From Streptacidiphilus sp. ASG 303 (lineage in GTDB: Bacteria; Actinomycetota; Actinomycetes; Streptomycetales; Streptomycetaceae): DNA of 64,000 bases. Below the pieces are notes generated by a model that searched no databases, was not told the origin of the DNA, and saw nothing but the letters and a program-made list of their open reading frames with translations. Both the position numbers and the translations under genes were made by a program. The stretch spans positions 1-64,000 of the forward strand of contig NZ_JAJLRA010000003.1 of assembly GCF_020991365.1 (NCBI RefSeq), written 5' to 3'. Shown here in pieces: positions 1-64,000 of the stretch; position 1 is the first letter of the stretch; the number at the start of each line of letters is the position of its first letter.

Positions 1-178
1 CGTGTCGTATCCGGTATTAGCACCGGTTTCCCGGTGTTGTCCCAGAGTGCAGGGCAGATTGCCCACGTGTTACTCACCCGTTCGCCACTGATCCGCCCCG
101 AGGGGCTTCACCGTTCGACTTGCATGTGTTAAGCACGCCGCCAGCGTTCGTCCTGAGCCAGGATCAAACTCTCCGTGA
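1..178 (-). rRNA. 16S ribosomal RNA, 5' end (partial)
   Basis: Read on the minus strand this is the start of 16S rRNA: the universal AGAGTTTGATCCTGGCTCAG primer site lies at about 154-173, followed by the actinobacterial GACGAACGCTGGCGGCGTGC segment and the V1 region. Only about 178 nt are inside the window; the rest of the operon lies beyond base 1. The 5' boundary is estimated from the conserved terminal sequence and not from a mature-end map. Confidence 0.97.
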
Positions 179-471
179 ATGCTTCATCAGCAATCAGCGG
201 AAGAGCGGCGCGGCCCCGGGCGGAATAGGCCCGGTCCGCGCACAGCGTCCTCGCTGCTGTGTATCTTCAAAGGAACCCAGAGGGTTCAAATATCTGGCGT
301 TGACTTTTGGCACGCTGTTGAGTTCTCAAGGAACGGACGCTTCCTTCGCGGCCCCTGCGGGCCCCTCCGGGCGCTTCGTTCTTCCGTGTCTCCAGCTTAT
401 CAGACCCGCGGAGTGTTCTCTCCGCTTCGCTGACCCCCGCCGGCGGGGTTTTCCGCTTTTCTTCGTTCCGA
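179..471 (-). other. rRNA operon transcribed leader
   Basis: Non-coding stretch between the 16S start and the most proximal promoter. Around 301-345 the minus strand reads TTGAGAACTCAACAGCG, a sequence typical of actinobacterial rRNA leaders where it serves antitermination and processing. The leader is more AT-rich than the protein genes. No credible gene is present. The exact role of the element here is inferred from resemblance only. Confidence 0.7.
435..452 (+). terminator. GC palindrome with T-run inside rRNA promoter region
   Basis: A 14-bp perfect palindrome CCCCGCCGGCGGGG is followed on the plus strand only by TTTT and further T-rich sequence. This has the form of an intrinsic terminator for antisense transcription leaving the rRNA operon. 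It could equally be a structural element of the leader. Confidence 0.35.
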
Positions 472-501
472 AGCCTATCAGGCTCTCGGCACTCCGTTTA
501 A
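472..501 (-). promoter_or_regulatory. rRNA promoter, proximal
   Basis: On the minus strand TTAAAC and TAGGCT are separated by 18 nt, a fair match to the housekeeping -35/-10 pattern, and point into the 16S gene. It is the nearest of at least three stacked promoters, matching the multi-promoter rrn operons known from Streptomyces. Confidence 0.55.
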
Positions 502-593
502 CGGATTCACCGTTCCGGACGCACGCCTCCGCAGAGGAATTCTGAATTCACTGCGGATTCGGCGGTCTGCAAACCGGACCGGCGGTGTCGTAG

Positions 594-622
594 ACACTAA
601 CGCCGACTTCCGACCTTGTCCA
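594..622 (-). promoter_or_regulatory. rRNA promoter, middle
   Basis: On the minus strand TGGACA is followed after 17 nt by TAGTGT, directed towards 16S rRNA. Spacing and orientation fit a vegetative sigma factor promoter. Confidence 0.55.
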
Positions 623-640
623 GTCGGAGGCAACCGTTCG

Positions 641-669
641 AATCTACTGGTTCGCCCGACCGAAGTCAA
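641..669 (-). promoter_or_regulatory. rRNA promoter, distal
   Basis: Best consensus match of the set: TTGACT, 17 nt, TAGATT on the minus strand, directed towards 16S rRNA. It lies just beyond the stop of the SpoIIM-like gene, which is transcribed in the same direction. Confidence 0.65.
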
Positions 670-726
670 CGGTCCGGCGGACGATCACGAGACTACCAGC
701 TCGGCCGCGCCGTCCCGCGCAGGCCC

Positions 727-1731
727 TCACGCGGCGACGGGAAGTTCGTCGGCTCGGTCCGCGGCCTCGACGTCCCCGACGTGTCCTGCGCGGAACGCCC
801 GGCGGCCGACCACGAAGACGTAGGCGAGGAAGAGGGCCTCGGCAAGCCCTCCGATGCCGATGCGTGCCCAGGTGGGCAGCGGGGAGGGAGTGACGAAGGC
901 TTCGAGGACCCCGGAGACGAGCAGGACGGCGGTCAGGCCCACGATCGTCCCGATGATCGCCCGCCCCTCCTCCGCGAGAGCGACCGCACGGGTGCGCGGC
1001 CCCGGGTCGATGACGGTCCAGGCAAGGCGCAGGCCCAGGCCCGCGGCGACAAAGACGGCGCTCAGTTCCAGCATGCCGTGCGGGAGCAGCAGTCCGAGGA
1101 AGAGGCCGAGCCGCCCGGCCGAGGCCATCACGCCGACACCGATGCCGAGGTTGACGACGTTGACCACCAGTGCGTAGAGGACCGGCAGGCCCAGGAAGAC
1201 GCCGCCGACCAGGCAGAGGGCGGCGGCCCAGGCGTTGTTGGTCCACACCTGGGCCGCGAACGAGCTCGCCGGATGGCTGGAGTAGTAGGCCTCGTACTCG
1301 CCCCCGGGACGGGTCATCTCCCGGATCTGCCCGGGTGCGGCGATGGCCGCGCGGACGTCCGCGTCGGTGGCCACCCACACCGCGACGACCGCGACGAGGG
1401 CGAGCGACGCCAGAGCGGTGGGCACCCACCAGTGCCGCGTCCGGTACAGCGCCGCGGGGAAGTCGGCGGCGAAGTAGCGCCCGGCGTCCCGCCAGCCCGC
1501 CGACCTGGCACCCGTCACGGCGCTGCGCGCGCGGGCCACGAGGGAGGTCAGGCGGCCGACGAGCAGGGGGTCGGGGGCGGCCGACTGCACCTGGGAGAGG
1601 TGGGAGGCCACCCGCTGGTACAGGTCGACGAGTTCGTCGGCCTCGGCGCCGGTGAGGCGGCGGCGTCCGCAGAGCTGTTCCAGGCGGGCCCACTCCGCGC
1701 GGTGGGTGGTGACGAAGACGTCCAGATCCAT
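727..1731 (-). CDS. SpoIIM-like (stage II sporulation protein M family) integral membrane protein
   Basis: 334 residues from ATG (MDLDVFVTTHR). The first ~130 residues are a soluble helical part with ARARSAVTGARS; the rest contains several hydrophobic segments separated by short loops, ending in a basic stretch (VVGRRAFRAGHVGD). This arrangement is that of the actinobacterial DUF95/SpoIIM membrane family, whose biochemical role outside Bacillus engulfment is unknown. It is divergent from an RDD membrane protein starting 137 bp away, a pairing common in actinobacteria and suggesting a shared membrane function. The stop is about 80 nt upstream of the distal rRNA promoter. Longer upstream starts were rejected because they run through the divergent promoter region. 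Confidence 0.8.
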   Translation of the reverse strand: MDLDVFVTTHRAEWARLEQLCGRRRLTGAEADELVDLYQRVASHLSQVQSAAPDPLLVGRLTSLVARARSAVTGARSAGWRDAGRYFAADFPAALYRTRHWWVPTALASLALVAVVAVWVATDADVRAAIAAPGQIREMTRPGGEYEAYYSSHPASSFAAQVWTNNAWAAALCLVGGVFLGLPVLYALVVNVVNLGIGVGVMASAGRLGLFLGLLLPHGMLELSAVFVAAGLGLRLAWTVIDPGPRTRAVALAEEGRAIIGTIVGLTAVLLVSGVLEAFVTPSPLPTWARIGIGGLAEALFLAYVFVVGRRAFRAGHVGDVEAADRADELPVAA

Positions 1732-1867
1732 GCGCGGGCTCCGGGCTCGGGGGCGTTCGGGGTCGGGGACAGCTTGCCAGAGCACCGTCCCGGCTATCGG
1801 CGGTCCGCACCGCGGCCTTATCTTGGGCGCCCGGAGAGCACGGGGGCGAGGACGGGTGGGAGCGGCA

Positions 1868-2851
1868 GTGAGCGACCTGGTGACCGGCGAGGCCGTGGTG
1901 CTGGGGGTGCAGCCGGCGAGGCTGCCCAGCAGGATGCTCGCCTGCGCCCTCGACCTCACGGCACTGTTCGCCCTGCTGATCGCCCTCACCGCCGGTCTGG
2001 CGTTCGCCGTGCCGGACCTCGACTCGGCTGCCGCCGCAGCGGTCACCCTGAGCCTGACCGTGGGGATCCTGGTGGGCATACCCGTCGCGGTGGAGACCCT
2101 CTCGCGGGGGCGCTCGCTGGGGAAGCTCGCCCTGGGACTGCGGGTGGTCCGCACCGACGGCGGGCCGGTCCGCTTCCGGCAGGCGCTGGTCCGCGGCCTG
2201 GTGGGGTTCTTCGAGATCATCGCGCTGACCGGGGTCCCGGCCGTCGTCTGCTCCCTCGTCTCGGACCGCGGGCGCAGGCTGGGGGACGTCTTGGCGGGGA
2301 CCCTGGTGGTGCGCGAGCGGGTGCCGGGGGCGGGCGCCGGGCGGGCACCGCTGCCGCCCCTGCCGCCGCAGGCCGCGGGTGCAGCGGGAGGGGAGCTGTC
2401 CTCGCTGGACCTCTCCGCCGTGCCTGACGCTCTGTGGCTGGCCGTGCGGCAGTACCTCGGACGGATCCGGGAGCTGGACCAGCAGGTCGCCTGGAACCTC
2501 GGCCGGCGGCTGTCGGCCGACGTGGCGGTGCGGACGGGCCGGGCCGTTCCCGGGGGAGTGCACCCGGCCGCCTACCTGGCGGCGGTGCTGGCCGAACGGC
2601 AGCACCGGGAGTGGGTGCGGACGGCCGCCGCGCACCGGGCCGCCGCAGCACCCGCAGCACCCGGCGTGCAGACGCCCGCGTCCGGAGCCGGACCGGCCGC
2701 ACCGGCACCCGGGCCGTGGGCCGGGCCCGGCGCGGCCCCGCAGGCTCCGGTGCCGACGCCGCCGATCCGGTCGGCGGCGGAGCCGTCGGACACCGGTGCC
2801 GGCCGGAGCGGCGGCGGTACGGCCGGAGGGGGCTTCGCGCCGCCGGCCTGA
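1868..2851 (+). CDS. RDD family membrane protein
   Basis: 327 residues starting at GTG with GTGGGAG about 9 nt upstream. An RDD-type domain fills the N-terminal half: the signature Arg and Asp residues occur in the first hydrophobic segment (RMLACALDLTALF) and in the loop GRSLGKLALGLRVV, with three to four membrane segments up to about residue 150. The C-terminal half is soluble and ends in an Ala/Pro/Gly-rich tail. RDD proteins are proposed to move small molecules or ions, but the substrate is unknown here. The divergent SpoIIM-like gene suggests functional linkage. The start further upstream would enter the intergenic region and is unlikely. Confidence 0.8.
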   Translation: MSDLVTGEAVVLGVQPARLPSRMLACALDLTALFALLIALTAGLAFAVPDLDSAAAAAVTLSLTVGILVGIPVAVETLSRGRSLGKLALGLRVVRTDGGPVRFRQALVRGLVGFFEIIALTGVPAVVCSLVSDRGRRLGDVLAGTLVVRERVPGAGAGRAPLPPLPPQAAGAAGGELSSLDLSAVPDALWLAVRQYLGRIRELDQQVAWNLGRRLSADVAVRTGRAVPGGVHPAAYLAAVLAERQHREWVRTAAAHRAAAAPAAPGVQTPASGAGPAAPAPGPWAGPGAAPQAPVPTPPIRSAAEPSDTGAGRSGGGTAGGGFAPPA

Positions 2852-2951
2852 CGGCACGCACGACGGCTCCGCAGCCCCTCCCGGTCCTGCCCGGTCCTGC
2901 GCGGCCTGTCTTCCCGGCTTCCCGCTCCCCCGTTTCCCGTTTCCCCTGCGG

Positions 2952-3602
2952 TCAGTCCGCGGAGGCCGCCGGGCGCTGCTGGTTGGGCGGACCGTCGAGG
3001 GCCTCCAGCTCGACCCCGGGCGCCGCGAGCACGACGTCGCCGGCCAGGTGCACCGTCTGCTGCTCACCGGTCTCGAGGTCGGCGACGGTGTAGCGGTGGA
3101 CGAGCAGCGGGCCGTTGTCGGTGGCGTGTGATTCGATGCCGTCCAGTGACCAGCCCTGGTCGAGGGTGCGTGGTGCGAGTACGGGTTCGGTGAGGGCGAC
3201 CAGGCGCAGCCTCGTCCTGTCGCCGGGTTCCAGCCGGAGCAGCCGGGCGGTGGCGACCAGGAACGCGGGCGAGCGCCCGGTGAAGGTGTGGGCGCGGTCG
3301 TGCCCCTCGGTGGCGTCGGGAGGCACGTCCCCCGCGTCGGGGGCGGCGGCCCGGGTGCGTACCCAGGCGAGGCCGTCGAGCATGCCTCCGCGGACCTGCC
3401 AGTCACCGGTCCGCAGGTGGAGGCGGAGCGGTCGGCCGCGGGAGTCGAGGGTGAGGTCGACGGAGCCTGCGGGTGCGCCGTCGGGGGTGAAGGTCTGCGA
3501 GGTGTAGCGCCAGCCGGCGGGGCCGGGGGCGCAACTGAAGTGTTCCTCTCCGAGGGGGGTGTCGTCGTGGGGGTCGTACAGGGAGTACCGGCCGCTGGGC
3601 AT
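2952..3602 (-). CDS. Conserved hypothetical protein, soluble
   Basis: 216 residues beginning MPSGRYSLYDPHDD. It has no signal peptide or membrane segment. The composition is acidic with many beta-prone stretches (GWRYTSQTFTPDG, VDLTLDSRGRP), suggesting a beta-barrel or lipocalin-like binding fold, but this is only an impression. I do not recognise catalytic motifs. It lies downstream of ahcY on the same strand, separated by a strong hairpin, so it is probably transcribed on its own. The convergent RDD gene ends 100 bp away with no obvious hairpin between them; that gap is pyrimidine-rich. Confidence 0.7.
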   Translation of the reverse strand: MPSGRYSLYDPHDDTPLGEEHFSCAPGPAGWRYTSQTFTPDGAPAGSVDLTLDSRGRPLRLHLRTGDWQVRGGMLDGLAWVRTRAAAPDAGDVPPDATEGHDRAHTFTGRSPAFLVATARLLRLEPGDRTRLRLVALTEPVLAPRTLDQGWSLDGIESHATDNGPLLVHRYTVADLETGEQQTVHLAGDVVLAAPGVELEALDGPPNQQRPAASAD

Positions 3603-3627
3603 GGTCGCATGCTACGGCGGGGACGGG

Positions 3628-3663
3628 CCGGGCCCCGGACCTGGCTGCAGGTCCGGGGCCCGG
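3628..3663 (-). terminator. Terminator hairpin after ahcY
   Basis: A perfect 16-bp inverted repeat (CCGGGCCCCGGACCTG with its complement) around a 4-nt loop, just beyond the ahcY stop and before the next minus-strand gene. It has no U-tract, as is usual in high-GC actinobacteria. Confidence 0.75.
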
Positions 3664-3689
3664 GGTGGCGCGCTGCCGCGCGGCGGCTG

Positions 3690-5604
<1,915 letters not shown>

Positions 5605-6498
5605 ATGGCGGAGAACGGGTGGGACCAGGTGTGGGCAGCGCCGCAGGACGGTCCGGGCCGGGGAGTCGCCCCATCGGGGGTGCCGGTGCAGGGCGGTCCG
5701 GTGCAGGACGGTCCGGCACGGTGGCCGACGGGACAGCCGTGGGCGGGGCAGCGGCGTCCCGCCCGGCCCGGCCGCCGGGCGGCGGCCGTCTGCCTGGCGG
5801 TGGCGGCGGCGGGCGTGGTGGCCGCGGTGCTGGGTGCGGCCCTGCTGGTGACCGGCTACCACCGCTACACGATGGGCGGCGCCTCGATGCAGCCGACGCT
5901 GCGTGCGGGCGACCGGGTGTGGGTCCGCAGGATCAGCACGTCGGAGGTGCGGCGCGGCGATGTGGTGGCGCTGTCGGTCCCCGCGTGGGGATGGGGACGG
6001 CAGCCGGTCGTCACGCGCGTCGTGGGGGTCGGCGGGGACCGGGTGTCCGCACGTGCCGACGGACGGCTGACGGTGAACGGCAGGGCGGTGGAGGAACCGT
6101 ACACGGCGGGGTCGGGGCAGTTCTCCGGTCCTCCGTTCGCGGTGACGGTGCCGCGGGGGCGCTTCTTCGTGATGGGCGACAACCGGGAGGACTCCAACGA
6201 TTCCCGCTACCACCTCGGGGACGGCATGGGCGGCGTGGCCGCGGCGGGCTTGCGCGGGCGCGTGGAGCGGGTGGAGGACGTCTCGGGCTTCCACGCCCTG
6301 GTGCCGACGCGGGCGTTCGCCGACGCGGGCGTCGGGCCGGCTGCCGGGCCGGGGACCTTCGGGGCGTACGTGACGGTGCTCGGCTCGGGTGTGATGGCCG
6401 CGTTCACGGGCCTGGCCGCGCTGCCGGTGTCGCTGTGGACGACGCGGAGGCGCGCCCGGTCCCGGGCCGCTGGAATCCCCGGGTCCATGGCGGCCTGA
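5605..6498 (+). CDS. Type I signal peptidase family (S26) protein lacking the canonical lysine
   Basis: 297 residues from ATG with GGAAGGGA upstream. A Gly/Pro/Gln-rich cytoplasmic N-terminus (about 1-57) precedes a membrane segment (about 60-83), the catalytic-serine box GGASMQPTL (Ser94), the box normally carrying the general-base lysine (QPVVTRVVGVGGD, with Thr137 where family members have Lys) and the conserved MGDNREDSNDSR box (189-201). A second hydrophobic segment lies near 263-288. Canonical members cleave signal peptides at the outer face of the membrane with a Ser-Lys dyad. The Lys-to-Thr change suggests either loss of activity or another base, so the peptidase role is uncertain. 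It lies between ahcY and a convergent CDF exporter. Confidence 0.85.
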   Translation: MAENGWDQVWAAPQDGPGRGVAPSGVPVQGGPVQDGPARWPTGQPWAGQRRPARPGRRAAAVCLAVAAAGVVAAVLGAALLVTGYHRYTMGGASMQPTLRAGDRVWVRRISTSEVRRGDVVALSVPAWGWGRQPVVTRVVGVGGDRVSARADGRLTVNGRAVEEPYTAGSGQFSGPPFAVTVPRGRFFVMGDNREDSNDSRYHLGDGMGGVAAAGLRGRVERVEDVSGFHALVPTRAFADAGVGPAAGPGTFGAYVTVLGSGVMAAFTGLAALPVSLWTTRRRARSRAAGIPGSMAA

Positions 6499-6554
6499 CG
6501 GCTCCGTACCGCCTCGGGGGCCCGGGAACCCGAGAACCAGGGAGCCCGGGGGCC

Positions 6555-6610
6555 GGAGTGCGGCACGGACGCGGAGGCACGGGACGCGGAGGCACGGACG
6601 CGGAGACCGG
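6555..6610. repeat. Short imperfect direct repeats
   Basis: About three copies of a GACGCGGAGGCACGG-like unit lie in tandem in the 3' intergenic region of the signal peptidase gene. They have no coding potential and resemble slippage-derived intergenic sequence. Confidence 0.5.
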
Positions 6611-6671
6611 GACCGGCGTGGGAGCCCCGGGCCGGACGGGGCAGGTCCGCACGCGCCGGAACCGGGAACGG

Positions 6672-6708
6672 CGCCGCCTCCCGGGGCACGGGGTCCCGGG
6701 AGGCGGCG
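6672..6708 (+). terminator. Terminator hairpin, signal peptidase side
   Basis: A perfect 14-bp stem (CGCCGCCTCCCGGG and complement) around a 9-nt loop, without a U-tract. It is the first of two hairpins in the convergent gap before the CDF gene. Confidence 0.65.
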
Positions 6709-6724
6709 GGTGCCGACGGGCGCC

Positions 6725-6750
6725 CGGGTCCGGCACGGGTGCCGGACCCG
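6725..6750 (-). terminator. Terminator hairpin, CDF exporter side
   Basis: A perfect 12-bp stem (CGGGTCCGGCAC and complement) with a 2-nt centre, 45 nt beyond the stop of the minus-strand CDF gene. With the preceding hairpin it insulates the convergent pair. Confidence 0.65.
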
Positions 6751-6794
6751 CAGGACGGCGGGCGTCAGTGGGTGTCGGCGGGCGTCGGTGGGTG

Positions 6795-7784
6795 TCAGTG
6801 GGCGCCGGAACCGGGAGCGTCCGGAACGGGACCGCCGGGGGTGGCCAGGCGGTCGGGGCCGGCGGCGGCCTTGTCGGCGCTGTAGACGTCCGGTTCGAGG
6901 TAGATGACGCGGGCGATGGGCACCGCGCGGCGGATGCGGGCCTCGGCCTCGTCGATGGCACGGGCCACGTCGGCGGCCGTGTCGTCGTGCCGGACGGCGA
7001 TCTTGGCCGCGACCAGGAGCTCCTCGGGGCCGAGGTGGAGGGTGCGCATGTGGATGAGGCCCGTCACGGTGTCGTGGTCGACCAGCGCCCTGCGGATGTC
7101 GGCGACGGTCTCCCTGGTGGCGGCCTCGCCAAGCAGCAGGCTCTTGGTCTCCACCGCCAGCACCAGGGCGATGGCGATCAGCAGCGAGCCGATGCACAGG
7201 GTGCCGACCCCGTCCCAGACGCCGTTGCCCGTGAGGACGGCCAGTCCGACGCCGAAGAGCGCCAGGACCAGGCCGATCAGGGCGCCGAAGTCCTCCAGCA
7301 GGACGACGGGGAGCTCGGGCGCCTTGGCCCGCCGGACGAACTGCGACCAGGTGAGGGAGCCGCGGATCTCGTTGGACTCCCTGATGGCGGTGCGGAAGGA
7401 GAAGCCCTCCGCGACGATGGCGAAGACCAGGACGCCCACGGCCCAGTACCAGCTGTCCAGCGGGTGGGGGTGGACGACCTTCTCGTAGCCCTCGTAGAGG
7501 GCGAACATGCCGCCGACGGTGAACAGGACGATCGACACCAGGAAGCCGAAGATGTAGCGCTCACGCCCGTAGCCGAACGGGTGCTCCTCGGTGGCCTCCC
7601 GTTTGGCCCGCTTGCCGCCGAGCAGCAGCAGTCCCTGGTTGCCGGAGTCGGCGACGGAGTGCACGGCCTCCGCGAGCATCGAGGAGGAGCCGGTGACGAC
7701 GAACGCCACGAACTTGCTGGCAGCGATCGCGAGGTTGGCCCCCAGGGCCGCGACGATCGCCTTGGTGCCGCCGGATGCACTCAT
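6795..7784 (-). CDS. Cation diffusion facilitator (CDF) metal exporter
   Basis: 329 residues from ATG (MSASGGTKAIVAALG). It exports divalent metal ions such as zinc, usually in exchange for protons. The sequence shows about five to six membrane segments in the first 210 residues, the CDF metal-site motif HSVADSGNQ in the second, a cytoplasmic loop with EEHPFGYGRERY, and a C-terminal cytoplasmic domain (about 215-300) of the metal-binding ferredoxin-like type (HMRTLHLGPEELLVAAKI). Metal specificity cannot be read from the sequence. The neighbour manA starts on the same strand 175 bp upstream, so independent transcription or weak read-through is possible. Confidence 0.93.
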   Translation of the reverse strand: MSASGGTKAIVAALGANLAIAASKFVAFVVTGSSSMLAEAVHSVADSGNQGLLLLGGKRAKREATEEHPFGYGRERYIFGFLVSIVLFTVGGMFALYEGYEKVVHPHPLDSWYWAVGVLVFAIVAEGFSFRTAIRESNEIRGSLTWSQFVRRAKAPELPVVLLEDFGALIGLVLALFGVGLAVLTGNGVWDGVGTLCIGSLLIAIALVLAVETKSLLLGEAATRETVADIRRALVDHDTVTGLIHMRTLHLGPEELLVAAKIAVRHDDTAADVARAIDEAEARIRRAVPIARVIYLEPDVYSADKAAAGPDRLATPGGPVPDAPGSGAH

Positions 7785-7958
7785 GGTGCGGTTCAGTCCT
7801 TCCGCCGGGCCGCTGCGGGCCTGCTGTCTCGTCGCCGCGGCGTCCCGTGCCCGGGATCGCCGCCGCGGCGCGCCATTCTCGCACCAGGCGCCGCCGGTTG
7901 CTCCTGCCCGCCCGGGCGCGGCGTCAGTCGCGGCGCAGGCCCCCGCGCGGCGCGGACG

Positions 7959-9164
7959 TCACCCGAGGGCGACGGTGGCGCGGAAGACGACGGCGCCCTC
8001 ACCGGTGAGGACGGCGTCCTCACCCGCCGGGAGGTACGCGGACCCTCCCCTGGGCAGGACGAGGGACGCGCCCCCGGGGCCGGTGACCACGGCCTCGCCC
8101 GCGGTGCAGAGCAGGATCTGCGGCGCCCGGCCCGCCACGGACCGGTCGGCACCGGTGAGGTTGTACCGGGAGAGGCGGAACTCCTCCGTCGGGGCCGGGT
8201 AGACCTCCTCGCCGTCCGCCCCGGGGACGGGGACGGGCTCCAGCACGGCGGGCTCGGCGGCCCGGAAGTCGACGACCCGCAGCAGCTCGGGCACGTCCAC
8301 GTGCTTGGGGGTGAGGCCGCAGCGCAGCACGTTGTCGGAGTTGGCCATGAGTTCCACCCCGAGGCCGCGCAGGTAGGCGTGGGGGACGCCGGCGCCGAGG
8401 TGGAGCGCCTGGCCGGGCCGCAGCGTGACGTGGTTGAGCAGCAGCGCGGCGACGATGCCGGGGTCGCCGGGGAAGTCGCGGGCGGCGACGGCGTAGGCGG
8501 CGCAGGCGGCGGCGTACGGGCCGTCGCCAGCAGCGGCCTTCTCCAGCGCCTCGGCGACCTCGGTGGCGCAGGCGGCCGTGCGGTCGCGGTCACCGCCGAG
8601 GACCTCGGCGAGGACCGTGCGCAGGGCGGCCTCCTCCGGCTCGGAGCGCAGGACGGCGATCCACGGGGCCAGGGAGGGGACGCGGAGGGAGTCCATCAGG
8701 TCGGCGGTGGCGGCGGGGGCGCGGAAGCCGCAGAGCCCGTCGAAGTCGCTCAGCGCGCAGATCATCTCGGGCTTGTGGTTGGCGTCCCGGTAGTTGCGGT
8801 GCGGGGCGTCGCGGGGGACGCCCCGTGCCTCCTCGTCGGCGAACCCGGCCCGGGCCTGTTCGAGGGTGGGGTGGACCTGGAGGGAGAGCACGTGGCCGGC
8901 GGCCAGGACCTTGAAGAGGAACGGCAGGGCCGGTCCGAAGCGGTCCACCACCGCGTCGCCCAGCTCGCCCCGCGGGTCGGCGGCGATCACGTCGGCGAGG
9001 GAGCGGTCGCCGTCGCCGCGGTCGACCCGCGACGGCGCGCCGGGGTGGGCTCCCATCCACAGTTCGGCCTGCGGCTCACCGGTGGGCTCCTGGCCGAGCA
9101 GCTCGGGGATGGCGGTGGTGGAACCCCAGGCGTACGGGCGGACGGTGTTCGCGAGGCGGTCCAT
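7959..9164 (-). CDS. manA: Mannose-6-phosphate isomerase, class I
   Basis: 401 residues from ATG (MDRLANTVRPYAWGS). It interconverts fructose-6-phosphate and mannose-6-phosphate, opening the route to GDP-mannose. Class I zinc-isomerase signatures are present: AELWMGAHPGAPS, the zinc-site segment SLQVHPTLEQA, NHKPEM, and the C-terminal LGAGVPHAYLRGLGVELMANSDNVLR. Together with manB, the SIS protein and the Trm112 protein upstream on the same strand it forms the mannose-precursor block. A 380-nt gap with a possible own promoter separates it from the SIS gene. Confidence 0.95.
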   Translation of the reverse strand: MDRLANTVRPYAWGSTTAIPELLGQEPTGEPQAELWMGAHPGAPSRVDRGDGDRSLADVIAADPRGELGDAVVDRFGPALPFLFKVLAAGHVLSLQVHPTLEQARAGFADEEARGVPRDAPHRNYRDANHKPEMICALSDFDGLCGFRAPAATADLMDSLRVPSLAPWIAVLRSEPEEAALRTVLAEVLGGDRDRTAACATEVAEALEKAAAGDGPYAAACAAYAVAARDFPGDPGIVAALLLNHVTLRPGQALHLGAGVPHAYLRGLGVELMANSDNVLRCGLTPKHVDVPELLRVVDFRAAEPAVLEPVPVPGADGEEVYPAPTEEFRLSRYNLTGADRSVAGRAPQILLCTAGEAVVTGPGGASLVLPRGGSAYLPAGEDAVLTGEGAVVFRATVALG

Positions 9165-9285
9165 GCGCGCTGCTGCCTCTTCCTGTGTCGGGTGCCGTGG
9201 CGGGCGGTGGTCCGGGAGCCTGCCGGACGGGCGCGCCCGGCACGCCCCCGAGGGGCCTGCCGGGCGTCGCCGTACCGGAGGCACG

Positions 9286-9291
9286 ACCCTA
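9286..9291 (-). promoter_or_regulatory. Candidate -10 for manA
   Basis: TAGGGT on the minus strand about 120 nt before the manA start, in the otherwise unexplained 380-nt gap between manA and the SIS gene. No clear -35 is visible, so this is a weak call. Confidence 0.3.
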
Positions 9292-9378
9292 ACCGACGTG
9301 GATGACATCGGGCCGCGGCATCGGGAAGGTGTCCACGATGCGGCCGCCGGGTGTCGGCGGGGCGGCGGGGCGGCACAC

Positions 9379-9405
9379 CGGTGAGGCCGGTGAGGCCGGT
9401 GAGAG
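9379..9405. repeat. 9-bp tandem repeat, three copies
   Basis: CGGTGAGGC is repeated twice, followed by CGGTGAGAG, in the manA-SIS intergenic region. The remainder of this roughly 380-nt gap is G/C-rich filler without a recognisable gene. Confidence 0.6.
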
Positions 9406-9544
9406 CGCGGCACCCGGCCCCGGCGGGAGGGGGGCCTGGGCCGGCCCCAGGAGGGTCCGGGCCGCGGGGGCCGGGGCTGCGGGGAGGCGCGGGGCCGGGG
9501 AGCACCGCCGGGGGCACGGGCGAGGGGGCCGATGCGGCCCCGGT

Positions 9545-10849
9545 TCAGGAACCGGTGGCGAGGCCGAGGTAGACGGCGGCGAAGTCGGCGGTGCCGACGA
9601 GCTCGGCGAACGCCCCGACCGGGTCGTCCTGGGCGACGGCCAGCTCGCTCAGCACGACGCCGTGGTCCTCGGCGAGCCGCTGGGCGCGGGCGACGGCGCG
9701 GTGCAGCGCGGCCGCGTCCCGGTCCTCCCGCGTCGGCGCGCTCCCGCCCTCCGCACCACCGGCGGCGGACGGGCCGGAGCCCTCGAGGTCGGGCTCCTCG
9801 GCGGGGACGGGCTCGGCGACGCGGCGCAGCAGCAGGACGTGGAGCCGGAGCGGGTCGGGCTCGTCGACGCGGTCGCGGAAGAAGTCGTCGGTGCCGGTAC
9901 CCCCGCCGAGGCGGGCGGAGAACAGGCCGCGGTGGCCGGTGAGGACCTGCGGCAGGACGCCGGTGAGGGCCGGCTGCCCGGCCCGGTCGGCGAGGAGGGA
10001 GGCGAAGCGGCGGGCGGCAGCGGCGGTGAGCGGACCGTCGCCCCAGAGCAGGGGGAGGACTCCCGACAGGCGGCCGGCCAGGCTCTTGCCGGGGTTGAGG
10101 TAGGCGGCGGCGTCCGGCCGGCACCGCACCGCGACCTCGTCCAGCCGGTCGGCGGCCGCCTGGAGCGACCGCTCGTCGACGGCGGCGACGCCGATCCGCC
10201 CGGCGAGGGCGAGGAGCGGGGGGAGGAGGGACCACAGGGCGGCCGGGTCCTCGGCCGGCAGTTCGCCCGCGGCCTCACCGCGCGCTCCCTCCCGGTCCCG
10301 TTCCCGCTCCCCGTCGGGGCCTTCGGCCGCGGCGGAGTGCAGCAGGGGAAGGGCGCGGGCCTGGATCGCGGCCTCGGCGAGCGGACTCCCGGCGGGGGCG
10401 ACGACGGCGGCCGAGCAGCCGCGGATGTAGGCCTGCTCGACGAGGGAGCAGAGGCCGGGTTCGGCTCCGTCCGCGGAGACGGCGACCACCAGGTCGAGGG
10501 AGCCGACCCAGCCCGGCAGGTGCCAGCCGAGGTCGAGGAGGCCGGCGGGGCCGGCGTGGGTGGAGGCCCCTTCCTCGGGGGCCGCGGCGGCCGGGCCCAG
10601 GGGCAGCACGGGGCAGGTGACGCCCCCGAGGGCGGCGAGGACGTCGGCGGCGGTCAGCGCGCTGCCCTGCCCGGCGACGAGGACGGTGCGGGGGCGGCCG
10701 TCGGGCCGGAGCCGGCCGAGCCCGGACTCCTCGGCGCGGCGCAGGGCGTTGCGGACCCGGGCACCGGCGCCGGCCAGGGCCAGCAGGGCGCCGCCGGTGT
10801 CGGCGCGCTCCAGCGCCGCCGGGTCGTCGAGCAGGGCGTCGTCGAGCAT
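9545..10849 (-). CDS. SIS-domain sugar-phosphate isomerase-like protein
   Basis: 434 residues from ATG (MLDDALLDDPAALER) with GGAAGG upstream. SIS domains bind phosphosugars. The first sugar-isomerase region shows TVLVAGQGSALTAADVLAAL and SLDLVVAVSADG, followed by ACSLVEQAYIRGCSAAVVAP-like sequence. The C-terminal part (about 300-434) resembles the phosphoglucose/phosphomannose isomerase C-terminal domain and ends with VGTADFAAVYLGLATG. In actinobacteria this gene sits constantly between manA and manB, pointing to sugar-phosphate isomerisation or sensing in mannose supply, though the reaction is not established by sequence. Strong same-strand grouping with the Trm112 protein and manB. Confidence 0.8.
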   Translation of the reverse strand: MLDDALLDDPAALERADTGGALLALAGAGARVRNALRRAEESGLGRLRPDGRPRTVLVAGQGSALTAADVLAALGGVTCPVLPLGPAAAAPEEGASTHAGPAGLLDLGWHLPGWVGSLDLVVAVSADGAEPGLCSLVEQAYIRGCSAAVVAPAGSPLAEAAIQARALPLLHSAAAEGPDGERERDREGARGEAAGELPAEDPAALWSLLPPLLALAGRIGVAAVDERSLQAAADRLDEVAVRCRPDAAAYLNPGKSLAGRLSGVLPLLWGDGPLTAAAARRFASLLADRAGQPALTGVLPQVLTGHRGLFSARLGGGTGTDDFFRDRVDEPDPLRLHVLLLRRVAEPVPAEEPDLEGSGPSAAGGAEGGSAPTREDRDAAALHRAVARAQRLAEDHGVVLSELAVAQDDPVGAFAELVGTADFAAVYLGLATGS

Positions 10850-10937
10850 GCGCCGGTCCTTCCGGGGAGGGCGGAGGGCCCTGGGTGCCCTCCGCTGCGG
10901 GGCGCGGTGGCCGCGGGTGCCGGGCCGGGCGGCCGGG

Positions 10938-11120
10938 TCAGGCGGGGCGGCGGGCCTCGTCGACGAGCAGGACGGGGATGCCGTCGCGGACGGGGTACGC
11001 CAGCCCGCACTCGGCGGAGGTGCAGACCAGCTCGGGCCCGTCCTCGTGCTCCGCCTCGGTGAGCGGGGCCCGGCACTGCGGGCAGACGAGGATGTCCAGC
11101 AGGAAGGGTTCCAGCTTCAT
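10938..11120 (-). CDS. Trm112 family small zinc-ribbon protein
   Basis: 60 residues from [17 protein letters not shown] four-cysteine zinc ribbon is visible (CPQC ... CTSAEC), followed by [11 protein letters not shown], the signature of the Trm112/UPF0434 family. Eukaryotic Trm112 activates methyltransferases; the bacterial role is unclear. The start used has GGAG about 10 nt upstream; an upstream ATG at 11165 would add 15 Pro/Arg-rich residues and is less likely. It lies between manB and the SIS gene, all on the minus strand. Confidence 0.85.
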
Positions 11121-11315
11121 GCGCTGCGGCTCCGGAGTGCGGGGGCGGGGTGGTTCGTAGGGCATTCTCAGCCTACCGGCCGAGGGGTCCGGTGCCCTGC
11201 CGCGCGGCGCCCCGGTCGGGGAGCCGCGCGGCGGGGAGGGCCGGTCGCGGGCGGCGGCGCGGGGCGCACGGCACGGCCGGGCGGACGGGTCAGCCGGACC
11301 GGCCGGGCGGACGGG

Positions 11316-12701
11316 TCAGCCGCGGACCAGGGCGAGGACCTCGTCGCGGAGCTTCTCCATGGTGGCCGCGGAGCGGGCCTCGACGTTCAGGCGCAGCAGC
11401 GGCTCGGTGTTGGAGGGCCGCAGGTTGAACCACCAGTCCGGGCCGGCGACGGTCAGGCCGTCGAGCTCGTCGACGGTCGTCCCGGGCACGTCGGCGTAGG
11501 CGGCGCGGACGGCGGCGGTGCGGGCCGCCTGGTCCTCGACGGTGCTGTTGATCTCGCCGGAGGCGGCGTAGCGGTCGTACGCGGCGACCAGCTCGGACAG
11601 CGGGCGGTCCTGGCCGCCGAGGGCGGCGAGGACGTGCAGGGCCGCGAGCATGCCGGTGTCGGCGCGCCAGAAGTCGCGGAAGTAGTAGTGCGCGGAGTGC
11701 TCGCCGCCGAAGACCGCGCCGGTGCGGGCCATCTCCTGCTTGATGAAGGAGTGGCCGACGCGGGTGCGCACCGGGACGCCGCCGTGCTCGCGGACGACCT
11801 CGGGGACGGTCCACGAGGTGATCAGGTTGTGGATGACGGTGGGCTGCTCCTCGCCCGCGGCGCGGGCGCGGGCCAGTTCGCGGACCGCGACCAGGGCGGT
11901 GATCGCGGAGGGGGAGACGGGCTCGCCCCGCTCGTCGACCACGAAGCAGCGGTCGGCGTCGCCGTCGAAGGCGAGGCCGATGTCGGCCCCGGTCTCCTTC
12001 ACGCGGGCCTGCAGGTCGACCAGGTTCTTCGGGTCGAGCGGGTTGGCCTCGTGGTTGGGGAAGGTGCCGTCGAGCTCGAAGTACATCGGCACCAGGTCGA
12101 CCGGCAGGTCGGCGAAGACGGTGGGCACGGTGTGCCCGCCCATGCCGTTGCCGGCGTCGACGGCGACCTTGAGGCGGCGCAGCGAGCCGAGGTCGACGAG
12201 GCCGAGCAGGTGGTCGGCGTAGGCCTGGAGGAGGTCCTGGCTGCTGAGGGTGCCGTGCTCGCCCGGGTGGGCGGGGACGGTGACGGTGCCGTCGGCGGCG
12301 GTCCAGCCCTCGACCAGTTCGCGGACGCGGTCGAGGCCGGTGTCCTGGCCGACGGGGGCGGCGCCGGCCCGGCAGAGCTTGATGCCGTTGTACTGCGCCG
12401 GGTTGTGGCTGGCGGTGAACATGGCGCCGGGCAGGTCGAGCTTGCCGCTGGCGAAGTAGAGCTGGTCGGTGGAGCAGAGCCCGATCTGGACGACGTCGGC
12501 GCCGCGGGCGGCGGCGCCCTCGGCGAAGGCGCGGGCCAGGCCCGGGGAGGAGGGCCTCATGTCGTGGCCGACGACGATCGCGGTGGCCTCGGTGACCTCG
12601 GTGAACGCGGCGCCGAAGGCGCGGGCCAGGTGCTCGTCCCACTGGTCGGGGACCACGCCCCGCACGTCGTACGCCTTCACGATCTGCTTGAGGTCGCGCA
12701 C
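11316..12701 (-). CDS. manB: Phosphomannomutase/phosphoglucomutase
   Basis: 461 residues from GTG (VRDLKQIVKAYDVRG) preceded by a GGAG motif. It interconverts hexose-6- and hexose-1-phosphates, supplying mannose-1-phosphate for GDP-mannose. The four domains of the alpha-D-phosphohexomutase family are recognisable: phosphoserine loop TASHNPAQYNG, magnesium loop DGDADR, sugar loop GGEHSAHYYF, and phosphate-binding RPSNTEPLLR-type end (LRPSNTEPLLRLNVEA). It heads the Trm112-SIS-manA series on the same strand. A TAGTCT -10-like hexamer lies about 160 nt upstream. Confidence 0.95.
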   Translation of the reverse strand: MRDLKQIVKAYDVRGVVPDQWDEHLARAFGAAFTEVTEATAIVVGHDMRPSSPGLARAFAEGAAARGADVVQIGLCSTDQLYFASGKLDLPGAMFTASHNPAQYNGIKLCRAGAAPVGQDTGLDRVRELVEGWTAADGTVTVPAHPGEHGTLSSQDLLQAYADHLLGLVDLGSLRRLKVAVDAGNGMGGHTVPTVFADLPVDLVPMYFELDGTFPNHEANPLDPKNLVDLQARVKETGADIGLAFDGDADRCFVVDERGEPVSPSAITALVAVRELARARAAGEEQPTVIHNLITSWTVPEVVREHGGVPVRTRVGHSFIKQEMARTGAVFGGEHSAHYYFRDFWRADTGMLAALHVLAALGGQDRPLSELVAAYDRYAASGEINSTVEDQAARTAAVRAAYADVPGTTVDELDGLTVAGPDWWFNLRPSNTEPLLRLNVEARSAATMEKLRDEVLALVRG

Positions 12702-13035
12702 TCCGGCTCCACCCTGCTCTGCGCGGCTGGGCCGCGGCGGTCTCCTGGCACCCACGTCCGTGGGGGACTGCACGGCGGACCACCTCCGCCCCGGCCCGCG
12801 GGCCCGGACGGGTGGCTGCGCCTCGGCGGCGGGCGCGCGGGGGCGCAGGTGTGCGTGCGGTGGAGAGACTACCTGCTGCGCGGCGGCCGGCCGGTTCCCG
12901 GGCGGGGGTGCCGTCGGGGCAGGCGGCACGGCCGGGGACGGCGGGAGCGGGCGGACCCGGAGTCCCGCCGGCAGCCGTACGCGCGGGCCAGCGGGACTCC
13001 GGGGGCCGCGGGACTTCAGGAACCGCGGGGAGCGG
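12702..13035. other. Intergenic region upstream of manB
   Basis: About 330 bp without a gene. A minus-strand TAGTCT near 12869-12874 may be the manB -10. Nothing else recognisable is seen apart from GC-rich short repeats. Confidence 0.35.
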
Positions 13036-13058
13036 CGGCGCCGGGCCGCCCGGCGCCG
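13036..13058 (-). terminator. Terminator hairpin after DUF3499 gene
   Basis: A 10-bp perfect stem (CGGCGCCGGG and complement) with a 3-nt loop directly next to the stop codon of the DUF3499 gene. Confidence 0.65.
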
Positions 13059-13059
13059 T

Positions 13060-13437
13060 TCAGCTGTCGGGCGAGCGGAGCACCCGCAGATGTCCGCGGC
13101 GCGCGACCTCCAGCGGGTCGCCCGGTCCGTCGGGGCGCTCCCGGCCGCGCTCGGGGCGGGGCTGGGGACGGGCGGCCTCGCGGACCGCGTTGGCCAGCGC
13201 CTCCAGGTCGTCGCTGCTGGGCCGGGCGGGCCCGGCGTCCACGGCGAGGCGCACGACGTCCCAGCCGCGCGGGGCGGTGAGGCGCTCGGAGTGCTCGGCG
13301 CACAGGTCGTAGCAGTGCGGTTCGGCGTACGTGGCGAGGGGGCCCAGGACGGCGGTGGAGTCCGCGTAGACGTACGTCAGCGTCGCGACGGCGGGACGAC
13401 CGCACGCGGTCCGCGAACAGCGACGTACAGGGCTCAC
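13060..13437 (-). CDS. DUF3499 family protein
   Basis: 125 residues from GTG (VSPVRRCSRTACGRP). Small actinobacteria-specific protein with cysteine pairs (RRCSRTACG and HCYDLCAEHS) that look like a zinc-binding knuckle, then TAPRGWDVVRL. The C-terminus is Arg/Pro-rich and low in structure. Function is unknown. A TACCGT -10-like sequence at 13446-13451 lies 8 nt from the GTG, so the mRNA may have almost no leader. It is divergent from the metallopeptidase-fold gene and runs towards manB. Confidence 0.85.
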   Translation of the reverse strand: MSPVRRCSRTACGRPAVATLTYVYADSTAVLGPLATYAEPHCYDLCAEHSERLTAPRGWDVVRLAVDAGPARPSSDDLEALANAVREAARPQPRPERGRERPDGPGDPLEVARRGHLRVLRSPDS

Positions 13438-13662
13438 GACGATGGACGGTACCGCACTCCTGACCGGGCCGCGACGACTCTCCCCCACCCGTTTGCGACG
13501 TGTCGCCCCGCAGCAGGGGCGCGGGGGCCGCCGCAGCCGTGCGCGGAGGCCGCCGGGGACGCGGCGCGGGGGCCCCGGGGGCCGCGGTTCGGATGCTCCG
13601 GCGGGCGGGTGCCGGCCGGAGCGGGCGGTGCCGTGTCGGCCCCGGGCGGGCTCCGCGGCGAC

Positions 13663-13668
13663 TAGGCT
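13663..13668 (+). promoter_or_regulatory. Candidate -10 for metallopeptidase-fold gene
   Basis: TAGGCT lies 10 nt before the ATG with no evident ribosome binding site, consistent with a near-leaderless transcript. Confidence 0.45.
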
Positions 13669-13678
13669 CGTGCCTGCT

Positions 13679-14137
13679 ATGGACAGGTCCGCACCCCACC
13701 GCCCCCCCGGTCCGCGCCCCCGGCGCCGCGACCGCCACGGCCGCGGCCTGCGCGGCCCCCTGGCCCCGCCGCAGGTCCCGATCGCCCTGACCCGCGCCGA
13801 GGTCTTCGACGACTTCGTGCGGGACTCGGTGGAACGGCTGGAGCGGCGCTGGCCGCAGCTGGGCGAGGTGGAGTTCGCCGTGCAGGAGGTGCCGTGGCCG
13901 CCCACGGCCCCCGAGGAGGCGGCGGGCGCCCTGGGCGAGAGTGTGCCGCTGGGCCGGCTCGTCCCCGCGGGCAAGGACCGGCCCACCCGGATCGTGGTCT
14001 TCCGCCGTCCGGTGGAGATCCGGGCCAAGGGCCGCGACGAGCGGGCGGCGCTGGTGCACGACATCGTGGTGGAGCAGGTCGCCGAGCTGCTCGGCCTCTC
14101 CCCCGACACGGTGGACCCCCGCTACGGCGAGGAGTGA
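13679..14137 (+). CDS. Metallopeptidase-fold (Zincin_1) protein without HExxH
   Basis: 152 residues from ATG. A basic N-terminus (RRRDRHGRGLRG) is followed by the small zincin-like domain: FDDFVRDSVERL, EVEFAVQEVP, RIVVFRRPVEIRAKG and a helix LVHDIVVEQVAELLG. In catalytic family members this helix carries HExxH; here the equivalent positions read EQVAE (132-136), so the zinc ligands and catalytic glutamate are missing. It is probably not a protease in the usual sense. The gene is conserved at this spot next to DUF3499 in Streptomyces as I recall. It ends in a convergent terminator shared with the oxidoreductase gene. Confidence 0.75.
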   Translation: MDRSAPHRPPGPRPRRRDRHGRGLRGPLAPPQVPIALTRAEVFDDFVRDSVERLERRWPQLGEVEFAVQEVPWPPTAPEEAAGALGESVPLGRLVPAGKDRPTRIVVFRRPVEIRAKGRDERAALVHDIVVEQVAELLGLSPDTVDPRYGEE

Positions 14138-14168
14138 CCCGCCGCCCGGCGTGTCGCCGGGCGGCGGG
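14138..14168. terminator. Convergent terminator hairpin
   Basis: A perfect 13-bp stem (CCCGCCGCCCGGC and complement) with a 5-nt loop, starting at the stop codon of the plus-strand gene and placed before the 3' end of the minus-strand oxidoreductase gene. Confidence 0.75.
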
Positions 14169-14206
14169 GGCGGCGGGAGGCGGCCGCGGGGCCGGGTGCG
14201 GCCGGT

Positions 14207-15256
14207 TCAGCCCGGGAGGACCGCGATCCGCCCGGTGGTGGTGCCGTCGGCGACCCGCTGCACGGCGTCGGCCGCGCCGTCGAGGGGGACGCGCTCGCTG
14301 ACCAGCGGCCGGACGACGCCCTTGGCGGCGAGTCCGGTGAGTTCCGCGTGGGCCCGGTGCACGGCCTGCGGGTCGTGGGTGTTGTACAGGCCCCAGTGCA
14401 GGCCGAGGACCGAGTAGTTCTTGATCAGGGCGTGGTTGAGCGCGGGCGCCTGGACGGCGCCCCCGGCGAAGCCGACGACGAGGATCCGCCCCTCGAAGGC
14501 GGTGCACCGGGCGGAGCCGGTGTAGGCGTCGCCGCCGACCGGGTCGAAGACCACGTCGGCGCCGCGGCCGCCGGTCGCCTCCTTCACGGCGGCGGTGAAG
14601 TCCTGCTCCCGGCGGTCCACGACCAGGTCGGCGCCGAGCGCGCGGGCAACGGCGGCCTTCTCCGGTCCGCCGACCACGCCGATCACGGTGGCTCCGGCGG
14701 CCTTGCCCAGCTGGACGGCGGCGCTGCCGACGCCGCCCGCCGCGGCGTGCACGAGGAGGGTCTCGCCGGGGCGCAGCGCGGCACGGCGGTGCAGGCCGAA
14801 CCAGGCGGTCTGGTAGCCGATGTGGAGGGCGGCCGCCTCGGCGTCGTCGAGCGCCGGGGGTGCGGGGAAGGCGGCGGCGGCGTCCATGAGCGCGTACTCG
14901 GCGTACGCGCCGTGGGGCAGCAGCGGGGTGCCGATCACCCGGTCGCCGACGGCGGGCACGCCGTCCCCCGCGCCCTCCCTGCCGGGACCGCCGGGACCAC
15001 CGGGACCGCCGGACCGGCCGCCCTCCGCCGGGCCGCCCGCGGCGACGACCTCGCCGCACAGCTCGACGCCGGGGGTGAACGGGAGCGGGGGCCGCACCTG
15101 GTACTGGCCGCGGCACATGAGCGCGTCGGGGAAGTTGACCGCGGCCGCCCGCACCCGGACCAGCAGCTGCCCCGGGCCGGGCTCCGGCCGGGCGGTCTCC
15201 GCGAGCCGCATCGCGCCGCGGGGTTCGCCCGGCTCCGCCACCTGCCATGCCTTCAC
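14207..15256 (-). CDS. Zinc-independent alcohol dehydrogenase/quinone oxidoreductase (MDR family)
   Basis: 349 residues from GTG (VKAWQVAEPGE) with GGAGG 5 nt upstream. Medium-chain reductase fold: GroES-like N-terminal part (VRVRAAAVNFPDALMCRG, FTPGVELCGEV), then the NADPH-binding VHAAAGGVGSAAVQLGKAAGATVIG and GADVVFDPVGGD. No structural or catalytic zinc ligand set is evident, pointing to the quinone oxidoreductase/NADPH branch. It is divergent from a TetR regulator with a palindromic operator between them, so it is probably the regulator's target. The substrate is unknown. Confidence 0.88.
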   Translation of the reverse strand: MKAWQVAEPGEPRGAMRLAETARPEPGPGQLLVRVRAAAVNFPDALMCRGQYQVRPPLPFTPGVELCGEVVAAGGPAEGGRSGGPGGPGGPGREGAGDGVPAVGDRVIGTPLLPHGAYAEYALMDAAAAFPAPPALDDAEAAALHIGYQTAWFGLHRRAALRPGETLLVHAAAGGVGSAAVQLGKAAGATVIGVVGGPEKAAVARALGADLVVDRREQDFTAAVKEATGGRGADVVFDPVGGDAYTGSARCTAFEGRILVVGFAGGAVQAPALNHALIKNYSVLGLHWGLYNTHDPQAVHRAHAELTGLAAKGVVRPLVSERVPLDGAADAVQRVADGTTTGRIAVLPG

Positions 15257-15282
15257 GCCGTCCTCCTGTTCGCCGATGCCCT

Positions 15283-15300
15283 TACTAAGCGCTTGCTCAG
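15283..15300. promoter_or_regulatory. Candidate TetR operator
   Basis: TACTAAGCGCTTGCTCAG, centred on the perfect palindrome AAGCGCTT, lies between the divergent oxidoreductase and TetR genes. TetR-family operators controlling acyl-CoA and related metabolism often have this appearance. The position suggests control of both genes. Confidence 0.6.
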
Positions 15301-15389
15301 AATAGGAGCGGCCCCGCAGGATGGGAACCCCGGACCGGGACCGCCCCGGACCGGCCGCCCGCCGAGACGGATCTGCGAGGATGCCCCCC

Positions 15390-16007
15390 ATGACCGCGAC
15401 GCCCCCCGCCGACCTCTGGCCCGAGGTCCGGCCCGAGGCCGCCCGGCGGCTGCTGCTGGCCGCCGTGGAGTCCTTCGCGGGCCGCGGGTACCACGCCACC
15501 ACCACCCGCGACATCGCCACCGCGGCCGGGATGAGCCCGGCGGCCCTGTACGTGCACTATCCCTCCAAGGCCGCCCTGCTCTCCGAGATCAGCCGCACCG
15601 GGCACCAGCGGACCCTCGCCCTGGTGGAGGACGCGGCGGCGGGCCCCGGCGGTCCCGACGACCGCATGCGCCGCCTCGTGGAGGACTTCACCGCCTGGCA
15701 CGCGCGCACCCACACCGTGGGCCGGATCGTCCAGTACGAGCTGCAGGCGCTGCCGCCGGAGGACTTCGCCGCCGTCGCGGAGCTGCGCCACCGGATCGAG
15801 GAGACCGTGCGGGCGATGATCGCGGAGGGGGCGGCGGCCGGGGTCTTCGCCGTGCCGGACGTCCGGACGGCCGCCCGGGCGGTGCTCTCCCTCGGCATCG
15901 ACGTCGCCCGCTGGTACAACGAGCGGACGGCCGAGCCCCCGGAGGAGCTCGGCCGCCGCTACGCCGACCTGGTGCTGGGCATGCTGGGCGCCCGCGGCAG
16001 CGCCTGA
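15390..16007 (+). CDS. TetR family transcriptional regulator
   Basis: 205 residues from ATG, chosen because GAGG lies 9 nt before it; the ATG nine bases earlier abuts that motif. The N-terminal helix-turn-helix is clear (FAGRGYHATTTRDIATAAGMSPAALYVHYPSKAALL). The C-terminal ligand domain (about 85-200) contains YELQALPPEDFAAV and ends LVLGMLGARGSA, resembling regulators of acyl-CoA metabolism. It probably represses itself and the divergent oxidoreductase through the operator in between. Confidence 0.9.
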   Translation: MTATPPADLWPEVRPEAARRLLLAAVESFAGRGYHATTTRDIATAAGMSPAALYVHYPSKAALLSEISRTGHQRTLALVEDAAAGPGGPDDRMRRLVEDFTAWHARTHTVGRIVQYELQALPPEDFAAVAELRHRIEETVRAMIAEGAAAGVFAVPDVRTAARAVLSLGIDVARWYNERTAEPPEELGRRYADLVLGMLGARGSA

Positions 16008-16112
16008 GACGCCGCCTGGGACGCCGCCCGCGGCGCCGCCCGCAGGACCGTCAGGAACCTTGTCCGGAAGGCCGCCGGCCCCGCCGACGGCCGGGGCGGG
16101 CAGCGGGGGCCG

Positions 16113-17714
16113 TCAGCCCCCGACGAGGATCGCCGGGTCCTGCGCGGCGTGCGGCACCAGCACCGTGGAGCGGTCGTCCTGGAGCGGCTGGACCGTGAAC
16201 GCCGCCCCTCCGCCCGTACCGCCGGTCAGGATGCGGGCGGCGGCGACCGGTCCGCCGGAGAGGGTCTCCACCGTCACGGCCCACGGTCCGGCCGCACCGG
16301 ACGGCGCCGGGGGGGCCAGGGCGACGGTGCCCCCGGCGGGCAGCTGCACCTCCTTGACGGCGGGGCTGCCGCCCCGGGCCCCGGCCGACGAGGTCACCCG
16401 GACCTTCGCCGCCTCGCCGGTGGAGGTCAGGACGAGCGTCGAGGCGCCGGCCCGGTTCTCGGCGGCGGTGGCCCTGGCGCCGACCGGCGCGCTGGAGGCC
16501 AGCCAGGCCGCGTCGGACGAGCCGCCCTTGCGCCGGTCGACCCGCAGCCCGGCGACCACCGGTGCGGCGTGCTTCGGGTCGGTGGGGCTCAGCCGCAGCG
16601 CCGACGCGTTGCCGCGGGTGACGGCCCCCAGGTCGGCGGCGGCCACCATGCCGGCCTTGACGTGCAGGGTCTCGTGGCCGGCGGGGGTGAACCAGCCGTT
16701 GGGTCCGGAGAGCTGCACCTTGAGGTCCGCGTCGTCCTCGCCCGGGGCGAGGACGACCAGCCGGGCCGAGGCCAGGTCGCCCGGGAGGCCGGGGACGACC
16801 ACCGTGCCGGCGGGCGCCGCCGCGGCGGGCAGCCAGTCGCCGCCCCGGCCGGCGTCGGAGGCGTGGAGGGCGGCGGCCACCCGGCCGGTGCGGGCGGCCA
16901 CGTGGACCGCCAGGTCGGGCGCGGGCGTCCTGGTGAGCGTGGAGAGCAGGATCGGCATGGAGGCGCCGGGCGGCACGGTGACGCTGCCCGCGGAGCCGCC
17001 GTCCAGCTCGCCGTCGGCCCCGTACAGGACGACGTCGACGATGGCGGGCTGGTCCTCGGGGTTGACGAGGTCGACGTAGTCGGCGCGGCCGCTCGCGGTG
17101 GAGGCGCCGGCGAACCAGAAGCCGGTGCCGGAGGCGCCGCAGGTCAGGCCGGACATGCCCCGGCCGGGGCCGACGGTCGCGGTGGTGGTCTGCTGCACGG
17201 TGAAGCCGGGCGCGAGGCCGCCGTCGGCGACGGCCGCCACCGCGGGGGCCTCGTCGCCGCCGGGCGCCTTGGCGGTGACCGGCGCGCCCGCCTTCGCGAG
17301 GGTGGCGAGCGGGCCGCCCCGGGACGCCCCGGCCCGCGGCGCGGCCGAGGCGCTGCGGCCGGGCTTCGCACCGGCCCCGCCGCCCGGCGTTGCGCTCGCG
17401 GACCCGCTGGACGAGGGGGCCGGGGAGCCGCTGGGGACGGCGCCCGCGGCGACGGGGACGAGCGTGCCGTGGCCGCCCGCCGCCCCGCCGGCCGGGGTGA
17501 AGGCGGTGTACGCGGTGGTGCCGGAGAAGCCCTGGAAGGGCTGCGGGCACACGGCGGAGGTCCGCTCCACCGTGGCCCGGGTGGTGCCGGCGGGACCGTC
17601 GGCGGCCGGGTCCGCGGGCGGCCGCAGCTCGGCGACGCCGAACGCGGCGGCCAGCACCGCGGCGGCGGCGAGCAGCGAGGCGGTGGTGCGGTTGGAGGTC
17701 AGGTTCCTCATCAC
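16113..17714 (-). CDS. DUF5719 family secreted or membrane-anchored protein
   Basis: 533 residues from GTG; an ATG immediately follows and is an alternative start. The N-terminus has a signal-anchor (TASLLAAAAVLAAAFGVAEL), then a Gly/Ala/Ser/Pro-rich linker (about 80-150) and a long extracytoplasmic beta-rich part with repeated short motifs such as VDLVNPEDQPAIVDVVLYG and RVDRRKGGSSDAAWL. The family is found next to large glycosyltransferases in actinobacteria and its role is unknown; involvement in envelope glycan assembly is an inference from context. The start is only a few bases from the stop of the upstream glycosyltransferase, indicating translational coupling. Confidence 0.82.
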   Translation of the reverse strand: MMRNLTSNRTTASLLAAAAVLAAAFGVAELRPPADPAADGPAGTTRATVERTSAVCPQPFQGFSGTTAYTAFTPAGGAAGGHGTLVPVAAGAVPSGSPAPSSSGSASATPGGGAGAKPGRSASAAPRAGASRGGPLATLAKAGAPVTAKAPGGDEAPAVAAVADGGLAPGFTVQQTTTATVGPGRGMSGLTCGASGTGFWFAGASTASGRADYVDLVNPEDQPAIVDVVLYGADGELDGGSAGSVTVPPGASMPILLSTLTRTPAPDLAVHVAARTGRVAAALHASDAGRGGDWLPAAAAPAGTVVVPGLPGDLASARLVVLAPGEDDADLKVQLSGPNGWFTPAGHETLHVKAGMVAAADLGAVTRGNASALRLSPTDPKHAAPVVAGLRVDRRKGGSSDAAWLASSAPVGARATAAENRAGASTLVLTSTGEAAKVRVTSSAGARGGSPAVKEVQLPAGGTVALAPPAPSGAAGPWAVTVETLSGGPVAAARILTGGTGGGAAFTVQPLQDDRSTVLVPHAAQDPAILVGG

Positions 17715-17717
17715 TCG

Positions 17718-20700
17718 TCAGCTCCCGGATCCGTCGCGGCGGCTGTCGCCCGGCCCGTAGGGGTCGGCGTGGCCGCCCTGCTGCAGCCAGGGGTCGTCGG
17801 CGTCCAGCGAGCCGTAGGCCCCCTGGTCGCCGTCCTGCCCGGCGCCCTGGGCGTAGGGGTCCCAGCCGTAGCCCGCGGCCTGGTCGTAGCCCGCGGCCTG
17901 GTCGTGGCCGGGGTGGGGTGCCGGGGCCCCGTAGGGCTCCTGCCGGGGCGCCGCGTACGGGTCCCAGGCGGCGGGTCCGGCCTGCTGGTAGGGCTGCTGG
18001 GCGTACCCCGGGTCCGCGTAGGCGCCGGCGGGCGTGTGCGGGTCGTAGCCGTACGCGTCGGCGGCGGCCTGCGACGGGACCGCCGCCGCGTACACCGCGC
18101 CGTCGGCCTCCGCACCCTCCGGCAGGGAGGCGTCGCCGGGGCCGTCGCCGTCCGGGTCCGCCCCCTCGGCGGCGGCGAGACGGCGGGCGCGGCGGCTGCC
18201 GGGCACCGGCGGCTCGGCGGCCTGCGGGGCCTCCTCCTCCGGCAGGTCGTCGTCGTTGGTGGAGCGCCGGGCGGGCAGGGCCAGCACGACGAGGGTGAGG
18301 GCGAGCAGCACCTGCACCCAGATCCGGCCGGTGTGCAGGGCGCCGCCGCGGTGGGTGACGGCGAGGGTGCCGCCGGAGGCGGGCAGCCGGAAGCCCTGCG
18401 CCCAGCCGTCGACGGCGGGGACCGCCGGGAGGGCGCGGCCGTCGAGGGTGGCCTGCCAGCCGTCGTCCGCACGCTCGGCGAGGCGCAGCACCCGGCCGTC
18501 GGGGCCGGCGGGGACGGCGGTGCGGATGTCGGACGGCCCGGAGGGCACGGGGGTGACCGTGCCGTCGGGGGCGGTGAGCACGGCGCGGGCGGCGGGGGCG
18601 CCGTCGATCCGCCACAGGGCCGTGCCGCCCTCCTGGCTGACCCGGGTGAGGCCCGGGGTGGTGTCCAGGACGTCCTGCACCTTGGCGGTGAGCGGGTCGT
18701 GGACCAGCACGTACTGCACCGCGTAGCCCGCGAGCCGCCCGGACTGGTCGCCGCCGGAGCCGGCCAGCAGGTTGCCGACCAGGGTGGTGAGGCCGGGCGC
18801 CGGGGTGTCGGTCTCGGCGTCGCCGAGGGACAGGCCGGAGCCGCGGACCAGCGCGTAGGTGACGGCGCTGCCGTCGGCGTCGCCGTGCAGGACGAGGGTG
18901 CGGGTGCGGTCGACGGTCCCGGACTCGGCGGCGACGAACGCCGGCACCTGCACCGGGCTGGTGCGCCGCAGCGGGTCGCCCGCGCCGCGCACCGCCCACC
19001 ACAGGGCCGTACCGAGGGGGGCGAGGACGGCGGCGAACACCACCAGGGCGGCGACCGGCTGCCGCCAGCCGAAGTCGATGCCGGCGACGCGGGCCTGCGC
19101 GCCGTCGGCGCCGATGCAGGCCGCGGCGAGCAGGGCGGTTCCGGTGAGCAGGGTGGCGGGCCCGGCCCAGGCGGCGACCGGCAGGGCGCCCGGCCCGGGG
19201 GTGACCGCGGTGCCCGCGACGACGACGGCGAAGAGCAGGCCGACCGCGGCGCCGGCCCAGGCGGCCAGCACGGCGCGGCGCCGGTCGGCGCGCAGCAGGG
19301 CGGCCAGGGCGGCGAGCACCACGCCCGCCGAGAGGAGCAGGGGCGGGGTGCCGGCGCCGCCGGGATTGACCAGGACCAGGCCGAGGGGGGTGGCGGCCGC
19401 GCCGGCGCCGCGGGGCAGTCCGGCCTCCAGCAGCAGCCGGGAGGGCGAGCCGAGGACGTCCAGCGACCAGGGCGCCAGCACCAGGACCGGCGTGGCGGCG
19501 ACGGCCAGGCAGCGCAGCCCGAGGCGGCGCACCGCGACCGCGCCGCTGCCGTACGCGCCGCCGCGGACCGCGGCCGCGGCCACCGCCGCGGCGCACAGCA
19601 GCAGGGCGAGCACCCAGACGGCGGGGACGAAGGCGGTGACCGCGGTGAGCAGCAGGGCGGCCGTCCACACGCTGCGCCAGCCGGGGCGGGCGCCGCGGGC
19701 GGCGGTCTCCCGGCGGATGCCGAGGCCGGCGGCGACGGCGGCGGCGCGGGCCAGCGGCGGCAGCAGCACGGCGAGGACGGCGGTGCCGATGCGGCCCTGG
19801 GCGAGGGCTCCGGTGGCGGCGGGGAGGAAGGCGTAGGCGGCGCCGGCCCAGGCGCGGACGGCGCGGGACTCCACCAGCGGCCGGGTGACGAGGTAGGCGG
19901 AGACGCCGGCCAGCGGCACGGAGAGCACGAGCAGCAGGGTGACCGCGAGGTCGGCGTCGCCGCCGAGGAGCCAGGAGAGCACGGCGAGCACGCCGAGGTA
20001 GGGCGGGGCGGTGGCGGTGGACCCCGCGCCGACGGGGTGCCAGGCGTCGGCGTACGCGTGCCACAGGGCGGCGGCCCGGTCGGCGGGCAGGAGGGCGCCG
20101 CCGAGCAGGGTGCCGCCGCCGACCAGGTCGCGGCAGGCGGCGAGGGCGACCAGCAGCAGTCCGGCGAAGAGCACCGGGGCGGGGCGGCGGGCGATCCGCT
20201 TGAGCCGCGCGAACTGCTCGACCTCCAGGAAGTCGGCGTCGTCGTCGGTGGGTCCGCTCTCCGCGCCGCCGTGGCGTCCGGCGCCGGAGTCGTCGCCGCG
20301 GCCGGCGCCCAGGGCGCCGGCGGCCTGCTCGACGGTGAGGCGGACGGTGGCGCCCGGGGCGGGGAAGAGCGTCCGGTCGTCGAGGGCGTCGGCGGAGCGG
20401 GTGCGGGAGCGGCGGACGCGGGCGCCGAGGACGCCGGGCAGCCGCAGCAGCACGTGGCCGAGGCCGGCGAGCTCGTCGAGCGACTGGCCGGGGGCCTTGC
20501 CCACGAGGTAGCCGACGGCGCGGACCAGGGTGGAGAGCAGCACCCGCAGCAGGACGTAGGGCAGCAGCAGGCCGCGGGAGTTGGCGAGGAGGGTGAAGAC
20601 GGCGCCGGCCTTGTCGACCCGGTGGGGGTGGTCGGGGGCGCAGTCGATGGGGCGGCGCTCGCGGCTGGCGGCCTCGGCGTGGCGCAGGACGGCGTCGGGG

Positions 20701-21497
20701 GCGACGACGACGCGGTGGCCGGCGGCGTTGACCCGCCAGCACAGGTCGACGTCGTCGCGCATCAGGGGCAGCGCCCGGTCGAAGCCGCCGAGCTGCTCGA
20801 AGACGTCGCGGCGGACCAGCATGCCGGCGGTGGAGACGGCGAGGACGGGGCGCACCTGGTCGTGCTGGCCCTGGTCCTGCTCGCGGCGGTCCAGGCCGGT
20901 CCAGCGGCGGCCGGAGCGGGCGATGGTGACGCCGACCTCCAGCAGCTGGCGGCGGTCGTACCAGCTGCGGAGCTTGGGGCCCACGACGGCGGCGGAGGGG
21001 GTGGAGTCGGCGACCTGGAGGAGGCGGCGCAGGGCGTCGGGCTGCGGCTCGGAGTCGTCGTGGAGGAGCCAGAGCCACTCCACGGGCTCGCCGGAGCCGC
21101 CGTGCCCGCCGCCGTCGAGGGCGTCGTCGCGGCCGAGCGGGTCGCCGTACTCGTCCCAGGCGCCGGCGGAGGCGGCGGGCCCGGCCGGGGCGAGGTCGTA
21201 GGGCAGGTCCTCGGGGCGCAGCGGCGCGGTGGAGCGGACGGCCTCGCCGACGGCGGCTCCGAAGCCGGTGCGGCGGGCCAGGTGGAGGACGCCGCCGCCG
21301 AGCGCGTCGGCGAGCAGCCGCGGCGAGGCGTCGGCGGAGCCGGTGTCGGCGGCGACGACGCGCTGGACCGGGCGGTCCTGGCCGAGGAGGCCCTGGAGGG
21401 TCCTGGGAAGCCAGCGGGCGCCGTCGTGCGCGACGACGACGGCGGTGACCAGGTGCCTCGGGTAGGCCGGCGGTCGGGTGTGGCTGTAGGCAGTCAT
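17718..21497 (-). CDS. Large multi-pass membrane glycosyltransferase (GT2)
   Basis: 1259 residues from ATG (MTAYSHTRPPAYPRH). The first ~300 residues are a GT2 catalytic domain: VVVAHDGARWLPRTLQGLL at the nucleotide-sugar site, WLWLLHDDSEPQPDALRRLL with acidic metal-binding residues, RDDVDLCWRVNAAGHRV and a DPHRVDK-type end. It is followed by about ten or more hydrophobic segments (roughly 440-1000), a periplasmic domain, and a cytoplasmic Tyr/Gly/Gln-rich tail. Such proteins resemble the mycobacterial galactofuranosyl or arabinan-linked transferases; lipid-linked sugar transfer for a wall polymer is likely but the sugar is unknown. It is followed immediately by the DUF5719 gene. Confidence 0.88.
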   Translation of the reverse strand: MTAYSHTRPPAYPRHLVTAVVVAHDGARWLPRTLQGLLGQDRPVQRVVAADTGSADASPRLLADALGGGVLHLARRTGFGAAVGEAVRSTAPLRPEDLPYDLAPAGPAASAGAWDEYGDPLGRDDALDGGGHGGSGEPVEWLWLLHDDSEPQPDALRRLLQVADSTPSAAVVGPKLRSWYDRRQLLEVGVTIARSGRRWTGLDRREQDQGQHDQVRPVLAVSTAGMLVRRDVFEQLGGFDRALPLMRDDVDLCWRVNAAGHRVVVAPDAVLRHAEAASRERRPIDCAPDHPHRVDKAGAVFTLLANSRGLLLPYVLLRVLLSTLVRAVGYLVGKAPGQSLDELAGLGHVLLRLPGVLGARVRRSRTRSADALDDRTLFPAPGATVRLTVEQAAGALGAGRGDDSGAGRHGGAESGPTDDDADFLEVEQFARLKRIARRPAPVLFAGLLLVALAACRDLVGGGTLLGGALLPADRAAALWHAYADAWHPVGAGSTATAPPYLGVLAVLSWLLGGDADLAVTLLLVLSVPLAGVSAYLVTRPLVESRAVRAWAGAAYAFLPAATGALAQGRIGTAVLAVLLPPLARAAAVAAGLGIRRETAARGARPGWRSVWTAALLLTAVTAFVPAVWVLALLLCAAAVAAAAVRGGAYGSGAVAVRRLGLRCLAVAATPVLVLAPWSLDVLGSPSRLLLEAGLPRGAGAAATPLGLVLVNPGGAGTPPLLLSAGVVLAALAALLRADRRRAVLAAWAGAAVGLLFAVVVAGTAVTPGPGALPVAAWAGPATLLTGTALLAAACIGADGAQARVAGIDFGWRQPVAALVVFAAVLAPLGTALWWAVRGAGDPLRRTSPVQVPAFVAAESGTVDRTRTLVLHGDADGSAVTYALVRGSGLSLGDAETDTPAPGLTTLVGNLLAGSGGDQSGRLAGYAVQYVLVHDPLTAKVQDVLDTTPGLTRVSQEGGTALWRIDGAPAARAVLTAPDGTVTPVPSGPSDIRTAVPAGPDGRVLRLAERADDGWQATLDGRALPAVPAVDGWAQGFRLPASGGTLAVTHRGGALHTGRIWVQVLLALTLVVLALPARRSTNDDDLPEEEAPQAAEPPVPGSRRARRLAAAEGADPDGDGPGDASLPEGAEADGAVYAAAVPSQAAADAYGYDPHTPAGAYADPGYAQQPYQQAGPAAWDPYAAPRQEPYGAPAPHPGHDQAAGYDQAAGYGWDPYAQGAGQDGDQGAYGSLDADDPWLQQGGHADPYGPGDSRRDGSGS

Positions 21498-21665
21498 CGC
21501 GTGAGCGGGCCCCGGTTCGCATGGACGGCAGGTTGCGCGCGCTGTGCCTGCCGGGGGCGGGGACGGCCTGCCCGGGTGCCGGCGGTGCGCGGTCCGGACG
21601 ACGCTTCTCCGGATGGCGCACCACACTAACGGCTCCGCCGGGGGCGGCGGGCCGCGAGGCCCGCA

Positions 21666-21704
21666 CACGGCTGCGCCCCGCCGGTCGGGCGGGGCGCAGC
21701 CGTG
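21666..21704 (-). terminator. Terminator hairpin after whiB
   Basis: A perfect 17-bp stem (CACGGCTGCGCCCCGCC and complement) around a 5-nt loop between whiB and the downstream glycosyltransferase gene. Confidence 0.75.
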
Positions 21705-21786
21705 GTGCTCGTGTGCAGATGTCCTGGCGCCGGTGTGCCGACGGCCGGTCAGGTCGCCCTGCCGGACCGCGGGCCGGGCGCGGCCG

Positions 21787-22050
21787 TCAGACCGCGCTCT
21801 TCTTCAGCCGGCGGCGCTCCCGCTCGGAGAGGCCGCCCCAGATCCCGAACCGCTCGTCGTTGGCGAGGGCGTACTCCAGGCACTCGGAGCGGACCTCGCA
21901 GGACAGGCAGACCTTCTTGGCCTCCCTGGTGGAACCGCCCTTCTCCGGGAAGAACGACTCGGGATCGGTCTGGGCGCACAGGGCGCGCTCCTGCCAGCCG
22001 AGCTCCTCCTCGGTGTCCTCACCGATCATCAGCTCAAAGAGCTCGCTCAT
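21787..22050 (-). CDS. whiB: WhiB developmental regulator (iron-sulfur)
   Basis: 87 residues from ATG with GGAGG upstream. The four cysteines binding the [4Fe-4S] cluster are Cys25, Cys48, Cys51 and Cys57 (C-x22-C-x2-C-x5-C), followed by the turn RFGIWGGLSERERRRLKK. The sequence and length closely match Streptomyces WhiB, which acts with WhiA to trigger sporulation septation. It is a single gene with its own promoter and terminator. A BldD-like inverted repeat overlaps the -10, consistent with developmental control. Confidence 0.95.
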   Translation of the reverse strand: MSELFELMIGEDTEEELGWQERALCAQTDPESFFPEKGGSTREAKKVCLSCEVRSECLEYALANDERFGIWGGLSERERRRLKKSAV

Positions 22051-22119
22051 GCGGCGCGCCTCCTAGCCCCTCTTCAGCTTCCCCGTGTGCCGCCCTCGTC
22101 CGTGGCGGTGAACGACACG

Positions 22120-22155
22120 AGTGAAATTACAAGTGCGTCACTCTGGCTCAGTCAA
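22120..22155 (-). promoter_or_regulatory. whiB promoter with BldD-like inverted repeat
   Basis: On the minus strand TTGACT (22150-22155) and TGTAAT (22126-22131) are 18 nt apart. The inverted pair AGTGA ... TCACT, spaced 13 nt, spans 22120-22142 and overlaps the -10. BldD of Streptomyces recognises AGTNA half-sites in this orientation and is known to control whiB. Confidence 0.55.
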
Positions 22156-22206
22156 GCCGGGCTCTGGTATTGGCCGGTGGATTCACTCCCCGGAACCAAG
22201 GGGCCA

Positions 22207-22225
22207 CGAATAGTGTGCATATTCG
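22207..22225. promoter_or_regulatory. Inverted repeat CGAATA-N7-TATTCG
   Basis: A perfect 6-bp inverted repeat, AT-rich within GC-rich surroundings, about 70 bp upstream of the whiB -10 hexamer. It could be a second regulator site for whiB. Nothing else was recognised between here and the leader-peptide promoter at 22470. Confidence 0.4.
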
Positions 22226-22469
22226 GGCAAACCGGAACCATCACCTCGGGGAGGAGCACTGCCGGCCGGACCCCCGCCGTCTCCTCGGGAAAGACGGTCT
22301 CCGCAGCCCGGCGGTTGCCCGGTCGGCGGCGGAGGCGGTGTGGATCACAGCCGGGCACGGGACCGCCCAGGGCTGATGACGCGCTGCTTCCCGGGGGCTC
22401 CGGCATGCAAACACCGTGCCCGCAACATCCGTCGATCGAGTGACGGCCGGCGGTACCCGCGCTGACGGT

Positions 22470-22499
22470 TTGACATCCGGCGGGCCTCCGGGGTCTCCT
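22470..22499 (+). promoter_or_regulatory. Promoter of cysteine leader peptide
   Basis: Consensus -35 TTGACA at 22470-22475, 18 nt, then TCTCCT at 22494-22499, exactly 7 nt before the ATG of the leader peptide. This predicts transcription starting at or next to the ATG, that is, a leaderless leader-peptide mRNA. Confidence 0.55.
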
Positions 22500-22506
22500 T
22501 GGCCCC

Positions 22507-22596
22507 ATGTCCGCGCGCCTCGCCCACCGGAGCCTCCACGTCGAGCTCCGCCGTGCCGCCAGCGCGCTCTGTTGTCCTCGCACCCGCCGTCCGTAG
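22507..22596 (+). CDS. 29-residue leader peptide with tandem Cys codons
   Basis: The small frame encodes MSARLAHRSLHVELRRAA then SALCC and a short basic end. It contains the HV(D/E)LxRxASxLC pattern of actinobacterial putative leader peptides found ahead of sulfur and cysteine genes. Cys22 and Cys23 are both encoded by TGT, the rare Cys codon in such a genome. It is followed at once by a 7-bp hairpin starting in the stop codon, and by the cysteine dioxygenase gene 121 nt further. I infer cysteine-responsive attenuation by ribosome stalling, as described for polycysteine leaders in mycobacteria. Confidence 0.75.
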   Translation: MSARLAHRSLHVELRRAASALCCPRTRRP

Positions 22597-22615
22597 CGCC
22601 CGCTCCGCCGGGCGC
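22596..22615 (+). promoter_or_regulatory. Candidate attenuator hairpin after leader peptide
   Basis: GCGCCCG, a 6-nt loop and CGGGCGC form a perfect 7-bp stem that begins at the last base of the leader stop codon. A ribosome stalled at the Cys codons would leave it free, while one at the stop would mask it. Whether this is an anti-antiterminator or the attenuator itself is not resolved. Confidence 0.5.
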
Positions 22616-22717
22616 CGGCACGCACCCCAGGCCCCTGCCCCCCGCGCGCCCGGCCCTGCGGCCCGAGCACCGCCTCCCGCTCCCGGCCCGCGCGCACGCC
22701 TCCGCGAGGACCCACCC

Positions 22718-23374
22718 GTGCACCGCACCCCCGAGCACCCCGCCGCCCGTCCCACCGCGCCCGCGCCCCGCTGGTCCGACGGCCTCAGCGACCTCTCCGT
22801 CGCCGGCGACCCCCTGGCCTTCCCGCACCTCGCCGTGGACGCCGCGCCCGCCGGGCCGGCCACCGTCGCCGACTTCGCCGCGCTGGTCCGCGGGACCGCC
22901 GCCGACCGCGGCCGCTGGGAGCCGCTGGTCCGCTACGACGCCCTCACCCGCTGGTACGCCCGGCTGGCGACCGGCCCCGGCCACGAGGTGTGGCTGCTGA
23001 GCTGGCTGCCCGGCCAGTCCAGCGGGCTGCACGACCACGGCGCCTCGCTCGGCGTGATGACCGTGGTCCGCGGCGAGCTGGCCGAGCGCTCGCGGGACCG
23101 CTCCGGCGAGCGCTCCCGCACCCTGCGGCCCGGCACGGTCCGCGTCCTGCCGGGCCGCCCGGCGCACGGCGGCGCCGGGGCCGGGCGGGCCGGCGGCACC
23201 GGGGCCGTCCACGAGGTGGTCAACGCCTCCCTGGAGCCCGCCGTGAGCATCCACGTCTACGCACCCGGCCTGGTGGAGATGAACCGGCACCGGCCGTCCG
23301 CGGAGCCCGTGCGGCCCCCCGCGCGGCTGCCCGCCGGCGGCCCGCCCGGGCCCGGCGTGTACGAGGGCGCCTGA
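22718..23374 (+). CDS. Cysteine dioxygenase family protein
   Basis: 218 residues from GTG, preceded by GAGGA 7 nt upstream. A cupin fold with the three-His iron site is seen: His105 and His107 in GLHDHGAS and His165 in VHEVVN, with flanking WLPGQSSG and VRVLPGRPAH. Cysteine dioxygenase adds O2 to the thiol of cysteine to give cysteine sulfinate, lowering free cysteine. The upstream leader peptide with Cys codons supports control by cysteine supply. 3-Mercaptopropionate dioxygenase activity is a possible alternative. The last 30 residues are Pro/Gly-rich. fbiA begins 34 nt downstream. Confidence 0.85.
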   Translation: MHRTPEHPAARPTAPAPRWSDGLSDLSVAGDPLAFPHLAVDAAPAGPATVADFAALVRGTAADRGRWEPLVRYDALTRWYARLATGPGHEVWLLSWLPGQSSGLHDHGASLGVMTVVRGELAERSRDRSGERSRTLRPGTVRVLPGRPAHGGAGAGRAGGTGAVHEVVNASLEPAVSIHVYAPGLVEMNRHRPSAEPVRPPARLPAGGPPGPGVYEGA

Positions 23375-23408
23375 CGGCGGGGCGCGCCGCGCCTGCGAGG
23401 ATGGCCGC

Positions 23409-24392
23409 ATGCGCATCGTGGCACTGGCCGGAGGGATCGGAGGGGCGCGCTTCCTGCGCGGCCTCAAGGAAGCCGTCGCCCCCGGCGGCGACCCGTCCCC
23501 GTCCGCTCCCGCCGAGATCACCGTCGTCGGCAACACCGGCGACGACATCCACCTCTTCGGACTGAAGGTCTGCCCCGACCTCGACACCGTGATGTACACC
23601 CTCGGCGGGGGCATCCACGAGGAGCAGGGCTGGGGCCGGGCCGACGAGACCTGGTCCGTGAAGGAGGAGCTGAAGGCGTACGGCGTCGGGCCCGACTGGT
23701 TCGGCCTGGGCGACCGCGACGTGGCCACCCACGTCGTCCGCACCCAGATGCTCGCCGCCGGCTACCCGCTGAGCGCGGTCACCGAGGCGCTGTGCGCCCG
23801 CTGGCGGCCGGGCGTGCGCCTGCTCCCGATGTCCGACGACCGGGTCGAGACCCACGTCCTCGTCGAGGACGCCGAGGGCCGCCGCGCCGTGCACTTCCAG
23901 GAGTACTGGGTGCGGCTGCGGGCCGAGGTCCCGGCGCTCGCGGTGGTCCCGGTCGGCGCCGAGGACGCCAAGCCCGCGCCGGGCGTGCTGGAGGCGATCG
24001 CGGAGGCCGACGTCATCCTGCTGCCGCCGTCCAACCCGGTGGTCAGCGTCGGCACGATCCTCGCCGTCCCCGGGGTCCGGCAGGCCGTCGCGGAGGCGGA
24101 CGCGCCCGTGGTCGGCCTCTCCCCCATCGTCGGCGGCGCCCCCGTGCGCGGCATGGCCGACAAGGTGCTGGCGGCCGTCGGCGTGGAGTCGACCGCCGAG
24201 GCGGTGGCCCGGCACTACGGGCCCGGGCTGCTGGACGGCTGGCTGGTGGACACCTCGGACGCGGACGCGGTGCCCGGCGTGGAGGCGGCCGGCATCGCCT
24301 GCCGGGCGGTGCCGCTGATGATGACCGACACGGCGGCCGCCGCCGCCATGGCCCGGGCCGCCCTGGACCTCGCCGAGGAGGTGCGCGGATGA
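23409..24392 (+). CDS. fbiA: 2-phospho-L-lactate (PEP) transferase, CofD/FbiA
   Basis: 327 residues from ATG ([16 protein letters not shown]). It joins the deazaflavin Fo to a phosphoenolpyruvyl or lactyl phosphate group in coenzyme F420 synthesis. Family features are the N-terminal [15 protein letters not shown], the [22 protein letters not shown] segment, and [13 protein letters not shown] followed by LSPIVGG. Its stop overlaps the fbiB start in the ATGA manner, so the two are translated together. It may be read from the cysteine dioxygenase transcript. Confidence 0.96.
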
Positions 24393-25702
24393 CCGGCTAC
24401 ACGGTCCTGCCCCTCCCCGGCGTCCCCGAGGTGGCCCCCGGCGACGACCTCGCCGCCCTGGTCGCCGCCGCGGCCGCCGCGGAGGGCGGTCCGGGCCTGC
24501 GCGACGGCGACGTGCTGCTGGTCACCTCCAAGGTCGTCAGCAAGGCCGAGGGCCGGGTCGTGGCGGCCGCCGACCGCGAGGCGGCGATCGACGCCGAGAC
24601 CGTCCGCACCGTGGCCCGGCGCGGCCGCACCCGCATCGTCGAGAACCGGCAGGGCCTGGTGATGGCCGCCGCCGGGGTGGACGCCTCCAACACCGCCCCC
24701 GGCACCGTGCTGCTGCTGCCCGAGGACCCGGACGCCTCCGCCCGCGCCCTGCGCGCCCGGCTGCGCGCGCTGACCGGCGCGGACGTCGCCGTCGTCGTCA
24801 CCGACACCGCCGGCCGGCCCTGGCGCAACGGCCTCACCGACATCGCGATCGGCGCCGCCGGGGTCGCCGTCCTCGACGACCACCGCGGCCGCACCGACAG
24901 CCACGGCAACGAGCTGGCCGTCACCGTCACCGCCACCGCCGACGAGCTGGCCGCCGCCGGGGACCTCGCCAAGGGCAAGACCTCCGGCACGCCCGTCGCG
25001 GTCGTCCGCGGACTGGCCGGCGTCGCCACCGCCGAGGACGGGCCCGGCGCCCGCGCGCTGATCCGGCCCGCCGCCGACGACATGTTCCGCCTCGGCACCT
25101 CCGAGGCGCTGCGCGAGGCGGTCACCCTGCGCCGCACCGTGCGGCGGTTCACCGGCGAGCCGGTGGACGGCGGGGCCGTGCGCCGCGCGGTGGCCGCCGC
25201 GGTCACCGCGCCCGCGCCGCACCACACCACGCCCTGGCGGTTCGTGCTGCTGGAGACCGAGGCGGCCCGCACCAAGCTCCTCGACGCGATGCTCGACGCC
25301 TGGCGCACCGACCTGCGGGAGATCGACGGCTGGGACGAGGAGCGGATCGCCCGCCGCACCCGCCGCGGCGACGTGCTGCGGGACGCCCCCTACCTGGTGG
25401 TGCCCTGCCTGGTCGCGGACGGCGCCCACGCCTACCCGGACCCGCGGCGCAGCGCCGCCGAGCGGGAGATGTTCGTGGTCGCGATGGGCGCCGCGGTGCA
25501 GAACCTGCTGGTGGCGCTGGCCGGCGAGGGCTACGGCTCGGCGTGGGTGTCGTCCACCATGTTCTGCCGGCCGACGGTCCGCGGGGCGCTCTCGCTGCCG
25601 GACGGCTGGGACGCCATGGGCGCGGTCGCGGTCGGCCGGCCGGCCGAGGCCCCCGCGGTCCGGCCCGCCCGGCCGGCGGACGCCTTCGTCGAGGTCCGCT
25701 GA
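24389..25702 (+). CDS. fbiB: Coenzyme F420 gamma-glutamyl ligase/reductase FbiB
   Basis: 437 residues from the ATG that overlaps the fbiA stop. Two domains: the N-terminal glutamate ligase (about 1-245; [53 protein letters not shown]) and a C-terminal nitroreductase-type FMN domain (about 250-437; [26 protein letters not shown]). It adds the glutamate tail and reduces dehydro-F420-0, giving mature F420. This full-length two-domain form is the actinobacterial one. It ends in a convergent region with strong hairpins. Confidence 0.96.
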
Positions 25703-25766
25703 CCCCGGATCCGCCCTTCCCGCCCCTCCCGGCGCCGCCCGGGACCTTCCGGCGGTGGACGCACGG

Positions 25767-25798
25767 CGCCGCCCGGACCCCGAGGGGTCCGGGCGGCG
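25767..25798 (+). terminator. Terminator hairpin after fbiB
   Basis: A 15-bp perfect stem (CGCCGCCCGGACCCC and complement) with a 2-nt centre; no U-tract. Confidence 0.7.
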
Positions 25799-25823
25799 TG
25801 CGTACGGGCACGGGGACCGCACG

Positions 25824-25866
25824 GCAGCCGGCCCGCCGGAGGGGGAGAGGACGGCGGGCCGGCTGC
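25824..25866. terminator. Second hairpin in fbiB/SRPBCC gap
   Basis: A 15-bp perfect stem (GCAGCCGGCCCGCCG and complement) around a 13-nt purine-rich loop, midway in the convergent gap. Confidence 0.6.
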
Positions 25867-25943
25867 GGGGCCCGGCCTGGTGCCGGAACGGCCGGAGAGT
25901 GTCCGTACCCGTGGGGCCGTTCCGGCGGCCGGGCGGTCCGTGG

Positions 25944-25968
25944 GACCGCGGCCTGCGGGGCCGCGGTC
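25944..25968 (-). terminator. Hairpin at end of SRPBCC gene
   Basis: A 10-bp perfect stem (GACCGCGGCC and complement) with a 5-nt loop, overlapping the stop codon of the minus-strand gene. Confidence 0.5.
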
Positions 25969-26617
25969 AGCGGGGCGGCATGCCGCCGCCGCGCGGGTCG
26001 GCGTACGGGTCGTGCGGGTCGGCGTACGGCTCCCGCGGCGCGCCGGCCGAGCCGGGCTGCCCGCCGGGGGTGTCGCCCCACTGCGGGGTGGCCTCGTGGG
26101 CCTGCGGGCCGGGCTTCGGTGCGCCGGTCCCGTACCCGGACGCGGCACCGCCCTGGCGCTCGGCGCCGCCGGGCACCTCGCCCCGCCAGGCGCCACTCTC
26201 GGCGCCCCGCGACTCGATGTACTCCTTGAACTTCTTCAGGTCGCCGCTCACCTGCCCGCGGACCACGCCCAGCTTGTCGCCGGCCTGCTCGACGATGCCC
26301 TCCGGCTCGAAGTCGAGCTGCAGCATCACGCGGGTGTGGGTGTCGTCCAGCCGGTGGAAGGTGACCACGCCGGCCTGCTTGGTGCCGCTCAGGCTGTGCC
26401 AGGCGATGCGCTCGTCGGGCCGCTGCTCGTCGATCTCCGCGTCGAACTCGCGGCTCACACCGGCGATCTTCGTGTGCCAGTGCGTCAGCCTGTCGGAGCG
26501 CTGCTCGATGCGCTCGACGCCGGACATGAACCTCGGGAACTCCTCGAACTGCGTCCACTGGTTGTAGGCCGTGCGGACGGGCACGTCCACGTCGATCGAA
26601 TGCTCGACGGTCGTCAC
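25967..26617 (-). CDS. SRPBCC (START/polyketide cyclase-like) protein
   Basis: 216 residues from GTG, with GAGGAG upstream. Residues 1-150 form the SRPBCC lipid-binding fold (SIDVDVPVRTAYNQWTQFEEFPRFM, THWHTKIAGVSREFDAEI, TRVMLQLDFEPEG). The last 65 residues are Gly/Pro/Asp-rich with a repeated DPYADP motif, likely disordered. Such short SRPBCC proteins of actinobacteria are often stress-induced; the ligand is unknown. The gene stands alone between fbiB and the glycosylase gene. A 10-bp inverted repeat lies about 80 nt before its start. Confidence 0.85.
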   Translation of the reverse strand: MTTVEHSIDVDVPVRTAYNQWTQFEEFPRFMSGVERIEQRSDRLTHWHTKIAGVSREFDAEIDEQRPDERIAWHSLSGTKQAGVVTFHRLDDTHTRVMLQLDFEPEGIVEQAGDKLGVVRGQVSGDLKKFKEYIESRGAESGAWRGEVPGGAERQGGAASGYGTGAPKPGPQAHEATPQWGDTPGGQPGSAGAPREPYADPHDPYADPRGGGMPPR

Positions 26618-26699
26618 GCCGGATCACTCCTCACCCTGTCGGGGATCACTCTCGAAGGTCGCTCACTGGATCGGCTGCCCCTGGCCAACCGGGCAAAAC

Positions 26700-26736
26700 G
26701 CCCGTTTCTCGGGGGATGCACCGGGTAGAAACGGGC
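26700..26736. promoter_or_regulatory. 10-bp inverted repeat / sigma-B-like promoter signature
   Basis: GCCCGTTTCT and AGAAACGGGC form a perfect inverted repeat with a 17-nt centre. On the plus strand GTTTC, about 14-15 nt, GGGTAG also fits the GNNT-N14-16-GGGTAY pattern of Streptomyces stress sigma factors of the SigB type. No plus-strand gene follows, so a regulator site for the SRPBCC gene on the minus strand is the simpler reading. Confidence 0.4.
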
Positions 26737-26885
26737 CTTCGCGCCCGGGGTGCCCGGCTGCCCCCGGCGCCCGGCGGCCGGGTGCCGGGCGGCCTCCGGC
26801 GGGGTGCGGGGAGAGTCCTCCGGCGGGGTGCCCGGCGCGTTGCGGACGCGCTCCCGCCCCGGCCCGCGGCCCCCTCCCCGCAGGA

Positions 26886-26925
26886 CCGCCCGGTCCCCGT
26901 GCCGGACGGCACGGGGACCGGGCGG
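26886..26925 (-). terminator. Terminator hairpin after AlkA-like gene
   Basis: A perfect 18-bp stem (CCGCCCGGTCCCCGTGCC and complement) around GGAC, 8 nt beyond the stop of the minus-strand gene. Confidence 0.75.
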
Positions 26926-26932
26926 CGGGGCG

Positions 26933-27919
26933 TCACACGGCGCGGAAGTCGCGCGGCGCGAACCGGGGGGCCCGGCGCGGCGGGCGCGCCCCGCAGAGCC
27001 GGACCAGCCGGCAGGCGCGGTGCCGGTGCCCGAGGTAGGGCTCCAGCAGCTCCAGCATCCCCGCGTCGTCCGTGCGGTGCCGCCCGGCCAGCACCCACCC
27101 CACCGTGTTCGGCAGGTGCAGGTCGCCGACGCTGACGGCGTCGGGGTCCCCGTTGCTGCGCTGCAGCGTCTCGGCGGCCGTCCACACGCCGATGCCGGCC
27201 ACGGTGGTGAGGCGGGCGACGGCCTCGGCGGGGCCCATCGCCGACGCCTCCTCCAGCCGCGGCGCCAGCCGCGCCGCCCGGACGACGGCCGCCGCCCGCC
27301 TGGCGTCCACGCCCGCGCGGTGCCACTCCCAGGAGGGGACGGCCGCCCAGTCGCGGGCCGCCGGGGCGACGCGCATGCGGGCCACCGGCGAGCCGGGGGC
27401 CGCCGCTGGGCCGGGCGCGGGCGTGCCGAACCACTGCAGCAGCAGCCGCCAGCCGCGGTGCGCCTCGACGACGGTGACCTTCTGCTCCAGCACGGCCGGG
27501 ACGAGCGACTCCATCACCAGCCCGGTGCGGCCGAGCCGCAGGCCGGGATGGCGCCGGTGGGCGTCGTGCAGCAGCCGGTGGCGCGGGTCGGGGGCGAAGC
27601 CCGACGGGTCGTCGGCGGCGCCGAGCAGGTCCGGCAGCCGGTCCAGCAGCCATGCGGCGCCCGGCCCCCACGCCTGCGCCTCGACCACGCCCTCGGCGGG
27701 ACGGGCGGCGATCCGCACGGTGCCGGGTCCCGCCGGGGTGCGGGAGGCCCGCCACACGGCGCCGTCCGGCGCGGTGCGGTACGCCGGGTCGCCGGGCCCC
27801 CGGCACAGCACGCCCAGGGTGAGCGGCACGTCCACCGGGCCCGGCGGGCGCCAGGTGCGGCACGGTCCGGCGCCGGCGGGCTGCGGGCCGGGCGCGGACC
27901 TGGGCGGGGGGACGGTCAT
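26933..27919 (-). CDS. AlkA-type DNA-3-methyladenine glycosylase
   Basis: 328 residues from ATG (MTVPPPRSAPGPQPA). The C-terminal half is a helix-hairpin-helix glycosylase: VPAVLEQKVTVVEAHRGW, then the HhH LTTVAGIGVWTAAETL and the catalytic-aspartate segment DPDAVSVGDLHLPN. It excises alkylated purines in base-excision repair. The N-terminal domain (1-130) resembles the AlkA accessory domain. TACGCT lies 9 nt before the ATG without an evident ribosome binding site, so the mRNA may be nearly leaderless. Longer upstream starts in this frame enter the end of the PGRP gene's flank and were not used. Confidence 0.88.
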   Translation of the reverse strand: MTVPPPRSAPGPQPAGAGPCRTWRPPGPVDVPLTLGVLCRGPGDPAYRTAPDGAVWRASRTPAGPGTVRIAARPAEGVVEAQAWGPGAAWLLDRLPDLLGAADDPSGFAPDPRHRLLHDAHRRHPGLRLGRTGLVMESLVPAVLEQKVTVVEAHRGWRLLLQWFGTPAPGPAAAPGSPVARMRVAPAARDWAAVPSWEWHRAGVDARRAAAVVRAARLAPRLEEASAMGPAEAVARLTTVAGIGVWTAAETLQRSNGDPDAVSVGDLHLPNTVGWVLAGRHRTDDAGMLELLEPYLGHRHRACRLVRLCGARPPRRAPRFAPRDFRAV

Positions 27920-28046
27920 GACGGCCCCAGCGTACGCGGCGGGCCCGGTCCGGGCCCGCACGACGGCCCCGCACGGCGGATCCGGCCGGCGGATCCGGCC
28001 GGGTCCGCCGGGGCGGGACGGCGGCCCGGCGCCCGTCCGCACGGGG

Positions 28047-29282
28047 CTACCGGCCCTGCAGGTCCGCGGCCTCGCTGCGGACGTCCTCGAGGTCCGCGTA
28101 GAGGGCGTCGCCGGGGCACTGGGTGGCGAGGGCGTCGCGGTGGCCGGAGATGCCCCTGAACTCCGCCTTCTTCGACCCGAGCACGGCGGTGCCCTTCGGG
28201 TCGCGGCCGCCGAGGCCGAGCTTCCAGGCGGCGAGCCGGGCGATCGCGTCCAGCATGTCCTGGGGCACGTCGCCGTCGCCGTCGCCGAAGCTGCCGATGG
28301 CCGCGATGCCGGCGGAGTCGCTGTTGTAGCCGAGGGTGTGCGCGCCGAGGACGGCCCTGGAGACCCCGCCCGCGCGGCCCTCGTAGAGGGTGCCGCACTT
28401 GTCGACCAGGAAGTTGTAGCCGATGTCCCGCCAGCCGTTGCTCTTCACGTGGTAGCGGTAGATGCTCCGGACGATCGCGTCGGCGTCGGAGCACGCGTAG
28501 TCGTTCTCGGTGGCGGTGTGGTGGACGAAGACGACCCGCACCGTGCCGGTGTACTGGGGCGGTTCCGTCCGCAGCTTCTCGTCGGCGCCCCAGCCGGCCC
28601 GGGTGACGATCTCCGGCCGGTCGGCGGCGTACTCCCGGCGGGTGAGGCGCCGGCCGACGGCCGCGGCGCCCGCGGCGGGCAGGACGCGCGGCAGGGCGGC
28701 GCTGTGCACCCCGGTGCCGGGGTCGACGAGGTCGACCCGCAGCCCGGCGGGCAGGGCGCGGCGGCCGGGCACCACCTCGACCTCGACCCCGTCGGAGGGC
28801 CCCGTCCACAGCGGGGCGGTGCCGCCGCGGGTGCCGGGGGCGTCGCGTTCGGCGGCTCCGACGTCCGGCGCGTCGTCGGAGCCGCCGGAGATGCGGTGCC
28901 AGCCGCTCCAGCGGCCGGTCCGGCTGTCGCGGGTGCGGGCCCGCACCGTGCCGTCGAGCTCGGCCCGCGGGTCGTTCCAGGTGACGCCGAGCAGGGAGAA
29001 GCGGTGGGTGCGGCGCGCGGGGAGCTCCCGCGGCCCCCGGGCTCCCGCGCCGCCCGCCGGGGAGGCGGCGAGCAGGCGGCGGGCGGCGCCCGCCGGTGCG
29101 GCGGTGAGCGGGATGACGGTGGTTGCTCCGTCCGGTCCGCCGCCGGGGGTGGCGGCCGCCGCGTCGCCGGGGAGGAGGCCGGCCCGGACGGCCGGTCCGG
29201 CGGCGGTGCCGGTGGCGAGACCCTGCAGGGCGAGGGCGGCGGCACAGCCCGCCCCCAGTACTGTCACGAGAGCAATGCGCAT
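28047..29282 (-). CDS. Secreted peptidoglycan-recognition amidase (PGRP/Amidase_2)
   Basis: 411 residues from ATG (MRIALVTVLGAGCAAAL), which begins a clear signal peptide. A variable stretch (about 30-200) precedes the PGRP/N-acetylmuramoyl-L-alanine amidase domain (about 205-400): TRAGWGADEKLR, VRVVFVHHTATENDYAC with the first zinc His, SNGWRDIGYNFLVDKCGTLYEGR, and ISGHRDALATQCPGDALY with the later His. It cleaves or binds the stem peptide link in the wall. The start lacks an evident Shine-Dalgarno sequence; an in-frame TTG 51 bases upstream is an alternative. It is divergent from the TIGR03089 gene. Confidence 0.9.
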   Translation of the reverse strand: MRIALVTVLGAGCAAALALQGLATGTAAGPAVRAGLLPGDAAAATPGGGPDGATTVIPLTAAPAGAARRLLAASPAGGAGARGPRELPARRTHRFSLLGVTWNDPRAELDGTVRARTRDSRTGRWSGWHRISGGSDDAPDVGAAERDAPGTRGGTAPLWTGPSDGVEVEVVPGRRALPAGLRVDLVDPGTGVHSAALPRVLPAAGAAAVGRRLTRREYAADRPEIVTRAGWGADEKLRTEPPQYTGTVRVVFVHHTATENDYACSDADAIVRSIYRYHVKSNGWRDIGYNFLVDKCGTLYEGRAGGVSRAVLGAHTLGYNSDSAGIAAIGSFGDGDGDVPQDMLDAIARLAAWKLGLGGRDPKGTAVLGSKKAEFRGISGHRDALATQCPGDALYADLEDVRSEAADLQGR

Positions 29283-29322
29283 AAAAAGGATATTGAGCCC
29301 AATGAACTCATGACGCCACCTC

Positions 29323-29341
29323 AACTGGCGAACCGCCAGTT
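29323..29341. promoter_or_regulatory. 8-bp palindrome in divergent promoter
   Basis: AACTGGCG-AAC-CGCCAGTT is a perfect 8-bp inverted repeat with a 3-nt centre, between the divergent PGRP amidase and TIGR03089 genes. It is a good operator candidate for both. A plus-strand TAGTCT at 29413-29418 may be the -10 for the downstream gene, 10 nt before its ATG. Confidence 0.5.
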
Positions 29342-29428
29342 CCGCCCGGCCGCCGCCGCGACCGTGGCCATTCCGTGCCTCGCCCGCGCGCACCGCCGGG
29401 GGGTCCAGGCCTTAGTCTGGGGCGCACC

Positions 29429-30205
29429 ATGACTGCGACATTCGCCGCCGACGCCCGCACCCCCGCCGACCTGCTGCGATCCGCGCTCGACGGGGACCCC
29501 GCCCGCCCCCTGGTGACCTTCTACGACGACGGCACGGGGGAGAGGGTCGAACTGTCCGTCAGGACGTTCGACAACTGGGTCGCCAAGACCTCCAACCTGC
29601 TCCAGGACGAACTCGGCGCCGGTCCCGGCGACCGGGCGGCCCTGCTGCTCCCCGCGCACTGGCAGACCGCGGTCTGGCTGCTCGCCTGCTGGTCCGTCGG
29701 GGTCTGCGCCGCCCCCGGCGCGGACCCGGCGGAGGCCGACCTGGTGGTCAGCGGACCGGACGGCCTGGAGGCCGCCCAGGCCTGCTCCGGCGAACGGGTG
29801 GCGCTGGCGCTGCGCCCGCTCGGCGGACGGTTCCCGCAGCGGCCCGCCGGGTTCCTCGACTACGCGGCCGAGGTGCCGGCCCAGGGAGACCGGTTCGCGC
29901 CGTACTCCCCCGTCGACCCCGAGTCGACGGCGCTGGAGGTCGACGCCGGGGGCCGGGTGGAGCGCCTGACCGCCGAGGAGGTCGTGGCGCACGCCCGCGC
30001 GGGCGCGGCGCGCCTGGGCGTCGGCCCCGGGGACCGGGTGCTGTCGACACTGCCGTACGACACCTGGGACGGCCTGGAGGCCGGCCTGCTGGCCCCCCTG
30101 GCGGCCGGCGCGTCGCTGGTGCTGTGCCGCAACTCGGACGGCCTCTCCGCCGAGCAGTGGGAGAAGCGGGCCGCGTCCGAGCGGGTCACGCTGCGGCTGG
30201 GCTGA
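29429..30205 (+). CDS. TIGR03089 family protein (half-length acyl-adenylate enzyme fold)
   Basis: 258 residues from ATG. It resembles the N-terminal part of AMP-binding acyl-CoA ligases (RTFDNWVAKTSNLLQDELGAGPGDRAALLLP, GDRVLSTLPYDTWDGLEAGLLAPLAAGASLVLCRN) but ends before the regions holding the ATP signature loops and the C-terminal lid, so activation of an acid by itself is not expected. The family is restricted to actinobacteria and sits next to LCP genes. Its role is unknown; substrate binding or scaffolding in envelope synthesis is a guess from context. No ribosome binding site is obvious. Confidence 0.85.
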   Translation: MTATFAADARTPADLLRSALDGDPARPLVTFYDDGTGERVELSVRTFDNWVAKTSNLLQDELGAGPGDRAALLLPAHWQTAVWLLACWSVGVCAAPGADPAEADLVVSGPDGLEAAQACSGERVALALRPLGGRFPQRPAGFLDYAAEVPAQGDRFAPYSPVDPESTALEVDAGGRVERLTAEEVVAHARAGAARLGVGPGDRVLSTLPYDTWDGLEAGLLAPLAAGASLVLCRNSDGLSAEQWEKRAASERVTLRLG

Positions 30206-30303
30206 CCACCGCGCCGGGGCGGCGCCCCATCCGCGCCGGCGAGCCTTGGGCGGCGCCTGCGCGGGTAGGCGCCGCCCGGGACGAACACGGCTTCGCGGGC
30301 TCG

Positions 30304-30313
30304 TGCAACCTTG
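30304..30313 (-). promoter_or_regulatory. Inverted copy of AAGGTTGCAC motif
   Basis: GTGCAACCTT on the plus strand is the reverse complement of AAGGTTGCAC, the motif found upstream of the third and fourth LCP genes. It lies about 100 nt before the first LCP gene. Confidence 0.35.
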
Positions 30314-30412
30314 CGATCCGCCGGTGTGTCTCACGGACGTATCCGTCGGGCGGCTGCGGCTCCAGCAGGGACGCACCCCCGGCCACGACGCACAGGGGGA
30401 ACGAGAACCGAC

Positions 30413-32005
30413 GTGTCCACTTCATCAGGCTCACCGAACACCCCGGGCACCCCCGAGCCCCACGCACACCCCGAGGGGACCGCGCCCGACACCGAGGCCG
30501 CGCCCGCGGCGGGCGCCCCCGCGGGGCAGCCCGCGCCGGCCGGGCCCTCCGCCGGGTCGGGGACCGACACCGAGGCCGAGGCGGCGGACCCCGAGATATC
30601 CGGCCCGGACAAGTCCGGCCCCGGGGCCTCCGGGGCACCCGCCCCGGACGGTGCCGCCGGCCCCTCCGGGGACGCCGGAGACACGGACGCCTCGGACACG
30701 GGGGACGCAGCCGCGGGGGACGCAGCCGCGGGGGACGCCGACGCCGACGCCGGGACCGGGAGCACCGCCACCGCCGGCGGCCCCGACGCCGGCCGGGACG
30801 GCACCGGGTCCGACCACGCCCCCGCCCCCGGCCGGCCGCACCGGCGCCGCCGCAGGCTGGTCGCCGCCGGCGCCGCCGCCCTGATCCTGCTCGCCGCCAC
30901 CGGCGGCGCCGGGGCCTGGTGGGCGTACCACCGGCTGGACGGCAACATCCGCACCGACGCGGCCACCAACCGCATCCTCCAGGACGAGGAGTCCGCCCGC
31001 CCGGCCCGGGGGGCCGACCCGAAGACCTACGGCGCCGAGAACATCCTGCTCATCGGCAGCGACGACCGCAGCGGCGCCAACGCCGCGTACGGCGCGTCGG
31101 GCGGGCAGCGCTCGGACACCACGATCCTGCTGCACCTCTCCGCCGACCGGCGGCGGGCCGTGGGCGTCTCCATCCCGCGCGACGCCATGGTGCACGTCCC
31201 GGCGTGCGAGCGGCCGGACGGCTCCCGCACGCGGCCGGCGTTCGTCCAGTTCAACTGGGCCTTCGAGCGGGGCGGCGCGGCCTGCACCATCCGCACCGTG
31301 GAGGACCTCACCGGCATCCGCGTCGACCACCACATGATCGTCGACTTCACCGGCTTCAAGCGGATGGTGGACGCCGTCGGCGGCGTCGACGTCTGCCTGG
31401 ACCGGGACGTGCACGACAAGGACGCCAAGCTGGACCTCACCGCGGGTCCGCACCGGCTGGACGGCGAGCAGGCGCTCGGCTTCGTCCGGGTGCGGGAGAC
31501 CCTCGGCGACGGCAGCGACACCGCGCGGATGGGCCGCCAGCAGGAGTTCCTCGGCTCCCTGGTGAAGAAGGTGCAGACGGACGGGGTGCTGCTCAACCCG
31601 ACCCGGCTGTGGCCGCTGCTCGACGCGGCGACCTCGTCGATCACCGCCGACCCGGGCCTCGGCTCGCTCCACGCGCTGTACGGCCTGGCGCAGAGCCTCC
31701 GGTCGGTGAGGCCCGAGAACGTGGCCTTCCTCACCGCGCCCCGCGAGCCCTACGCGGCGGACCGCAACCGCGACCAGCTGGTGCAGCCCGCGGCGGACCG
31801 GCTGTTCGAGGCGCTGAAGGAGGACCGGCCGGTACAGGTGGCGCCCTCGGCGACGCCCTCCTCCCCCACCGGCTCCTCCCCCGCCGGATCCGCCTCCCCG
31901 TCCTCCCCGTCCGGCTCGCCATCGCCCTCCGCCGGCGCGGACGCCGGGGCGTCCCCGGTCTTCGGAGGACGTACGGCGGATCAGCAGGTCTGCGGCAAGA
32001 GTTGA
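30413..32005 (+). CDS. LCP family glycopolymer transferase (first of six)
   Basis: 530 residues from GTG with AGGGGGA 12 nt upstream. A long acidic, Ala/Gly/Asp/Pro-rich cytoplasmic part (about 1-138) is followed by RRRRR and one membrane segment (about 147-170), then the extracytoplasmic LCP domain: NILLIGSDDRSG, DTTILLHLSADRRRAVGVSIPRD, and FVRVRETLGDGSDTARMGRQQ. LCP enzymes transfer lipid-linked teichoic acids, capsule or arabinogalactan to peptidoglycan. The C-terminus is a Ser/Pro linker ending TADQQVC; the LytR C-terminal domain is absent. The very long cytoplasmic tail is unusual. Confidence 0.93.
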   Translation: MSTSSGSPNTPGTPEPHAHPEGTAPDTEAAPAAGAPAGQPAPAGPSAGSGTDTEAEAADPEISGPDKSGPGASGAPAPDGAAGPSGDAGDTDASDTGDAAAGDAAAGDADADAGTGSTATAGGPDAGRDGTGSDHAPAPGRPHRRRRRLVAAGAAALILLAATGGAGAWWAYHRLDGNIRTDAATNRILQDEESARPARGADPKTYGAENILLIGSDDRSGANAAYGASGGQRSDTTILLHLSADRRRAVGVSIPRDAMVHVPACERPDGSRTRPAFVQFNWAFERGGAACTIRTVEDLTGIRVDHHMIVDFTGFKRMVDAVGGVDVCLDRDVHDKDAKLDLTAGPHRLDGEQALGFVRVRETLGDGSDTARMGRQQEFLGSLVKKVQTDGVLLNPTRLWPLLDAATSSITADPGLGSLHALYGLAQSLRSVRPENVAFLTAPREPYAADRNRDQLVQPAADRLFEALKEDRPVQVAPSATPSSPTGSSPAGSASPSSPSGSPSPSAGADAGASPVFGGRTADQQVCGKS

Positions 32006-32283
32006 CCATGCACCCCTAAAATCCTCGCCACTCTGCACCGTTTTGCCCGTTCCGGCGAGGGCGGGACTTGTCACACGGCTGCCGACCGGCTGAACTAGGC
32101 AGCTAGTGTGTGCCCGGTCGGCCCAGGGGGCCCGTCCGGCACAGGCGCCCCGGGGGGCGGCGGACGCACCGGACGCCGCGGGCCCCGACAGGGGGGCGCG
32201 TGTCTCAGTACTACCCAGGAACCACAGGATCCACTCGCGCAGGGGGAGCGCGGTACACCGGCACAGCGGGAGAGGTTGGAACC

Positions 32284-34110
32284 GTGAACGCGGGAGACGG
32301 CCGTACGCACGGCGCCCCGGGCAGCGGCCCGGACTGGTCGGGCGGCGACCCGGCGGACCAGTGGGTCCTCGACCCTGCCACCGGCAGCTACCGGCTGCGG
32401 GGCGAAGCACCCGGATCCGGGGCAACCGGATCCGGGGCGCCAGGCATCGGGGCACCCGGCCGCCGGTCGGGCGGCGTACCCCGGCAGGGCGGCCCCGGAG
32501 GCCGCCCTGCCGCCGGTACGGCGGGCCGCCCGCGCGGCGCCGCCCCCGCCGAGGACCGCGCCGCCTCCGGCGTCCCCCCGCAGGGGGGCCGCGCCGCGGC
32601 CCGCAGGGCGCGCGGCGCCCGGCCCGGTCCCGCCACGGCGGTGCCGGAGGCCGGCGGCAGGGCCGCGCGCCGCAAGGCGGGCCGGGCGCCGTCCCGGAAG
32701 GGCCGCGCCCTGAAGTGGACGGCGGGCGTGGGCGGCTTCGTCCTGGTGGCCGGCTGCGCCGGGGGCATCTACGCCTACCAGCACTTCAACGGCAACATCA
32801 CCGGTGTCCGGGTGAACCTCGGCGACGAGGCGGACCGCCCGAAGTCCGCCAACAAGGCGATGAACATCCTGGTCATCGGCACCGACAGCCGGAAGGGGCT
32901 GGGGAAGAAGTACGGCGACGCGGGCAGCGTCGGCCACGCCGACACGACCTTCCTCTTCCACGTCTCCGCGGACCGGACCAACGCCACCGCCGTCTCCATC
33001 CCGCGCGACCTCATGGTGAAGATCCCCGAGTGCAAGACGGGGGACAAGGTCATCCCGGGCCAGGAGAACGCCATGTTCAACACCAGCCTGGGCCAGGACG
33101 ACCGCGACCCCGGCTGCACCTGGAAGACGGTCGAGCAGCTGACCGGCGTGCGCATCGACCACTTCGTCGAGGTGAACTTCGAGGCCGTGAAGACCATCTC
33201 CACCGCCGTCGGCGGCGTCGAGGTCTGCGCCGCGAAGAACCTCGTCGACCCCAAGTCGCACCTGAACATGACGGCGGGCCGGCACACCATCATGGGCGAC
33301 GAGGCGCTGGCCTTCGTCCGCACCCGGCACGCGGTCGGCTTCGGCGGAGACCTCACCCGCATCCCGCTCCAGCAGCAGTTCATCAGCGGCCTGATCCGCA
33401 AGGTGAAGAGCGACGGGACGCTGACCAGCCCGACCAGGCTGCTGAAGCTCGCGGACGCGGCCACGAAGGCGCTGACGGTCGACGACGCCATCGCCGGCGT
33501 GTTCAAGCTGAAGGACCTCGCCCAGGACCTCGGCGGAGTCGACACCAAGCACATCACCTTCACGACCGTCCCGGTCCTGGACGACCCGACGGACAAGAAC
33601 CGCCTCGTGCTCAAGCAGCCGGACGCCCGGCAGCTCTTCGCCCTGGTCGCGGCGGACCAGTCGCTCACCAAGGTGAAGAAGAAGCACGCCGCGCCCGCCG
33701 GCACCCCCTCGCCGCAGGCCACCGCCAAGGCGGCCCCCGCCGACGTGCGGGTGACGGTGAAGAACGGCAGCGGCGTGACCGGACAGGCGCAGACCACGGT
33801 CGACTGGATGCAGAACACCCAGGGCTTCCTCCGCAGCAGCAACGGCGCCAACGCCCCGGAGACGGAGAAGACGGTCCTGTACTACGCCCCCGCCCACGCG
33901 GACCAGGCCCGCACGCTCGCCGCGGCCCTGGGCCTGCCCGCCTCCCAGATGAAGGCCACCGACCAGTACGGCACCGGGGAGAGGGACCCGATGCTGCTGG
34001 TGCTCGGCAAGGACTTCCAGGGTCCCGGCGTCCCGCTGACCGTGCCGACGGCCGCCCCCTCGGGCCTGCAGCGCGTCGAGGCGTCCGACACCAACGCCTG
34101 CGCGAAGTGA
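32284..34110 (+). CDS. LCP family glycopolymer transferase (second of six)
   Basis: 608 residues from GTG with GGGAGAGG 8 nt upstream; an upstream GTG at 32200 would add 28 codons rich in A/T third positions and is less likely. Gly/Pro/Arg-rich cytoplasmic region (about 1-138), one membrane segment (about 145-165), LCP domain (NILVIGTDSRKG, TTFLFHVSADRTNATAVSIPRD, AFVRTRHAVGFGGDLTRI), then a LytR C-terminal domain (VRVTVKNGSGVTGQA to about 585) and a tail ending NACAK. Conserved Asp/Arg of the active site are kept, so it is likely an active wall-polymer ligase. It follows the first LCP gene by 278 bp. Confidence 0.94.
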   Translation: MNAGDGRTHGAPGSGPDWSGGDPADQWVLDPATGSYRLRGEAPGSGATGSGAPGIGAPGRRSGGVPRQGGPGGRPAAGTAGRPRGAAPAEDRAASGVPPQGGRAAARRARGARPGPATAVPEAGGRAARRKAGRAPSRKGRALKWTAGVGGFVLVAGCAGGIYAYQHFNGNITGVRVNLGDEADRPKSANKAMNILVIGTDSRKGLGKKYGDAGSVGHADTTFLFHVSADRTNATAVSIPRDLMVKIPECKTGDKVIPGQENAMFNTSLGQDDRDPGCTWKTVEQLTGVRIDHFVEVNFEAVKTISTAVGGVEVCAAKNLVDPKSHLNMTAGRHTIMGDEALAFVRTRHAVGFGGDLTRIPLQQQFISGLIRKVKSDGTLTSPTRLLKLADAATKALTVDDAIAGVFKLKDLAQDLGGVDTKHITFTTVPVLDDPTDKNRLVLKQPDARQLFALVAADQSLTKVKKKHAAPAGTPSPQATAKAAPADVRVTVKNGSGVTGQAQTTVDWMQNTQGFLRSSNGANAPETEKTVLYYAPAHADQARTLAAALGLPASQMKATDQYGTGERDPMLLVLGKDFQGPGVPLTVPTAAPSGLQRVEASDTNACAK

Positions 34111-34182
34111 CGCACCGTCAGTGACGGTCCGCACGCGGTGCGCATTCACCCCGCCGGAACACCCGCACGCAATTGCGCGGCA

Positions 34183-34217
34183 AAAGGTTGCACCGCGCCG
34201 TGCGTGATCTGCATCAC
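34183..34217 (+). promoter_or_regulatory. Shared LCP promoter module A (third LCP gene)
   Basis: AAAGGTTGCA at 34183-34192, 11 nt, then the CRP-like palindrome GTGA-N6-TCAC at 34204-34217. The same two elements recur in the same order upstream of the fourth LCP gene. Candidate -10 TAGATT follows at 34276-34281, about 65 bp from the palindrome centre. Confidence 0.6.
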
Positions 34218-34339
34218 AGCGCCCTATTGCCCCCCTCATTCCCCCGGACATGTGCGCGGAGGGTCCGCAGAAAGGTAGATTGCGGAATGGCGGCGGCCGG
34301 CCGGCCGCCGGCGTCCTCCGGGGGAAGGTGAACCGACCG

Positions 34340-35995
34340 ATGGCCACGCATGACCGCGCCGCCCCGGTCGGCGGGACGCCCGACCCCCGCGGAACCGCCC
34401 CCTCCGGCCGCCGGGGCGGCGGCCCGGCGGCGTCCGGAATTCCGGTCCAGCGTCCGGCGGATGATACGCCGAAAATACCGGGAAGCCGCCGGAGGCCCAA
34501 AACCGGCGCCCGGCGGTACCTGAAATGGGCTGCCATCGGAACCGGCGCCTGCGTGGCGGTGGCCGCCCTTTCCGGGTGGCTCTACTACGAGCATCTCAAC
34601 GGCAATATCCAGTCGTCGAAGAAGAACCTCAGCGACGCCACGGGACAGCGCACCGCACCCAACGCCTTCGGCCAGGTCCCGCTGAACATCCTGCTGCTCG
34701 GCTCGGACAGCCGGGCCACCGAGCGCGCCCGGGAGCTGGGCGGCGGCAAGGACCTGAGGAACGACCCGCCGCTCGCGGACGTGCAGATGCTGCTCCACGT
34801 CTCCGCCGACCGCAGCAACGCCTCGCTCATCAGCATCCCCCGCGACACCATGGTGACCATTCCCGAATGCCGCAGCGCGGACGGGAAGCAGGACTGGAAG
34901 GCCTCGCCCTACACCCGCATCAACGCCTCCCTGGCCCACGGCGGCCCGGGCTGCGTGCTGGGCACCTGGACCGAGCTGACCGGTCTCGAGATCGACCACT
35001 TCATGATGATCGACTTCGGCGGCGTGGTGGACATGGCGCAGGCCGTCGGCAAGGTGAAGGTCTGCGTCGACGAGAACCTCTACGACCGGAGGAACAGCCA
35101 CGGCGGCACCGGCCTGAAGCTGCCCGCGGGCGACAACTACCTGGACAAGGAGCAGTCCCTCATGTGGCTGCGCACCAGGGACGCCTGGGGCAGCGACCTC
35201 AACCGCACCAAAGCCCAGCACATGTACCTCAGCTCGATGATCCGGATGCTGAAGGAGCAGGGCACGCTCACCAACCCGGGCAAGCTGATGGACCTGGCGG
35301 AGGCCGCCACCCGGGCCCTCAAGGTCGACGACGGCCTCGACAGCATCAGGAAGCTCTACGACCTGGGGACCGAGTTGCGGAAGGTGCCGACCAACCGCAT
35401 CTCCACCCTCACCATCCCGGTCCTGCCCGACCCGCGGAACCCCAGGGCGACCGTCGTGCTGAACAAGCCCGACGCCGACCGGATCTGGCAGATGCTGCTC
35501 GCCGACACCCCGCTGGACGGCAACGGGAAGCCGAAGGCCGCGAAGCCCGCGTCCGCCTCCCCGACGGCCTCTCCGGCTCCGGCCGTCGACCGGGCGGCGG
35601 TCGCCGTCACCGTGCAGAACGGCACCCCCGTCCGCCGGCGGGCCTCCGTGGTCGCCGGCGCGCTCACCGGCGCCGGCTTCACCAAGGCGGCCGTCGGGGT
35701 CCCGGGGAACGCCCCGGCGCAGGCCAGGACCACGGTCTCCTTCGGTGCGGGGCACCGCGCCGAGGCCCAGGCCGTGGCCGCGGCCCTGAAGCTGCCCGCC
35801 TCCGCGCTGTCCCGATCGGCCGGCGGCGGCGCCGGCGTGGCGGTCGTCATCGGCGGGGACTGGACGGAGGGCACCGCGTTCCCGGTGCAGGCCGCACCGA
35901 AGGCGGGCGCCGTCCCCAGGTCGGCGGACGCGAGGACCGCGGACGAGAAGGGCTGCATGCACGTCGTGGACCAGGGCGGGTTCTACACCTACTGA
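34340..35995 (+). CDS. LCP family glycopolymer transferase (third of six)
   Basis: 551 residues from ATG, with GGAAGG 11 nt upstream. Basic cytoplasmic part (about 1-60), membrane segment (about 65-85), LCP domain (NILLLGSDSRATERARE, ADVQMLLHVSADRSNASLISIPRD, WLRTRDAWGSDLNRTKAQ) and a LytR C-terminal domain (VAVTVQNGTPVRRRAS) before a tail ending GCMHV then Tyr-rich residues. Closest relative in the window is the next gene: both share HVSADRSNAS, DFGGVVDMAxAVG and a C-terminal CM-x-V-like end, indicating tandem duplication. Likely attaches an anionic or neutral glycopolymer to peptidoglycan. Confidence 0.94.
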   Translation: MATHDRAAPVGGTPDPRGTAPSGRRGGGPAASGIPVQRPADDTPKIPGSRRRPKTGARRYLKWAAIGTGACVAVAALSGWLYYEHLNGNIQSSKKNLSDATGQRTAPNAFGQVPLNILLLGSDSRATERARELGGGKDLRNDPPLADVQMLLHVSADRSNASLISIPRDTMVTIPECRSADGKQDWKASPYTRINASLAHGGPGCVLGTWTELTGLEIDHFMMIDFGGVVDMAQAVGKVKVCVDENLYDRRNSHGGTGLKLPAGDNYLDKEQSLMWLRTRDAWGSDLNRTKAQHMYLSSMIRMLKEQGTLTNPGKLMDLAEAATRALKVDDGLDSIRKLYDLGTELRKVPTNRISTLTIPVLPDPRNPRATVVLNKPDADRIWQMLLADTPLDGNGKPKAAKPASASPTASPAPAVDRAAVAVTVQNGTPVRRRASVVAGALTGAGFTKAAVGVPGNAPAQARTTVSFGAGHRAEAQAVAAALKLPASALSRSAGGGAGVAVVIGGDWTEGTAFPVQAAPKAGAVPRSADARTADEKGCMHVVDQGGFYTY

Positions 35996-36033
35996 CCCCG
36001 GACCGCGGCCGGCCGCCGGGCCGGACCGCGGGA

Positions 36034-36048
36034 CCGCCCTCCGGGCGG
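36034..36048 (+). terminator. Small hairpin after third LCP gene
   Basis: CCGCCC-tcc-GGGCGG followed by AAAGG, 40 nt past the stop. It is short, so only a weak terminator candidate. Confidence 0.35.
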
Positions 36049-36092
36049 AAAGGGGGACCGCCGCCCCCGGATTCCGGGGAGGGTGCCGGGCC

Positions 36093-36164
36093 GTTCCGCA
36101 GGCTGTTCCGCGAACCGCTCCGGGGCGCGTTCCGCGAACCGTTCCGCGAACCGTTCCGGGGCGT
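36093..36164. repeat. 12-bp tandem repeat, six units
   Basis: Six consecutive 12-bp units, three of them exactly GTTCCGCGAACC, the others GTTCCGCAGGCT, GCTCCGGGGCGC and GTTCCGGGGCGT. They lie in the 519-bp gap between the third and fourth LCP genes, about 195 bp before the AAAGGTTGCA element. No gene is present in this gap. Open frames through the repeat give a repetitive peptide and are not convincing. Confidence 0.75.
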
Positions 36165-36358
36165 CGGCGGTCCGCCGCGTCCGACATCCCGTCCGAAACC
36201 CGTCAGGAAAGGGCAGTCGGGCGGCCGGAGCCCTGCGACCTGCGCTTTCACCTGCGTTCCGGGGGCACGGAAGAGCCTCGCGCGACCCGCCCCTTTCCGC
36301 ACGGACCGACGGGCGAGTCACCTTCCGTGCACGTTCCGCACATTCCGGTTCGTGCACG

Positions 36359-36392
36359 AAAGGTTGCATGCGGGGCGCGTGACATACATCAC
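36359..36392 (+). promoter_or_regulatory. Shared LCP promoter module B (fourth LCP gene)
   Basis: AAAGGTTGCA at 36359-36368, 10 nt, then GTGA-N6-TCAC at 36379-36392. A 12-bp palindrome TTCGTGCACGAA overlaps its left edge. TAGATT at 36449-36454 is the probable -10, about 64 bp from the palindrome centre, nearly the same geometry as module A. Confidence 0.6.
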
Positions 36393-36514
36393 CGGACCAT
36401 AAGGGTTTGCATTCCCTCCGGGCTTACTGAGGGATCGTCACCCGGTGTTAGATTGAGCGCCCCCGGCCGCGCACGACAGTTCCGGCCTTTCCGCGGACAG
36501 GTGGAGGGACCCCG

Positions 36515-38248
36515 ATGGCCTCGCACGACGGCTCCGGCACCACGGGCGGCGGACACGCCGCCCGGACCGGCACCACCGCCTCCGCCCGGACCGGCGCCAC
36601 CCCCGCGGCCGACGCCCCCCGTGTCCCGGGACCGCGGCAGCGGGCGCGTCAGGAGGCCCGGCAGCGGCCGGGCCGCCGGAAGCGGAAGACCGGCGCGAAG
36701 CGCTTCCTGAAGCCGGTCGCGATCGGCGCGGGCACCTGCCTCGTGGCCGCCGCCGCCTCGGGCTGGTTCTACTACGAGAGCCTGAACGCCAACATCAAGC
36801 ACGGCGCCCTCAACACCAGCGACGTCAACGTGCCGCAGACCCGGGCGAACGCCGCCGGGCAGACCCCCCTCAACATCCTGATGCTCGGCTCGGACGGCCG
36901 CGGGGACAAGCGCGACTGCGCCCTCGGCGGAGCCTGCGACAGCGGCCCGCCGCACGCGGACGTCGAGATGCTCGTGCACGTCTCGGCCGACCGCAGCAAC
37001 GCCTCGGTCCTCAGCATCCCCCGCGACACCAAGGTCGACATACCGCCCTGCAGGGATCCGAAGACCGGCCAGTCCTTCCCCGCGGTGCACGACATCATCA
37101 CCACCAGCCTGGGCCGCGGCGGCCCCGGGTGCGTGGTGGGCACGTGGGAGCAGCTCACCCGGATCCACATCGACCACTACATGATGGTGGACTTCGGCGG
37201 CGTGGTGGACATGGCCGGCGCCGTGGGCGGCGTACCGGTCTGCGTCGACCACAACGTCTCCGACAACCAGGTCTCCGTCGACCGGCAGGGCCGCCGGCAC
37301 GTGGTGGGGTCGCACCTGAGGCTCCCGCAGGGCACCCACGTCATCCGCGGCGTGCAGGCGCTGGAGTGGCTCCGCACCCGGCACGCCTTCGAGGACGGGA
37401 CCGACATCGGGCGGACCCACGCCCAGCACCTCTACATGAACTCGCTGATCCGGCAGATGAAGGCGGCCAGCACGCTGGCCAATCCGCTGAAGCTCAACGC
37501 GCTGGCCCAGCAGGCGACGAAATCCCTCACCGTGGACGACGGGCTGAGCAGCATCAAGGCACTGGCGGACCTGGCCCTGGACCTGAACAAGGTCCCGACC
37601 CGGCGCATCACCATGACAACGATGCCGTTCTCCTACATCCCCACGGACCAGGCGCACGTGCAGCCCAGGCCCGAGGCCGCCCGGGTGTTCGCGATGATCG
37701 CGAACGACATCCCGCTGGACCGGAACGGCCCCGCGAAGGCCGCGGGCGGCAGGGGCGCGGGCGCCGCGGGGGGCGCGTCCCCGGCCTCCTCCACCGCCGC
37801 GTCCCCCGCCGCCGCGCCCTCCGCGCCCGTCGACAAGGCCGCCGTGCGGGTGGCCGTGCGCAACGGCGGCGGGGTCAACGGCCGTGCGCGCGCCATGGCG
37901 GGGTTCCTCACCGCCCGGGGCTTCTCCCAGGCGTCGGTGGACGCGACCCCGCTCACCGCGAAGACGACCTCCGTCTTCTACCCGGCCGCCGACAGGGCGC
38001 AGGCCCTCGCGGTGGCCGCGGCGCTCGGCATACCCGTGTCCCGGACGACCGCGTCCCCCCGCGTCGACCGCACCACGGTGGTGATCGGCGCGGACTGGAG
38101 CAGCGGGACCGACTTCGCGAGCACCCTGCCGAAGGCCGGCGACCTCCCGGCCACCGCGGTCTCCCAGAACGCCGAGACCGACAAGGGCCAGTGCATGCGG
38201 GTGAACACGGCGAAGTACGCGGACGGCCGCTACATCTACATCTGGTAG
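36515..38248 (+). CDS. LCP family glycopolymer transferase (fourth of six)
   Basis: 577 residues from ATG with GGAGGG upstream. Basic cytoplasmic part (about 1-65), membrane segment (about 70-88), LCP domain (NILMLGSDGRGDKRD, ADVEMLVHVSADRSNASVLSIPRD, WLRTRHAFEDGTDIGRTHAQ) with an additional loop holding two cysteines (RDCALGGACDSG), an Ala/Ser/Pro linker, a LytR C-terminal domain (VRVAVRNGGGVNGRAR) and a tail GQCMRV followed by a Tyr/Ile-rich end. It is the tandem paralogue of the preceding gene and shares its promoter module. The gene ends opposite the convergent acetyltransferase gene. Confidence 0.94.
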   Translation: MASHDGSGTTGGGHAARTGTTASARTGATPAADAPRVPGPRQRARQEARQRPGRRKRKTGAKRFLKPVAIGAGTCLVAAAASGWFYYESLNANIKHGALNTSDVNVPQTRANAAGQTPLNILMLGSDGRGDKRDCALGGACDSGPPHADVEMLVHVSADRSNASVLSIPRDTKVDIPPCRDPKTGQSFPAVHDIITTSLGRGGPGCVVGTWEQLTRIHIDHYMMVDFGGVVDMAGAVGGVPVCVDHNVSDNQVSVDRQGRRHVVGSHLRLPQGTHVIRGVQALEWLRTRHAFEDGTDIGRTHAQHLYMNSLIRQMKAASTLANPLKLNALAQQATKSLTVDDGLSSIKALADLALDLNKVPTRRITMTTMPFSYIPTDQAHVQPRPEAARVFAMIANDIPLDRNGPAKAAGGRGAGAAGGASPASSTAASPAAAPSAPVDKAAVRVAVRNGGGVNGRARAMAGFLTARGFSQASVDATPLTAKTTSVFYPAADRAQALAVAAALGIPVSRTTASPRVDRTTVVIGADWSSGTDFASTLPKAGDLPATAVSQNAETDKGQCMRVNTAKYADGRYIYIW

Positions 38249-38282
38249 GCCCGGCCGCGTCCGGCGGGTGCGCGGGCCGGGC
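38249..38282. terminator. Hairpin in convergent LCP/acetyltransferase gap
   Basis: GCCCGGCC and GGCCGGGC form an 8-bp stem with an 18-nt loop just past the LCP stop. Moderate terminator candidate. Confidence 0.4.
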
Positions 38283-38320
38283 GGCGCCCCGCCGGTCAGG
38301 CCCCCGCCCGGTCCCGCCCG

Positions 38321-38941
38321 TCAGGCCTGGACCAGCGCCCCGTCCCGCTCGGCGTACTCCTCACCCGTGCGGGGGCAGCGCCAGCGGAGGGTGCCGTCCC
38401 CGTCCCCGCCCGCGGGCTCCAGCGGCTCGCCGGCGCGGCCGACCCACTTGATGCGGCGGGCCGGGACCCCGGCGACCAGCGCGAAGTCCGGCACGTCGCG
38501 GTGGACCACGGCGCCCGCGGCGACCAGCGCCCAGCGGCCCACGGTGACCCCGGCGACGAGCACGGCCCGCGCGCCGACGGAGCAGCCCTCGCGGAGGACG
38601 ACCCCGCGGGCGTCCCAGTCGTCGCCGCGCTTGAGCTTCCCGTCCGGGTCGACGGACCGCGGGTAGAGGTCGTTGGTGAGCACCGCGGCCGGGCCGACGA
38701 AGACGCCGTCCTCCACCACGGCCGGCTCGTAGACCAGCGCGTGGTTCTGCAGCTTGACGCGGTCGCCGAGCCGCACGCCGGGGCCGACGTAGGCGCCCCG
38801 GCCGATGATGCAGTCGCGGCCGACCACCGCGCCCTCCCGGACCTGGGCCAGGTGCCAGACGAGGGTGCCGTCGCCGATCTCCGCGCGCGCGTCGACGTCC
38901 GCGCTCGGCTGGATGCCCCCCGTACCGCCCTGCGACGCCAT
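38321..38941 (-). CDS. Left-handed beta-helix sugar N/O-acetyltransferase
   Basis: 206 residues from ATG with GGAAGGGG 6 nt upstream. The hexapeptide-repeat pattern runs from about 10 to 160 (IGDGTLVWHLAQVREGAVVG, IGRGAYVGPGVRLGDRVKLQN, VGARAVLVAGVTVGRWALVAAGAVVHRDVPDFALVAGVPARRIKWVG). This matches the WlbB/WbpD-type group that acetylates UDP-3-amino sugars in surface polysaccharide synthesis. The sugar substrate cannot be fixed here. A short C-terminal segment (RWRCPRTGEEY) resembles a small zinc-ribbon-like tail. It lies next to a GT2 gene and between LCP genes. Confidence 0.88.
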   Translation of the reverse strand: MASQGGTGGIQPSADVDARAEIGDGTLVWHLAQVREGAVVGRDCIIGRGAYVGPGVRLGDRVKLQNHALVYEPAVVEDGVFVGPAAVLTNDLYPRSVDPDGKLKRGDDWDARGVVLREGCSVGARAVLVAGVTVGRWALVAAGAVVHRDVPDFALVAGVPARRIKWVGRAGEPLEPAGGDGDGTLRWRCPRTGEEYAERDGALVQA

Positions 38942-39017
38942 CGGCCGCCCCTTCCGGTCGTCCCGTGCCTGCGGATGGCGCGAGCGTACCGAGCGGGGGC
39001 GGCCGGTGCGGGGAGGT

Positions 39018-40079
39018 TCAGCGGTCGGCGAGGCTCCCGTCGAGGGTGCGGCTGCCGACGGCGCCGGCCTCGGGGGCCCTGCTGGCGATGACGCGGCGGG
39101 CCAGCGAGCGCGGCGAGGTGAGGAAGCCCCAGCCCCAGGACATGTGCATGGTGGCGAGGGCGACCGGCAGCCGGAGCCGGGCCCGGGCGGAGAGGCCGCG
39201 GCCCTCCTTGAGCGAGCCCAGCAGGATCGCCGCGGCGTAGGCGCCGGGGACCGCCAGGAACACCGGGTGCACGGCCGCGCCCAGCATCAGCCCGCCGACG
39301 ACGCCGGCGAGGGCCGCCGGGGGCGCCAGGTAGCGCAGGTTCACCGAGCCGCGGTGGTAGCGGGTGACGACCCGGCGCCAGCGGCCGTAGTCCTTGTACT
39401 GCTTCGCCAGGGCCCGCACCGAGGGGCGCGGCCGGTAGGAGACCCGCAGCTCGGGGGTGAACCAGATGAGGCCGCCGCCCTGCCGGATGCGGTAGTTGAG
39501 CTCCCAGTCCTGGGCGCGGACGAACTCCTCGTTGTAGCCGCCGAGGCGCTCCAGCACCTCGCGGCGGAAGACGCCGAGGTACACGGTGTCGGCCGGGGCC
39601 GCCTCGCCCCCGGTGTGGAAGGCGGCGTTGCCGACGCCGATGCGGGAGGTCATGGCGGCCGCGACGGCCTTCTCCCACTCCGTCTCGCCCTCGGCGTGCA
39701 TGATGCCGCCGACGTTGGCCGCGCCCTTCTCCGCCAGCAGCCGCACCGCGGTCGCGATGTAGCCGGGGGTGAGCATGCCGTGGCCGTCGACGCGGACCAC
39801 CACGGGGTGGCGGGAGCCGCGGATGGCCGCGTTCAGCGCCGCCGGGGTGCGGCCGGTGGGGTTGGGGACCGTGCGGACGCGGGGGTCCTCGGCGGCGAGG
39901 GCCGCGGCGATCTCGTCGGTCCGGTCGGTGGAGGGGCCGAGCGCGATCACCACCTCCAGCCCGCCGGCGTAGTCCTGCTCCAGGATGTGGCGGACGGCGG
40001 TCCGCAGGTGTCGTTCCTCGTTGAGCACCGGCATGATCACGGAGACCGCCGGCAGCTCCTCGGCAGTGTTGGCGCTCAT
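39018..40079 (-). CDS. Glycosyltransferase family 2 (ExoA-like), membrane-associated
   Basis: 353 residues from ATG (MSANTAEELPAVSVI). GT-A fold: VIMPVLNEERHLRTAVRHIL, LEVVIALGPSTDRTDEI, and the metal-binding VVVRVDGHGMLTPG, then AQDWELNYRIRQGGGLIWF with the acceptor-site motif and RPSVRALAKQYKDYGRW. Two to three hydrophobic segments follow (about 255-320). It resembles succinoglycan-type ExoA enzymes and is likely to build a lipid-linked saccharide at the inner membrane face. It runs towards the acetyltransferase gene on the same strand. Confidence 0.9.
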   Translation of the reverse strand: MSANTAEELPAVSVIMPVLNEERHLRTAVRHILEQDYAGGLEVVIALGPSTDRTDEIAAALAAEDPRVRTVPNPTGRTPAALNAAIRGSRHPVVVRVDGHGMLTPGYIATAVRLLAEKGAANVGGIMHAEGETEWEKAVAAAMTSRIGVGNAAFHTGGEAAPADTVYLGVFRREVLERLGGYNEEFVRAQDWELNYRIRQGGGLIWFTPELRVSYRPRPSVRALAKQYKDYGRWRRVVTRYHRGSVNLRYLAPPAALAGVVGGLMLGAAVHPVFLAVPGAYAAAILLGSLKEGRGLSARARLRLPVALATMHMSWGWGFLTSPRSLARRVIASRAPEAGAVGSRTLDGSLADR

Positions 40080-40230
40080 CGCGCCCACCGTACAGGTGGC
40101 CCGCACCCCGCCGCTCCCCGCCCGCCACGGTGACGCAGTTCATGTCAAGGAGAAGCGGATCCATTCACCCGAAAAGGCGCAACGGGGCGCGCGGCAGCGT
40201 GTGCTGCGCCCCCGGCGCCGCGGACACGCC

Positions 40231-40236
40231 TACCGT
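40231..40236 (+). promoter_or_regulatory. Candidate -10 of leaderless fifth LCP gene
   Basis: TACCGT lies 7 nt before the GTG and no separate ribosome binding site can fit, so the mRNA probably begins at the start codon. Confidence 0.45.
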
Positions 40237-40243
40237 CGCAGGA

Positions 40244-41764
40244 GTGCCCGACGACTCCCCCGTCCCCGATCCCGCCGCGACCCGACGGCGCCGCTGGGGG
40301 GCCCGGCTCGCCGGCGCCCTCTCCCTCGGCGTCCTCGCCACCTCGGGCGCGGGTTGGAGCGTCCTGAACGGCGTCGGGGACTCCCTCGGCCGCGTCGACG
40401 CCTTCGCCGGGGCGCACGACCGGCCCGCCGCCTCCGACGGCAGCGCGCCCACCTTCCTCCTCGTCGGCACCGACGACCGCGAGGGCATCCCGCGCCGGCG
40501 CCTCAAGGAGGTCCTGCACGCCGGCGGCGAGTCCTGCCACTGCACCGACACGATGATGCTGGTCCACCTCTCGCGCGACCGCTCCCGGGCCACCGTCGTC
40601 AGCATCCCCCGCGACTCCTACGTCACCATCCCCGCCCACACCGACCCCGCCACCGGCAGGCCGGTGAGCGCCGGACGCGGCAAGATCAACGCCGCGTACG
40701 GGATGGGCGGGGCGCCGCTCACCGTGCAGACCGTGGAGCAGGCCACCGGACTGCGCGTCGACCACTACCTGGAGGTCGACTTCCGCACCTTCGTCTCCAC
40801 CGTCGACGCCCTCGGCGGCGTCGAGGTGTGCAGCGCCGTCCCCCTCCACGACACCTACGCCGGCCTCGACCTGCCCGCCGGGGCCACCCGCCTCGACGGC
40901 GCGGGCGCGCTGAAGTACGTCCGCGCCCGGCACGTGGACGCCAGCTCCGACCTCGGCCGCATGCAGCGCCAGCAGCGGCTGGTCGCGCAGGTCCTGCACG
41001 AGGCCACCTCCGGGGGCACCCTGCTCAATCCCGCCAGGCTCGGCCGGGTGATGGGCACCGCCCTGGCGTCCGTCAAGGCCGACCGGGGCCTGTCCACCCG
41101 GGACCTGCTGGACCTCGCCTCCTCGCTGCGCGGCTTCTCCACCGACGACGCCGCCTTCACGACCGTCCCGGTCGCCGACGTCAACCACGTCGTCCCGGGC
41201 TGGGGCTCCACCGTGCTGTGGGACGCGCCCGCCGCCCGGGCCCTCTTCGACGCCCTGCGCCACGACCGGCCGCTGCCGGCCGCGCCGGGCACGGGGGCCC
41301 CGGGCACGGGCGGGACGGGCCCGGGCGCCCCCTCCGCCGGGAGCACGGGCGGCGCCGCAGCGCACCGCACCGCCGCCCCGGCCCCGGGCGGCCGCGCCCT
41401 GACCGTCCCGCCGCTGCAGGTCCGGGTCCAGGTGCTCAACGGCACCCGCACCCCCGGCCTGGGCGCCCGCGTCGACCGGGAGCTCCGGCAGGCGGGCTTC
41501 GCCACCACCGGACTGGCCTCCAACGCCGCGGGCGGCGGCGCCGCCCGCACCGCCGTCCGGTACGACCCCCGGTGGGACGAGTCCGTGCGGACCCTCGCCG
41601 CCGCCCTCCCCGGCGCCCGGCTGGTCCCGGTGCCCGGGCTCGGCGCCGTCCTCCAGGTGGTCGTCGGCTCCGACCACACCGCGCCCCGGCGGGTCACCGT
41701 CGCCCCGCACCCGGCGGCCGTCCCCTCGGCCACCACCACCGCCACCCGGGCCGCCTGCCCCTGA
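40244..41764 (+). CDS. LCP family glycopolymer transferase (fifth of six)
   Basis: 506 residues from GTG (VPDDSPVPDPAATRRRRWG). The short cytoplasmic part and membrane segment (about 22-42) precede the LCP domain (TFLLVGTDDREGIPRRR, CHCTDTMMLVHLSRDRSRATVVSIPRD, YVRARHVDASSDLGRMQRQQRL), a Gly/Thr/Ala linker and a LytR C-terminal domain (VRVQVLNGTRTPGLGAR), ending RAACP. It is closer to the sixth LCP (KINAAYGMGGAPL versus KINAAFAIGGAPL) than to the others. An ATG at 40130 was rejected because its extra codons have unusual third positions (TCA AGG AGA). Confidence 0.92.
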   Translation: MPDDSPVPDPAATRRRRWGARLAGALSLGVLATSGAGWSVLNGVGDSLGRVDAFAGAHDRPAASDGSAPTFLLVGTDDREGIPRRRLKEVLHAGGESCHCTDTMMLVHLSRDRSRATVVSIPRDSYVTIPAHTDPATGRPVSAGRGKINAAYGMGGAPLTVQTVEQATGLRVDHYLEVDFRTFVSTVDALGGVEVCSAVPLHDTYAGLDLPAGATRLDGAGALKYVRARHVDASSDLGRMQRQQRLVAQVLHEATSGGTLLNPARLGRVMGTALASVKADRGLSTRDLLDLASSLRGFSTDDAAFTTVPVADVNHVVPGWGSTVLWDAPAARALFDALRHDRPLPAAPGTGAPGTGGTGPGAPSAGSTGGAAAHRTAAPAPGGRALTVPPLQVRVQVLNGTRTPGLGARVDRELRQAGFATTGLASNAAGGGAARTAVRYDPRWDESVRTLAAALPGARLVPVPGLGAVLQVVVGSDHTAPRRVTVAPHPAAVPSATTTATRAACP

Positions 41765-41879
41765 CCCGGGCGGGGGCGGGCGCGGGGCGGGACGCGGGGG
41801 CGGGACGCCGGCCGCCCGGGACGGCCCCGCACGCCTCTCCCCTTCCCCCGCACGCCTCTCCCCCCGCACACGGACAGCA

Positions 41880-41918
41880 GGGCGGCCCCGGCGCACGCGG
41901 GGTGCACCGGGGCCGCCC
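41880..41918. terminator. Convergent terminator hairpin
   Basis: GGGCGGCCCCGG pairs with CCGGGGCCGCCC, plus an inner GCAC/GTGC after one mismatch, around a 5-nt loop. It separates the fifth LCP gene from the ABC permease gene. Confidence 0.7.
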
Positions 41919-41936
41919 CCGTCCGGCGGACCGGCG

Positions 41937-44510
41937 TCAGTCGGTGGCGATGGCCGCCAGCACGTTCATCCGCGAGGCGCGGAACGCCGGGCCCAGGGCC
42001 GCCAGCAGGCCGACCAGCGCCGCGCCGGCGAAGACCGCGGCGATGGTGCCGACCGGGACCGTCAGCAGGTCGAGGCCCTGGGACTCCAGGACCCGCTGCG
42101 CCGCCGTCCCCCACGCCAGGCCCAGACCGGTGCCGAGGACCGCGCCGAAGACCGCGATCACCACCGACTCCAGGCGGACCATGCGGCGCAGCTGGCGCCG
42201 GGACAGTCCGAGGGCGCGGAGCAGGCCGATCTCCCGGGTCCGCTCCACCACCGACAGGGCCAGGGTGTTGACGACGCCGAGCACCGCCACCACGATCGCG
42301 AGTCCCAGCAGGCCGTAGACCATGGACAGCAGCTGGTCGACCTGCTTGCGGATCAGCGCCTTGTAGTCGGCCTGGTCCTTGACCTGCACCTGCGGGTAGT
42401 CGGCGAGCGACTTCTGCAGGTCGGCGTAGACCTTGCCGGTGTCCGCGCCGGGAGCCGCGGCGGCGAGGAGCATGACGTCCAGCGGCAGCCGGTCGGCGGG
42501 CAGCGCCCGCTCGGCGACGGCCAGGCCCACGAACAGCTGGCCCTTGTACAGCTCGCTGTCGTCGGCGGTGACCGCGGCGACCGGCAGGGTCTCGGTCGCG
42601 CCGCCCCGGAAGGCGACCTTCAGCGGGTCGCCGACCTTCAGGCGGTGGGCGTCGGCGAAGCCCTGGTCCACCGAGATGCCGCGGGTCAGGGCGGCGCCGA
42701 AGTCGCCGGAGGCCGCGGGCACCCGCAGGTCCCTGGCGTAGGTGGGGCTGACGGCGTTGACGCCGGTCTCCGTGCTCCTCCCGTCCGGGGTGGTGACCGT
42801 GGCGGGCACCTGCTTCTGCCGGCTGACGTGGTCGAGCCCGGAGGTGCCGGTGACCGCCCGGACGACCTGCGGCGGGAGGGCGCCGGAGGCCGAGCGGACC
42901 ACGTAGTCCGCGCCGACCGACCGGTCGATCTGGCTGGAGGCGGAGGAGACCATCGAGGAGGTCACCACCGACGCGCCCGTCACCAGGGCCAGGCCGATCA
43001 TCAGCGCGGCGGCGGTGGCGCCGGTGCGGCGCGGGTTGCGCAGCGCGTTGCGCTGGGCGAGCGTCCCGGCCGGGCCGAACAGGGCCGGGAGCGCCGCGCC
43101 GAGCACCCGCACCACCCCGGCCGCCAGCAGCGGACCCGCCACCACGAAGCCGACCAGCGTCAGCACCACGCCCAGCCCCAGCAGCGACCCGCCGGCCGCG
43201 CCGCCGTGCGACGCCGCCGCGCCGGCCAGCGCCGCGGCGCCCGCCGCGGTGAGCACCAGGCCGACGGCGGCCCGGACCCGGTGGGCGGAGGGCTCGGCCG
43301 GGGTGCCGTGGTCGCGCAGCGCGGCCATCGGCGAGATCCGGGACGCCCGGCGGGCGGGCAGCCAGGCGGCGAGGACCGTGACGACGACGCCGATCGCGTA
43401 CGCCACCGCGGGCACGTAGCCCCGGACGGAGAGCTCGGAGGCGTCCAGGTGCATCCCGAGCGACCCGATCAGCCGGACCAGGCCCACCGCGAGGCCGAGG
43501 CCCGCCGCCAGGCCCAGCGTGGAGCCGAGGAGGCCGAGCAGCAGCGCCTCCGCCAGCACCGAGCGGTTGACCTGGGCGCGGCTGCCGCCGACGGCCCGGA
43601 GCAGGCCGATCTCGCGGGTCCGCTGGGCGACCAGCATGGAGAAGGTGTTGACGATGAGGAACGCGCCGACCAGCAGCGAGATCCCGGCGAAGCCGAGCAT
43701 CGCGTACTTCATGAAGTCGAGGAAGCCGCCCACGCCCACCTTGGCCTGCGCGGCCGACTCGGCGGCGGTCCGCACCGTGTAGGAGGGGCCCAGCTCAGCG
43801 GTGACCTCCGCCTTGACCCGGTCGTCGCTGCGGCTGCCGTCGCCGTACGCGGCGACCGAGGTGAAGACGCCGGTCCGGCCCAGCAGGTACCGCTGCGCGG
43901 TCGGGGTGTCGAAGAAGACCAGCGCGGCGCCGGGGTTGGTGGTGGTGAAGGTGGCGACGCCGGAGATGGTGAGGCGGTGGTCGCCGAACGGGGTGACCAC
44001 GCGCAGCGCGTCCCCGGTCCCCAGGCCGGCCTTCCCGGCGGTGTCCGCGTCCAGGACCGCCTCGCCGGGGCCGTGCGGGACCCGGCCGGAGGTGATCCGC
44101 AGGGCGGGGTTGGGGGTCTCGTACCAGTTGCCGGCGATGGTCGGGGCGCCGCCGGTCGGGCCGATCGCCTTGCCGGTCGCGGGGTCGACGACGGTGGCGT
44201 CCTGCACCGAGACGTCGCCGGCGGCGCTGCGCACGCCGGGCTGCGCGGCCACCCGCCGCACCACGGAGTCGGGCAGGGTCGCGGCCCGGGCGCCGCCGTA
44301 CTGCCGGTCGTCGTCGGAGCCCGCGCCCTTCGGGCTCACCGAGACGTCGGCGGCGGTGGAGGCGAAGAGGCGGTCGAAGGTGGCGGTGGCGGTGTCCGCG
44401 AAGACGAGGGTGCCGGAGACGAAGGAGACCGAGAGCACCACCGCGACCAGCGAGAGCGCCACCCGGCCCTTGTGGGCGAGGAGGTTCCTGAGGGAGGTCC
44501 TGAGCATCAT
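41937..44510 (-). CDS. ABC transporter permease, FtsX/MacB type
   Basis: 857 residues from ATG (MMLRTSLRNLLAHKG). Two FtsX-like halves are evident: an N-terminal membrane helix followed by a large extracytoplasmic domain (about 45-250), three helices with FAGISLLVGAFLIVNTFSMLVAQRTREIGLLRAVGGSR, then a second extracytoplasmic part and the last three helices with LAIVVAVLGVVNTLALSVVERTREIGLLRALGLSR. The ATPase gene is directly upstream. Such transporters export peptides or act as mechanotransmission complexes; the substrate is not deducible. Its placement among LCP genes hints at envelope maintenance or antimicrobial peptide response. Confidence 0.92.
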   Translation of the reverse strand: MMLRTSLRNLLAHKGRVALSLVAVVLSVSFVSGTLVFADTATATFDRLFASTAADVSVSPKGAGSDDDRQYGGARAATLPDSVVRRVAAQPGVRSAAGDVSVQDATVVDPATGKAIGPTGGAPTIAGNWYETPNPALRITSGRVPHGPGEAVLDADTAGKAGLGTGDALRVVTPFGDHRLTISGVATFTTTNPGAALVFFDTPTAQRYLLGRTGVFTSVAAYGDGSRSDDRVKAEVTAELGPSYTVRTAAESAAQAKVGVGGFLDFMKYAMLGFAGISLLVGAFLIVNTFSMLVAQRTREIGLLRAVGGSRAQVNRSVLAEALLLGLLGSTLGLAAGLGLAVGLVRLIGSLGMHLDASELSVRGYVPAVAYAIGVVVTVLAAWLPARRASRISPMAALRDHGTPAEPSAHRVRAAVGLVLTAAGAAALAGAAASHGGAAGGSLLGLGVVLTLVGFVVAGPLLAAGVVRVLGAALPALFGPAGTLAQRNALRNPRRTGATAAALMIGLALVTGASVVTSSMVSSASSQIDRSVGADYVVRSASGALPPQVVRAVTGTSGLDHVSRQKQVPATVTTPDGRSTETGVNAVSPTYARDLRVPAASGDFGAALTRGISVDQGFADAHRLKVGDPLKVAFRGGATETLPVAAVTADDSELYKGQLFVGLAVAERALPADRLPLDVMLLAAAAPGADTGKVYADLQKSLADYPQVQVKDQADYKALIRKQVDQLLSMVYGLLGLAIVVAVLGVVNTLALSVVERTREIGLLRALGLSRRQLRRMVRLESVVIAVFGAVLGTGLGLAWGTAAQRVLESQGLDLLTVPVGTIAAVFAGAALVGLLAALGPAFRASRMNVLAAIATD

Positions 44511-44528
44511 GGCCGTGTCCCGTCCCCG

Positions 44529-45407
44529 TCAGCCGGCGGTGCGGTCGTCGGCGCCCTTGCGGAGGGCGTCCGGGGCGGGGGCGGGCCGGGCGCCCGCGGC
44601 GGGGGCGTCGGCGCCGGAGAAGCGCAGCATGCGCTCCAGGACGGCGTCGGCGGTGGGGTCGGCCATCTCGTCGACGATCCGGCCGTCGGCGAGGAAGAGC
44701 ACGCGGTCGGCGTAGCCGGCGGCCACCGGGTCGTGGGTGACCATGACGATGGTCTGGCCGAGCTCGTCCACCGAGCGGCGCAGGAAGGTGAGCACCTCGG
44801 CGCCCGCGCGGGAGTCGAGGTTGCCGGTGGGCTCGTCGCCGAAGATGATCTCGGGCCGGGAGGCCAGGGCGCGGGCCACCGCGACCCGCTGCTGCTGGCC
44901 GCCGGAGAGCTGGGCGGGCCGGTGCCGCAGGCGGTCGGCGAGGCCGACGGTCTCTACGACCTGGTCCAGCCACGCGCGGTCGGGACGGCGGCCGGCGATG
45001 TCCATCGGCAGGGTGATGTTCTCCAGCGCGTTCAGGGTCGGCAGCAGGTTGAACGCCTGGAAGATGAAGCCGATCTTGTCCCGGCGCAGCCGGGTCAGCT
45101 GCCTGTCCTTCAGCCCCGTGATCTCGGTGTCCCCGATCAGGATCCGGCCGGAGGTGACCGAGTCCAGGCCCGCGAGGCAGTGCATCAGCGTGGACTTGCC
45201 CGAACCCGACGGGCCCATGATCGCCGTGAACCGCCCGCGGGCGATGTCCACGTCGACCGCGTCCAGCGCCGTCACCCGGGTCTCGCCGGTGCCGTACGCC
45301 TTGGTCACCTGCCGCGCGCTCGCCGCGACGGCCGGCGCGCCGCCGGCCGCTCCCGCGGGCGCTCCCGCCGCAGGGGACCCGAAGGGGGCTGCTGCTGCCG
45401 TCGTCAC
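44529..45407 (-). CDS. ABC transporter ATP-binding protein, MacB/LolD type
   Basis: 292 residues from GTG with GAGGAG 9 nt upstream. Complete nucleotide-binding domain: Walker A GPSGSGKST, Q-loop FIFQAFNLLPTL, signature LSGGQQQRVAVARAL, Walker B IIFGDEPTGNLD and switch histidine VMVTHD. An Ala/Gly/Pro-rich N-terminal extension (about 30 residues) and C-terminal tail (about 35) are poorly conserved. The permease gene follows after 18 nt, so the two form one operon. The upstream gap (408 bp to the divergent sixth LCP gene) holds a TAGCGT -10-like hexamer. Confidence 0.95.
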   Translation of the reverse strand: MTTAAAAPFGSPAAGAPAGAAGGAPAVAASARQVTKAYGTGETRVTALDAVDVDIARGRFTAIMGPSGSGKSTLMHCLAGLDSVTSGRILIGDTEITGLKDRQLTRLRRDKIGFIFQAFNLLPTLNALENITLPMDIAGRRPDRAWLDQVVETVGLADRLRHRPAQLSGGQQQRVAVARALASRPEIIFGDEPTGNLDSRAGAEVLTFLRRSVDELGQTIVMVTHDPVAAGYADRVLFLADGRIVDEMADPTADAVLERMLRFSGADAPAAGARPAPAPDALRKGADDRTAG

Positions 45408-45815
45408 TGGTCTCACTCCTCGGTCGCGGTCCTGCCCGGTGCCGCCCGGCCGCGGGGCCGGACCGCGGCGGCACGCCGCGCACGGTCCTCCGCAGCCGGG
45501 GGTCCTCCCCGTCCGGCCCGGTGGGCCGGCGGGATGCCACGACGCTACGGGGTGCACCGCCCCCCGCGACTCCTCCGGCGGGAGGAACCCGGCACCGGAG
45601 GTTGTCCGGGGTGCCGGACCGCGCCCCCTAGGGGGGCCGGGGACGCCGTCTCGGGGTGCCCCCGCGCCCCGGCCGGTCCCCGCCCGCCGGTCCGCCCCCA
45701 CCTGCACCGCGACCGGCCCGCGACCATGCCCCCGGGCCGTCCCGTACCTGCACCAACTCTGCTACAGCGGCCACCCGGCTGGGGTTCGATCGGCCGGATG
45801 GGGCATCCTTCCGGC
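45408..45815. promoter_or_regulatory. Divergent region, ABC transporter / sixth LCP gene
   Basis: About 400 bp without a gene. It holds the 12-bp palindrome CCCCCTAGGGGG (45624-45635), an inverted TCCTCC-GGC-GGGAGGA element near 45571-45586 and a minus-strand TAGCGT suitable as a -10 near 45544. These are candidate control sites; none is matched to a known regulator. Confidence 0.4.
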
Positions 45816-47144
45816 ATGAACTCGTGGGAGGACGGCCGCTACGGCGGCGCGCAGCAGGGCCAGGGTGGCGGCGGGTACGGAGGCGGCGACGCCGAGCCGA
45901 CCCGCTCGATGCCGCACGTGCAGCGGCAGCGCCGCCCCGGCGCCCCGCACGGCGGGTACGGGCAGGCCGGGTCCCCCGCCGAGCCCCCGCTGCCGCCCGG
46001 CCTCAACCCGCGCGGCCCCGCCGCCGGCGCCCCCGCGGGCGGGTACGGCGCGACCATCCCGCAGCAGTCCTCGGGCGGCTACGGGGGCGGCCCGGCCGCC
46101 CCCGGGTACCACGACGGGCCCCCGCCGGGCGCCTCCCCGGTCCGCTCCTCCCGCTGGCCGCGCCGCCGCAAGGTGAAGGTGGCGCTGCTCACCCTCCTGT
46201 GCGCGCTGCTGGTGGTCACCGCGGGCACCTGGTTCTGGGCCGACGGCAAGCTGCGCCGCCAGGACGTGCTGCAGGACTACCCGGGCCGCCCCGGCGAGGG
46301 CAAGGGCACCAACTGGCTGATCGTGGGCTCCGACAGCCGCGAGGGCATGACGAAGCAGGACGCCAAGGACCTGCACACCGGCCTGGGCGCCAAGGGCAAG
46401 CGCACCGACTCGATGATGCTGCTGCACATAGGCGACCACGGGAACACCATGATGAGCATCCCGCGCGACTCGTGGGTGACCGTCCCCGCCCACCAGAGCA
46501 GCATCAACCCGGGCCAGACCGTCTCGGCCCGCAAGCACAAGATCAACGCGGCGTTCGCCATCGGCGGCGCCCCGCTGCTGGTCAGGACCGTCGAGACGGC
46601 GACCGGGCTGCACGTCGACCACTACGCGGAGATCGGCTTCGCGGGCTTCCGCGACCTGGTCGACTCCCTCGGCGGGGTGCGGATGTGCCTGGACAAGCCG
46701 ATGAAGGACGCCAAGTCGGGCGCGGACTTCCCGGCCGGCTGCCGGGAGTTCAACGGCACCGACTCGCTGAAGTACGTGCGCTCCCGCTACGTGGACGGCA
46801 CCGGCGACCTCGGCCGCATGAAGCGCCAGCGGCAGTTCCTGGCGTCCATCGCCAACGAGGCCGCCTCCCCCGCCACCATCGCCAACCCCTTCACCCTGTA
46901 CCCGACGATCAGCTCCGGCCTGGGCACCCTGATCGTCGACAAGGACTGCGGGCTCACCGACCTGGCCTCCATGTTCTTCGCCATGAAGGGCGTGAGCAGC
47001 GGCAGCGGGAAGACCATCACCGTGCCGATCGCCAACCCGGGCCTGCCCACCTCCGAGGGCTCCGCGGTCGACTGGAGCGACTCGCGGTCCAAGCCGGTCT
47101 TCGACGCCCTCCGCAACGACACCGCCGTCCCGGACGTGAAGTAG
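45816..47144 (+). CDS. LCP family glycopolymer transferase (sixth of six)
   Basis: 442 residues from ATG (MNSWEDGRYGGAQQG). A Gly/Tyr/Pro/Gln-rich cytoplasmic region (about 1-112) precedes the membrane segment (about 120-140) and LCP domain: NWLIVGSDSREGMTKQD, DSMMLLHIGDHGNTMMSIPRD, KYVRSRYVDGTGDLGRMKRQRQF. The LytR C-terminal domain is absent. The tyrosine- and glycine-rich tail resembles cytoplasmic tails of actinobacterial envelope enzymes. It is related most closely to the fifth LCP. An ATG 18 bases upstream is an alternative start. The gene ends at a pair of strong terminator hairpins. Confidence 0.93.
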   Translation: MNSWEDGRYGGAQQGQGGGGYGGGDAEPTRSMPHVQRQRRPGAPHGGYGQAGSPAEPPLPPGLNPRGPAAGAPAGGYGATIPQQSSGGYGGGPAAPGYHDGPPPGASPVRSSRWPRRRKVKVALLTLLCALLVVTAGTWFWADGKLRRQDVLQDYPGRPGEGKGTNWLIVGSDSREGMTKQDAKDLHTGLGAKGKRTDSMMLLHIGDHGNTMMSIPRDSWVTVPAHQSSINPGQTVSARKHKINAAFAIGGAPLLVRTVETATGLHVDHYAEIGFAGFRDLVDSLGGVRMCLDKPMKDAKSGADFPAGCREFNGTDSLKYVRSRYVDGTGDLGRMKRQRQFLASIANEAASPATIANPFTLYPTISSGLGTLIVDKDCGLTDLASMFFAMKGVSSGSGKTITVPIANPGLPTSEGSAVDWSDSRSKPVFDALRNDTAVPDVK

Positions 47145-47190
47145 CCGGCGCGGGGCGGCGCGCCGGACCGGCCGTCGCCCTCCGGGGCAC

Positions 47191-47228
47191 GAAGGCCCGG
47201 GCCCCCTTCTCCGGGGGCCCGGGCCTTC
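47191..47228 (+). terminator. Terminator hairpin after sixth LCP gene
   Basis: A perfect 16-bp stem (GAAGGCCCGGGCCCCC and complement) around TTCTCC, 46 nt after the stop. Confidence 0.8.
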
Positions 47229-47262
47229 GCCGCACAGCGGCCCGGCAGGGCGGCGGGAAACG

Positions 47263-47292
47263 CCGGAGGCGCCCCCTCGGGGGCGCCTCCGG
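47263..47292 (-). terminator. Terminator hairpin after acyl-CoA dehydrogenase gene
   Basis: A perfect 14-bp stem (CCGGAGGCGCCCCC and complement) with a 2-nt centre, about 30 nt past the minus-strand stop. Together with the preceding hairpin it insulates two convergent units. Confidence 0.75.
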
Positions 47293-47322
47293 TCTGCGTC
47301 TACGCGACGGCTTCCGCCTCCG

Positions 47323-48480
47323 TCACGGCAGGTTCCGGGCCATCACGATCCGCTGGACCTGGTTCGTCCCCTCGTATATCTGCGTGATCTTGGCATCGCG
47401 CATCATGCGCTCCACCGGGTAGTCGCGGGTGTAGCCGTAGCCGCCGAGGAGCTGGACGGCGTCGGTGGTGATCTCCATGGCGACGTCGGAGGCGAAGCAC
47501 TTGGCGGCGGCGCCGAAGAAGGTGAGGTCGGCGTCGACGCGCTGCGACTTGGCGGCGGCGGAGTAGGTGAGCTGGCGGGCCGCCTCCAGCTTCATGGCCA
47601 TGTCGGCGAGCATGAACTGGACGCCCTGGAACTCGGCGACGGCCTTGCCGAACTGCTTGCGCTCCTTGACGTAGCCCTTGGCGTAGTCGAGGGCGCCCTG
47701 GGCGATGCCGAGGGCCTGGGCGGCGATGGTGATCCGGGTGTGGTCCAGGGTCTTCATCGCGGTGGCGAAGCCGGTGCCCTCCTCGCCGATCATGCGGTCG
47801 GCGGGGATGCGGACGTTGTCGAGGTAGACCTCGCGGGTCGGGGAGCCCTTGATGCCGAGCTTCTTCTCCGGGGCGCCGAAGGAGACGCCCTCGTCGCCCT
47901 TCTCGACCACGAACGCCGAGATGCCCCGGGAGCGCTTCTCGGGGTCGGTGACGGCCATCACCGTGTAGAACTCCGAGACGCCGGCGTTGGTGATCCAGCG
48001 CTTGACGCCGTTGAGCACCCAGAAGTCGCCGTCGCGCACCGCGCGGGTCTTCATGCCGGCCGCGTCCGAGCCGGCCTCGGGCTCGGAGAGGCAGTAGGAG
48101 AACATGCCCTCGCCCCGGGCGAGGGCGCCCAGGTACTTGGCCTTGAGCTCCTCGGAGCCGGAGAGCTGCACCGGCAGCGAGCCCAGCTTGTTGACCGCCG
48201 GGATGAGCGAGGAGGAGGCGCAGACGCGGGCGACCTCCTCGATGACGATGACGGTCGCGAGGGCGTCCGCGCCCGCGCCGCCGTAGGTCTCCGGGACGTG
48301 CACCGCGTGGAGGTCGTTGGCCTGGAGGGCGTCCAGCGCCTCCTGGGGGAAGCGGCCCTCCTCGTCCACCTCGGCCGCGTACGGGGCGATCTTCGCCTCC
48401 GCGAGCGACCGCACGGCGTCGCGGAGCATCTCGTGCTCCTCGGAGATGCGGAAAAGGTCGAAGTCTTCGCTGCCCGCCAC
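47323..48480 (-). CDS. Acyl-CoA dehydrogenase
   Basis: 385 residues from GTG (VAGSEDFDLFRISEE) with GGAGGGG 5 nt upstream. Flavoprotein that introduces a C2-C3 double bond in acyl-CoA. Visible landmarks: YCLSEPEAGSDAAGMKTRAV with FAD/substrate contacts, WITNAGVSEFYTVMAV, FGKAVAEFQGVQFMLADMA, the AVQLLGGYGYTRDYPVERMMRDAKI segment and the catalytic-base region QIYEGTNQVQRIVMAR (Glu). The chain-length preference is probably short or branched but is not certain. A palindromic TTAAC-N4-GTTAA lies in its promoter. Confidence 0.96.
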   Translation of the reverse strand: MAGSEDFDLFRISEEHEMLRDAVRSLAEAKIAPYAAEVDEEGRFPQEALDALQANDLHAVHVPETYGGAGADALATVIVIEEVARVCASSSLIPAVNKLGSLPVQLSGSEELKAKYLGALARGEGMFSYCLSEPEAGSDAAGMKTRAVRDGDFWVLNGVKRWITNAGVSEFYTVMAVTDPEKRSRGISAFVVEKGDEGVSFGAPEKKLGIKGSPTREVYLDNVRIPADRMIGEEGTGFATAMKTLDHTRITIAAQALGIAQGALDYAKGYVKERKQFGKAVAEFQGVQFMLADMAMKLEAARQLTYSAAAKSQRVDADLTFFGAAAKCFASDVAMEITTDAVQLLGGYGYTRDYPVERMMRDAKITQIYEGTNQVQRIVMARNLP

Positions 48481-48493
48481 GGAACCCCTCCGG

Positions 48494-48507
48494 TTAACTA
48501 CTGTTAA
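48494..48507. promoter_or_regulatory. Candidate operator of acyl-CoA dehydrogenase
   Basis: TTAAC-tact-GTTAA, a perfect inverted repeat and strongly AT-rich for this genome, lies 14-27 bp upstream of the start codon where it would block initiation. A TetR/GntR-type lipid regulator would be expected. Confidence 0.5.
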
Positions 48508-48624
48508 GTACCCCCACGATTCTACGACCGGGCCCCTCCCCCGCATCACGTGACGTGCGCGACAGCCCGCGGGGGGCGGATACCATCGCCGGGTTCGGTC
48601 GGGACGTCGGAGGGATGCAGGGCC

Positions 48625-49962
48625 GTGACACTCAGGATCACCGTGATCGGCACCGGGTACCTCGGCGCCACCCACGCGGCGTGCATGGCCGAGCTGGGCT
48701 TCGAGGTGCTGGGCTACGACATCGACCCGGACAAGGTGGCCACGCTGACGGCCGGCCGGGTGCCGATGTACGAGCCGGGGCTGGAGGAGCTGCTGGTCCG
48801 GCACGTGGCCGGGCACGAGGGCTCGACCGGGCGGCTGCGCTTCACCTCGTCGGTGGAGGAGGTCGCGGAGTTCGGCGACGTCCACTTCGTCTGCGTGAAC
48901 ACGCCGCAGAAGGGCGGCGAGTTCGCCGCCGACATGAGCTACGTGGACGCCGCCGTCGACGCGCTGGCGCCGCACCTGACCCGGCCGACGCTGGTGGTGG
49001 GCAAGTCCACCGTGCCGGTCGGCAGCGCGGCCCGGCTGGCCGCCCGCCTGGCCTCGCTGGCCCCGGTCGGGGAGCGGGCGGAGCTGGCGTGGAACCCGGA
49101 GTTCCTGCGCGAGGGGTTCGCGGTGGGCGACACCCTGCACCCGGACCGGCTGGTGGTCGGCGTGCGCAGCGAGCGGGCCGAGGCGCTGCTGCGGGAGGTG
49201 TACGCGACGCCCGTCGGCCGGGGCGTGCCGTTCGTGGTGACGGACTTCGCGACGGCGGAGCTGGTGAAGGCCGCGGCGAACTCCTTCCTGGCCACCAAGA
49301 TCTCCTTCATCAACGCGATGGCGGAGGTCTGCGAGAGCGCGGGCGCCGACGTGGTGCAGCTGAGCCGGGCGCTGTCGTACGACGAGCGGATCGGCGGGAA
49401 GTTCCTCAACGCGGGGCTGGGCTTCGGCGGCGGGTGCCTGCCGAAGGACATCCGGGCGTTCATGGCGCGGGCCGGGGAGCTGGGCGCGGACCAGGCGCTG
49501 ACGTTCCTGCGCGAGGTCGACTCGATCAACATGCGGCGGCGCTCGCGGATGGTGGAGCTGGCCCGGGAGCAGTGCGGGGGCGGGTTCCTGGGCCGCCGGG
49601 TGGCGGTGCTGGGTGCGGCGTTCAAGCCGAACTCGGACGACATCCGGGACTCGCCGGCGCTGAACGTCGCCGGGCAGATCCAGCTGCAGGGCGCGCAGGT
49701 CGCGGTGTACGACCCGAAGGCGATGGACAACGCGCGCAAGATGTTCCCGGGCCTGGCGTACGCGGAGTCGGCCCTGGAGGCGGCCCGGGGCGCGCACGTG
49801 GTGCTGCACCTGACGGAGTGGCAGGAGTTCCGGGAGATGGACCCGGAGGCGCTGGGCGCGGTGGTGGCCGAGCGGCGGATCCTGGACGGGCGGAACGTGC
49901 TGGACCCGGTGGCGTGGCGGGCGGCGGGCTGGACCTACCGGGCGCTGGGCCGGCCGAGCTGA
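48625..49962 (+). CDS. UDP-glucose/GDP-mannose dehydrogenase (UDP-sugar 6-dehydrogenase)
   Basis: 445 residues from GTG (VTLRITVIGTGYLG). The NAD-binding N-terminus (VIGTGYLGATHAACMAELGFEVLGYDID), YEPGLEELL, the central helix region with AELVKAAANSFLATKISFINAMAE, catalytic Cys in LGFGGGCLPKDIRAF, and C-terminal AFKPNSDDIRDSPALNV are all in place. It oxidises UDP-glucose (or a similar sugar nucleotide) to the uronic acid, a precursor for acidic wall polymers such as teichuronic acid, fitting the nearby LCP cluster. GDP-mannose as substrate cannot be excluded. The CoA-binding gene lies 118 bp downstream. Confidence 0.93.
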   Translation: MTLRITVIGTGYLGATHAACMAELGFEVLGYDIDPDKVATLTAGRVPMYEPGLEELLVRHVAGHEGSTGRLRFTSSVEEVAEFGDVHFVCVNTPQKGGEFAADMSYVDAAVDALAPHLTRPTLVVGKSTVPVGSAARLAARLASLAPVGERAELAWNPEFLREGFAVGDTLHPDRLVVGVRSERAEALLREVYATPVGRGVPFVVTDFATAELVKAAANSFLATKISFINAMAEVCESAGADVVQLSRALSYDERIGGKFLNAGLGFGGGCLPKDIRAFMARAGELGADQALTFLREVDSINMRRRSRMVELAREQCGGGFLGRRVAVLGAAFKPNSDDIRDSPALNVAGQIQLQGAQVAVYDPKAMDNARKMFPGLAYAESALEAARGAHVVLHLTEWQEFREMDPEALGAVVAERRILDGRNVLDPVAWRAAGWTYRALGRPS

Positions 49963-50080
49963 GCCGAGCCAGGCCCTCCCGGCCGTGTCCGGCCGTGTCC
50001 GGCCGGGCCCGTCCGGAGAGGCCTGCGGCGGGGTCCGGCCGCCGCGGAATCCGGTGGCGGGCCCGGTCGTTGGACCTGCC

Positions 50081-50500
50081 ATGACGGACTACGGTGACGA
50101 CGCGGCCGTGCGGGAGATCCTGACCGGCACCGGCGACGTGTGGGCGGTGGTGGGGCTCTCGGGCAACACCTCCCGGGCCGCCTACGGGGTGGCGCGGGTG
50201 CTGCAGCGGTTCGGGAAGCGGGTGGTCCCGGTGCACCCGAGGGCGGAGACCGTGCACGGGGAGCAGGGGTACCGCTCGCTGGCGGAGGTGCCGTTCCCGG
50301 TGGACGTGGTGGACGTCTTCGTCAACTCCTCCCTGGCGGGCGGCGTGGCGGACGAGGCGGTGGCGGCCGGCGCCCGGGCGGTCTGGTTCCAGTTGGGCGT
50401 GGTCGACGAGGCGGCGTACGCGCGGGTGCGGGCGGCGGGGCTGCCGATGGTGATGGACCGCTGCCCGGCGATCGAGATCCCGCGGCTGGGCCTGGGCTGA
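50081..50500 (+). CDS. CoA-binding domain protein, YccU type
   Basis: 139 residues from ATG. Rossmann-like CoA-binding fold: VWAVVGLSGNTSRAAYGVARVLQRFGKRVVPVHP, SLAEVPFPVDVVDVFVNSS, AVWFQLGVVDEAAYARVRAAGLPMVMDRCPAIE with the conserved Cys near the end. Such proteins bind coenzyme A, possibly guarding it through a cysteine; no defined reaction is known. No clear Shine-Dalgarno sequence precedes the ATG. Confidence 0.9.
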   Translation: MTDYGDDAAVREILTGTGDVWAVVGLSGNTSRAAYGVARVLQRFGKRVVPVHPRAETVHGEQGYRSLAEVPFPVDVVDVFVNSSLAGGVADEAVAAGARAVWFQLGVVDEAAYARVRAAGLPMVMDRCPAIEIPRLGLG

Positions 50501-50602
50501 GGCCGGGGCGGGGCGGGGCTGCGGCCGCCGCCTGGCGCGGCCGGGGTTTCCGGGACTGCTGCAGGGACTGCCGGGGGCTGCCGCGGGGGTGCGGACGTGG
50601 GT

Positions 50603-50640
50603 CCGCGCCGCCCGGGGTCGGAGTCCGCCGGGCGGCGCGG
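50603..50640 (-). terminator. Terminator hairpin after chitinase gene
   Basis: A perfect 13-bp stem (CCGCGCCGCCCGG and complement) with a 12-nt loop, 16 nt past the minus-strand stop. Confidence 0.65.
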
Positions 50641-50655
50641 GATCGGGGGGCGGGA

Positions 50656-52425
50656 TCAGCAGGCGCCGAGGTCCTGCCAGACGCCCCACTCACCGGTGGT
50701 GCCGGGCTCCTCGCCCTGGGTCCACCACTTGGCCTTCCACGTGTGCCCCTGGTGGGACACCGTGTTGCCGCCGACGTAGACCGCGGTGCGGTCCCAGGCG
50801 GGGGCGGTGCAGGTGCCGCCGGTCGGGGTGGGGGTCGGGGTCGCGGTGGGCGTCGCCGTGGGGGTGGGCGTCGGGGTCGCCGTGGGCGTGCCCGTGGGCG
50901 TCGGGGTGGGGGTGGGCGTCGGGGTCGCCGTGGAGCCGGAGCAGTCGGCGGCGGAGCCGTCCGTGGCGGTCACGATCCGGTTGAAGAGCGTGGCCGAGGC
51001 GTCCAGGTCGAGCAGCGAGTACATCATCGACCCGGCGAGGCCGTGACAGTGCGCGTAGTCGGCCTTGGCCTGGATGCCCTGGGCGCCGAGTCCGGTCCAG
51101 AACTCGGTGCCGTTGTAGAAGTAGTTCGACTGCGTCCTGGGGTCCCAGTAGGTGGAGGCCGGGTTGTCGACGATCCCGGTGAGCTCCTTGGCGTAGGCGA
51201 TGCCGGCGGTGGCGCTGAGGCCGCGGGCCGGGGCCGGGCCGGTGGCGGACTGGTACAGGCCGTGGTTCGCGCCGGCGGGGACGCCGGTCCAGCCGCGGTA
51301 GTACAGCGGGTAGCCCATGGTCAGCCTGGAGGCGGGGAAGCCGCCGGGGATGCCGTAGGCGGGGTCGCCCTGCGTCCAGGCGCGCAGCGCGTTGTCGCTG
51401 CTGTACTTCCCGGTGCCGGGGGCGATCGGCGTGGAGGGGTCGTCCGGGGACTGGTAGGTGGGGTCCTGGTGGTTGGTGGGGCCGGTGGAGTCCCAGGCGC
51501 CGTGCATGTCGTAGGTCATGATGTTCGCGTAGTCGAGGTACTGGCCGACCTTGTCGGTCTCGATCTGCGCGATCTTGTCCTGGCCGGCCGGGAGGGCGGC
51601 GGTGAGGAGCATCCTCCGGCCGTTGGCGGTGCCGTAGGCGTCGAGCTCGGCGCGGAACTCGGCGAGCAGCGCGGTGTAGTTCTTCCGGTCGTTCGCGCTG
51701 TAGTGGTTGCCGACGTGGCCGTTCGGCGAGCCCGGGTACTCCCAGTCGAGGTCGAAGCCGTCGAAGATCCCGGCGGCGCTGCCGGGGCCGCCGAAGCCGC
51801 CGTCGACGGGCAGGTTGCCCTTGACGAACATGTCGATGCAGGAGGAGACGAGCTTCTTGCGGCTCGCGTCGGTGGCGGCGGCGTCGGAGAAGTACTTGGA
51901 GTACGTCCAGCCGCCGATGGAGGCGACGATCCGCAGCCTGGGGTACTTGGCCTTCAGCTTCCTGAGCTGGTTGAAGGTGCCGGCGATCGGCTGGTTCCAG
52001 ACGTCGGCGACGCCGTCGACGCTGATGTCGGCGCCGAAGGACTTCTGGTAGTCGGCGAAGGCGTCGCCCGCGCCGTCGCCGGCGCTGGGGTTCGACTCGT
52101 TGGCGGAGTCGGAGGCCTTGGTGGCCTCGAAGCAGGTGAGGTCGGTGGGGTGGATGTTCTCGAAGGAGTAGTTGAGGACGTCCAGCTTGCCGGCGATGCC
52201 CCGGGTGTCGAGGTCCTTGGGGTAGAAGGCGTTGCCGTAGACGGACCACTGGTCGTAGTAGGCGATCTTCACGCCGCCGCTGGTGGCGGCGGTCGCGGCG
52301 GCGGGGACGGCGGCGGCGTCGGCCTGTCCGGCGCCGGCGAGGACGCCGAGGGCGCCGGCGGCGAGGGCCAGGGCGGAGAGGGCCGCGGTGAGCGGTCCGC
52401 CGGTCCTGCGGGGGGTGGGGTGCAC
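50656..52425 (-). CDS. Secreted family 18 chitinase with C-terminal chitin-binding module
   Basis: 589 residues from GTG with AGGAGGT 8 nt upstream. Signal peptide (PLTAALSALALAAGALGVLA), then a GH18 barrel with SIGGWTYSKYF and the catalytic DGFDLDWE motif (acid Glu229), MTYDMHGAWD and ending YSLLDLDAS. A Thr/Pro linker of about 40 residues (near 493-533) leads to a CBM5/12 module (WDRTAVYVGGNTVSH, HTWKAKWWTQGEEPG). It degrades extracellular chitin. The promoter carries 12-bp direct repeats of the Streptomyces chitinase type, so induction by chito-oligomers through DasR and a chi two-component system is likely. Confidence 0.96.
   Translation of the reverse strand: MHPTPRRTGGPLTAALSALALAAGALGVLAGAGQADAAAVPAAATAATSGGVKIAYYDQWSVYGNAFYPKDLDTRGIAGKLDVLNYSFENIHPTDLTCFEATKASDSANESNPSAGDGAGDAFADYQKSFGADISVDGVADVWNQPIAGTFNQLRKLKAKYPRLRIVASIGGWTYSKYFSDAAATDASRKKLVSSCIDMFVKGNLPVDGGFGGPGSAAGIFDGFDLDWEYPGSPNGHVGNHYSANDRKNYTALLAEFRAELDAYGTANGRRMLLTAALPAGQDKIAQIETDKVGQYLDYANIMTYDMHGAWDSTGPTNHQDPTYQSPDDPSTPIAPGTGKYSSDNALRAWTQGDPAYGIPGGFPASRLTMGYPLYYRGWTGVPAGANHGLYQSATGPAPARGLSATAGIAYAKELTGIVDNPASTYWDPRTQSNYFYNGTEFWTGLGAQGIQAKADYAHCHGLAGSMMYSLLDLDASATLFNRIVTATDGSAADCSGSTATPTPTPTPTPTGTPTATPTPTPTATPTATPTPTPTGGTCTAPAWDRTAVYVGGNTVSHQGHTWKAKWWTQGEEPGTTGEWGVWQDLGAC
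50820..50940. repeat. Repetitive DNA coding the Thr/Pro linker
   Basis: Short GTGGGCGTCGGGGTCGCC-like units repeat through the chitinase linker, coding alternating Thr-Pro-Thr-Ala. Such stretches slip readily and linker length may differ between strains. Confidence 0.7.
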
Positions 52426-52497
52426 GGTGGGGGACCTCCTGGGGAGGGGGGAGTGTGGGGGCCGTGCCCGGCGGCACCCTGGTGCGCGGTCAGGTAT

Positions 52498-52527
52498 GGG
52501 ATACCGGTTCTGTAGGTGCGCGGTCAA
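52498..52527 (-). promoter_or_regulatory. Chitinase promoter
   Basis: On the minus strand TTGACC, 18 nt, TATCCC. The direct repeats start at the next base upstream of the -35, so bound regulators would sit against RNA polymerase. Confidence 0.6.
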
Positions 52528-52554
52528 TGGTATGGACCAATAAGGTCTGGACCA
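52528..52554 (-). promoter_or_regulatory. 12-bp chitinase direct repeats (DasR-like)
   Basis: Minus-strand TGGTCCAGACCT (52543-52554) and TGGTCCATACCA (52528-52539) lie 15 bp apart. TGGTCCAGACCT is the direct repeat known from Streptomyces chitinase promoters, which also overlaps the dre sequence recognised by the N-acetylglucosamine regulator DasR. This supports chitin-inducible, glucose-repressible control. Confidence 0.8.
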
Positions 52555-52717
52555 ATATCCGGAACCATGCCTTCCGGGCGCGTGACGCACCCCGCACGCC
52601 CCCGGATCGAGTGAGTGTTCGCCCGAGCGGGGCCGGTCCGGCCGCCGGTCGCGGGATGCTGATCCCTGCTGTACTCCCGTGCCATGCTGGGGTTCGGAGA
52701 CGCCGCTGGAGGCAGTG

Positions 52718-53335
52718 ATGGCCATGAGCACCGCCCACCGCATCGAGGACCACGCCGGCGCCTGGACCGTCGACGAGGTCCTCGCCCTCGACGAGCACCC
52801 GGCAGGCAGCCACTACGAGCTCGTGGACGGTGTGCTCATGATGTCCCCCGCGCCCGGCTGGGCCCACCAGGACGCCTCCTTCGAGCTGGCGAGCCAGCTG
52901 AAACGCGCCGTGCGCGCCGCTCGCGCGCCCTTCCGGGTGGCGGAGGCCGTCAACGTGCGCGGCGACTCACGGCTCTTCGTGCCCGACATCGTGGTGGCGG
53001 ACCGGTCCGCGGTGCGGCGGGACACCGTCGCCGTGCCGCTGGAGGCGGTGCTGCTGCTGGTGGAGATCGTCTCGCCGTCCACCCGGCCGCAGGACCGGAT
53101 CCTCAAGCCCGCCCTCTACGCCCAGGCGGCCGTGCCCCTGTACTGGCGACTGGAGCTGGAGCCCGAGCCGCACGTCGTCGTGCACGAGCTGTCCGACGGC
53201 ACGTACCGGGAGGGGGAGGTGCTGAAGGGGCGCCGGACCGTGCGGGTGGCGGACGCCTTCACGGCGGAGCTGGACCTGGGCGCCCTGCTCGCCGACCTCG
53301 ACGGCGAGGGCGACGGGGAGGGCGAGGGCGCCTGA
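52718..53335 (+). CDS. Uma2 family (PD-(D/E)XK nuclease-fold) protein
   Basis: 205 residues from ATG, with GGAGG 5 nt upstream. The conserved Uma2 pattern is present: HYELVDGVLMMSPAPGWAHQ with the first acid, FVPDIVVADR with the Asp, and LLVEIVSPSTRPQDRILK with the Glu-x-Val and following Lys. This is a nuclease-like fold; the family is often multi-copy in actinobacteria and cyanobacteria and its substrate is unknown. An Asp/Glu/Gly-rich tail ends the protein. It is divergent from the chitinase gene, 293 bp apart. Confidence 0.88.
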   Translation: MAMSTAHRIEDHAGAWTVDEVLALDEHPAGSHYELVDGVLMMSPAPGWAHQDASFELASQLKRAVRAARAPFRVAEAVNVRGDSRLFVPDIVVADRSAVRRDTVAVPLEAVLLLVEIVSPSTRPQDRILKPALYAQAAVPLYWRLELEPEPHVVVHELSDGTYREGEVLKGRRTVRVADAFTAELDLGALLADLDGEGDGEGEGA

Positions 53336-53375
53336 CCCTCCGTGACGGAGGCCACAGGGGCGGTCCACTTCCTTA

Positions 53376-53398
53376 AATACGAATCTTTAATACCTCTT
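53376..53398 (+). promoter_or_regulatory. AT-rich operator candidate 1 upstream of flavohaemoglobin
   Basis: AAATACGAATC followed by TTTAATACC, standing out from the GC-rich background. It shares AAATA(C/T)GAATC with a second site nearer the gene and resembles, from memory, NsrR sites of Streptomyces hmp genes. Confidence 0.45.
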
Positions 53399-53561
53399 TG
53401 ATACTCTCCTGCCGTGCGGTCGACGCGGGCAGCCGACGCCGCGTCCGACCGCGAAACGCCCACGGAACAGACGGAACAGTGGGTGATGCGGGCGGAGCAG
53501 GGAAGACCGACCTCTGCACGTGCCCCGACCGGCCCTGGCCGGGCGGCTGCCTCCGCCCGAA

Positions 53562-53584
53562 AATATGAATCCCGCATCCACATA
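53562..53584 (+). promoter_or_regulatory. AT-rich operator candidate 2 upstream of flavohaemoglobin
   Basis: AATATGAATCCCGCATCCACATA lies just before the ribosome binding site GGGAG and the ATG. It repeats the core of the first site. The 260-bp gap before the gene shows no other recognisable element and no nsrR gene. Confidence 0.4.
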
Positions 53585-53595
53585 AGGGAGTCGAC

Positions 53596-54795
53596 ATGCT
53601 CTCCGCCGAGTCCACCCCCGTCGTCCGCGCCACCCTCCCCGCCGTGGGCGCCGCCATCGACGAGATCGCCGCCCGCTTCTACCAGCGGCTGTTCGCCGCC
53701 CACCCGGAGCTGCTGCGCGACCTCTTCAACCGCGGCAACCAGGCCAACGGCGAGCAGCGCCGGGCGCTGGCGGGCTCGATCGCCGCCTTCGCGGGCATGC
53801 TGCTGGACCGTCCCGACGAGCGCCCCGACGCCCTGCTCTCCCGGATCGCCCACAAGCACGCCTCACTGGGCGTCACCTCCGCGCAGTACAAGGTCGTCCA
53901 CACCCACCTGCTGGCGGCCGTCGCCGAGGTGCTCGGCGACGCGGTGACGCCCGAGGTCGCGGCCGCCTGGGACGAGGTGTACTGGCTGATGGCCAACGCG
54001 CTGATCGCCGTCGAGGCCGAGCTCTACCAGCGGGCCGGCGCCCCCGAGGGCGACGTGTGGCGGCGGATGCGGGTCGTGGGGCGCACGCAGGAGACCGCCG
54101 ACACCGCCTCCTTCGTGGTGCGGCCCGAGGACGGCTCGGCCGCCGGGGGCTTCCGCCCCGGCCAGTACGTCTCGGTGCAGGTGGAACTGCCGGACGGCGC
54201 GCACCAGATCCGCCAGTACAGCCTCTCCGCGGCGCCGGGCCGCGCCGACTGGCGGATCACGGTGAAGCGGGTCCTGGGCGGGGACGCGCCCGAGGGCGAG
54301 GTGTCGTCCTGGCTGCACGGGCACGTGCGGACCGGCGACGTGCTGAGGGTCTCGGCGCCCTTCGGCGACCTGGTGCTGCCCGACGGCGACGGTCCGCTGC
54401 TCCTGGTGTCGGCGGGCGTCGGCTGCACCCCGATGCTGTCGATGCTGGACCACCTGGCCGCGACCGGCTCCGCCCGGCCGGTGACCGTGGTGCACGCCGA
54501 CCGCTCCCCCGCCGCCCACGCCCACCTGGCGGAGCTGCGCGAGCGGGTGGCGGGGCTTCCGGGGGCGGCCCTGCTGCGCTGGTACGAGGAGCCGGGCGAC
54601 GAGGCGGGACCGGACGTCCGCGCGGGCCTGGTGGACGTGGACGCGCTGGAGCTGCCCGAGGGCGTGACGGCGTACCTGTGCGGGCCGCTGCCGTTCCTGC
54701 GGGCGGTGCGCGGCGGGCTGCTGCGGCGGGGCGTGCCGGCCGCCGACGTGCACTACGAGGTGTTCGGCCCCGACCTGTGGCTGGGCCGGGACTGA
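53596..54795 (+). CDS. hmp: Flavohaemoglobin / nitric oxide dioxygenase
   Basis: 399 residues from ATG with GGGAG 6 nt upstream. Globin domain (about 1-145) with distal Tyr29 and the RGNQANGEQ segment, proximal His88 in IAHKHASLG and the neighbouring Tyr98; then the FAD domain (about 150-260; RQYSLSAAPG, WLHGHVRTGD) and NAD(P) domain (about 265-399; VSAGVGCTPMLSML, YLCGPLPFLRAV, ending YEVFGPD). It converts NO plus O2 to nitrate at the expense of NAD(P)H, protecting the cell. Two AT-rich sites upstream suggest control by an NO-sensing regulator. The gene is convergent with a dipeptidase gene. Confidence 0.95.
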   Translation: MLSAESTPVVRATLPAVGAAIDEIAARFYQRLFAAHPELLRDLFNRGNQANGEQRRALAGSIAAFAGMLLDRPDERPDALLSRIAHKHASLGVTSAQYKVVHTHLLAAVAEVLGDAVTPEVAAAWDEVYWLMANALIAVEAELYQRAGAPEGDVWRRMRVVGRTQETADTASFVVRPEDGSAAGGFRPGQYVSVQVELPDGAHQIRQYSLSAAPGRADWRITVKRVLGGDAPEGEVSSWLHGHVRTGDVLRVSAPFGDLVLPDGDGPLLLVSAGVGCTPMLSMLDHLAATGSARPVTVVHADRSPAAHAHLAELRERVAGLPGAALLRWYEEPGDEAGPDVRAGLVDVDALELPEGVTAYLCGPLPFLRAVRGGLLRRGVPAADVHYEVFGPDLWLGRD

Positions 54796-54807
54796 CGGGG
54801 CGGCAGG

Positions 54808-54840
54808 GGGCCGGGGCCGCGCACGGCGCGGTCCCGGCCC
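54808..54840. terminator. Convergent terminator hairpin
   Basis: GGGCCGGGGCCGCGC pairs with GCGCGGTCCCGGCCC (one G-T) around a 3-nt loop, between the flavohaemoglobin and dipeptidase genes. Confidence 0.7.
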
Positions 54841-54860
54841 TCCGGCGTCCCCGGGGGCCC

Positions 54861-56066
54861 TCAGCCGTCGAGGCGGTCGATGGTGGCCGTGGACGGGCCG
54901 CGCACGGCCTGTGCCGCCCGCGCCGCGCCCTCGGCGTCGCGCAGCACCCGCACCGCGTTGTGCCAGGTCAGTTTGGCCAGGTCGGCCTCGGACCAGCCGC
55001 GCCCCAGCAGCTCCGCGAGAAGGTTGGGATAGCCGGAGACGTCCTCCAGGCCGACCGGGGTGAAGGCGGTGCCGTCGTAGTCGCCGCCGATGCCGACGTG
55101 GTCGACGCCCGCGATCTCCCGCATCCGGTCGAGGTGGTCGGCGACGGTGGCGACGGTGGCCACCGGGCGCGGGTCGGCCTCCTCGAAGGCCCGCTGGCAG
55201 GCCATGGCGGCCGGGGTGGTGTCCAGGGGGTGGAAGCCGTGGTCGGCCATGTTGGCGTCGGCGCGCCTCGTCCAGGCGATGGCCTCGGGCAGGACGAACT
55301 TCGGCACGAAGGTGGCCATGGCGACGCCGCCGTTGGCGGGCAGCCGCTCCAGGACGTCGTCGGGGATGTTGCGGGGGTGGTCGCAGACGCCGCGCGACGA
55401 GGAGTGGGAGAAGACCACGGGCGCCTCGCTGACCCGCAGGGCGTCGCGCATGGTGTCGGGCGAGACGTGGGAGAGGTCGACGAGCATGCCGAGCCGGTTC
55501 ATCTCCCGCACGACCTCCTCGCCGAAGGCGGTGAGCCCGTCGGCCTCGGGGGTGTCGGTCGCGGAGTCGGCCCACGGCACGTTGTCGTTGTGGGTGAGCG
55601 TCATGTACCGCACGCCGAGCGCGTACAGGGCGCGCAGGGTGGCCAGCGAGCAGTCGATGCTGTGGCCGCCCTCGGCGCCCATGAGGGAGGCGATGCGGCC
55701 CTCGGCGCGGGCCGCCTCCATGTCGTCGGCGGTGAGGGCGAGCCGCAGGTCGCCGGGGTGGCGGTCGACGAGGCGGCGCACCACGTCGATCTGCTCCAGG
55801 GTGGCGCTGACGGCGTGGTCGCCCGCGAGGTCGGTGCGGACGTACACCGACCAGAACTGGGCGCCGACGCCGCCGGCCCGCAGCCGGGGCAGGTCGGTGT
55901 GGAGCCTGTGGCTCTGGTCGGCGGCGATGTCGCAGGCGTCCAGGTCGTAGCGGACCTGCTCGCGCAGCGCCCACGGCAGGTCGTTGTGGCCGTCGACGAC
56001 GGGCGCCTCGGCCAGGACGGCCCGCGCCCGGGCGAGCAGCTCGGGAGAGGGGGCCCGGTACGCCAC
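54861..56066 (-). CDS. Membrane dipeptidase family (M19) amidohydrolase
   Basis: 401 residues from GTG. Zinc-dependent dipeptidase fold: [10 protein letters not shown] with the first metal His/Asp, [15 protein letters not shown] with bridging Glu, [12 protein letters not shown] with His, [16 protein letters not shown] with the second His pair, and IGGDYDG with Asp. It hydrolyses dipeptides including some with D-residues or dehydro-residues. There are no signal peptide or membrane segments, so it is cytosolic. The gene begins 5 nt after purE, so it is co-transcribed with the purine genes. Confidence 0.93.
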
Positions 56067-56071
56067 CGCGG

Positions 56072-56602
56072 TCAGCCGCCGAAGCCGAAGGAGTGGGAGC
56101 CGGCGACCTTGGCGCGCAGCTTCTTGCCCTTCTCGGTGGCCTGGTTGTTGAGCTCGGCCTGGAAGTCGGTCATCCGCTCGGCGAGGTCGGCGTCGAAGGC
56201 GGCGAGCATCCGGACGGCGAGCAGGCCGGCGTTGCGGGCGCCCGCGACGGAGACGGTGGCCACGGGCACGCCGGCCGGCATCTGGACGATGGAGAGCAGG
56301 CTGTCCATGCCGTCGAGGTACTTCAGCGGCACGGGGACGCCGATGACCGGCAGCGGGGTGACGGAGGCGAGCATGCCCGGCAGGTGGGCGGCGCCGCCGG
56401 CGCCGGCGATGATCGCCTTCAGGCCGCGGCGGTGGGCGTTCTCGCCGTAGGCGACCATCTCGCGCGGCATGCGGTGCGCGGAGACGACGTCGACCTCGTA
56501 GGGGACCTCGAACTCGTCGAGGGCCTTGGCGGCGGCCTCCATCACCGGCCAGTCGGAGTCCGATCCCATGACGATGCCGACGACGGGCTGGTCGGTGCTC
56601 AC
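56072..56602 (-). CDS. purE: N5-carboxyaminoimidazole ribonucleotide mutase
   Basis: 176 residues from GTG with GAGAGG 8 nt upstream. The class I PurE signature is complete: [55 protein letters not shown] and [10 protein letters not shown]. It moves the carboxyl group of N5-CAIR to C4, making CAIR for purine synthesis. It receives its substrate from purK, whose gene lies 127 nt upstream across a hairpin and an 18-bp repeat. Confidence 0.97.
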
Positions 56603-56615
56603 TCGGTGCCCTCTC

Positions 56616-56667
56616 GCTCTGTTCGGTTCGTGCGCTCTGTTCGGTTCGTGCGCTCTGTTCGGTTCGC
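56616..56667. repeat. 18-bp tandem repeat, nearly three units
   Basis: GCTCTGTTCGGTTCGTGC occurs twice exactly, followed by a third copy complete to position 16 with one change, in the purK-purE gap immediately upstream of the purE ribosome binding site. The unit is T-rich for this genome. Confidence 0.85.
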
Positions 56668-56670
56668 GGT

Positions 56671-56697
56671 GCCCGGCGGGCGTGGTGCCCGCCGGGC
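56671..56697 (-). terminator. Hairpin in purK-purE gap
   Basis: GCCCGGCGGGC and GCCCGCCGGGC form a perfect 11-bp stem with a 5-nt loop, past the purK stop. It could reduce read-through from purK into purE. Confidence 0.6.
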
Positions 56698-56729
56698 GCG
56701 GACCCGCGGCGGCCGCGGGCCCGCGGGGC

Positions 56730-57869
56730 TCACTCGGTGACGGTGCCGCGCAGGTAGGCGGCGGCGTGGCGGGCGCGCTCGCGCACGTCCTCCAGGTCGT
56801 CCCCGAAGACGGTGACGTGGCCCACCTTACGGCCGGGCTTCACGTCCTTGCCGTACATGTGGATGCGCAGGCCGGGGTCGCGAGCCATGCAGTGCAGGAA
56901 CGCGCCGTACATGTCGGGGTAGTCGCCGCCGAGGACGTTGACCATGACGGTCCACCGGGCGCGGGGGCGGGGGTCGCCGAGCGGCAGGTCGAGGACGGCC
57001 CGCAGGTGGTTCTCGAACTGCGAGGTGACGGCGCCGTCGATCGACCAGTGGCCGGAGTTGTGGGGGCGCATGGCCAGCTCGTTGACGAGGACGCGGCCGT
57101 CGCGGGTCTGGAAGAGCTCCACCGCGAGGTGGCCGGTGATGTCCAGCTCGCCCGCGATGCGCAGGGCGAGGGCCTGGGCCTCGGCGGCGAGCGCGTCGGA
57201 CAGGTCCGGGGCGGGGGCGGTCACCTCGGCGCAGACGCCGTTCTCCTGGACGCTCTCCACGACGGGGTAGGCGACGGCCTGGCCGCTGGGCGAGCGGACC
57301 ACGTTCGCGGCGAGCTCGCGGACGAAGTCGACCTTCTCCTCGGCCAGCACCGCCACGCCGGCCCGGAAGGGCTCCGCGGCCTCCTCCTCGGAGGAGACCA
57401 CCCACACGCCCTTGCCGTCGTAGCCGCCGCGGACGGTCTTCAGGACCACGGGGAATCCGGAGCCCTCGGCGGCGAACGCGGCGACGTCGGCCGGGTCGGC
57501 GACGATGCGGTGGCGGGGGCAGGGCACTCCGATGGAGTCGAGCCTCGCCCGCATGACGCCCTTGTCCTGGGCGTTGACCAGCGCCTCGGGCCCGGGCCGG
57601 ACGGCGACGCCGGCGGCCTGGAGGGCGTGCAGGTGCTCGGTGGGGACGTGCTCGTGGTCGAAGGTGACCACGTCGCAGCCCTCGGCGAAGGCTCGCAGGA
57701 CGTCCAGGTCGCGGTGGTCGCCGACCACGACGTCGCCGACCACCTGCGAGGCGGAGTCCTGCGGGGTGTCCGCGAGGAGCCTGAACCTGACACCGAGCGG
57801 GATGCCCGCCTGGTGTGCCATACGGGCGAGCTGGCCGCCACCGATCATGCCGACTACCGGGAAAGTCAC
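56730..57869 (-). CDS. purK: N5-carboxyaminoimidazole ribonucleotide synthetase
   Basis: 379 residues from GTG ([17 protein letters not shown]). ATP-grasp enzyme carboxylating AIR with bicarbonate and ATP. The N-terminal [46 protein letters not shown] for ATP binding, and the metal-site [18 protein letters not shown] are present. TATCCT lies 6 nt before the GTG, predicting a leaderless mRNA. It precedes purE and the dipeptidase gene on the same strand; longer in-frame upstream starts were rejected because they run through Gly/Arg-rich intergenic sequence. Confidence 0.97.
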
Positions 57870-57875
57870 ACCGCA

Positions 57876-57881
57876 AGGATA
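57876..57881 (-). promoter_or_regulatory. purK -10 element, leaderless
   Basis: TATCCT on the minus strand, 6 nt before the GTG; no -35 of consensus type is visible. Confidence 0.5.
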
Positions 57882-58203
57882 TCCGCGCCGCCGCCGGGCA
57901 CCCGGCGCCGGGGCGGGGGGTCGGGACGCGGGGCCGCCGGGCGGGGGCGGGTGGCGGGGCGGACGGGCGGCGGGGCGGACCGCAGGGCGGGGAGGGGCGG
58001 GAACCGGACGGCCCCCTCCGGACGTCACACCGGGGCCGCACCGCCCGCGCGCCCGTCCGTCCGGTGCCCGCGGCACGTCCGGCCCCGCACGGTCCGTCCG
58101 GTGCGCCGGGGCTCCCCGGGGCTCCCCGGGGCCCGGATGCGTCCGGGGTGCGAGGCGGGTCCGGCTGTCCGGGGTGCGCCGTGTGCCGGGCGGGCACGCG
58201 GAT
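57882..58203. other. Divergent purK/gtrA intergenic region
   Basis: About 320 bp of extreme GC composition without a gene. It contains direct repeats GGGGCTCCCC (about 58107-58133) and GTCCGGGGTGCG (two copies near 58142 and 58167). TACCAT at 58204-58209 is a likely -10 for gtrA. Confidence 0.45.
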
Positions 58204-58242
58204 ACCATGGCAGGAATCCCGACGTCTGGAGACGGTCCCGGT

Positions 58243-58776
58243 ATGACGACTGACACTCGCGCGGCGCACGGCCTGCGCGGACGGCTGCGCGGCCTCGTGC
58301 ACGAGGTGATGAAGTTCGGCACGGTGGGCCTGCTGGGCGTCGTCGTGAACCTCGTCGTGTTCAACCTGTGCATCCACGGGCTCCACTGGGCGCCCGTGCG
58401 GTCGGGCGTCCTCGCGACCCTGGTGGCCATCGCCACCAACTATGTGGGCTACCGCTACTGGGTGTACCGGGACCGTGACGCGGACGCCCGCTCCCGGGAG
58501 ATCACGCTCTTCCTGGTCTTCAGCGGCATCGGCATGGTGATCGAGAACGGCACCCTGTGGATCTCGCACTACAGCCTGGGCTTCCACTCGGGGCTGGCCG
58601 ACAACATCGCCAAGAACGTGGTCGGCCTCGGCCTGGGCACCCTGTTCCGCTTCGTCTCCTACCGCACCTGGGTCTTCCGGGCGCTGCCGGAGCTGGAGGG
58701 CGAGCAGGCGCCGGGGGCCATAGGCGCGCACGAGCCGGCCATGGCCGGCCGGCCCGCCGCCGTCCGCGAGGGCTGA
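58243..58776 (+). CDS. GtrA family membrane protein
   Basis: 177 residues from ATG (MTTDTRAAHGLRGRL). Four membrane segments fit the GtrA family (FGTVGLLGVVVNLVVFNLCI, GVLATLVAIATNYVGYRYWVY, and two more up to about 145), with typical NYVGYRYWVYRDR and FRFVSYRTWVFR. GtrA proteins are thought to flip polyprenyl-linked sugars across the membrane, which suits the LCP- and glycosyltransferase-rich neighbourhood. It stands alone, with a terminator hairpin following. Confidence 0.92.
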   Translation: MTTDTRAAHGLRGRLRGLVHEVMKFGTVGLLGVVVNLVVFNLCIHGLHWAPVRSGVLATLVAIATNYVGYRYWVYRDRDADARSREITLFLVFSGIGMVIENGTLWISHYSLGFHSGLADNIAKNVVGLGLGTLFRFVSYRTWVFRALPELEGEQAPGAIGAHEPAMAGRPAAVREG

Positions 58777-58809
58777 CCGCCGCCCCGCACACCGTACGGA
58801 CCACTGCCG

Positions 58810-58834
58810 CGCCCCGGGCCTCCCGCCCGGGGCG
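58810..58834 (+). terminator. Terminator hairpin after gtrA
   Basis: CGCCCCGGGC, 5-nt loop, GCCCGGGGCG, followed by TTCCTGTTC, which is the most T-rich tail among the hairpins here. Confidence 0.7.
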
Positions 58835-58952
58835 TTCCTGTTCCCGCGCCCGGCACCCCCGCCATCGGCCGCGCCCCTCCCGGCCCGTCCCGCCGCTCCC
58901 GGCCCGCAGCCCGAGAGGCGCCGGCCGGTCCGCGGGCCGGCCGCCGGTCCGG

Positions 58953-60194
58953 TCAGTCCTCGAGCTGCCGCCCCAGGAAGAGGGCGAACACCGGCGGCCG
59001 CAGCGAGAGCAGCTCCAGCCGCCCGCCGTCGGCCTCGGCGAGGTCGCGGGCCACGGCGAGGCCGATGCCGGTGGAGTTGCGCCCGCTGACCGTGCGCTCG
59101 AAGACCCGGGCGCCCAGCTCGGGCGGCACACCGGGCCCCTCGTCCCGGACCTCGACGACGACGGAGGTCCCGGTGACGCGGGTGGAGACCACCACGGTCC
59201 CCCCGCCGTGCATGAGCGAGTTCTCGATCAGGGTGGCCAGGACCTGGGCGACGGCGCCGGGGGTGCCGACCGCCTCCAGTCCGTGCAGGCCCTCGACCTC
59301 CAGGCGCCGGCCGGCGCCGCGCAGGGCCTGCCGCCACTCCTCCGCCTGCTGCTTGACGACCTCGTCGAGGTCGAAGGAGACGGCGGAAGTGCTGCGGGGG
59401 TCGCGCTGGTTGGTGAGCAGGCGCTGCACCACGTCGGTGAGCCGCTCGACCTGGCCCAGGGCGATGGCGGCCTCCTCCTTGACCGTCTCCGGGTCCTCGG
59501 TGGCGATGATCTCCTCCAGCCGCATGGAGAGCGCGGTGAGCGGGGTCCGCAGCTGGTGGGAGGCGTCGGCGGCGAGGCGGCGCTCGGCGGTGAGCATGCG
59601 GGCGATCCGCTCGGCGCTGGCGTCGAGGACCTCGGCGACGCGGTCGAGCTCGGGTGCGCCGTACCGGCGGTGGCGGGGGCGGGGGTCGCCCGAGCCGAGG
59701 CGCTCGGCGGTCTCGGCGAGGTCGTTGAGGGGCCGGGTGAGGCGCTTGGCCTGCCAGACGGCGAGGGCGACGGCGGCCTGGACGGCGAGCAGGGCGACGA
59801 CGCCGAGCGTGAGCAGCATGGTGCCGATCTCGTGCTCGACGTCGCTGCGGGAGTGCTCGACGACCACCTGCTCGCCCCGGCCGCCGCCCTGGACGGCCCG
59901 GACGGGCCTGCCGCCGGAGGGCGGGCTGCCGATGACGATGGGCGCGCGGCCCGGCAGGCGGACCTCGGCGTACGAGCCGTCGGTGATCTGCCCCCTGAGG
60001 TCGTCGGTGCGGACGGGCTCCCCCGCGGCGATGCGGTTCTCGACCATGCCGAGGACCCGCACCGCCTCCGCGCCGGCCCTGTCCTGGGCGGCGCTCTCGA
60101 TGGTCCTCTTCTCGAAGAGCGCCAGCGGCACGCAGAAGACGACGACCATCACGAGGACGACGCCCAGCAGGGAGTTGATCATCCGGCGCTTCAC
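58953..60194 (-). CDS. Sensor histidine kinase (OmpR-type partner)
   Basis: 413 residues from GTG (VKRRMINSLLGVVLVM). Two membrane segments (about 7-26 and 125-147) flank a small extracytoplasmic sensor region (about 27-124); then HAMP (WQAKRLTRPLNDLAETAERLGSGD), the phosphoacceptor helix AADASHQLRTPLTAL with His213, and the ATPase domain (ATLIENSLMHGGG, VRDEGPGVPPELGARVF, GRNSTGIGLAVARDLAEADGG). It starts 8 nt after the response regulator stop, so the two are co-expressed and coupled. The signal sensed is unknown. Confidence 0.95.
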   Translation of the reverse strand: MKRRMINSLLGVVLVMVVVFCVPLALFEKRTIESAAQDRAGAEAVRVLGMVENRIAAGEPVRTDDLRGQITDGSYAEVRLPGRAPIVIGSPPSGGRPVRAVQGGGRGEQVVVEHSRSDVEHEIGTMLLTLGVVALLAVQAAVALAVWQAKRLTRPLNDLAETAERLGSGDPRPRHRRYGAPELDRVAEVLDASAERIARMLTAERRLAADASHQLRTPLTALSMRLEEIIATEDPETVKEEAAIALGQVERLTDVVQRLLTNQRDPRSTSAVSFDLDEVVKQQAEEWRQALRGAGRRLEVEGLHGLEAVGTPGAVAQVLATLIENSLMHGGGTVVVSTRVTGTSVVVEVRDEGPGVPPELGARVFERTVSGRNSTGIGLAVARDLAEADGGRLELLSLRPPVFALFLGRQLED

Positions 60195-60202
60195 GCTGCC
60201 GG

Positions 60203-60874
<672 letters not shown>

Positions 60875-61274
60875 GGGGCGATCGTAGTCCGCGTCCCCGC
60901 CGCTGATCGGGCGCGTCGCGCGGGACGGGCGGGGCGGCGGGGCTGTGAAGTGAAGCACACCGTCCGGGGCGGGGAACGCCGGACGGGCGTGACGCGCACC
61001 ACTGACGCCGAGGCGAAAGAGAGGAAGACTCCCGGAGAACGCCTTGCGTTCGAAGGAAGATTTACGCAAACGCCTGCATTTCGGCGTCAGATGCGCGATA
61101 TGCACACTTAATGGCTGTTCACGGTCAATGAGTGCTCTTGATCCGTTATGGCAGCAATGGTGCCCGTACAGTGGTGGCGTCCCCATGTCACGTACCGCGG
61201 CACCCCCGTGCCCGGTGCAGGATCCGCACGGCCACCCCCGCGCGGTCCGCGCAGTCAGACAAGGAACGGCTCAC
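60875..61274. promoter_or_regulatory. Divergent region, response regulator / peptide transporter
   Basis: 400 bp without a convincing gene. The region 61040-61160 is unusually AT-rich (e.g. GAAGATTTACGCAAACG, CACACTTAATGG) and probably holds the transporter promoter. TACAGT near 61168-61173 is a -10 candidate. No inverted repeat clearly matched to a known regulator was seen. Confidence 0.45.
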
Positions 61275-62783
61275 ATGGCGTCCACCCCGACGCAGACGGT
61301 CACTCCGCCCACCGCGGACCGCAGCACAGGCAAGACCTTCCTCGGTCAGCCGCGCGGCCTGGCCACCCTGTTCATGACCGAGATGTGGGAGCGGTTCAGC
61401 TTCTACGGCATGCGCGCCCTGCTGGTGCTCTACCTGGTGGCACCCACCGGCAAGGGCGGGCTGGGCTTCGACCTGGCCACCGCCACCGCCATCTACAGCG
61501 TGTACAACGCCATGGTCTACCTGCTCGCCCTCCCGGGCGGCTGGGCGGCCGACCGGCTGTGGGGCGCGCGGCGCACCGTGGCCATCGCGGGCTTCGTCAT
61601 CATGACGGGCCACTTCCTGCTGGCCGTGCCGGCGAGCGCCTCGTTCTTCGTCGGCCTGGTCCTCATCGCGGCGGGCTCCGGACTGCTGAAGTCCAACATC
61701 TCCACCATGGTGGGCCACCTCTACGAGGGGCCGAACGACCCGCGCCGCGACGGCGGCTTCACGATCTTCTACATGGGGATCAACCTCGGCGCCTTCGTCG
61801 CGCCGCTGACCATCGGCACCGTCGGCGAGAAGGTCAACTGGCACCTGGGCTTCGCCATGGCGGGCGCCGGCATGGCGCTGGGCCTGCTCCAGTACCTGCT
61901 GGGCAGCCGCCACCTGAGCGAGCGCAGCGACGTCGTCCCGACCCCGCTGACCGCCGACGAGCGCGGCGCGCTGCTGCGCAAGGCCGGCTTCTGGACCCTG
62001 CTCGCGGTCGTCTTCTACGGCGCCGTGGCGCTGTCCGGCCACTTCACCATCAACTGGGCGATGTGGCCGCTGACCGTGGGCGGCCTGGCGATCCCCGCCT
62101 ACTACCTGCTCCGGATCAAGCGCGACCGCGACCTGAGCCGGGACGAGCAGTCGAAGATGACCGGGTACGTCTGGTTCTTCGTGGCCGCCGCCATCTTCTG
62201 GATGATCTACGACCAGTCCGGCTCGACGCTGAACCTGTTCGCGGAGAACAACACCTCCTCCACGCTCCTCGGCTTCGGCTTCCCCGCCAGCTGGTTCCAG
62301 TCCCTGAACCCGCTGATGATCATGGCGCTGGCGCCGCTCTTCGCCTGGCTGTGGGTCGCCCTCGCCCGGCGCGCGAAGGAGCCGAGCACCACGGTCAAGT
62401 TCGCCTACGGCCTGCTGCTGATCGGCGCGTCCTTCCTGGTCATGATGCTGGCCCAGGCCGCCGCCTCCGACGGCACCAAGGTGAGCCCGCTGTGGCTGAC
62501 CGTGGTCTACCTGATCCAGACCGTCGGCGAGCTGTGCCTGTCCCCGGTGGGCCTGTCGGTGACCACCAAGCTGGCGCCGCAGAAGTACGCCAGCCAGATG
62601 ATGGGCGTGTGGTTCCTCGCCGTGACCGCGGGCGACTGCGTCACCGCGCTGGTGCAGCTGGCGGGCGCCAACATCGACAGCCAGGGGTACTTCGCCTTCC
62701 AGGGCGTCCTGGCGGTGCTGGCCGGCGTCGCCGTGGTGATGTACCGCCGCAAGGTGGTCGCCCTCATGGGCGACGTGCACTGA
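61275..62783 (+). CDS. POT/PTR family proton-dependent oligopeptide transporter
   Basis: 502 residues from ATG with AAGGAA upstream. Imports di- and tripeptides with protons. POT signatures: LFMTEMWERFSFYGMRALLVLYL (the ExxERFxYY-type proton site in helix 1), PGGWAADRLWGARRT, SGLLKSNISTMVGHLYEG, FTIFYMGINLGAFVAPLTIG and EGELCLSPVGLS-like sequence in helix 10 (VGELCLSPVGLSVTTKLAP). About 12-14 membrane segments are seen. The gene is flanked by a divergent two-component system and followed by a long terminator hairpin. Confidence 0.95.
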   Translation: MASTPTQTVTPPTADRSTGKTFLGQPRGLATLFMTEMWERFSFYGMRALLVLYLVAPTGKGGLGFDLATATAIYSVYNAMVYLLALPGGWAADRLWGARRTVAIAGFVIMTGHFLLAVPASASFFVGLVLIAAGSGLLKSNISTMVGHLYEGPNDPRRDGGFTIFYMGINLGAFVAPLTIGTVGEKVNWHLGFAMAGAGMALGLLQYLLGSRHLSERSDVVPTPLTADERGALLRKAGFWTLLAVVFYGAVALSGHFTINWAMWPLTVGGLAIPAYYLLRIKRDRDLSRDEQSKMTGYVWFFVAAAIFWMIYDQSGSTLNLFAENNTSSTLLGFGFPASWFQSLNPLMIMALAPLFAWLWVALARRAKEPSTTVKFAYGLLLIGASFLVMMLAQAAASDGTKVSPLWLTVVYLIQTVGELCLSPVGLSVTTKLAPQKYASQMMGVWFLAVTAGDCVTALVQLAGANIDSQGYFAFQGVLAVLAGVAVVMYRRKVVALMGDVH

Positions 62784-62798
62784 CGCACGGCACAGCGG

Positions 62799-62844
62799 AG
62801 GGGCCCGGGGCCGGTACGGAGATCCGTACCGGCCCCGGGCCCCT
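62799..62844. terminator. Very long convergent terminator hairpin
   Basis: A perfect 22-bp stem starting AGGGGCCCGGGGCCGGTACG with a 2-nt centre, between the convergent transporter and anti-sigma-type genes. It is the longest perfect hairpin seen in the window. Confidence 0.8.
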
Positions 62845-62894
62845 CACCGTTCCGCCGTCCCGCGGGCCGGGGCCGCTGCGCCCCGGGAAGGCCC

Positions 62895-63428
62895 TCAGGA
62901 GCGCGCCCAGGGGGCGTCCAGCTCCACCCAGACCGTCTTCCCGGGCCCGGCGGTCCCGTCGGCGGAGACGCCGTCCGCGGCCGGGGCGGGGTGCCCGACC
63001 ACGCCCCAGCGGCGGCTGAGCCGGCCCACGATGTGCAGGCCGTGGCCGCCCGGCTTGCCCCGCTCGTGGGGCCGGCGCGGCTCGGGGTGGGACGGGTTCG
63101 CGTCGGCCACCTCGATCCGCAGCGCGTCGTCCGTGCAGTGCAGCAGCAGCTCCTGGGGGCCGCCCGCGTGCAGGCAGGCGTTGGTGACGAGCTCCGAGAC
63201 CACCAGCAGCACGTCCTCCGCGACCGCCAGCGCCTCCTCGTCCTCCCCCGGCAGCCACTCCCAGTCCTCCAGGGCCCCCCGGGTGAAGTCGCGGCTGCGA
63301 GCCACCACACCCTTGGTCCCGGCCAGCGCCAGACGGCGCACCTGGCCGCCCGGTGGCAGGGAGGAAGGCCTCCTGCGGCCACCGGAGGTGTGGGGGTCCT
63401 CCGGCACCCGAGGCCGGATGGTGCTCAT
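62895..63428 (-). CDS. ATP-binding anti-sigma-type (RsbW/SpoIIAB-like) protein
   Basis: 177 residues from ATG with GGAGGGG upstream. HATPase_c fold of the serine-kinase anti-sigma group: N-box VVSELVTNACLHAGG, G1-like VADANPSH, G2 GGHGLHIVGRLSRRWG. A basic 35-residue N-terminus precedes it. Streptomyces genomes carry many such proteins; they bind sigma factors or phosphorylate STAS antagonists. The adjacent STAS gene suggests a partner-switching pair, although no sigma gene lies within the window. Confidence 0.9.
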   Translation of the reverse strand: MSTIRPRVPEDPHTSGGRRRPSSLPPGGQVRRLALAGTKGVVARSRDFTRGALEDWEWLPGEDEEALAVAEDVLLVVSELVTNACLHAGGPQELLLHCTDDALRIEVADANPSHPEPRRPHERGKPGGHGLHIVGRLSRRWGVVGHPAPAADGVSADGTAGPGKTVWVELDAPWARS

Positions 63429-63571
63429 GCCGCCCCTCCGTTTCGCTGCGGTCCACTGCGCGCCGTCCCGGCCGCGGTGTCGACCGCGGGCGCCGCCGCG
63501 CACACCGACCCGGCCCGCCCCGGCCGGATCCTGCCGGCTCTCCTGCCCGCACTTCGCCGGTGGATGCACAT

Positions 63572-63997
63572 CTACCGGTCCGCCAGCGCCTCGTCGAGGG
63601 AGCCGTGCACCCGGAAGACGGTCTCCGCCCCGGTGATCTCGAACACGCGGGCCACCGCGGGCCGCATGGCCGCGAGGTGGACGGCGCCGCCCGCCTCCTG
63701 GGCCCGCAGCCGGGCGGCGAGGAGCACGTTGAGGCCGGTGGAGTCGCAGAAGAGCAGGTCCGAGCAGTCGACGACGATGCGGTCCTCGCCCTCGTCGAGG
63801 GCCCGCTCCAGCGGTCCCCGCAGCAGGTCGGCGGTGTCGTGGTCCAGCTCCCCCGAGGGGGCGACCACCACGCTCCCGGCGACGCTGCGCACCGCGACGG
63901 CGAGCCGGTCGGCCCCTGCGGCCTCCCCCGGCGTCAGCCCCACGGCGTCGCCGCCCGCGCTGTCCGAGCCGGGCGTACCGGCTGATCCACGGTCCAT
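63572..63997 (-). CDS. STAS-domain anti-sigma factor antagonist
   Basis: 141 residues from ATG. STAS fold (about 32-138): VVVAPSGELDHDTADLLRG, RIVVDCSDLLFCDSTGLNVLL with the phosphorylatable Ser86 next to Asp85, and AAMRPAVARVFEITGAETVF. It would bind and titrate the neighbouring RsbW-like ATPase when unphosphorylated. The start lies 3 bases from the window edge, so an upstream start cannot be excluded. The kinase-like gene follows 143 nt downstream. Confidence 0.93.
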   Translation of the reverse strand: MDRGSAGTPGSDSAGGDAVGLTPGEAAGADRLAVAVRSVAGSVVVAPSGELDHDTADLLRGPLERALDEGEDRIVVDCSDLLFCDSTGLNVLLAARLRAQEAGGAVHLAAMRPAVARVFEITGAETVFRVHGSLDEALADR

Positions 63998-64000
63998 CTA

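Follow-up and report, generated by a model that had tools for sequence, protein, structure and literature searches.

In Streptacidiphilus sp. ASG 303, a gene for cysteine dioxygenase (cdo) lies downstream of a short open reading frame with two adjacent cysteine codons, which raises the question of whether this frame acts as a cysteine-sensing leader and, if so, whether the gene would be switched on by an excess or by a shortage of cysteine. The window examined here, the whole stretch of 64,000 nucleotides from this strain, had received a first-pass annotation in which a cysteine attenuator was proposed ahead of cdo. All of the elements noted there, namely TTGACA, the 18-nt spacing, the weak -10, the 29-codon frame, TGT TGT, the letters of a hairpin, the GTG, and GAGGA, were confirmed to the base. 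Of the attenuator itself, the Cys-codon leader, its leaderless geometry, its mycobacteria-like kind, and its placement to control cdo are upheld by the analysis below, whereas the sign of the response and the role given to the hairpin are not.

Organization of the cdo Locus

The features of the locus, including the Shine-Dalgarno (SD) region of cdo, are as follows.

22470 to 22475, + strand: -35 element TTGACA, with the 36-37 nt spacing conserved in cdo leaders
22494 to 22499, + strand: weak -10-like box TCTCCT in the context GGTCTCCTTG, conserved in two other genus members
22507 to 22596, + strand: leader peptide ORF of 29 codons, MSARLAHRSLHVELRRAASALCCPRTRRP and a stop codon, conserved in the genus and before actinobacterial cdo genes
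22570 to 22575, + strand: tandem Cys codons TGT TGT (codons 22-23), predicted stall site
22574 to 22581, + strand: anti-SD segment GTCCTCGC (RNA GUCCUCGC), codons 23-25, predicted to pair with 22704-22711
22596 to 22615, + strand: 7-bp hairpin at the leader stop codon, probably not the functional element in this genus
22704 to 22711, + strand: cdo SD region GCGAGGAC, core GAGGA at 22706-22710, predicted to be sequestered by the Cys-codon segment
22718 to 23374, + strand: cdo, cysteine dioxygenase type I, 218 aa, GTG start, PF05995
23409 to 24392, + strand: fbiA/cofD, PF01933, 34 nt 3' of cdo
24389 to 25702, + strand: fbiB, F420 ligase and nitroreductase domains

The -35 element and the -10-like box, both conserved in two other genus members, are separated by 18 nt, with a further 7 nt between the latter and the ATG at 22507. 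Of 74 dereplicated cdo leaders, most have a TTGAC whose first base lies 36-37 nt ahead of the start codon. A simple consensus sigma-70 scan of the window did not call the leader promoter because its -10 lacks an A at position 2. The GGTCTCCTTG context, at -16 to -6 from the leader start, is itself conserved in most cdo leaders despite lacking the TAnnnT consensus. Judged from the sequence, the 5' end of the transcript probably coincides with the leader ATG, and translation of the frame would be leaderless.

The leader stop codon and the cdo GTG at 22718 are 121 nt apart, and a divergent whiB gene adjoins the leader-cdo unit upstream. The order whiB / leader-cdo-cofD-fbiB is common to most of the Streptomycetaceae loci fetched, while Yinghuangia (L021) has the order leader-cdo-rhodanese-cofD-fbiB. 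Based on the 34-nt gap and the conserved gene order, it is plausible that cdo and fbiA/fbiB share one transcript.

Conservation and Codon Usage of the Leader

A strict leader was defined as TTGAC located 34-38 nt before an ATG or GTG that opens a frame of 15-55 codons with at least two Cys among the last 13 residues. This arrangement occurs in 132 of 150 actinobacterial cdo upstream regions, compared with 2 of 3000 dinucleotide shuffles; it was absent from 472 kb of flanking DNA, and on both strands of the window it was matched by the ORF at 22507-22596 alone. Some of the 18 regions failing the rule (L012, L019, and 16 others) are of a single-Cys type. The cysteine codons are themselves unusual, with TGT:TGC counts of 240:81 in the leaders against 2:87 in the genes of the window, and the first Cys codon of the tail is TGT in 67 of the 74 dereplicated leaders.

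Across the three Streptacidiphilus genomes compared, a frame of 30 codons, stop included, is common to all without indels, and the differences within core codons 8-25 are synonymous except at one codon, while the spacer has drifted. Among 35 distinct versions of the motif, third-position variation is 0.47 compared with 0.23 at first and second positions. The check that the first-pass annotation had proposed, codon-level conservation among relatives, came out in favor of the frame and its Cys codons and against the hairpin within the genus. In the other two genus members the leader has the C-terminal sequence CCPR(A/S)CCL. At 22585-22593 the window reads CGC CGT CCG (RRP), where both relatives have TGC TGT CTG (CCL), so two of four Cys codons have seemingly been lost in the window.

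A graded series connects the HVELRRAASALCC leader of the window with leaders of related genera ending in ...ASALCCRCS, ...CRLCSCCI, and ...QARCCCSSC; many cdo leaders have lost the conserved motif while keeping and multiplying the Cys codons, and some have a single Cys codon. Beyond the family, leaders of the ASALC type are found ahead of cdo at loci of Pseudonocardiales and Thermomonospora, and most of the checked genomes with the mycobacterial Ms5788A-like leader have cdo after short frames that, from the frames alone, end in ...CCR with tandem Cys including at least one TGT. Within the window leader, a second helix (22513-22567) lies just upstream of the Cys codons, its stem kept in both genus relatives, where a change of codon 3 from GCG to GTG is matched by a change of codon 20 from GCG to GCA.

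Predicted Pairing Between the Cysteine Codons and the SD Region

The Cys-codon segment GTCCTCGC is perfectly complementary to GCGAGGAC, the SD region of cdo. Folding of the RNA from the leader to cdo, a method whose results are uncertain for GC-rich RNA such as this, predicts pairing of GUCCUCGC with GCGAGGAC at a probability of 0.98-1.00. The same helix is predicted in G002, a G-U replacing one of its end pairs (0.84-1.00), and in G001, where a pair gained at each end makes up for a single internal mismatch and brings the total to nine pairs (0.60-0.69). In all three genus genomes folded, the SD is placed on codons 23-25 although the spacer has diverged, and among synonymous recodings of the leader an 8-bp match to the SD arises in only 0.4%.

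RNAalifold, run on the separate g7 lineage, returns a helix between Cys tract and SD unprompted; one column is compensatory (C-G in 5 of 12 sequences, U-A in 7), and 95% of the cells of the helix are paired compared with 27-55% in slid controls, sliding of the partner destroying the helix. A second, separate paired change distinguishes L015 (TGTTCC/GGAAC) from L017 (TGTCCC/GGGAC). Over all lineages, the tail and SD of one locus form stronger duplexes than do swapped combinations, a strength equalled in 14 of 20000 permutations, and control segments showed no excess of duplex strength in the same test. Outside the Kitasatospora-like group, GTTCC tails accompany GGAAC SDs (Fisher p 2.4e-5, uncorrected for relatedness); among phylogenetically independent pairs, 6 were concordant and 2 discordant (p 0.14, not significant). 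A stricter contiguous-helix swap test over all lineages gave a weak signal (z 1.9), and RNAalifold of the g3 lineage returned an intra-leader hairpin only, with no covariation. When a ribosome footprint was masked at the first tail Cys, predicted SD accessibility rose in 20 loci and fell in 9 (p 0.007), and in the window it rose from 0.00 to about 0.2-0.3.

As modelled, pairing of the Cys tract with the SD is not universal among cdo leaders. In the Kitasatospora-like group the partner of the tract is instead a spacer element directly ahead of GAGGCCG (own versus swapped, 4 of 20000); this pairing encloses a stop-codon hairpin with compensatory changes, and SD accessibility in this group is unchanged in the masking model. 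The importance that the first-pass annotation had given to the hairpin of the window is not borne out: the perfect inverted repeat GCGCCCG/CGGGCGC (22596-22602 / 22609-22615) does not exceed shuffles in stability (z +0.67), and the 7-bp stem is not conserved as such in G001 or G002. For these reasons, and for want of a U-tract, the hairpin was also rejected as a terminator; the spacer between leader and cdo holds no combination of hairpin and U-tract typical of intrinsic terminators, and a search of Rfam gave chance-level matches only.

Proposed Mechanism and Alternative Explanations

Rather probably, the element is a translational attenuator in which ribosomes on the leader sense cysteine and which turns cdo on under cysteine limitation. 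With plentiful Cys-tRNA, the ribosome would clear the leader, GUCCUCGC would pair with GCGAGGAC, and the SD of cdo would be hidden. With scarce Cys-tRNA, the ribosome would wait with codon 22 in the A site and its footprint over codons 23-25, the helix could not form, and the freed SD would allow cdo to be translated. We infer the stall at codon 22 and the switch from this arrangement: since a ribosome stalled there would sit on the anti-SD segment, a shortage of Cys-tRNA is expected to switch cdo on. The earlier expectation that high cysteine raises cdo is therefore unsupported, the Cys codons pairing with the cdo SD and predicting induction by scarcity; the predicted sign would be the opposite one and the same as in the mycobacterial biosynthetic cases. 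Leaders of the g7 group (L104, L107-L109, L113, L116, L119, L121, L129, L135, L156, L157) have a further conserved Cys some 8 codons ahead of the tail. Ribosomes held at this earlier position would not cover the anti-SD, and the response to severe starvation could then differ.

That the same leader works with the opposite sign, abundant cysteine inducing cdo through a pause at the stop codon or an alternative structure downstream, is unlikely, yet it deserves the most weight among the alternatives. Such a sign would suit a catabolic enzyme, and in the masking model the SD is likewise exposed by a footprint on the stop codon (p 0.014); however, the predicted stall site sits on the anti-SD segment itself, and other members of the genus do not keep the hairpin at the stop codon. 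Published transcript data point both ways. The cdo1 and cdo2 mRNAs of Streptomyces SCUT-3 rise 50- and 8-fold on cysteine-rich feather keratin (PMC7181669), which favors induction by cysteine, whereas in strain KKT two cdo genes show almost no expression up to 48 h and are raised at 96 h along with the sulfate-assimilation genes cysD/cysNC/cysC/cysH (PMC12763843), which speaks against it. These Streptomyces data are mixed and confounded, and a literature search, with Canestrari et al. 2020 outside its scope, found no cysteine-controlled actinobacterial cdo.

Transcription attenuation, in which the stall would determine whether RNA polymerase reads through the 121-nt spacer or terminates there, intrinsically or with Rho, is classic for amino-acid leaders, including those of Streptomyces (PMC8079986), and would agree with the strongly varying cdo mRNA levels of other strains (PMC7181669, PMC12763843) and with the conserved spacer structures of the Kitasatospora-like group. 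Given a spacer without a U-tract terminator and a Cys tract that pairs with the SD in the genus and the g7 lineage, it appears improbable as the main mechanism; Rho-dependent polarity following SD occlusion is possible as a secondary effect. Nascent-chain arrest by the peptide motif HVxLRRxASALC, sensing something other than Cys-tRNA, could account for the conservation of residues upstream of Cys with third positions free and for the leaders with a single Cys codon, but it is very improbable in view of the many cdo leaders that lost the motif and kept and multiplied their Cys codons. A chance ORF without function, suggested by the shortness of the frame and its score below the NCBIfam cut-off, is scarcely credible, being contradicted by the conservation statistics (132/150 against 2/3000, and the third-position variation).

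The Enzyme and Its Possible Role

The identification of the downstream gene as a cysteine dioxygenase, claimed previously, is supported by the match to PF05995 (CDO_I, E 9e-18). Reading of the sequence and alignment with 8qfl place the ligands and residues at HDH, VHEVV, SIHVY, and TRWY, corresponding to the type I pattern of cupin HxH...H ligands, SxHxY residues, and a substrate-carboxylate Arg, whose equivalence was judged by eye and is no proof of substrate. Since Cdo appears to be a conventional Arg-type cysteine dioxygenase, the predicted sign is physiologically odd, and it conflicts with simple metabolic logic for a cysteine-consuming enzyme.

The gene was found in all 298 genomes searched of the family Streptomycetaceae, and in many relatives a rhodanese adjoins it. 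The genome of strain ASG 303 holds a second cdo (L002, G000:C88:67954), about 40% identical and followed by a rhodanese, with a GTG-started Cys leader, VGLLGIRLFRRTHLDTVRYVGCLCCRCAV and a stop codon, that is conserved in two other genus members (L046, L047). Four further leader-like frames of the form HxDLxRxxSAxC (L048-L051) were returned by one pattern search of this genome, the reversed pattern giving 0. It may be speculated that Cdo and rhodanese together yield sulfite for re-assimilation, which could explain the odd sign. On a broader and more tentative view, held with some doubt, actinobacterial Cdo would be a sulfur-salvage enzyme in a cysteine-starvation network with a biosynthesis-like sign, whose leader has switched between two RNA architectures, the Cys tract lying on the SD in one and on a spacer element in the other, with the Cys codons kept.

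Comparison with Known Systems

In mycobacteria, the SD is reportedly hidden unless a ribosome occupies the Cys codons, as is said of the work of Canestrari et al. 2020 (Mol Microbiol 114:93). The polycysteine leaderless short ORFs of these bacteria were first noted in PMC4633059, and their mechanism is cited as translation attenuation in PMC13236596. An attenuator of this kind before cdo would extend cysteine-codon attenuation to a catabolic gene family, with an exact base-pairing switch that can be mutated, and whether it is an excess or a shortage of cysteine that turns cdo on, the outcome would be informative on the role of actinobacterial Cdo.

Several other leader families resemble the present one in part. 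The window leader has the xVxLRRxASAxC core of NCBIfam NF042934 (cis_reg_atten, 'putative leader peptide') and scores 14.5 bits, under the cut-off of 27; the cdo leader of Streptomyces specialis (L037) passes the same cut-off at 30.7, and the poly-Cys cdo leaders tested against this family received no score. These results suggest that current family models overlook many leaders of the poly-Cys type. The uORFC-8-2 motif before cysS in Rhodobacterales also comprises a uORF with tandem Cys codons but differs in having an intrinsic terminator, another phylum, and a tRNA synthetase target (PMC8632094). Streptomyces leuL, trpL, ilvL, and metL are likewise short, mostly leaderless frames with regulatory codons, although for other amino acids, and no cysteine or cdo case is listed among them (PMC8079986). 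The metL of S. lividans, located before metNIQ and listed as methionine-dependent, ends in RCMCRRMCAF with three Cys codons (PMC8079986) and may belong to the cysteine leaders.

The closest likeness is to the mycobacterial polycysteine attenuators, with which the window leader shares a promoter spacing suited to a leaderless start, the short frame, Cys codons near the stop, a sulfur gene downstream, and a Cys-codon region able to sequester the ribosome-binding site of the next gene, here as predicted in the window and two relatives. Unlike in those systems, the target is a cysteine-consuming enzyme, and the peptide falls below the cut-offs of both mycobacterial models, NF042933 (Ms5788A, 45 bits, no match reported) and NF042936 (Ms4527A), the sequences diverging strongly. 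Judged from its sequence-level features, the window leader appears to work like the mycobacterial polycysteine attenuators, its catabolic target being the unusual part.
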